Positions 1-26,870 of a stretch of 26,870 nucleotides of DNA are shown here, one piece after another. Below the pieces are notes generated by a model that ran no database searches, had not been told where the DNA came from, and saw only the letters and a list, made by a program, of their open reading frames with translations. The position numbers were made by a program, and so were the translations under genes. Where the stretch lies: assembly GCA_026002305.1 (NCBI GenBank), contig BOBI01000010.1, positions 1 to 26,870 of the forward strand, written 5' to 3'. Source of the DNA: Spirochaetia bacterium. Lineage in GTDB: Bacteria; Spirochaetota; Spirochaetia; Treponematales; Breznakiellaceae. Position 1 is the first letter of the stretch. Every line of letters begins with the position of its first letter.

Positions 1-41
1 CCGGTGATCAGGGTTAGCCGCCCCAGTTCTTCTTTGCTCAT
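1..41 (-). CDS. Transposase, N-terminal 13 residues only
   Basis: Reading the minus strand from 41, ATG is followed by codons giving MSKEELGRLTLIT before the window ends. An AGGAGGGTG ribosome site lies at 52–60 with good spacing. A start of this kind (charged, then a helix leading to a helix-turn-helix) is typical of ISNCY-like transposases, but 13 residues cannot prove the family. The gene points away from the ATPase operon. Confidence 0.5.
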   Translation of the reverse strand, partial: MSKEELGRLTLIT

Positions 42-71
42 AGTGTATTTCACCCTCCTAAGCTACCACGG

Positions 72-110
72 GGGGTGACATTTTCCCTCGTGGTTCTTAG
101 GGGTGACATT
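72..110. repeat. Two 11-bp direct repeats at the IS end
   Basis: GGGGTGACATT occurs exactly at 72–82 and again at 100–110, 28 bp apart. The flanks also agree partly (TTTC versus ATC). Short direct repeats at an IS end usually serve as transposase binding sites; that role is inferred. Confidence 0.65.
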
Positions 111-143
111 ATCACTTGTGATTCACATTTCCATTGCGAACCC

Positions 144-172
144 TTTACAAATAGCCGCTATTAATATAGAAT
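144..172 (+). promoter_or_regulatory. Sigma-70-type promoter for the V-ATPase operon
   Basis: TTTACA at 144–149 and TAGAAT at 167–172 are separated by exactly 17 bp; each box matches five of six consensus bases. Transcription would start near 179, leaving a leader of about 46 nt before the subunit E start codon at 226. The promoter lies about 25 bp inside the apparent IS edge, so the insertion seems to have spared it but may have replaced upstream control sites. Confidence 0.6.
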
Positions 173-225
173 GGGCGTTAATAAGTATTGGTAACCACTC
201 CAAAAAGAATGGAAATGAGGAGCTT

Positions 226-834
226 ATGGATATACAACTGCAAGAATTAATTGAAAAAATAAAGAAGGACGGTATAGAGTCGGCATCCGATGATGCCGCC
301 CGTATCAAGGCCGGTGCGGAAACTGAGTCCAAGCGTATAATTGAGGAAGCCAAAAAAGAGGCGGAAAGGATAATCGAAAAAGGCAAAGAAGATGCGCAGC
401 GCTCGGAAAAAGCCGGTATTGCCGCTATCGAGCAGGCGTCCAGAAACCTTGTTTTGGCGTTTAAAACCGAAATACAGACTCTTTTGGACAAAATCGTATC
501 AAGGGATACGGCTTCCGCTTTCAACGAAAACACCCTAAAAGACGTCCTTCCGGCAGTCATAAAAAGTTTGGCCGCCGACAAAACGGCTCTGGATGTTGTT
601 TTAAACGAAAGCCAGTTGACCAATTTGGAGTCATGGGCGAAAGGCGCGCTTTCGGCGGAATTTTCAAAAGGTTTAGAGCTTAAAATTGGTAAAGTTGGGG
701 CAGGTTTTCATATTGCTCAAAAAGACGGTTCATTTTACTACGATTTTTCAGCGGCTGCGGTATCGGATGCACTTTCCTCCTATTTAAATCCTAAACTAGC
801 TGAAATTCTAAACGATTCAACAAAGGGACTTTAA
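226..834 (+). CDS. atpE: V-type ATP synthase/ATPase subunit E
   Basis: Peripheral stalk subunit that helps hold the A3B3 catalytic head to the membrane subunit I. The 202-residue protein has the usual two parts: a long charged helix (about residues 1–85, rich in K, E, A and R, likely coiled coil) and a globular C-terminal half. The frame is open upstream to a GTG at 103, but ATG 226 is chosen because GAGGAG lies just before it (217–222), the protein then starts with MDIQLQELIEKIK as the family does, and the extension would run back into the IS repeat. It is the first gene of a seven-gene operon; the next gene starts immediately after its stop codon. The order E–DUF2764–A–B–D–I–K is that of spirochaetes and chlamydiae. 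Confidence 0.88.
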   Translation: MDIQLQELIEKIKKDGIESASDDAARIKAGAETESKRIIEEAKKEAERIIEKGKEDAQRSEKAGIAAIEQASRNLVLAFKTEIQTLLDKIVSRDTASAFNENTLKDVLPAVIKSLAADKTALDVVLNESQLTNLESWAKGALSAEFSKGLELKIGKVGAGFHIAQKDGSFYYDFSAAAVSDALSSYLNPKLAEILNDSTKGL

Positions 835-1407
835 TTGGCATCTTACTATTTTTTAATAGCACAGCTTCCTCAACTTGCTTATGGTCAAACACCCTCTATC
901 ACTTCAGAGGCTTTTATTGAGCTTGCAAGAAGGTATCTTGAAAAACACGATGCGGAGCTTCTGAACTTTTGTACACTTGGCACAAAAGCAGAGGCGCCCC
1001 CCCCTACTTCTTCCGAATTTATAAACCTGTGGCGTAAACGTGAACGAACACTCACATTCAATTTGGCACAAGTGCGGGCAGCAAAGATAAAACGCGACGG
1101 TGTGCAGGTAAACTACGAAATAGAGCGTGATGATCTTGATACTGAAAATCAGGCAAAAGCGGCGGTGGCAATGGAAGACCCGTTGGAAGCCGAGCTTTTT
1201 CTGGACAAGGGCCGGTGGGAGGCAATCGAGAATTTTATAGGCATAACATACTTTGACGTAAATGTTGTCTACGCATATCTTCTAAAACTGCTTCTTATAG
1301 AGCGGCGTTTAAGTTTTAAAACTGAAGAAGGCTTTGCTGAATACAAGTCGTTATATGCGTCTATCATGGAAAGCGCGCCTCAAGTGGGTGCGGCAGGAGA
1401 TATTTAA
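835..1407 (+). CDS. V-ATPase-associated DUF2764 protein, TTG start
   Basis: A 190-residue soluble, mainly helical protein without signal peptide or membrane segments. It begins at TTG directly after the subunit E stop (AAAGGGA ribosome site about 8 nt upstream) and its TAA shares one base with the ATG of atpA, so it is translated as part of the operon. Its fixed place between E and A identifies the DUF2764 family known from Treponema, Borrelia and Chlamydia ATPase operons. The biochemical function is unestablished; because no gene for subunits C, F or G is present in the operon, it may be a divergent stalk subunit, possibly C-like (inference). An eight-C run at 997–1004 encodes part of an APPPT stretch and is a potential slippage site. 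Confidence 0.75.
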   Translation: MASYYFLIAQLPQLAYGQTPSITSEAFIELARRYLEKHDAELLNFCTLGTKAEAPPPTSSEFINLWRKRERTLTFNLAQVRAAKIKRDGVQVNYEIERDDLDTENQAKAAVAMEDPLEAELFLDKGRWEAIENFIGITYFDVNVVYAYLLKLLLIERRLSFKTEEGFAEYKSLYASIMESAPQVGAAGDI

Positions 1408-3167
1408 TGGTTGGAACAAAAGGATCAGTGGTCGCCGTAAACGGCAATATGGTTAATGTCCGTTTTTATGGGCAGGTAATCATGAACGAAGTCGCTTATG
1501 TTAGCGTTGGCGACAAAAAGTTAAAAAGCGAAGTAATCCGTATACGCGGGGACATCTGCTCGTTGCAGGTTTTTGAGCCGACCCGCGGCATAAAAATCGG
1601 AGATAGCTGCGAATTCTCCGGCAATATGCTTGCAATAGAGCTTGGGCCGGGCTTATTAGGGCAGGTTTTCGACGGATTGCAGAATCCGCTTCCCAAGCTG
1701 GCTGAAAAAACCGGTTATTTCCTTGAGCGCGGCGTCTATTTGGATCCGTTGCCTTCGGACAACGACTGGGAATTCACGCCCACTGCCAAAGTGGGTGATA
1801 CGGTTTTACGCGGCGACAGTCTTGGAACGGTTCCTGAAGGTGTGGTAACACACCGGATTATGGTTCCTTTCAATTTGTATAAAACCTATAAAGTTAAATC
1901 TGTGGCAGGTGCGGGAAAATATAAACTCCGCGACACCATTGCCGAAATTGAAGATGAATCGGGCGAAGTAACAAAACTTTCCATGAGTTTCTTCTGGCCT
2001 GTAAAACGTGCGGTAGATTGTTACGAAGAACGCTATAAACCGACAGAACCGCTTGTTACCCAGCTCCGCATTGTAGATACATTTTTTCCTGTTGCCCGTG
2101 GCGGCACTTACTGTATTCCGGGACCTTTCGGCGCCGGTAAAACGGTTTTACAGCACTGTACCAGTAGAAATGCCGATGTCGATATTGTTATTATCGCGGC
2201 TTGCGGCGAGCGCGCCGGTGAAGTTGTCGAAGTCTTAAAAGAATTCCCCGAATTAATTGACCCAAAAACCGGAAAATCCCTTATGGAGCGCACGGTTATC
2301 ATCTGTAATACATCTTCTATGCCGGTTGCGGCGCGCGAAGCGTCGCTTTACACATCGGTTACACTTGGCGAATATTACCGTCAAATGGGCCTAAATGTTC
2401 TATTACTTGCGGATTCAACCAGCCGCTGGGCGCAGGCCCTGCGCGAAATGTCAGGCCGCTTGGAAGAAATACCTGGCGAGGAGGCATTCCCCGCCTACCT
2501 TGAATCGACAATAGCCGGTTTCTACGAGCGTGCGGGTCTTGTCCGCCTCCGCGACGGCAGCAGGGGTTCAATTACAATCGGCGGAACGGTTTCTCCGGCC
2601 GGCGGTAACTTTGAAGAGCCTGTAACACAGGCAACGTTAAAAGTTGTCGGCGCCTTCCACGGTCTTTCCCGCGAACGATCCGATGCGCGTAAATATCCCG
2701 CCATTCACCCGATTGATTCGTGGTCAAAGTATGGTGGTATTATTAAAAAGGGCAAGGTCGATTATGGCCGGAAATTCCTTGCACGAGGCACCGAGGTTGA
2801 GCAGATGATGAAGGTTGTCGGCGAAGAAGGAACCAGCATAGATGACTTTATCATCTACCTGAAGGGCGAATTCCTTGATTCTGTTTACTTTCAACAAAAC
2901 TCTTTCGACGAAACCGATCAGGCGGCAAGTCCGGAACGTCAAAAATATGTTTACGACTTGATTATTGGCATTCTAGGTTCAAAATTTAATTTTAAAACGA
3001 AAGAAGAAGCCCGCGTTTGGTTCAATCAGTTACGGCAAAAGTTTATAGACTACAACTATTCGCAATTTGAAGGCGACCGCTTTAAAACTGTGGAAACTGA
3101 ATTGCGCGCAATGTTGAAAGACAAGGCAACCGGTATTGATGGTGCAGCGGAAAAATTATTGGCATAG
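1407..3167 (+). CDS. atpA: V-type ATPase catalytic subunit A
   Basis: Catalytic, ATP-hydrolysing (or -synthesising) subunit of the cytoplasmic V1/A1 head. At 586 residues it has full family length. Visible parts are an N-terminal beta-barrel (about 1–70), the long V/A-type insertion around residues 110–190, a complete P-loop GPFGAGKT at 239–246 (Lys245), and the GERAGEV segment carrying the catalytic glutamate. The insertion region separates it from F-type beta subunits. The ATG overlaps the stop of the DUF2764 gene by one base (TAATG), and atpB follows after 9 nt. No frameshift or missing key residue is seen. Confidence 0.97.
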   Translation: MVGTKGSVVAVNGNMVNVRFYGQVIMNEVAYVSVGDKKLKSEVIRIRGDICSLQVFEPTRGIKIGDSCEFSGNMLAIELGPGLLGQVFDGLQNPLPKLAEKTGYFLERGVYLDPLPSDNDWEFTPTAKVGDTVLRGDSLGTVPEGVVTHRIMVPFNLYKTYKVKSVAGAGKYKLRDTIAEIEDESGEVTKLSMSFFWPVKRAVDCYEERYKPTEPLVTQLRIVDTFFPVARGGTYCIPGPFGAGKTVLQHCTSRNADVDIVIIAACGERAGEVVEVLKEFPELIDPKTGKSLMERTVIICNTSSMPVAAREASLYTSVTLGEYYRQMGLNVLLLADSTSRWAQALREMSGRLEEIPGEEAFPAYLESTIAGFYERAGLVRLRDGSRGSITIGGTVSPAGGNFEEPVTQATLKVVGAFHGLSRERSDARKYPAIHPIDSWSKYGGIIKKGKVDYGRKFLARGTEVEQMMKVVGEEGTSIDDFIIYLKGEFLDSVYFQQNSFDETDQAASPERQKYVYDLIIGILGSKFNFKTKEEARVWFNQLRQKFIDYNYSQFEGDRFKTVETELRAMLKDKATGIDGAAEKLLA

Positions 3168-3176
3168 GCGGAAAAA

Positions 3177-4472
3177 ATGAGCAAAGTGTATAGTAAAATT
3201 GAATCAATAACAGGAAGCGTTATTACCGTTAAGGCCGACGATGTTCGTTACGGCGATTTGGCGGAAGTTGACACCTCTTTTGGAACTTCGCTTGCCGAAG
3301 TAAATAGGCTTGCAGGCGACATGGTTTCACTTCAGGTTTTTGCCGGTGGACGCGGTATTTCAACGGGCGACACGGTGCGCTTTTTAGGGCACCCGATGGA
3401 AGTATCTTTTTCCGACAACCTCCTTGGGCGTGTTTTTAACGGCTCCGCAAAACCGCGCGATAACGGGCCGGAACTTCACGAAAACCTTATTAACATCGGC
3501 GGGCCCTCGGTAAATCCGTCCGAGCGTATTGTTCCACGTAACATGATTGAAACCGGCATCCCGATGATCGATATGTTCAACACACTCGTGTCTTCCCAAA
3601 AATTGCCGATTTTCTCGATTTCAGGCGAGCCCTATAATGAGTTGTTAGCCCGTATCGCTATGCAGGCAAAAGTAGACGTTATTATTTTGGGCGGCATGGG
3701 TCTAAAATACGACGATTACCTGTTCTTTAAAGAAACACTGGAAAACGGCGGCGCTTTATCGCGCACGGTTATGTTTATTCATACCGCATCCGATCCAACC
3801 GTTGAATGTCTTATGGTTCCTGATATTGCCCTGGCTGTTGCGGAAAAGTTTGCCTTGAAAAATAAAAACGTTTTGGTTCTTCTTACCGATATGACCAGCT
3901 TTGCCGATGCCATGAAAGAAATAGCCATTTCGCAGGAACAGGTGCCTTCAAACCGGGGCTATCCGGGCGATCTTTACAGTCAGTTGGCTTCGCGTTATGA
4001 AAAAGCCGTTGACTTTGAAACAGCCGGTTCAATTACGATTTTAGGCGTAACGACAATGCCCGGCGACGATGTTACCCATCCTGTACCGGATAACACCGGA
4101 TACATCACGGAGGGTCAGTATTATCTGCGGGGCGGTCGTATCGAGCCTTTTGGTTCACTTTCGCGCCTTAAACAGATGGTAAACGGCACAACCCGCAAAG
4201 ATCACCGCGCAATTATGGACGGCATGATAAAGCTGTATTCATATTACAAAGATACTTTGGAGAAAAAATCCATGGGCTTTATGATGACCCCGTGGGATGA
4301 CAAACTTTTAAAATATGGCGAGCGTTTTGAAAAAGAAATGATGGATTTGTCTGTAAATATTCCGCTTTTGAAAGCATTGGATCTTGGCTGGGAAATCCTT
4401 GCCGAATGTTTTAATCCTGAAGAAACCGGTTTGCGGACGGAATTGATTAACGAGTTCTGGCCAAAGAAATAG
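3177..4472 (+). CDS. atpB: V-type ATPase regulatory subunit B
   Basis: Non-catalytic nucleotide-binding-fold subunit that alternates with A in the hexameric head. Length of 431 residues is typical. The P-loop position reads [13 protein letters not shown], lacking the GKT lysine/threonine, which is the normal degenerate state in B subunits. Conserved stretches such as GRGIPIDMF-like (here GIPMIDMFN), [20 protein letters not shown] and [16 protein letters not shown] are present. ATG at 3177 has a purine-rich GGCGG upstream. It lies 9 nt after atpA and 19 nt before atpD. Confidence 0.96.
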
Positions 4473-4491
4473 TCGATAAAGTGGGATTACA

Positions 4492-5094
4492 ATGGCGAAA
4501 CTAAAGCTAACAAAAAACGAATTAAAGAAGCAGAAGGATCAACTCAAGATGTTTCAGCGGTATTTGCCCACGTTGATGCTTAAAAAACAGCAATTACAGG
4601 CGGAAATACGCAGCGTTGAAATGAAAGTTGAAGAATTACACGCCGAAAAAGAGCGTATAGATCAATCATTTAAATCATGGATTGGGGTCTTTGGCGAAAA
4701 AGGTGTTTTTACCCCTGATTTACTCAAGATTACCAAGATTGTTGCGGGCGAAGGCAATATTGCCGGTGTTCCGATTCCTGTATTTGAAAGTGTTGAGTTT
4801 GAAGTTGCACCTTATGACTTATTAAAGAAACCTTTGTGGCTTGATAAAGCTATAGAAAACCTTAAAAAGGTGCTTGCTTTAGATATGGAAGTTCGCACAT
4901 TAGAAGAACAGCAGCGCAGGCTAAATAAAGAATTGCGGACGACAACCCAGCGTGTTAATCTGTTCGAGAAAATTAAAATCCCTGAATCAAAAGCAAATAT
5001 AAAAAAGATTCAGGTTTATTTGGGCGATCAGCAGACTGCGGCGGTTGTGCGCGGCAAGATTTCAAAACGTGGATTGGAGAGGGCGGCAGGATGA
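4492..5094 (+). CDS. atpD: V-type ATPase subunit D
   Basis: Central rotor shaft subunit that couples turning of the membrane ring to the catalytic head, the counterpart of F-type gamma. The 200-residue protein begins MAKLKLTKNELKKQKDQLK, the family hallmark, and is dominated by N- and C-terminal long helices that would form the antiparallel coiled coil, with a short globular middle (about 55–130). The stop codon overlaps the next gene (ATGA at 5091–5094), showing translational coupling to the membrane subunit I. Confidence 0.93.
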   Translation: MAKLKLTKNELKKQKDQLKMFQRYLPTLMLKKQQLQAEIRSVEMKVEELHAEKERIDQSFKSWIGVFGEKGVFTPDLLKITKIVAGEGNIAGVPIPVFESVEFEVAPYDLLKKPLWLDKAIENLKKVLALDMEVRTLEEQQRRLNKELRTTTQRVNLFEKIKIPESKANIKKIQVYLGDQQTAAVVRGKISKRGLERAAG

Positions 5095-7010
5095 TAGTTC
5101 CTATGAAGAAAGTGTCCATTCTTGTAATGGATAAAAATAAAGAAGCGTCTCTTGAGAAAATCCGGGAAATTGGTTTGCTTCACGTAGAAAAAAAAGAAGT
5201 TCAATCCGATAATCTTTCTAAACTCATAGAGCGAAAAACAAAAATTGAACAGGCAAAAGGTATTCTTTCAACTTATGCACCCAAAAAAGGGGAAAAAGTT
5301 GCAGCGCTTGCGCCTGTTACCGATCTTGCAAATTATATTTTTGATCTTACGAACAAGAAAAAATCAGCGCAGGATAAATTTTTTAGTAACGCTAAAGAAT
5401 TAAACAGAATTGAGAAATGGGGAAATTTTGATCCGTCTGCGTTTAAGTATTTTACGGATAAAGGTTTAACGCTTGTTCCTTATGAGTTAAGCCTTAAATC
5501 ATATAATGCATTAGGTGATGACATAAAACTTATTGTTCTTAAAAAAAGTAAAACGCTGGTCTATTGCTTATCGTTAGGCGGGCCAATAGAAAATGAACAA
5601 CAATTTATATTACCGGAACATTCTCTTAACGGCATAAAAAAAGAACAGGAAGAATTACTTCAAATAGTTGCTGATGTTGAAAAAGAATTTGTTGGTCTTT
5701 ATCCGCAGCTTGATGCACTAAATAAGGACATAGCGCAGGTAAATGCGGAAATAGAATTTGAAACGGCAAAAACCGGTATGGAAAGCATTGACGAGGATTC
5801 AAAAGAACTCAATGTTGTTTGGATAACCGGCTTTGTTCCCACCCCTGAAATAGGTGTCTTAAAGCGTCAGTCTGCTGAAAACGGCTGGGCGCTTTATGCC
5901 GAAGATCCTGCAGAATCCGACGCACCGCCTACCCTTATTAAAAACAATGCTTTTGTGCGCCTTATTCAGCCGCTGTTTTCGTTCCTGGGAACTATTCCGG
6001 GCTACAGGGAATATGACATAAGTTTTTCATATTTGATATTTTTCTGTTTGTTTTTTGCGATGATATTTGGCGATGCGGCTTATGGTTCAATTGTTTTTAT
6101 TATCACATTTATTATCGGTTTGAATTACAAGAAAAAAACAGGCAAGGTTCCCGATGCGGTAAAACTTTTTGTGTTGTTGTCGTTATGCACGATGGCGTGG
6201 GGCACGCTTAACGGTGCGTGGTTTGCAATCCCCTATGATAATTTGCCGCGCTTCTTGCAATCACTGGTTTTGCCGCAATTTAATTCTGAGAATTCAATTC
6301 AGCCTTTCCCATGGTTTTTGGAATTTTTGTATAAACTAACACCGGAAAACCTTAAAGAGCTCAATAAGGGTGACAGCGTCTATTGGAATGTACAGTTCCT
6401 GTGCTTTACCGTGGCGATTATTCAGTTGGTGTATGCGCGTCTTAAAAATGTCCTAAAACTATTGCCGTCACCTGTTGCTATCGCACAGTTTGGCTGGCTT
6501 GTAATGATGATAGGGCTTTACTTCCTGGTTCTTTTTATGTTATTAAAAATTCCGCTGCCGCCTTTTGCAATGTATCTAATGGTCATTGGGGTTGCTCTTT
6601 ATTTTATCTTTGCGGAACAAAAGGGCGGGAATGTGTTTGCGAATATTGGTAAAAGTTTTGCGAATTTCCTGACAATTTTTCTTAACGTGGTCGGCAGTTT
6701 TGCTGATATAATAAGTTATATAAGGCTTTTTGCCGTAGGGCTTGCAGGAACATCCATTGCCCAGAGTTTTAATTCCATGTCCGGTATAGGGCAGGGGTTA
6801 GGCGATAATATTCTGTCTATCGTGTTAAAGTTGTTAGGTGCAATACTGATACTGCTTTTTGGGCATGGGCTTAACATGGTGATGAATGCACTTTCTGTTA
6901 TTGTTCATGGTGTGCGTCTTAATTTATTGGAATATGCCGGAAATCATCTTGGAATAGAATGGTCTGGTTATTCATATAAACCTTTTGCTGTAAAGCAGGA
7001 GAAAAACTAA
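5091..7010 (+). CDS. atpI: V-type ATPase membrane subunit I (a-type stator)
   Basis: Large stator subunit: a cytoplasmic N-terminal half (about 1–300, charged coiled-coil helices that contact the peripheral stalks) and a C-terminal membrane half with about seven to eight hydrophobic segments from residue 310 on. The conserved arginine that faces the rotor glutamate is seen as Arg545 in the ISYIRLFAVGLAG motif. Length of 639 residues is normal. Codon use is visibly more AT-rich than in atpA and atpB, common for membrane genes. It is coupled to atpD by a 4-nt overlap and is followed 55 nt later by the rotor gene. Confidence 0.95.
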   Translation: MIVPMKKVSILVMDKNKEASLEKIREIGLLHVEKKEVQSDNLSKLIERKTKIEQAKGILSTYAPKKGEKVAALAPVTDLANYIFDLTNKKKSAQDKFFSNAKELNRIEKWGNFDPSAFKYFTDKGLTLVPYELSLKSYNALGDDIKLIVLKKSKTLVYCLSLGGPIENEQQFILPEHSLNGIKKEQEELLQIVADVEKEFVGLYPQLDALNKDIAQVNAEIEFETAKTGMESIDEDSKELNVVWITGFVPTPEIGVLKRQSAENGWALYAEDPAESDAPPTLIKNNAFVRLIQPLFSFLGTIPGYREYDISFSYLIFFCLFFAMIFGDAAYGSIVFIITFIIGLNYKKKTGKVPDAVKLFVLLSLCTMAWGTLNGAWFAIPYDNLPRFLQSLVLPQFNSENSIQPFPWFLEFLYKLTPENLKELNKGDSVYWNVQFLCFTVAIIQLVYARLKNVLKLLPSPVAIAQFGWLVMMIGLYFLVLFMLLKIPLPPFAMYLMVIGVALYFIFAEQKGGNVFANIGKSFANFLTIFLNVVGSFADIISYIRLFAVGLAGTSIAQSFNSMSGIGQGLGDNILSIVLKLLGAILILLFGHGLNMVMNALSVIVHGVRLNLLEYAGNHLGIEWSGYSYKPFAVKQEKN

Positions 7011-7065
7011 AAAAACTCAATTCCGGCACATTAAGCCTGGGACTTTGGTTTATAAGGAGAAAAAA

Positions 7066-7491
7066 ATGGATATTGGACAGATTGGAATTGGTGCTTGTCT
7101 GGGTCTTGCCGCTTTAGGTTCCGCAATAGGTGCGGGGGTTGCAGGTTTGGCTGCTATTGGCGCATGGAAAAAATGCTTTGTTCAAAATAAGCCGGTTCCC
7201 TTTATTTTGGTAGCGTTTGCCGGCGCCCCTTTAACACAGACCATTTATGGTTTTATTTTGATGCAAATGCTTGCCGCCTCGGCAAACCTGACAGGGTTAA
7301 GACTGCTTGGCGTAGGGCTTTTTGCGGGTTTGGCAATGGGCGCTTCCGCTGTAGCCCAAGGTAATTGTTCTGCGGCTGCTTGCGATGCTTATGGCGAAAC
7401 CGGACAGGGCTTTGGTAACTACATGCTTGTAATTGGTCTTTGCGAAACCGTAGCGCTTTTCGTTATGGTTTTCTCAATGTTAATGGCATAA
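7066..7491 (+). CDS. atpK: V-type ATPase rotor subunit K, Na+-site residues present
   Basis: Membrane rotor (proteolipid) subunit, 141 residues, four transmembrane helices as two repeated hairpins. ATG 7066 is chosen because AAGGAG lies at 7054–7059 with 6-nt spacing; an in-frame start at 7045 would add seven residues before it. The residues that bind Na+ in Enterococcus hirae NtpK (Thr64, Gln65, Tyr68, Gln110, Glu139) are matched by Thr57, Gln58, Tyr61, Gln98 and Glu127; the Leu61 position is Ala here. As in other duplicated K subunits only the second hairpin keeps the carboxylate. Sodium coupling is therefore inferred. Last gene of the ATPase operon. Confidence 0.93.
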   Translation: MDIGQIGIGACLGLAALGSAIGAGVAGLAAIGAWKKCFVQNKPVPFILVAFAGAPLTQTIYGFILMQMLAASANLTGLRLLGVGLFAGLAMGASAVAQGNCSAAACDAYGETGQGFGNYMLVIGLCETVALFVMVFSMLMA

Positions 7492-7507
7492 GGGTATATT
7501 TAAACAA

Positions 7508-7558
7508 GACTACCCCTTCCATTTCACCTATGCTCTACATCATGAGGGAGGGGTAGTC
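7508..7558 (+). other. Long-looped 13-bp hairpin after the ATPase operon
   Basis: The arms GACTACCCCTTCC (7508–7520) and GGGAGGGGTAGTC (7546–7558) pair over 13 bp with one G·U, around a 25-nt loop. It sits 16 nt after the atpK stop and 22 nt before the next gene. There is no T-tract after the stem, so it is not a textbook Rho-independent terminator. It may protect the 3' end of the ATPase mRNA, attenuate read-through or be an inserted palindrome; the role is unknown. Confidence 0.6.
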
Positions 7559-7580
7559 GTTAAGGAATAAAAATAGAGTT

Positions 7581-8219
7581 ATGATAGTAAATCGCATAAT
7601 GACAAAAAATCCTGTTTTTATTCATCCCGATATGCCTGTGAGTGACGCACGTTCACTTATGGACAAAGAAAAAATCGGACGCCTACCCGTATTAGACAAA
7701 GAAAATAATTTAATTGGTATTGTTACAAAAAAAGATATGCTAAAAGCAGGTCCTTCGCCCGCTACAAGTCTTGATATGTATGAAATAAGCTATCTTTTAT
7801 CAAAATTAAAAGTTGATAAGGTAATGACAAAAAAAGTTATTACCGTTGAAGAAAACGAAGTTGTTGAAGAAGCAGCCCGCATTATGTCGGACAATGATAT
7901 AAGCTGTCTGCCGATTATGCGGGGGAAATTACTTGTAGGTATTATTACCGGCAAAGATTTGTTCAGGGCTTTTGTAAAAGCCTTTGGCGCGGGGCATGAC
8001 GGAGTTAGAATAACATTTTCTATGGAAGATAAGCCCGGTCAAATTGCAAAACTTTCCGGCGCTATAGGCGAAAAGGGCGGTAATATAATCGCTTTTGTTT
8101 CGCAAGACGGTGACGATTTAAGCACTAGACGCGGCACACTAAAAATAGCCGGTCTTGATAAAGCAACCGTACAAAACATCGTTGCACAGGTTTCTGCCGA
8201 CATAATTGATATCCGGTAA
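7581..8219 (+). CDS. CBS–CBS–ACT domain protein (AcuB-like)
   Basis: Soluble 212-residue protein with two CBS motifs (about residues 5–57 and 80–133), forming one Bateman module that usually binds adenine nucleotides, followed by a C-terminal ACT domain (about 140–212, starting VRITFSMEDKPGQIAKL). This CBS–ACT layout is found in AcuB-like regulators; no catalytic domain is attached, so it probably senses energy state and an amino acid or other small ligand and acts through a partner not visible here. A weak AAGGA lies about 14 nt before ATG 7581. It stands between the ATPase operon and the A2M gene with its own gaps on both sides; dependence on read-through is possible. Confidence 0.82.
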   Translation: MIVNRIMTKNPVFIHPDMPVSDARSLMDKEKIGRLPVLDKENNLIGIVTKKDMLKAGPSPATSLDMYEISYLLSKLKVDKVMTKKVITVEENEVVEEAARIMSDNDISCLPIMRGKLLVGIITGKDLFRAFVKAFGAGHDGVRITFSMEDKPGQIAKLSGAIGEKGGNIIAFVSQDGDDLSTRRGTLKIAGLDKATVQNIVAQVSADIIDIR

Positions 8220-8279
8220 CTCACAATATTCCACAAACCCTGTGCGCTTTAAAACCCTCATAAAAAACGGAGCCTTTAT

Positions 8280-11200
8280 ATGAAATCTTTTGTAAAGATA
8301 GCTATTTCCTTTGTGCTGTTGACCGCACTTTTTACCAACTGTAAGAAAAAAAACAGTTCCGGCAGCGGCATAGACAGCTTGCTGACAAATTATGCCGGTA
8401 ATTATGATATTGAAAGCGATGCTGAGCTTGCCCCGGAAGATGCGATAAGGGCAGCTTTTACATTGGACTATCGTCCGCAGCGTCCGGAACCCGTGTCCAT
8501 TATGGAAACACTTACATCCGCAGAAACATCGGGCGCGGCGGCGGCAAGTTCGCAGGGGCAGCAAATTGGAGGCGGTCTTCGTTCTATTTCAAAATACAAA
8601 ACACGTTATTACGATCCAACTGCCGACAAAGAGCGCATTGCGGAAATTATCGCATTGCAGGCAAAAGCCAACGAGGTAATAAATCCGGAAAAGGATCCGG
8701 GTAATCTTACTGTTGTTGATTGGGGGCCGCGTAATTTTTTGTCCGCTTCCGTACAGCGGCCTTCCATGTATGTAATCTTTTCCCAGCCAATGGCGCCGCT
8801 TGCAAGTTTAAGCGTACAACAATCCGGCGAGTCGCCAATATTGCGCATAACACCGCCTGTAAAAGGGGTGTTTCGTTGGTATGGCACTTCGTTTTTAAGT
8901 TTTGAAGCCGACGAGCCTGTACAAAGTCAGCAGGTTTATACTATGACCGTTGCGGATAATGTCAAATCGCTTTATGGCAAAACAATTACAGGCATAACAG
9001 ATTTTACATTTGAGACAGAGCGTCTTTCAATGTCAGATATAATTCCCGGCGAGGAATTTAAGAAGAAAAACAATTTTCATTTTGGAACAAATGATGTACC
9101 GCCTGCGGCAGCGAAAGAAGTTACAATAATATTTAATTATCCTGTTGCGGCAAATGATATAAAAGATTTTTTACAGGTTGATACAAGCGGGGGAACAAAA
9201 AACTTTAGCCTGACACAAATTGATAAATTCAAAATGCTTGCAACGGTAAATGACAATATTGAGTTTAATACAACGGTGCGTATAACGTTAAAGAAAGGCG
9301 CAAAATCCGGCAATGGAACGCTTGGAACACAAGCCGATCAGAGCCGCACTTTTAATACACCGCGTACCTTTATAGTCCGCGAAATTGACAGGCAGTCTTC
9401 TTGGGGAAAATATAAAAATCTTGTTGATATTGATTTCTCATACCCTGTAGAAAAAAAGACTGTCAAAAACGCGATACTTACAGAACCCAAAATGGATATT
9501 ACCGACGACAATTTAGAAATATGGGGAAACACCGTGCGCCTGTATAATCTGCCTGTTACGTATAACCAGAGATACACAGTCAATATTAACGAAAATGTTA
9601 AAGATATTTACGGGCGTCCTCTTGAACGCGCGTACAATAAATTAATTGTGGTACCGCCGGAGCCGCCGCCGGAAGGTTCCGCGTATTTTATGGACAGCGG
9701 TAATGTTATGTTGGAGGCCGTTTTTAAACCACGTTTAATTTTTGAATATAAAAACAATACCGGAAATTCATGGTATGAGTTGACGTCAAAAAATAATCCG
9801 TTTGCTGATTATACAACAAAGACAGAAACATTTAATTTAAAATTGGGCGAAAAAAATTACCGTTATTTTGAAGACATCGATCTTACAAAATTCTTAAACC
9901 CGCAAAGAAAAGGATTTGTTTCATTTTATGCAAATATTGACCTGTTAAGCCCAGAGAAGGATTCTTCCACAGGAAAACAAAAGACGTATCAACGTGAAAA
10001 TAAACTTAACATTCAAGTTACCGATTTAGGAATTACGGTGCGTTATGCGTTTAACCGCGCCGTAGTTTTGGTAACAAGTATTTCAACAGGTGCGCCTGTG
10101 GAAGACGCATCTGTAAAAATCATATCACCGGTTGAGGCGAATGATCCGGCGGTTAGGGATATTTCGTCTATGAATAATTTCGGCAGCGCAAAGACCGATA
10201 AAAACGGGCTTGCAATTATTGAATTGAATGCCGGTGTTCTGCGTAATAATACAAATCATTCAAACGCTTGGTTTGACGAACCATTTATACTTGCGGAAAA
10301 AGACGGCGACCGCGCGGTGTTCGACCTTAATTATCCGGCCGCGCATAACAGCTGGGCTTATGATATTTACAGTCAGAACCCTCAGTATGCGGAGGTTGTA
10401 ACGCCTGTAACATTTATGTACAGCGACAGGGGGCTTTATAAACCCGGCGAAACAATAACATTTCGCGGTGTTGATAAAACATTAGTGCTTGGTATGTACG
10501 CTCCTTACAAAGGCGATTGGGAAGTGTCGCTTGAAACCGACGATTACTCAAACGAACACATTATTACAGTAGATGGAACAACAAGCGATTCGGGCGGGTA
10601 TTACAGCACAATTAGTATACCTTCCGATGTTACACCGGGCTCTTACAGGCTTGTGTATAAACGTATAAACGCGAATAAAACAACTGTGTCTGCAAATACA
10701 CCTATAACGATTGCATTCTTTGAACGGTTAAAATTTCAGGCTTCGATAAAAGCTCCTGTTGCGCCGGTAATTTCAGGCGAGGATGTAAATATGTCGCTTA
10801 ACGCTTCGTATTTATCCGGCGGCAGTCTTGCCGGAGCCGCTTATGAAGCGTCATGGTACCGTGAGCTTGCGGGGTTTCGCCTCAATACACCGGAGTTAAA
10901 AGATTATATTTTTGGGCCGCGCAATGCTTATGACGGTAAACGATATATAGGCGATTCAAAGGGAGCGCTTTCCGCAGCGGGCGGCGCCTCGCTTAGCCAA
11001 AAGACCGGCGGTGATTTAGTTACAGGCGCGGCATATTATTATTCTGTCGAGGCAAGCGTTACCGATATAAGCAATCAGATGATTTCCGCGTATCAATCGG
11101 CGCTTGTTCACCCTGCGCGGTTTTATATAGGCGTTGATAAACCTGCTTCGCGCGGCTTCCCGAAAGCCGGAGATGAAATATTATTTTCGTATGTAACCGT

Positions 11201-14200
11201 CGATCCTGCCGGAACGCTTCTTAACGGCAATGCGTTATTTTTAAAATCAGGTGAAGACTCAAATAAAATTACCGTTGAATTGATACGCGAAGATTGGAAG
11301 CGTGTTCAACAGCCGGGTGTAAACGGTTATGTATACGACCGTTATGAAAAAGAAAACATTACGGAAACTACTCAAAAAATTGACATAAAAACAAAAGGCG
11401 GCTTTAAAGTAAAACCTTTAAAGGCGGGCTTTTATATACTGCGTGTAACGGCATTTGACCGTGACGGCAGGAAAGTTCTTACGGAACGCAGTTTTTACGC
11501 GACAGGTTCGGATTGGGGTTATTGGAATATGAATAATGCCGCAGAATTGCGCCTAACGCCGGATCAAAGTGTTTACAATCCGGGTGATACGGCGCAGGTT
11601 CTTTTACAGAGCAGCCTTCCGGTAGGCAATTATTTAATTACAGTTGAACGCGAAGGCATATTTACACAGGAAGTGCGACGCTTTGAAGAAAGCGTCTCTA
11701 TAATTGACATTCCTATAGCGCGTAACTTTGTGCCGGTTGTTTATGTTTCGGTTGCTTCTTATTCGGTGCGTTCCGGCGAACCTGCACATACGTATGGAAG
11801 TCCGGACCTGGATAAACCAAAAGGTTATTACGGCGTAACAAAACTTTTTGTAAATCCGCGTGTGCGCGCGTTTAGTGTAAAGGTTGAAACAAACAAGAAA
11901 GTTTTCCGGCCCGGCGACGAAGTTACACTTACATTAACAGCGGAGCGCGACGGCCGTGCGTTGCCTAATGCCGAGCTGACACTAATGGCGGTTGACCGCG
12001 GTGTGCTTGATCTTATCAATTATCATGTACCAGACCCTATATCGTACTTCTACAGTGAAGAACGTTTTAATTTAAAAACCGCAGGCGGTGATTCACGCGC
12101 GTGGTTAATGGATCCCGTCACATACAGCGTAAAAAATCTTGAAGGTGGCGAGGGCGACAGTAAAATAGAAGAACGCGTCGACTTTAATCCTACCGCTGTG
12201 TTTGAGCCGTTTCTAATAACAGACGCAAAAGGTAAGGTGCAATGTACGTTTAAACTGCCTGACACGCTTACAACATACCGTATAACGATATTTGGTGTTC
12301 AGGGCGATCTGTTTTCGTTAAAGGAATCCGAAATTGCGGCACAAAATAAAATCAATGTTATGCAAATACAATCACGCCGTATGCGCGAAAGGGATACCGC
12401 GGAAACCGGTGTGCTGATAAGCAACTTGGATTCCGCCGCGCACAAGGTTACGGTTGGTTTGAGCGTTACGCCAAAAACCGAAAATAAAGATGATGATGAA
12501 AGCGGCATTATTTCCGCCGCCGGCGCCGCGTTTGTTGACGGCGATAGCAGCCGCACCCTTACCGTAAAAAGCGGCGAGAATGCAGTTGTATATTTTGATG
12601 TTGCGGCGGAGAAACACGGATTGGTAAATCTTGTATATACAATCACATCCGATATTTTAAATGAAAAACTTATCCAGCCTATTACAATAGAAAAACCGTA
12701 TATAAAAGAAACCGTAACGGCAACAGGGCAATTAACATCGGCGAATACAGGAACGGAAGGTCTTGTGCTGCCGTCGTGGGCAGATGACGGCATGGGCTCA
12801 TTAAAAATTACGCTTGACGCAACACGTTTAAGTTTACTGGAATCTTCAATCAATTATTTATTTCACTATCCTTATGGTTGTATGGAACAACGCAGCGCCG
12901 CAATTTGGCCTCTTGTTACATTTGGTGAATACCTAGATGATTTTGATTTAAAAAACGAAGTCTCCGATCCAAAAAAAGTAGTTGAAAATGAAATAAAATC
13001 ATGGGCAAAAGTGCAGTTGCCTTCCGGCGGCTTTCCCTATTGGCCCAGCGGTCTTAAAGCAGATAGTTATGTTTCGTTACGGATAGCGCATATCATCGCT
13101 ATCGCAAAACAAAAAAATTATCGTGTGCCTTCATCGTTAAACGTTGACAAACTAATAAGCTATCTTAACAGTGAATATCAAAAAAACTATCGTGAAGGCC
13201 GCGTATCTGCAGGGAATGATTATTTACAATCGTATATGCTCTATGTCTTTTCACTTTTAAAACAACCTGTTGATGCATCACGGTTAGCTGAAATATTAAG
13301 ACATGAAAAGGTTACGCCCGCCGCGGTTGCGTTTTGCGGCATGACCTATCTTAACATCGGACGTACAAACGAAGCCGCCGCTCTTACTTTGCGGAACCTT
13401 CTGCGGCCTACAACACGCGGCGTTGACCTTACAAGCGTAAATGATGATAACAGTTTCTATTACGGCGGCAAGATCGAAGAGTATGCTCTTATTTTGGAAT
13501 TCTTTGTGCGGCAATACCCTGGTGATGAAATTTGCACAAGGTTGTTATACACACTTTTAGAAAATAAGAGGAGCAGCGGTTACTGGACAAGCACCGCCGT
13601 AACGGTACGTGTTCTTTCTGCTGTAGATGCACTTATACGAGCCGACAATATAGAAAAAACAAATCTAACATCTAACGTTTCGCTTAACGGTACAGAGCTT
13701 TTTAACGGAAGTTTTTCCGGGCTTGCCGCGAAAGTGCAGACACAAACTTTTGATATTAGTGCATTTCCCATTGCGGGAATGCAGCGCGACAAGAGTCTGC
13801 CTTTAGTCTTTAGCAAAAAAGGCGCCGGCAATATTTATTGGACATCATCATTAACTTATGCGTTACCGCCTGAATTGCAGTCTGTCCGAGATGAGGGAAT
13901 CGGTGTGGCATTACAGATACTTGAACTAGACGACACTGAAATAAAAGATAGTGTGTTGGAAAGTGGAAAGATGTACCGCGCAAAAGTCCGGCTTGCATCT
14001 TCGCGCGATAGAAACTATCTTGCGCTGCGTGCTCCCATTCCGTCGGGTGCGGAAATACTTGACGCGGCATTTGTTACAACAACGGCACACGCAGCGGACG
14101 GTGGGCGCGACGAAAATGAAAAAGACGGCTATTATAATGGGCGCCATGTAAGCAATCAATTTATTTTTGACAACGAAGTGCAATATTTCTGGGATTACTT

Positions 14201-14342
14201 TGAAAAAGGCGAAACAACGGTTCAATTTTTATTTCGTGCCGCCCGCCGTGGTGTATTTCCCACCCCGCCGCTGCAAGCTGAATGTATGTATGAAGAAGAA
14301 ATATTTGGCCGTACCGCGGGCGCATTATATACGATAAAATGA
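8280..14342 (+). CDS. Bacterial alpha-2-macroglobulin lipoprotein with thioester
   Basis: A 2020-residue protease-trapping protein of the periplasm or cell surface. Residues 1–21 are a lipoprotein signal (positive start, hydrophobic core, lipobox LFTNC with Cys21, looser than the E. coli consensus as usual in spirochaetes). Then come Ig-like/MG repeats: SbsA-type Ig-like modules (about 130–250 and 370–460), an MG module starting near 718 (DRGLYKPGETITFRG), another near 1097, the A2M core near 1207–1340 (LPDTLTTYRITIFG), and a thioester domain with GCMEQ, Cys1534 and Gln1537, flanked by alpha-helical repeats to about 1800. An intact CxEQ lets the protein covalently trap attacking proteases. 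It overlaps pbpC by 4 nt (ATGA), the usual partner. Long antisense open frames inside it are shadows. Confidence 0.93.
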   Translation: MKSFVKIAISFVLLTALFTNCKKKNSSGSGIDSLLTNYAGNYDIESDAELAPEDAIRAAFTLDYRPQRPEPVSIMETLTSAETSGAAAASSQGQQIGGGLRSISKYKTRYYDPTADKERIAEIIALQAKANEVINPEKDPGNLTVVDWGPRNFLSASVQRPSMYVIFSQPMAPLASLSVQQSGESPILRITPPVKGVFRWYGTSFLSFEADEPVQSQQVYTMTVADNVKSLYGKTITGITDFTFETERLSMSDIIPGEEFKKKNNFHFGTNDVPPAAAKEVTIIFNYPVAANDIKDFLQVDTSGGTKNFSLTQIDKFKMLATVNDNIEFNTTVRITLKKGAKSGNGTLGTQADQSRTFNTPRTFIVREIDRQSSWGKYKNLVDIDFSYPVEKKTVKNAILTEPKMDITDDNLEIWGNTVRLYNLPVTYNQRYTVNINENVKDIYGRPLERAYNKLIVVPPEPPPEGSAYFMDSGNVMLEAVFKPRLIFEYKNNTGNSWYELTSKNNPFADYTTKTETFNLKLGEKNYRYFEDIDLTKFLNPQRKGFVSFYANIDLLSPEKDSSTGKQKTYQRENKLNIQVTDLGITVRYAFNRAVVLVTSISTGAPVEDASVKIISPVEANDPAVRDISSMNNFGSAKTDKNGLAIIELNAGVLRNNTNHSNAWFDEPFILAEKDGDRAVFDLNYPAAHNSWAYDIYSQNPQYAEVVTPVTFMYSDRGLYKPGETITFRGVDKTLVLGMYAPYKGDWEVSLETDDYSNEHIITVDGTTSDSGGYYSTISIPSDVTPGSYRLVYKRINANKTTVSANTPITIAFFERLKFQASIKAPVAPVISGEDVNMSLNASYLSGGSLAGAAYEASWYRELAGFRLNTPELKDYIFGPRNAYDGKRYIGDSKGALSAAGGASLSQKTGGDLVTGAAYYYSVEASVTDISNQMISAYQSALVHPARFYIGVDKPASRGFPKAGDEILFSYVTVDPAGTLLNGNALFLKSGEDSNKITVELIREDWKRVQQPGVNGYVYDRYEKENITETTQKIDIKTKGGFKVKPLKAGFYILRVTAFDRDGRKVLTERSFYATGSDWGYWNMNNAAELRLTPDQSVYNPGDTAQVLLQSSLPVGNYLITVEREGIFTQEVRRFEESVSIIDIPIARNFVPVVYVSVASYSVRSGEPAHTYGSPDLDKPKGYYGVTKLFVNPRVRAFSVKVETNKKVFRPGDEVTLTLTAERDGRALPNAELTLMAVDRGVLDLINYHVPDPISYFYSEERFNLKTAGGDSRAWLMDPVTYSVKNLEGGEGDSKIEERVDFNPTAVFEPFLITDAKGKVQCTFKLPDTLTTYRITIFGVQGDLFSLKESEIAAQNKINVMQIQSRRMRERDTAETGVLISNLDSAAHKVTVGLSVTPKTENKDDDESGIISAAGAAFVDGDSSRTLTVKSGENAVVYFDVAAEKHGLVNLVYTITSDILNEKLIQPITIEKPYIKETVTATGQLTSANTGTEGLVLPSWADDGMGSLKITLDATRLSLLESSINYLFHYPYGCMEQRSAAIWPLVTFGEYLDDFDLKNEVSDPKKVVENEIKSWAKVQLPSGGFPYWPSGLKADSYVSLRIAHIIAIAKQKNYRVPSSLNVDKLISYLNSEYQKNYREGRVSAGNDYLQSYMLYVFSLLKQPVDASRLAEILRHEKVTPAAVAFCGMTYLNIGRTNEAAALTLRNLLRPTTRGVDLTSVNDDNSFYYGGKIEEYALILEFFVRQYPGDEICTRLLYTLLENKRSSGYWTSTAVTVRVLSAVDALIRADNIEKTNLTSNVSLNGTELFNGSFSGLAAKVQTQTFDISAFPIAGMQRDKSLPLVFSKKGAGNIYWTSSLTYALPPELQSVRDEGIGVALQILELDDTEIKDSVLESGKMYRAKVRLASSRDRNYLALRAPIPSGAEILDAAFVTTTAHAADGGRDENEKDGYYNGRHVSNQFIFDNEVQYFWDYFEKGETTVQFLFRAARRGVFPTPPLQAECMYEEEIFGRTAGALYTIK

Positions 14343-16675
14343 ACAGGCAAGCCGCAGAGCTTAGTGGTATTAAACCGCACACAAAAAAAATAATACGGGT
14401 GTTTTTGGCCTTTGCCGTATTTTATGCTTTGTTGCGCCTAACGCCATATCCTGAATTAAAAGCTTTTTTAAACAGGTCATGCAGTACGCGCATTTTTGAC
14501 AGAAATGGCAATCTTGTTCAGGTTATTCCGGTAGAGAACGGTGTGCGCCGCGAGTATTTTAAAATTGACGAAATACCAAAAGAAATTGCCGGTGTTTTTA
14601 TTCAAGCAGAAGATTCGCGGTTTTATTCTCACTTTGGTGTTGATGTAATTGCTATTGCACGCGCCGGTTTTCAAAATATCACAACACACAGGCGTGTAAG
14701 CGGCGCTTCTACAATTACAATGCAGCTTGCGCGCATTATTGCCGCACAGTCCGCAAATCAACCAAGAAATGCTTTTGTCAGAAAACTGTTAGAAGCGGTT
14801 AACGCAGTACGCTTGGAGACACGGTTTGGTAAAAATCAAATATTAGAATACTACCTGAATTCACTGCCTTTTGGTTTTAGGACAGAAGGCGTTGCTTCGG
14901 CGGCAAAAAACTTTTTTTCATCCGATATGGATATGCTTACACCCGCGCAAATATTTTGTTTGGCGGTTATTCCGCGCCGTCCGGCCGCTTACAATCCTAT
15001 CAACAATCCAGAGGAATGTCTTAATGCGGCAAAAGAATTGGAAAAGAACTTTTCGGGAAAAACACAAAATAAAAAACACTATCCATTACTTACAGGTATC
15101 ACCGGTGATGACTGGCAATCCGCCGTTTCAAAAAGACGAGTTTATAATTATCCTATTCAGATGCCTCATCTTGTTCGTTATGTGATGAACAATCAAAAAG
15201 CAATTACACACTCAAAAAACGCGATAACTTCTATAAAATTAACAGCCGATCTTAATTTACAGCACTATGTAGAGGGATTAATTTCGTCTAACGTTAAACG
15301 TTATTATAACAAACGTATTAGTAATGGCGCTGTGCTGGTTATTGATAATAAATCAGGTGATGTATTGGCATGGGTAGGCAGCGCCGATTTTTTCAATGAA
15401 AGGGATCGCGGACAGATTGACGGTGTGCTTGCAAGAAACCAGCCCGGCAGCAGCATGAAACCATTTTTGTATGCGCTTGCGTTGGAGAAAGGTTTTTCTC
15501 CGGTTACGGTTCTTGCCGATGTGCCTGTCAATTTCGGAACAGAAGAAATATATATACCGCAAAATTTTAATAATATGTTTAACGGCCCTGTACTATTTCG
15601 TCATGCGCTTGCTTCAAGTTTAAATATACCGGCGGTGTATCTTTTATGGCGCTTGGGTATAAAGAACTACACGGACTATTTAATGAGGCTGCAATTTAAT
15701 TCATTACAAGGAGAGCGGGGCGCGGAAGCGGCAGGTTTGGGGCTTGCTTTGGGAAATGCGCCTGTAAGTTTATATGAGTTGGTTCATGCATTCAGTATAT
15801 TTCCTAATGACGGTAATTTAATTCCGCTTAATTTTGTTATATCAGGTTATGGTGAGGATAAAAGAAAAGCAAGAAATCCGATAGAACCGGATCGGGTAAT
15901 ATCATCTGATACGGCAAGAATTATTTGTTCGTTTTTGTCGGACCCGGCCGCTCGTGTTATCGCGTTTAGAAGTTCGTCAACATTTAACACGGGCTTTCCT
16001 GTAATTTTCAAAACAGGCACGGCAAATCAATATCAAAGTATTGCAGCGTTAGGGGCATCGCCTGAATATTCGGTTGGTGTGTGGATGGGCAACTTTAACG
16101 GGGAGACTGTTATCGGTAAGACAGGAAGCTCTGTTCCGGCATTAATTGCGCGCGATACATTAAAATATTTACACAAAGGCAAAGATGCCCATTCAGGAAC
16201 GCAAAATTTTAGTGAGCCGGAAAGTTATACCATGGCAAAGGTTTGCGCACTCTCCGGTATGCGCCCTGCGGAAAATTGCCCGTCAGTTCTTTATGAATAT
16301 ATTCCGGCAGATGAAAAAGATATACAGTACTGTACATGGCATAAAAATAGTGTAATTAATTATCCGGCGGAGTACCAAGGTTGGTTTATCGCGTCAAAAC
16401 GTGAAGGTACAATTGATAACAGCAATACCCCGCTTTCTGTAATTACACCCAGAGACGGTTTTATTTTTTTTGCAAACCCGCAGACGTTAGGCGATGACAC
16501 GATTCCTGTTGAAGTGATTGGAGGCAGCGAAGATCAACTAAATGTCTTTTATGACGATAAGCAGTTTACATATTACAGGCCGTTTAAATTTTTCCTGCCG
16601 TTGGAGAAAGGGGTACACAGTTTAACGGTAACAAATAATGATGAAGGTGAGACATTGTCTTTTACGGTTGAATGA
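14339..16675 (+). CDS. pbpC: Penicillin-binding protein 1C
   Basis: Bifunctional peptidoglycan glycosyltransferase/transpeptidase, 778 residues (E. coli PbpC about 770). A single membrane anchor lies at about 18–34. The GT51 domain shows the catalytic Glu91 in QAEDSRFYSHFGVD and the TITMQLAR motif. The transpeptidase shows SSMK (Ser371, Lys374), SLN in ASSLNIPAV, and KTGT with Lys558. The C-terminal ~90 residues form the Ig-like BiPBP_C domain typical of the 1C type. ATG 14339 overlaps the A2M stop. Genetic pairing of pbpC with a periplasmic A2M is widespread and suggests joint defence: protease capture at breaches and wall repair, although the mechanism remains a hypothesis in the field. Confidence 0.95.
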   Translation: MNRQAAELSGIKPHTKKIIRVFLAFAVFYALLRLTPYPELKAFLNRSCSTRIFDRNGNLVQVIPVENGVRREYFKIDEIPKEIAGVFIQAEDSRFYSHFGVDVIAIARAGFQNITTHRRVSGASTITMQLARIIAAQSANQPRNAFVRKLLEAVNAVRLETRFGKNQILEYYLNSLPFGFRTEGVASAAKNFFSSDMDMLTPAQIFCLAVIPRRPAAYNPINNPEECLNAAKELEKNFSGKTQNKKHYPLLTGITGDDWQSAVSKRRVYNYPIQMPHLVRYVMNNQKAITHSKNAITSIKLTADLNLQHYVEGLISSNVKRYYNKRISNGAVLVIDNKSGDVLAWVGSADFFNERDRGQIDGVLARNQPGSSMKPFLYALALEKGFSPVTVLADVPVNFGTEEIYIPQNFNNMFNGPVLFRHALASSLNIPAVYLLWRLGIKNYTDYLMRLQFNSLQGERGAEAAGLGLALGNAPVSLYELVHAFSIFPNDGNLIPLNFVISGYGEDKRKARNPIEPDRVISSDTARIICSFLSDPAARVIAFRSSSTFNTGFPVIFKTGTANQYQSIAALGASPEYSVGVWMGNFNGETVIGKTGSSVPALIARDTLKYLHKGKDAHSGTQNFSEPESYTMAKVCALSGMRPAENCPSVLYEYIPADEKDIQYCTWHKNSVINYPAEYQGWFIASKREGTIDNSNTPLSVITPRDGFIFFANPQTLGDDTIPVEVIGGSEDQLNVFYDDKQFTYYRPFKFFLPLEKGVHSLTVTNNDEGETLSFTVE

Positions 16676-16705
16676 TATTTATTTTTATTATGCAGGGGAG
16701 TTTTT

Positions 16706-17959
16706 ATGAAACTTGAAAAGATATTTCCGTTGACCAAGGCGGCCTTGGAAAAAATTGCCGCAGACGAGGGGACGCCGTTTTATATTTACGATGAGAAGGC
16801 CATTCGGGAGAATGCTCGAAGGATAAACGCTGCGTTTTCGGTTTTTCCGTCGTTCTTGAACCATTTTGCGGTAAAAGCAATGCCTAATCCGGCTATGCTG
16901 CGGATTCTGCGCGAAGAGGGGTTTGGCGCCGACTGCTCCAGTTTGCCGGAGCTGTTACTTTCGGAAATGGCTGGGATTTACGGCGAGAAAATAATGTTCA
17001 CGTCGAATGAAACGCCATCGGTCGAATTTAAGAAAGCAAAGGAAATGAAGGCAATTATCAATCTGGACGATTTTTCGCACATCGAATTCCTTGAAAAGTG
17101 CGCCGGGTTGCCGGAATTGGTCTCGGTTCGTTATAATCCCGGGCAACTAAAACTTGGGAATGCCATAATCGGCAACCCGGTTGAGGCAAAATACGGTTTT
17201 ACACGTGAACAGGTCATTGAAGGCTTTAAAATATTGCAAAAAAAAGGCGTCAAACGCTTTGCGCTGCATACAATGGTGGCATCCAACGAGCTAAATGTGG
17301 GTTATCATGTTGAAACGGGCATACTTTTGTTTGAGTTTGCCGCCGAAATCAAACAAAAAACAGGAATTTCGCTGGAATTTGTCAATTTAGGCGGCGGCGT
17401 TGGTATTCCATACAAGCCTGAGGATAAAGCCATTGACTACGTTGAGCTTGCGGCAGGTTTAAAAACCGCCTACGACAATACCGCCGTGCCCGCAGGTCTT
17501 GGCAGCATGGGCATACACACCGAGTGGGGAAGGGCGGTTACAGGCCCCTACGGCTACCTTGTAACGCGGGCTATCCACAAAAAAGACATATACAGGCAGT
17601 ATGTAGGCGTGGACGCCTCGATGGCAGACCTTATGCGTCCGGGAATGTACGGCGCCTATCACCATATTAGCGTATCCGGCAAAGAAACCGCACCACACAC
17701 CGAAACCTACGATGTTGTAGGCAGCCTCTGCGAGAACTGTGATAAATTCGCCGTCCGCCGAATTTTGCCGGTAATTGAGTGCGGCGAGCAAACCGGCGAC
17801 CTTTTGGTAATCCACGATGCCGGCGCTCACGGGCGCGCCATGGGCTTTAACTACAACGGCAAAATGCGCTGCGGCGAGCTGCTACTCTGTGCCGACGGCG
17901 CCACGGTCAGGATCCGCCGCCGCGAAACAATAGACGATTACTTTGCGACATTGGTTTGA
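16706..17959 (+). CDS. lysA: Diaminopimelate decarboxylase, clostridial/spirochaete-type variant
   Basis: PLP-dependent fold-type III decarboxylase converting meso-diaminopimelate to lysine, 417 residues. Lys57 in HFAVKAMPNP is the PLP lysine; the glycine-rich phosphate loop is VNLGGGVGIPY; the partner-subunit motif CENCD and a C-terminal HDAGAHGRAMGFNYN segment are present. It differs from the common LysA form, having HTMVASNELN where most have HxHIGSQ, and GLGSMGIHTEWGR for the EPGR region; ornithine or carboxynorspermidine decarboxylase is the main alternative, but the overall pattern fits the LysA-like branch of clostridia and spirochaetes. AGGGGAG precedes ATG 16706. It follows pbpC by 30 nt and may be read from the same promoter. 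G+C rises noticeably toward its 3' end. Confidence 0.85.
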   Translation: MKLEKIFPLTKAALEKIAADEGTPFYIYDEKAIRENARRINAAFSVFPSFLNHFAVKAMPNPAMLRILREEGFGADCSSLPELLLSEMAGIYGEKIMFTSNETPSVEFKKAKEMKAIINLDDFSHIEFLEKCAGLPELVSVRYNPGQLKLGNAIIGNPVEAKYGFTREQVIEGFKILQKKGVKRFALHTMVASNELNVGYHVETGILLFEFAAEIKQKTGISLEFVNLGGGVGIPYKPEDKAIDYVELAAGLKTAYDNTAVPAGLGSMGIHTEWGRAVTGPYGYLVTRAIHKKDIYRQYVGVDASMADLMRPGMYGAYHHISVSGKETAPHTETYDVVGSLCENCDKFAVRRILPVIECGEQTGDLLVIHDAGAHGRAMGFNYNGKMRCGELLLCADGATVRIRRRETIDDYFATLV

Positions 17960-17984
17960 AAAAAGCCGGTTTAACAGCGGGGGC

Positions 17985-18020
17985 AAAAAAAACCGCGAAA
18001 TATAAGATGGTATTTCGCGG
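17985..18020 (-). terminator. Rho-independent terminator for the leftward flgM unit
   Basis: CCGCGAAATA (17993–18002) and TATTTCGCGG (18011–18020) form a perfect 10-bp stem with an 8-nt loop. On the minus strand it is followed by eight T (17985–17992 is A8 on +), an ideal intrinsic terminator, 21 nt after the flgM stop. The + strand lacks a T-run after the stem, so lysA transcripts arriving from the other side may be stopped less efficiently. Confidence 0.9.
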
Positions 18021-18041
18021 GGAATTTCGGGTGGGTCTTTA

Positions 18042-18353
18042 TCAGAGTTTTAGGGGGCCATCTCCGGCGTTTGGCCAAAGAACATCGATAATTTTCTCGG
18101 CGGCGCCGTTAAGGACGATGTCGTTAATGTAAGCAGGATCGTTGATCTTCTTTTTCATTTCGGCAACTAAGTCGGCACGCACATCGGGTGCGGCAGAAAC
18201 AATATCAATAGCATGGAGAAGGTCGGCTTTTTTAAAGGCCTCTTCCGATATGCTTACAGAATCGACTTTACCCTTGCTTTTAACCTGATCAGTTCTTTCG
18301 CCGGTCTTAACTGGCTGAATGGGGTCTAATGGGTTCATTCTTCCGATTGTCAT
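18042..18353 (-). CDS. flgM: Anti-sigma-28 factor FlgM
   Basis: Small 103-residue protein whose C-terminal two-thirds match FlgM: DSVSISEEAFKKADLLHAID, then APDVRADLVAEMKKKINDPAY, the segment that binds the flagellar sigma factor FliA, behind a hydrophilic and probably disordered N-terminus. FlgM holds sigma-28 inactive until the basal body is finished. Start ATG at 18351–18353 has AGGAAG upstream. It is last in the guaB–rsmI–flgM run, 51 nt after rsmI, with a strong terminator behind it. Assignment rests on motif pattern; the family is poorly conserved. Confidence 0.78.
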   Translation of the reverse strand: MTIGRMNPLDPIQPVKTGERTDQVKSKGKVDSVSISEEAFKKADLLHAIDIVSAAPDVRADLVAEMKKKINDPAYINDIVLNGAAEKIIDVLWPNAGDGPLKL

Positions 18354-18378
18354 ATTTACTTCCTACCTACAACGATTA

Positions 18379-18396
18379 TCGGCAAAAAATTGCCAA
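18379..18396 (-). other. Small hairpin between rsmI and flgM
   Basis: On the minus strand TTGGCAA and TTGCCGA (18396–18390 and 18385–18379) pair over 7 bp, one G·U, around a TTTT loop, 25 nt before the flgM ATG. No T-tract follows. It lies just upstream of the flgM ribosome site and could tune read-through or translation; chance is also possible. Confidence 0.35.
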
Positions 18397-18404
18397 TAGT
18401 TAAA

Positions 18405-19106
18405 CTAATTTAGCGCCGCATCCGGTTTGCCGGATACATAAACAGCAAACTCACCTTTTAGCTTGCCGTCTTGCACATCCCTTTCCGTAAGCGTTTTAAA
18501 AACATCCGCCGAGGAACCCCTTATGTATTCCTCGTGGATTTTTGTCATCTCCCGCCCCAAACAAACAAAACGCTCACTATCAAATTCGGCTAGATCCCCG
18601 AAAAGCTTAACAACCCTGAACGGTGATTCGTAAAGGACAAAAGCCGCTCCGCTTGCCAAAAGCTCCTTTAAACGCGCTTTCCGCCTTCCCGCACGCGGTG
18701 ATAAAAACCCTTCAAAAACAACGGTTTTATCCATACCGCACGCAACGCTGACTAAAGCCGAAAAGGCCGACGCACCGGGTATGGGCACTACCTTATGCCC
18801 TGCCGACCACGCCAACCGCGCAAGAACCGCTCCCGGATCACTTACCGCCGGTGTGCCCGCATCGCTTGCGTAGGCAACATCAAGACCATGATTAAGGGCA
18901 TCGATAACCTTACGGCCCGCAAACTTTTCGTTCTCGGATCTACAGGATAAAAGTTTAACTTTGATGTTAAAATGCGTCAATAGAGTAAGGGTTCGACGGG
19001 TGTCCTCGCAGGCAACGACGCCTACGGCCTTGAGGGTTTCCAGAGCGCGGAAGGTTATGTCCTGTAAATTGCCGATTGGTGTTGCGACTATATAGAGCGT
19101 TGACAT
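18405..19106 (-). CDS. rsmI: 16S rRNA (cytidine1402-2'-O)-methyltransferase RsmI
   Basis: SAM-dependent methyltransferase that adds the 2'-O-methyl group to C1402 in the ribosomal decoding centre. The tetrapyrrole-methylase fold is clear from TPIGNLQDITFRALE (about residues 9–23), ACEDTRRTLTLLTHF, SDAGTPAVSDPG and VPIPGASAFSAL. At 233 residues it is shorter than E. coli RsmI (286), lacking the C-terminal extension, which is common in small-genome and spirochaetal members. ATG at 19104–19106; the ribosome site is weak (GTAGGCAG). It starts 19 nt after guaB and is probably co-transcribed with it. Confidence 0.93.
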   Translation of the reverse strand: MSTLYIVATPIGNLQDITFRALETLKAVGVVACEDTRRTLTLLTHFNIKVKLLSCRSENEKFAGRKVIDALNHGLDVAYASDAGTPAVSDPGAVLARLAWSAGHKVVPIPGASAFSALVSVACGMDKTVVFEGFLSPRAGRRKARLKELLASGAAFVLYESPFRVVKLFGDLAEFDSERFVCLGREMTKIHEEYIRGSSADVFKTLTERDVQDGKLKGEFAVYVSGKPDAALN

Positions 19107-19125
19107 GGATTATTGCTGCCTACGC

Positions 19126-20559
19126 CTACATACGTGAATAATTAGGCGCTTCTTGCGTTATTTGCACATCGTGGGCATGGCTTTCGCGCAAGCCTGCGGC
19201 GGATATTTTGACAAACTTGCGGTAGCGTTTTAATTCGCTTATGTCTTTACAGCCGCAATAACCCATGCCTTTTTTTAACCCCGATACAAGTTGATGTAGG
19301 AATGAGCGCAGCTCGCCTTTGTACGGGACACGCCCTTCTATACCCTCCGGTGTGGGTTCCTCGTCTTTTGCTATCTGGTAGCGGTCGCCGCCGCCCTTTT
19401 TGAGCGCCCCAAGGCTGCCCATGCCCCGGTATTCTTTGTAGATGCGCCCGTCGTATATAATTTCGTTACCGGGGGACTCTTTAAGGCCGGCAAAGAGGTT
19501 GCCAATCATTACAAGGTCGGCGCCTGCGCCTATAGCCTTTGTTATATCGCCTGAAAACTTAATGCCGCCGTCGGCAATAACGGGAACCTTGCCCGCGGCT
19601 TCTTCGGCGCACTCCCAGACGGCCGTAAACTGAGGCACGCCGACACCTGCGACAACCCGTGTGGTGCAGATTGAGCCGGGGCCTATGCCTACTTTTATGG
19701 CGTCTGCACCATTGTCGATAAGGCGGCGCGCGCCGTCTTTGGATGCGACATTTCCGGCAATAACCGGTATATTAAACTCTTTCTTAAAGCCCTTTAGCGC
19801 GTCCATGACATTTTTGGTGTTTCCATGAGCGGTATCGAACACAACAAAATCGACATGGGCATTTTTTAAAAGCGGGCCGCGAATCATGTAATCCTGCGGG
19901 GAAATTGCCGCGCCCACAATCAAGCGCCCTGTGTTATCAGTGGCGGCGTAAGGGTGCTGGGCGTGTTTTTCCATGTCCTTTACGGTGATTAAGCCTGTAA
20001 GCCGGTTTTCGCTGTCTACAACCGGCAGCTTTTCAATACGGTTTTCGTCGAACTTGCGGCGGGCACTTTCTGTGGTGGGGGTGCCTTCCTCTTTAACAAT
20101 TTTCCGCGTCATCACATCCACAACCGAGAGCGTATCGTCGCTGCAAAAACGCAGATCGCGGCTCGTGATAATGCCGATAAGCCGCTTTCCCTTGTCCAGC
20201 ACCGGCATACCGGAAACATCGTAACGATCCATCATCGCCTTTATATCGCCGATTTTCGCTTCCTCGCCAATCGTTACCGGATTTTCTATAACCCAGTTAA
20301 GGTAGCGCTTTACATTACCAACTTGACGCGCCTGTTCATCCGGCAATAGGTTGCGGTGAATGACACCGGCGCCGCCTTCCAGCGCGATAGCAATCGCCAG
20401 CTTGTCTTCTGTTACCGTGTCCATTGCCGAGGAAATAACCGGTACATTAAGTTTTATCCCTTTGCACAACGTTGTTTTGACATCACAGTCTCTTGGCAGT
20501 ATCTCCGAATACCCGGGTAAAATAAGCACATCATCATAAGAATACGCTTCGTTAAACAT
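19126..20559 (-). CDS. guaB: IMP dehydrogenase
   Basis: Oxidises IMP to XMP with NAD+, the committed step to guanine nucleotides and so upstream of GTP for folate synthesis. The 477-residue protein has the split TIM barrel with two inserted CBS motifs (about residues 90–200), the catalytic loop [11 protein letters not shown] with Cys298, the flap region [16 protein letters not shown], and the usual C-terminal [18 protein letters not shown] at 20557–20559 is preferred to an in-frame ATG 18 nt upstream, because AGGAGA lies between the two and would serve the second. First gene of the guaB–rsmI–flgM run. Confidence 0.97.
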
Positions 20560-20693
20560 TCGATTTTCTCCTATCATTCATCATCTTAATATCATTCTAA
20601 AGATCAATGAAAGAAAAAACCATACATTGCGCGAAAACTTATTCGTTGCGGAGGGGTTGGTTGATTACAGCCCGTAAAACATAAAGCTGTTTT

Positions 20694-21425
20694 TTACCCT
20701 ATACATTCTTCTATTTCACGGCAATAGTTTTGAAAGTCCGGCGTGTGAATGATGCGCGGCTGTTCAAGCGGAATGGTGAATTGTTTTGTGATTGTGCCGC
20801 AGTTCATAAGAAGGACGGTGTCGGATAAAAAGACGGCTTCTTCTATGTCGTGTGTTACAAGGATCACAGTTATGCGAAGTTTGCGCCAGATGCGGGACAT
20901 TTCCACACGCAGTTGTTTGCGTGTAATTGCATCTAACGCGCTGAATGGTTCATCCAGCAGCAGTATACCGGGGTTACGGCAGAGGCAGCGTGCAAGGGCG
21001 GCTCGCTGCGCCATGCCACCTGAAAGGCGGCTCGGATATTCATCGCCTCTTTCGGCAAGGCCTACGAGTTGTAAAAGATTTTCTATTTGCGCGTTGTTTT
21101 TTTGTGTTTCTATTTGTTTGTTTTTTCTGCCGCGCACAGACGGAAAGGCAAGAAGTAAATTGCCGCGCACGGTTCTCCACGGTAAAAGACGTGCATCCTG
21201 AAACATAAAGCCTATGCGTGATTGTTCAAAGTTGATGGTTCCGCTGTCCGCAGCCTGCAGGCCGGCGATAAGTTTTAAAAAAGTTGTTTTTCCGCAGCCG
21301 CTTTTTCCTACAATGCTTGTAAATGATCCCGTTTGAACTTCCATAGTTAGATTTTGTACGGCTTTAATTTCCACCATGTTGTTTTGAAAAGTTTTGTTTA
21401 AATTGCTGACATAAATCGCGCTCAT
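20694..21425 (-). CDS. ABC transporter ATPase, NitT/TauT (SsuB-like) family
   Basis: Cytoplasmic ATP-hydrolysing subunit, 243 residues. All motifs are intact: Walker A GKSGCGKTT at 40–48, Q-loop FMFQDARLLPWRTV, signature LSGGMAQR at 134–141, Walker B ILLLDEP with Glu159, and switch His in VTHD. The LLPW motif after the Q-loop is characteristic of the nitrate/taurine/sulfonate/thiamine-precursor group. AAGGA lies before ATG 21425. It begins 4 nt after the permease stop. Substrate cannot be read from the ATPase, and no substrate-binding protein is encoded in the window. Confidence 0.9.
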   Translation of the reverse strand: MSAIYVSNLNKTFQNNMVEIKAVQNLTMEVQTGSFTSIVGKSGCGKTTFLKLIAGLQAADSGTINFEQSRIGFMFQDARLLPWRTVRGNLLLAFPSVRGRKNKQIETQKNNAQIENLLQLVGLAERGDEYPSRLSGGMAQRAALARCLCRNPGILLLDEPFSALDAITRKQLRVEMSRIWRKLRITVILVTHDIEEAVFLSDTVLLMNCGTITKQFTIPLEQPRIIHTPDFQNYCREIEECIG

Positions 21426-21429
21426 GCCG

Positions 21430-22191
21430 CTAGTCCTTGTTTTCGCTATTGCGCATGACGCGGCTTGTTATCAAATGCAATATATTATCAAAAAGCAGTC
21501 CTAAAATACCAATGCTGATAATGCCTACAAAAACTATATCAATACGAGCCATTTGCTGTGCGTCGGTAATTAAATAGCCAATGCCGGATGCCGCCGCAAA
21601 AAGTTCCGCGCCAAGAAGCGCGCGCCATGCATACCCAAAGCCAAGACGCAATCCGGTAACAATTTGCGGCATTGCCCCCGGTATTAAGATATGTTTTAAT
21701 TTACCGGCAAATGAAAGTTCAAGGGATTGCGCAAGTTCCAGCCAGCGCTCCTCTACAGATTCAAGACCGCTTTCCGCGTTTAAAAAAACCGGAAAAAAAG
21801 TTGCGAGTACAATAACGGCAAGTTTGGAAGCCTCGCCCAGACCGAACCACAAAATTAAAAGCGGTATCATGGCAAGCGGCGGCACGGCACGGATAAATTC
21901 AAAAATTGCGTAAAAAAATCTTTTTTGTATGGAGGAGAAATAAAAAATAAATGCCACAGGCAGCGCGGCGCACACCGAAATACCAAAACCGGCAAACACG
22001 CGAAAAAGGCTTATGCTTAAATGTTTGTACAGTGCGCCGCTTTTTAAGAGGGCCGCCGCCGCCGCAAGGACTTTTGTTGGGGCGGGGATTAAGTACGCGT
22101 TTACAAGTTTGTTAGCCGAAAGAAATTGCCACGAGGCCGCCAAAAGCAGCGGCAATAAAATGAAATTTATTGTTTTAAAGAATTTGCTCAT
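21430..22191 (-). CDS. ABC transporter permease, NitT/TauT (SsuC-like) family
   Basis: Inner-membrane permease of 253 residues with about six hydrophobic helices and the cytoplasmic coupling loop LELAQSLELSFAGKLKHILIPGAMP (EAA motif; quoted region spans roughly residues 154–178). ATG at 22189–22191 is preferred; a TTG one codon earlier is also in frame. The start lies 10 nt after the stop of the PTPS gene and the stop 4 nt before the ATPase gene, so PTPS, permease and ATPase form one tight unit. Substrate unknown; taurine, thiamine-precursor or pterin-like ligands are all possible, the last suggested only by the neighbour. Confidence 0.88.
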   Translation of the reverse strand: MSKFFKTINFILLPLLLAASWQFLSANKLVNAYLIPAPTKVLAAAAALLKSGALYKHLSISLFRVFAGFGISVCAALPVAFIFYFSSIQKRFFYAIFEFIRAVPPLAMIPLLILWFGLGEASKLAVIVLATFFPVFLNAESGLESVEERWLELAQSLELSFAGKLKHILIPGAMPQIVTGLRLGFGYAWRALLGAELFAAASGIGYLITDAQQMARIDIVFVGIISIGILGLLFDNILHLITSRVMRNSENKD

Positions 22192-22201
22192 CAATTATCC
22201 A

Positions 22202-22579
22202 CTATCCACGTTCATAGCGTGCCATGTTGGTGTGCGTTTCAAACACCTCCACGGCGTACAACAGCGAAGGATCGGCGCCATTGGCGGTAAGCTCGGCCTC
22301 GACACCCGTAAAAATAAATTGGGCAATGCGCTCCGCGCTGGGATCGCCTTTAAAAAACGGATTGTCGTTAAGGTTTGTATGGTCAAGATGACCGGTTACT
22401 TTTTTTAACGCACCCTTTAGCACGCCAAAATCCACAAGCATACCGCCCGAATCCAAAGTGCCGCCGTGAGCAAAAAGTCTGACACGGTAATTGTGCCCGT
22501 GAAGGTTTTCACACTTACCATGATAATGGCTTAAAAAATGCGCCGCTGCAAAATCTGTTTCAACACGTACTGTCCACAT
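22202..22579 (-). CDS. 6-pyruvoyltetrahydropterin synthase paralog, PTPS-III type
   Basis: T-fold enzyme of 125 residues. Zinc ligands His14, His27 and His29 are present; the active site reads KCENLHGHNY, with Cys23 followed by Glu24, and the LDHTNLND segment (Asp66/His67) and VEVFET glutamate complete the site. In PTPS-III proteins a glutamate replaces or accompanies the catalytic cysteine, and they turn dihydroneopterin triphosphate directly into 6-hydroxymethyldihydropterin, replacing FolB; this bypass is described for folB-less spirochaetes. Here folE, folK, folP and pab genes lie next door with no folB, which supports that role. QueD (queuosine synthesis) is the main alternative, but no other que gene is seen. 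No ribosome site precedes the ATG. Confidence 0.78.
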   Translation of the reverse strand: MWTVRVETDFAAAHFLSHYHGKCENLHGHNYRVRLFAHGGTLDSGGMLVDFGVLKGALKKVTGHLDHTNLNDNPFFKGDPSAERIAQFIFTGVEAELTANGADPSLLYAVEVFETHTNMARYERG

Positions 22580-22585
22580 AAAATT

Positions 22586-22614
22586 ATTATACTTTCAAAA
22601 CGTGACAGGTGCAA
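22586..22614 (-). promoter_or_regulatory. Promoter for PTPS-III, probably giving leaderless mRNA
   Basis: On the minus strand a perfect TATAAT (22591–22586) lies 17 bp downstream of TTGCAC (22614–22609). Only six bases separate the -10 box from the ATG at 22579, so transcription would begin at or within a base of the start codon. No Shine–Dalgarno sequence is present, consistent with leaderless translation. Confidence 0.6.
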
Positions 22615-22644
22615 TGTGAGGCGGACCAAGAGGCCGGTTTTTGC

Positions 22645-22702
22645 CCTGTCTTTCCGGTAACAGGCTTTATAGCCGCCGCCTTACGGCGGCGCCCTGTGTT
22701 AC
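22645..22702 (-). other. Nested hairpin with alternative pairing
   Basis: An inner 7-bp stem GCCGCCG/CGGCGGC (22672–22678, 22684–22690; 5-nt loop) lies inside an outer stem GTAACAGG (22657–22664) with CCTGTGTTAC (22693–22702), 8 bp with a 2-nt bulge. A second CCTGT at 22645–22649 can pair instead with ACAGG at 22660–22664, so two folds exclude each other. No T-tract follows on either strand, so this is not a plain terminator. Confidence 0.55.
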
Positions 22703-22836
22703 TTTTCATTCAACCACCACAATATAGGTGATGGCGCTATTGACAGTAGTAAGCAGGTTTCTGTCCTTGTGTCTAACATTGATTTGGGCATAAGAATACT
22801 CTAGCCAATACGGAAAAATTGTTCACTAGCAGTACA

Positions 22837-23469
22837 TCATGTAAGCGAATGATGATCCAGTGTCAGAAAATTCCGTAACAATGTTTTGCCGCCTTCTGTG
22901 AGGATTGCCTCGGGGTGAAATTGTACACCGAATACCGGATACTTGCGGTGTTTGATTCCCATGATCACGCCGTTTGCGGTACTGGTGTCTATAGCGCTGG
23001 TGTCCGCGATTGGAATAAGACATTCAGGCAGGGTTTCGGGGGCGATTACGAGTGAATGATAGCGTGTTGCGTTAAAACCCTGCTTGATACCGGCAAACAA
23101 TTGTTCACCCTGCTTGAAAAATATTTTACTGCATTTGCCGTGCATTGGTTCTTTTGCTTTAACAATCTGCGCGCCAAAAAATTGCCCGATACACTGATGT
23201 CCCAAGCATACTCCCAATATTTTTTTTGTACGGTGTAATGCTTTGATTGCCGGAAGACAGACACCGGCTCCATCGGGGTTGCCAGCTCCGGGTGAAATAA
23301 TCAGGTTGTCAAATGACATTTTTTCCAATTCGCTAACAGTTATTTTATCATGATAAAAAACACCGATATGCGAGGCTGTAATTTCTTCAAGGTATTGTAC
23401 AATGTTATATGTAAACGAATCGTAGTTGTCTATTACGATTGTAGAAAAACCGCCGCTAGAATTACTCAA
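22837..23469 (-). CDS. pabA: Aminodeoxychorismate synthase glutaminase (PabA)
   Basis: Class I glutamine amidotransferase, 210 residues, that releases ammonia from glutamine for PabB. The triad is seen as Cys88 in GVCLGHQ and His185/Glu187 in QFHPEA. The start is taken as TTG at 23467–23469: AAGAGGT lies 6–7 nt upstream and the protein then reads MSNSSGGFSTIVIDNYDSFTYN, with DNYDSFTYN the usual beginning of the family. The TTG start overlaps the pabBC stop by 8 nt, which implies translational coupling of the two subunits. Anthranilate synthase component II is a close relative; the folate neighbours favour PabA, although dual use cannot be excluded. Confidence 0.9.
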   Translation of the reverse strand: MSNSSGGFSTIVIDNYDSFTYNIVQYLEEITASHIGVFYHDKITVSELEKMSFDNLIISPGAGNPDGAGVCLPAIKALHRTKKILGVCLGHQCIGQFFGAQIVKAKEPMHGKCSKIFFKQGEQLFAGIKQGFNATRYHSLVIAPETLPECLIPIADTSAIDTSTANGVIMGIKHRKYPVFGVQFHPEAILTEGGKTLLRNFLTLDHHSLT

Positions 23470-25243
23470 GTTGTACCTCTTTTGCACCGCGTGCCGAATT
23501 AACACAGTAAATATGTGTAGCATAACGCAGGTCTTCTTTTGTGATAATTCTTTCGCGGCACTCACCGGCATTAAGCATTTTTTGTCGGAACACACCATTT
23601 AACAGGCCGCATGAAACAGGCGGCGTCCACAGACCGGGTTTTTTTTCTGAATCGGAAATTTCTACAATGATATTTGTCCGCGATCCCTCGGTAAGTTCAT
23701 CGCGTTCATTAAAAAACAATTCATCGTAGTATTTATTATAATTCACATGATAGTATGGGCGCACTGTTGTTTTGTGATACAAATAAACGTAAGTACTGTC
23801 CACGGTAAGCGGCGAAATACGCACTTTATTTACAGATGTTTCAACAATATTTTTATATTCAATTGTGTACGCGCCGCTTTTAAATAATAAAAGCCTAACC
23901 ATAACATCCGTACGTTCAGGACGATTTAATTGTTTACATATATCGACTTTTATATCATCATTGTACAAATACTTAAAATGCTTCGCCGATTTTTCAAGGC
24001 GTTCAAGGTGTTCGTCTAAATACAAAATTTTTCCATTTTGTAATTTCATTGTTTCTATCAATTGAAATTCACTGTTTAAAATGCGTGCTTTGGTTATAGT
24101 CTCCATCCATTCGTCTTGAATATCGCTGTCCCAGACAATCGCGCCGCCGACACGGTATTTCCAGCAGCGCTCGTGTTTTGACTTCTGCAAAATTCTAATA
24201 GGCACGCTGAATACGGCACCCGCCGCTTCACCTAAAACACCAGTTTCGGGGTTTAACAGACCTATCGTGCCGCAATAAATATTCCGCCGTCCTTTTTCAA
24301 GGCGGTTGATAATGTTCATGGTGCTTATCTTGGGTGCGCCGGTAATTGAGCCGCATGGATACAGTGCTCTAAACACATCATACAAGGTTGTGTTGTCTTT
24401 TAAATCCGCTTCAATTTGTGATGTCATTTGATGCACGGTTGGGTGTGTTTCTATTTCAAACAATTTTGTAACGCAAACAGAATTTGTTTTTGCTATGCGT
24501 CCAAGGTCGTTGCGAAGCAGGTCTACAATCATAACATTTTCGGCGCGGTTTTTTATATCGTTTTGTAAAAATGTTTTTAAAGCCTCATCTTCAGTTTTAT
24601 TTGCGCCGCGCCGTGCCGTGCCTTTCATAGGCTTGGTAATGATGTGTGCTTCGCAGCTTCCTTTAGGCGAAGCGATGTAATGAATCTTGAAAAACAATTC
24701 AGGCGAAAATGACAGCACCGTATCCCATTGATTTTTGATAAATGCGTTATACGGTGTCTTTTGTTTTGTTAAAAGATTTTCGTATAAGGTCATTTCAGGC
24801 TGATCTGTATCGGATTGGTTTGTATCATCACCATCAAATTGTACGTTAAACAACCCGCATGATGCGAGTTGATGTATATTAAAATCGTAGGTGTAATTTA
24901 CTTCGTATGTATTGCCAAGAGCGATTTCTTCGTGTATTTCATTTAGTGCGGCGGCGTAGTCATCATAAAAAATGTCGGGGTGAACAGTTAGTCCAATCTC
25001 GCGCACAGGATTTGGTTTATATGGTTTGTAATGATCGTATACTTCCGCATAGAGCAAAGGCAATTCCGATTTCACATCACAAGGGATAAAACAATCCCGT
25101 GCTTCGTAACGCAAATACATCAAAATATAATGCGATGCTTTTAATTTTTCGATTTCCATAAAAGCGTTTTGTACTTCGCTTGTGGTAAAGGCTACTATGC
25201 GTTGTAAAGGATTTTCAAAAGTTTTATCGGAAAATATTTGCAT
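23462..25243 (-). CDS. pabBC: Fused aminodeoxychorismate synthase I / aminodeoxychorismate lyase (PabB–PabC)
   Basis: A 593-residue fusion that makes p-aminobenzoate from chorismate and ammonia. PabB domain, about 80–385: TKPMKGTARRG, RAENVMIVDLLRNDLGRI, HQMTSQI, CGSITGAPKI and EWMETITKAR motifs, with the typically short and poorly conserved N-terminus. PabC domain, about 399–593: RLEKSAKHF, PLP lysine Lys491 in YHKTTVRPYY, and DELTEGSRTNI. The KPMKGT lysine marks the PabB type that uses this residue in catalysis rather than anthranilate synthase TrpE. The gene starts 4 nt after folK. It is clearly AT-richer than folP/folK (19 of 60 G+C at 23941–24000). Confidence 0.93.
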   Translation of the reverse strand: MQIFSDKTFENPLQRIVAFTTSEVQNAFMEIEKLKASHYILMYLRYEARDCFIPCDVKSELPLLYAEVYDHYKPYKPNPVREIGLTVHPDIFYDDYAAALNEIHEEIALGNTYEVNYTYDFNIHQLASCGLFNVQFDGDDTNQSDTDQPEMTLYENLLTKQKTPYNAFIKNQWDTVLSFSPELFFKIHYIASPKGSCEAHIITKPMKGTARRGANKTEDEALKTFLQNDIKNRAENVMIVDLLRNDLGRIAKTNSVCVTKLFEIETHPTVHQMTSQIEADLKDNTTLYDVFRALYPCGSITGAPKISTMNIINRLEKGRRNIYCGTIGLLNPETGVLGEAAGAVFSVPIRILQKSKHERCWKYRVGGAIVWDSDIQDEWMETITKARILNSEFQLIETMKLQNGKILYLDEHLERLEKSAKHFKYLYNDDIKVDICKQLNRPERTDVMVRLLLFKSGAYTIEYKNIVETSVNKVRISPLTVDSTYVYLYHKTTVRPYYHVNYNKYYDELFFNERDELTEGSRTNIIVEISDSEKKPGLWTPPVSCGLLNGVFRQKMLNAGECRERIITKEDLRYATHIYCVNSARGAKEVQLE

Positions 25244-25247
25244 AGGT

Positions 25248-25772
25248 CTAACAATCCAGATCGCTCATTTCAACAGACTTGTAAAACACAACGCCGCCGC
25301 GGTCGGCGCAGCCCGCTATTATTTCGTCTAACGGTTTGTTTTTAATTGCGCCGGAATTATAGACGTCGCGTAACGGCACCATAACAAAGGCGCGTTCAAA
25401 CATACGAGGGTGTGGAATGGTGAGAACAGGATTATCAGATTGCACATCATCATACAAAAGTATATCAAGATCGATGGTGCGCGGCCCCCAGCGGATAGTC
25501 CGCGTGCGTTCAAGATCATTTTCAATTTTGTGCAGTACATCTAAAAGTTTGTCCGGTTCAAGCGAAGTCCGCACACAGCAAACCATGTTCAGAAAAAAGT
25601 CCTGATCGGTATAACCTACAGGTTCTGTTTTATACATTTTTGAAAGCGCCGTTATACGCACCGCAGGATCGCCGTTAAGCAATTCAAGGGCGTGCGTTAT
25701 GTGCCGTTCCTTGCTGCCCATATTGGAGCCAAGCGCGATGTATGAAGTGTGTCCAAAGTCCGAATCATTCAT
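25248..25772 (-). CDS. folK: 6-hydroxymethyl-dihydropterin pyrophosphokinase (FolK)
   Basis: Transfers pyrophosphate from ATP to 6-hydroxymethyl-7,8-dihydropterin, preparing it for FolP. The 174-residue protein begins SYIALGSNMGSKERHI, has the KTEPVGYTDQDFFLNMV substrate loop and the signature RWGPRTIDLDILLYDD at 94–109; Asp101 and Asp103 bind Mg2+. Length and motifs are normal. No FolB domain is fused to it, in contrast to several other bacteria. ATG at 25770–25772, 16 nt after the folP stop; the ribosome site is weak, so coupling to folP is likely. Confidence 0.96.
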   Translation of the reverse strand: MNDSDFGHTSYIALGSNMGSKERHITHALELLNGDPAVRITALSKMYKTEPVGYTDQDFFLNMVCCVRTSLEPDKLLDVLHKIENDLERTRTIRWGPRTIDLDILLYDDVQSDNPVLTIPHPRMFERAFVMVPLRDVYNSGAIKNKPLDEIIAGCADRGGVVFYKSVEMSDLDC

Positions 25773-25788
25773 GGATGTATACTGCTTG

Positions 25789-26619
25789 CTATACTACGCG
25801 GGTCATAGCATCGGTCATGGCGGCAACACGTTTCATTGCTTTTGTGTCGTGGACGCGGACAACATCAACACCCGCAACAATTCCCACGGCAACCGCCGCC
25901 GCCGTTCCCTCCAACCTGTCATTAACCGGAAGATTCAGCACCTTGCCGATCATTGATTTACGCGATGGCCCTAACAGCACAGGCAGCCCCATTGATTGCA
26001 GCTCGGCAAGGCGGCGCATCGTTTCAAGATTGCCGTTTAAATCCTTGCCAAAGCCAATCCCCGGATCAAGCATAATAGCGTTATGTGCAACGCCGCCTTT
26101 TTCCGCAAGACGGACACTGGTTTTAAGAAATTCTTTCATCGACTCAATAATATCTTTTTTGTAAGTTTCGCCGTCTTGATTGTGCATAACGATAACACCG
26201 GCGTCAAATTCGCCGCAAATGGAGGCAAGCTCCGGCGCCCGCTGCAGCCCCCAAATATCATTTATAATGTGCGCACCGGCTTGCAGCGACTTACGGGCAA
26301 CTTCGGCCTTTGTCGTATCAATGGAAAGCGGAACCTTCAAAGTTGCAGAAAGCCTCTCGACAAGAGGCACCACCCGCCGTATCTCATCTTCGGCGCTGAC
26401 CGGCGTAAACCCCGGGCGCGTAGACTCGCCGCCGATGTCGATAATATCAACACCTTCGTCCACCATCTGCTGCGCACGCGCCGCCGCCCGCTCAATATCG
26501 GTATGACTACCGCCGTCGGAAAAAGAATCCGGCGTTGTGTTCAAAATCCCCATAATGTAGGTCTTTTGCCCCAGCGGTAAATCAAAATTCCTGCAATGAA
26601 AAACTTTGTTTTGTGCCAT
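25789..26619 (-). CDS. folP: Dihydropteroate synthase (FolP)
   Basis: Joins pterin pyrophosphate with p-aminobenzoate to form 7,8-dihydropteroate; target of sulfonamides. The 276-residue TIM barrel shows MGILNTTPDSFSDGG at 23–37, DIGGESTRPGF at 61–71, SIDTTKAEVAR, HIINDIWGLQ, MLDPGIGFGKD and GPSRKSMIG. ATG at 26617–26619 is chosen for the AAAGGGA site just upstream and because the family begins here; the frame stays open to 26844 only because it crosses the folE end in another frame. It starts 32 nt after the folE stop. Confidence 0.96.
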   Translation of the reverse strand: MAQNKVFHCRNFDLPLGQKTYIMGILNTTPDSFSDGGSHTDIERAAARAQQMVDEGVDIIDIGGESTRPGFTPVSAEDEIRRVVPLVERLSATLKVPLSIDTTKAEVARKSLQAGAHIINDIWGLQRAPELASICGEFDAGVIVMHNQDGETYKKDIIESMKEFLKTSVRLAEKGGVAHNAIMLDPGIGFGKDLNGNLETMRRLAELQSMGLPVLLGPSRKSMIGKVLNLPVNDRLEGTAAAVAVGIVAGVDVVRVHDTKAMKRVAAMTDAMTRVV

Positions 26620-26651
26620 GATAAATCCCTTTGGGTTAAGTTTTTTCTCCG

Positions 26652-26807
26652 TTATTGTTTTATGAGGAGTAGAGCCTCGGCCCTTAATGCCGCGTTCTCC
26701 GCAAAAGTGCCCCGGAAGTCCGACGTAACCGTCTTTGCGCCGGGTTTTTTCACGCCGCGCATCGCCATACAGAGATGCTCGGCCTCGACAATGATTGCCG
26801 TTCCGTG
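26652..26807 (-). CDS. folE: GTP cyclohydrolase I, C-terminal end (broken by an inversion)
   Basis: On the minus strand the last ~51 codons of FolE are readable: [18 protein letters not shown], then [18 protein letters not shown] and a closing [12 protein letters not shown], stop TAA at 26652–26654. The Cys in [11 protein letters not shown] is a zinc ligand of FolE. FolE makes dihydroneopterin triphosphate from GTP, the entry step for the folate genes that follow. Going upstream, family similarity stops at about 26800–26807; beyond this the minus strand no longer encodes FolE and an opposite-strand FolE piece begins. Homology, not a start codon, sets the 5' limit. Confidence 0.85.
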
Positions 26808-26870
26808 CGAACATCACCTGATGCCTTTTTTTGGGCAGGTTCATGTGGTCTATGCACCGCAGGACGGGCG
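26803..26870 (+). pseudogene. folE: GTP cyclohydrolase I, central fragment on the opposite strand
   Basis: From 26806 the + strand reads [20 protein letters not shown] and on to the window end. This is the conserved FolE zinc/catalytic segment (Cys and His of CEHH), which in an intact gene lies about 55 residues before the C-terminal piece found on the minus strand. The two parts therefore meet head to head near 26805 instead of running in one direction. The fragment is cut by the window edge. It is either a real inversion within folE or a chimeric contig end. Confidence 0.8.

Follow-up and report, generated by a model that had tools for sequence, protein, structure and literature searches.

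Genes at the Right End of the Contig

The window, i.e., the whole stretch of DNA analyzed herein, is the entire contig C10 (26,870 bases), and position 26870 is the physical end of this contig. The assembly to which it belongs (G000) comprises 352 contigs and 2,225,504 bases, with an estimated completeness of 64.5% and contamination of 0.14%. Reading leftwards from the right end, the minus strand carries the 3′ part of folE, followed by folP, folK, a pabB-type gene, a pabA/trpG-type amidotransferase gene, and a queD-type gene. The folE part (codons 135/136–186 and the stop codon) is located upstream of folP, where it is expected, and extends from 26652 to about 26807–26810. Its reading frame is clean from the stop codon at 26652 up to this boundary, beyond which the resemblance to FolE is lost. 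It matched PF01227 (GTP_cyclohydroI) at 26661–26810 (model positions 129–178, E 1.6e-13), above the curated cut-off. Its match to the NCBIfam folE model fell short of the full-length cut-off, as is normal for a partial gene.

A second piece of folE is located on the plus strand at 26806–26870. This tail of 61–65 bases corresponds to folE codons 76–96 in the opposite orientation, and it encodes a conserved 21-residue FolE stretch, from 26806 to the last bases of the contig, which we take to carry zinc and substrate ligands. PF01227 matched it at 26803–26865 (model positions 70–90, E 2.2e-6), again above the curated cut-off. Since both pieces score above the GTP cyclohydrolase I cut-off in Pfam, neither is a chance resemblance. 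These matches on both strands confirm the claim of the earlier note that folE lies in two oppositely oriented pieces at the right end. The plus-strand segment that the earlier note placed from 26806 onwards is indeed from folE; however, it is a short tail running to the contig end rather than a second gene.

A PF01227 profile search of the genome identified only these two pieces, both at the right end of C10. In total, 73 folE codons are present. Neither family nor DNA searches matched codons 1–75 and 97–134 anywhere in the assembly, and the 13 further matches in the DNA search were all short (14–27 bases, E 0.04 or worse). The earlier note estimated that roughly 55 residues were missing. This is about right between the two motifs that it quoted; however, the gap between the pieces is 38 codons (97–134), and codons 1–75 are also absent. 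The earlier note also suggested looking for an intact minus-strand folE in the same bin; no second or intact folE was found in the assembly by the family search, nor did the DNA search reveal one. FolE2 (PF02649), as a possible substitute, was also not detected in this genome. Since the assembly is only 64.5% complete, the absence of an intact folE or FolE2 is uninformative.

The neighboring genes folP (dihydropteroate synthase; 25789–26619, minus strand; TIGR01496, 299.7 bits, cut-off 162.6) and folK (25248–25772, minus strand; TIGR01498, 143.5 bits, cut-off 54.1) are intact, and folP, folK, the pabA-type gene, and queD all scored above the cut-offs of their models. The second half of the pabB-type gene matched PRK07546 models, while its pabB match was below the curated cut-off. 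The queD-type gene (22202–22579, minus strand) reads KCENLHGH, which is a CExxHGH motif. This motif is typical of PTPS-I/III enzymes that are able to replace FolB, and a search of this genome (64.5% complete) gave no match to FolB itself.

Gene Order in Relatives and Intact FolE Proteins

A folE match was present in 21 of the 195 genomes of the family (the present genome is counted in both numbers) and absent in 174. A folP match with at least 47% identity was found in 19 of the 20 folE-bearing relatives, and in all 19 relatives with both genes, folE and folP share a contig and a strand, with no more than 264 bases between them. In one of these 19 (G067), folE is cut by the start of the contig. 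The remaining folE-bearing relative, G023, retains just the beginning of folE at the edge of a contig, and another relative, G071, has a close folP match with no folE match. In the termite-gut Treponema MAG loci L005 and L006, an uninterrupted folE (199 and 186 codons, respectively) is located just before folP. The intact folE-folP-folK clusters of L005 and L006 have the same gene order, strand, and FolE family as C10; however, C10 retains only its 73 codons in two opposed pieces. As a separate observation, folP matches were more frequent in the family than folE matches (95 versus 21 of the 195 genomes). In 74 of these 95 genomes, the only folP match was a more distant one (22–45% identity), in a few cases close to the E-value limit, and folE matches were absent from all 74.

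As an alternative, folE may have been disrupted in the cell itself, by a genuine inversion or by a partial duplication in inverted orientation. The assembly contains neither an intact folE nor FolE2, and the 174 family genomes with no folE match suggest that its loss may be tolerable. However, with a completeness of 64.5%, absence says little. Furthermore, the contig stops after just 65 bases of rearranged sequence, the neighboring folP, folK, pabA-type, and queD genes all score above the cut-offs of their models, and other ends of the assembly show the same kind of fold-back (see below). We regard this explanation as highly improbable; nothing found in the present study favors a real inversion over an artifact. 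Similarly, it is very doubtful that an inverted partial duplication inside folE represents an early step in the loss of folate and pterin synthesis in a family in which most relatives have no detectable folE. The argument of the earlier note that a true inversion would deprive the cell of this folE is not decisive, because so many genomes of the family have no folE match.

The two pieces were compared with five intact FolE proteins selected from the 120 listed for the L006 query. Among these five, P0137 (FolE of Breznakiellaceae bacterium SP9) was the best overall match, with 47 of 52 residues identical in the minus piece (codons 135–186) and 18 of 21 in the plus piece (codons 76–96). The numbers of identical residues in P0139, P0121, P0128, and P0126 were 44, 36, 34, and 34, respectively, for the minus piece, and 17, 17, 16, and 18 for the plus piece. 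The offsets were the same in all five proteins, with the 38 codons 97–134 between the pieces. In all five, which are homologues and not the strain's own gene, the turning points are 59 codons (approximately 177 bases) apart. At the DNA level, the tail was 65–79% identical to the folE genes of the family relatives listed, and 59–79% identical over all 34 entries.

These comparisons bear on the source of the tail. It may have been derived from the folE of another spirochaete, through an intermolecular chimera or contamination. The tail comprises 65 bases of a conserved motif and does not allow a species assignment, P0126 (encoded on another contig) and P0137 both matched 18 of its 21 residues, and its DNA identity to the folE genes of the listed family relatives did not exceed 79%. 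On the other hand, a PQDG stretch is common to the tail, P0137, and P0139, these two proteins are likewise the closest to the minus piece, and the contamination of the assembly is given as 0.14%. Moreover, inverted chimeras generated by multiple displacement amplification (MDA) mostly join nearby segments (PMC1855051). A foreign origin of the tail is, thus, extremely improbable.

Anatomy of the Junction

In the minus piece, the FolE reading includes the His codon of the HGTA motif, which is also present in P0137, P0139, and FolE of the L005/L006 type. The first codon of the plus piece encodes the Cys of CEHH. Bases 26806–26807 are common to both pieces. The overlap increases to five bases (26805–26809) if the codon preceding Cys ends in G, as does the ATG in relatives, and the codon preceding His ends in CG. 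Therefore, two bases are certain when both pieces are read in this way, and up to five may be shared.

We also examined longer repeats as a basis for the junction. The only repeats touching the tail, within the last 1,371 bases, were two direct pairs of 13–14 bases with 92–93% identity, a size expected by chance. No inverted pair of at least 18 bases involved the tail, and no tandem repeats were present in the window. A junction via longer repeats was rejected on these grounds.

The short overlap is relevant to the possibility that two folE fragments became joined, with one of them reversed, at a step other than MDA, either through misassembly or as a chimera of the library or PCR. This would have the same effect on the contig. 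However, a de Bruijn graph cannot join sequences on an overlap of 2–5 bases unless a read carries the junction, and an overlap of this length is accordingly too short for such an assembler to have created the join by itself.

Inverted Copies at Other Contig Ends

Fold-backs were sought at 81 contig ends of the assembly (both ends of C1–C20 and C22–C41 and the start of C21) by searching up to 1,500 bases for exact inverted copies of the outermost 200 bases. An exact inverted copy of at least 30 bases was found at five of the 81 ends: the start of C40 (104 nt), the end of C6 (96 nt), the start of C4 (67 nt), the end of C37 (52 nt), and the end of C11 (36 nt). All five inverted copies start exactly at the terminal base of their contig, and the two copies are separated by 168–1285 nt. 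Two further inverted matches of 24 bases were detected, neither of which starts at the contig end. Fold-backs, thus, recur at the ends of this assembly.

Among 2000 internal pseudo-ends, no inverted copy was as long as 30 nt; two reached 20 nt, with a maximum of 24. The Fisher p value for this comparison was 8e-8, which is too small because overlapping pseudo-ends were taken as independent and were drawn with replacement from 21 sequences. As a second control, 100 stretches at contig starts (starts only) were obtained from G149, G148, and G008, and three that consisted mostly or wholly of N were dropped before counting. We took these three genomes to be MAGs because the values of their folE loci are the same as those of the named MAG loci L005, L006, and L009. 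None of the 97 usable starts reached 20 nt. This comparison is modest, with p values of 0.32 for the first 37 starts and 0.018 for all 97, after the addition of 60.

The right end of the window is included in the 81 ends, but not in the five, because its landing site lies beyond the contig. While the five self-fold-backs land within their own contigs, that of C10 is off the contig and is visible only through homologues. The inverted tails at the five ends (36–104 bases) are comparable in length to that of C10 (61–65 bases).

Direct terminal copies were found at the starts of C7 and C21 (127 nt each) and at the end of C39 (48 nt), indicating that not every odd end is inverted. Direct copies of at least 30 bases showed little difference between the present assembly (3/81 ends) and the first MAG starts (2/37, both off the last base). 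The first 126 bases of C1 and C2 are exactly the same. No overlaps of at least 30 bases between adjacent edges were detected among the 81 ends, with one shared start (C1/C2). The exact repeats of 126–127 bases at the starts of C1, C2, C7, and C21 suggest a graph assembly with k=127. As another observation, positions 1–148 of the window are 94% identical to bases 25–172 at the start of C3, and, thus, C10 and C3 both have this repeat at their starts.

These ends bear on a misassembly or non-MDA chimera in two ways. In its favor, the exact repeats of 126–127 nt would fit the kind of overlap left by a k=127 graph assembler. However, the fold-backs at five of the 81 ends versus none of the 97 MAG starts point to chimeric molecules. 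We consider a misassembly or non-MDA chimera to be unlikely.

A Probable Inverted Chimera from MDA

The right end of C10 very probably represents an inverted chimera from MDA, in which the true continuation of the contig was not recovered. This reading is favored by the geometry of the two pieces, the overlap of 2–5 bases, the position at a contig end, the absence of any other folE match, and the fold-backs at other ends. The fit of both pieces to one kind of folE, located beside folP as in all 19 relatives, was also counted in its favor. The earlier note had proposed an artifact, either an MDA chimera or a misassembly, and named a true inversion as the other possibility; the present results support an artifact, and geometry, overlap, contig-end position, and the other fold-backs favor the MDA form.

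We propose that, during amplification, synthesis of a plus-sense strand had passed through folP and into the 3′ part of folE when this strand was displaced at codon 135. Pairing over 2–5 bases would have brought its 3′ end onto codon 76 of another displaced strand nearby, also plus-sense, and extension from there would have run backwards and added codons 76–96 in reverse orientation. As the rest of folE was not recovered in this incomplete assembly, the assembler presumably extended the contig into the chimeric read and stopped there. We infer the amplification step, the single-cell origin, and the behavior of the assembler from these features. In a related study, single-amplified genomes of this family were prepared using Repli-g and SPAdes -sc (PMC13067680).

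In the study by Lasken and Stockwell (2007, PMC1855051), 406 of 475 MDA chimeras were inverted, and in 76.8% priming had occurred at no fewer than two complementary bases, with a maximum of 21; the distance between the joined segments was usually less than 10 kb. The end of C10 similarly joins two segments of one locus in opposite orientations, with a jump of approximately 177 bases and an overlap of 2–5 bases, within the range of 2–21 nt in that text. The same text describes that a displaced 3′ end may land upstream or downstream, whereas a hairpin or template switch lands upstream only; in this scheme, C10 corresponds to the downstream kind. Similar chimeras are also present elsewhere in the same genome, at five of the 81 ends. 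In contrast to the chimeras of that study, the C10 case is known from an assembled contig end alone and not from reads.

The folE gene of this genome should not be scored as lost or broken, but as cut by the contig end. The practical consequence is that the last 65 bases of C10 are to be trimmed. More generally, contig ends of this assembly (five of the 81 examined, by self-matching alone) need to be checked or trimmed before gene calling. Gene calls at the starts of C4 and C40 and at the ends of C6, C11, and C37 are suspect because the inverted copies begin at the last base.

Another Gene in the Window

A 2020-residue gene with bacterial alpha-2-macroglobulin domains is located at 8280–16675 on the plus strand, directly before a transglycosylase/transpeptidase gene. 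The pairing of alpha-2-macroglobulin with a transglycosylase/transpeptidase (PBP1C) also occurs in other bacteria.
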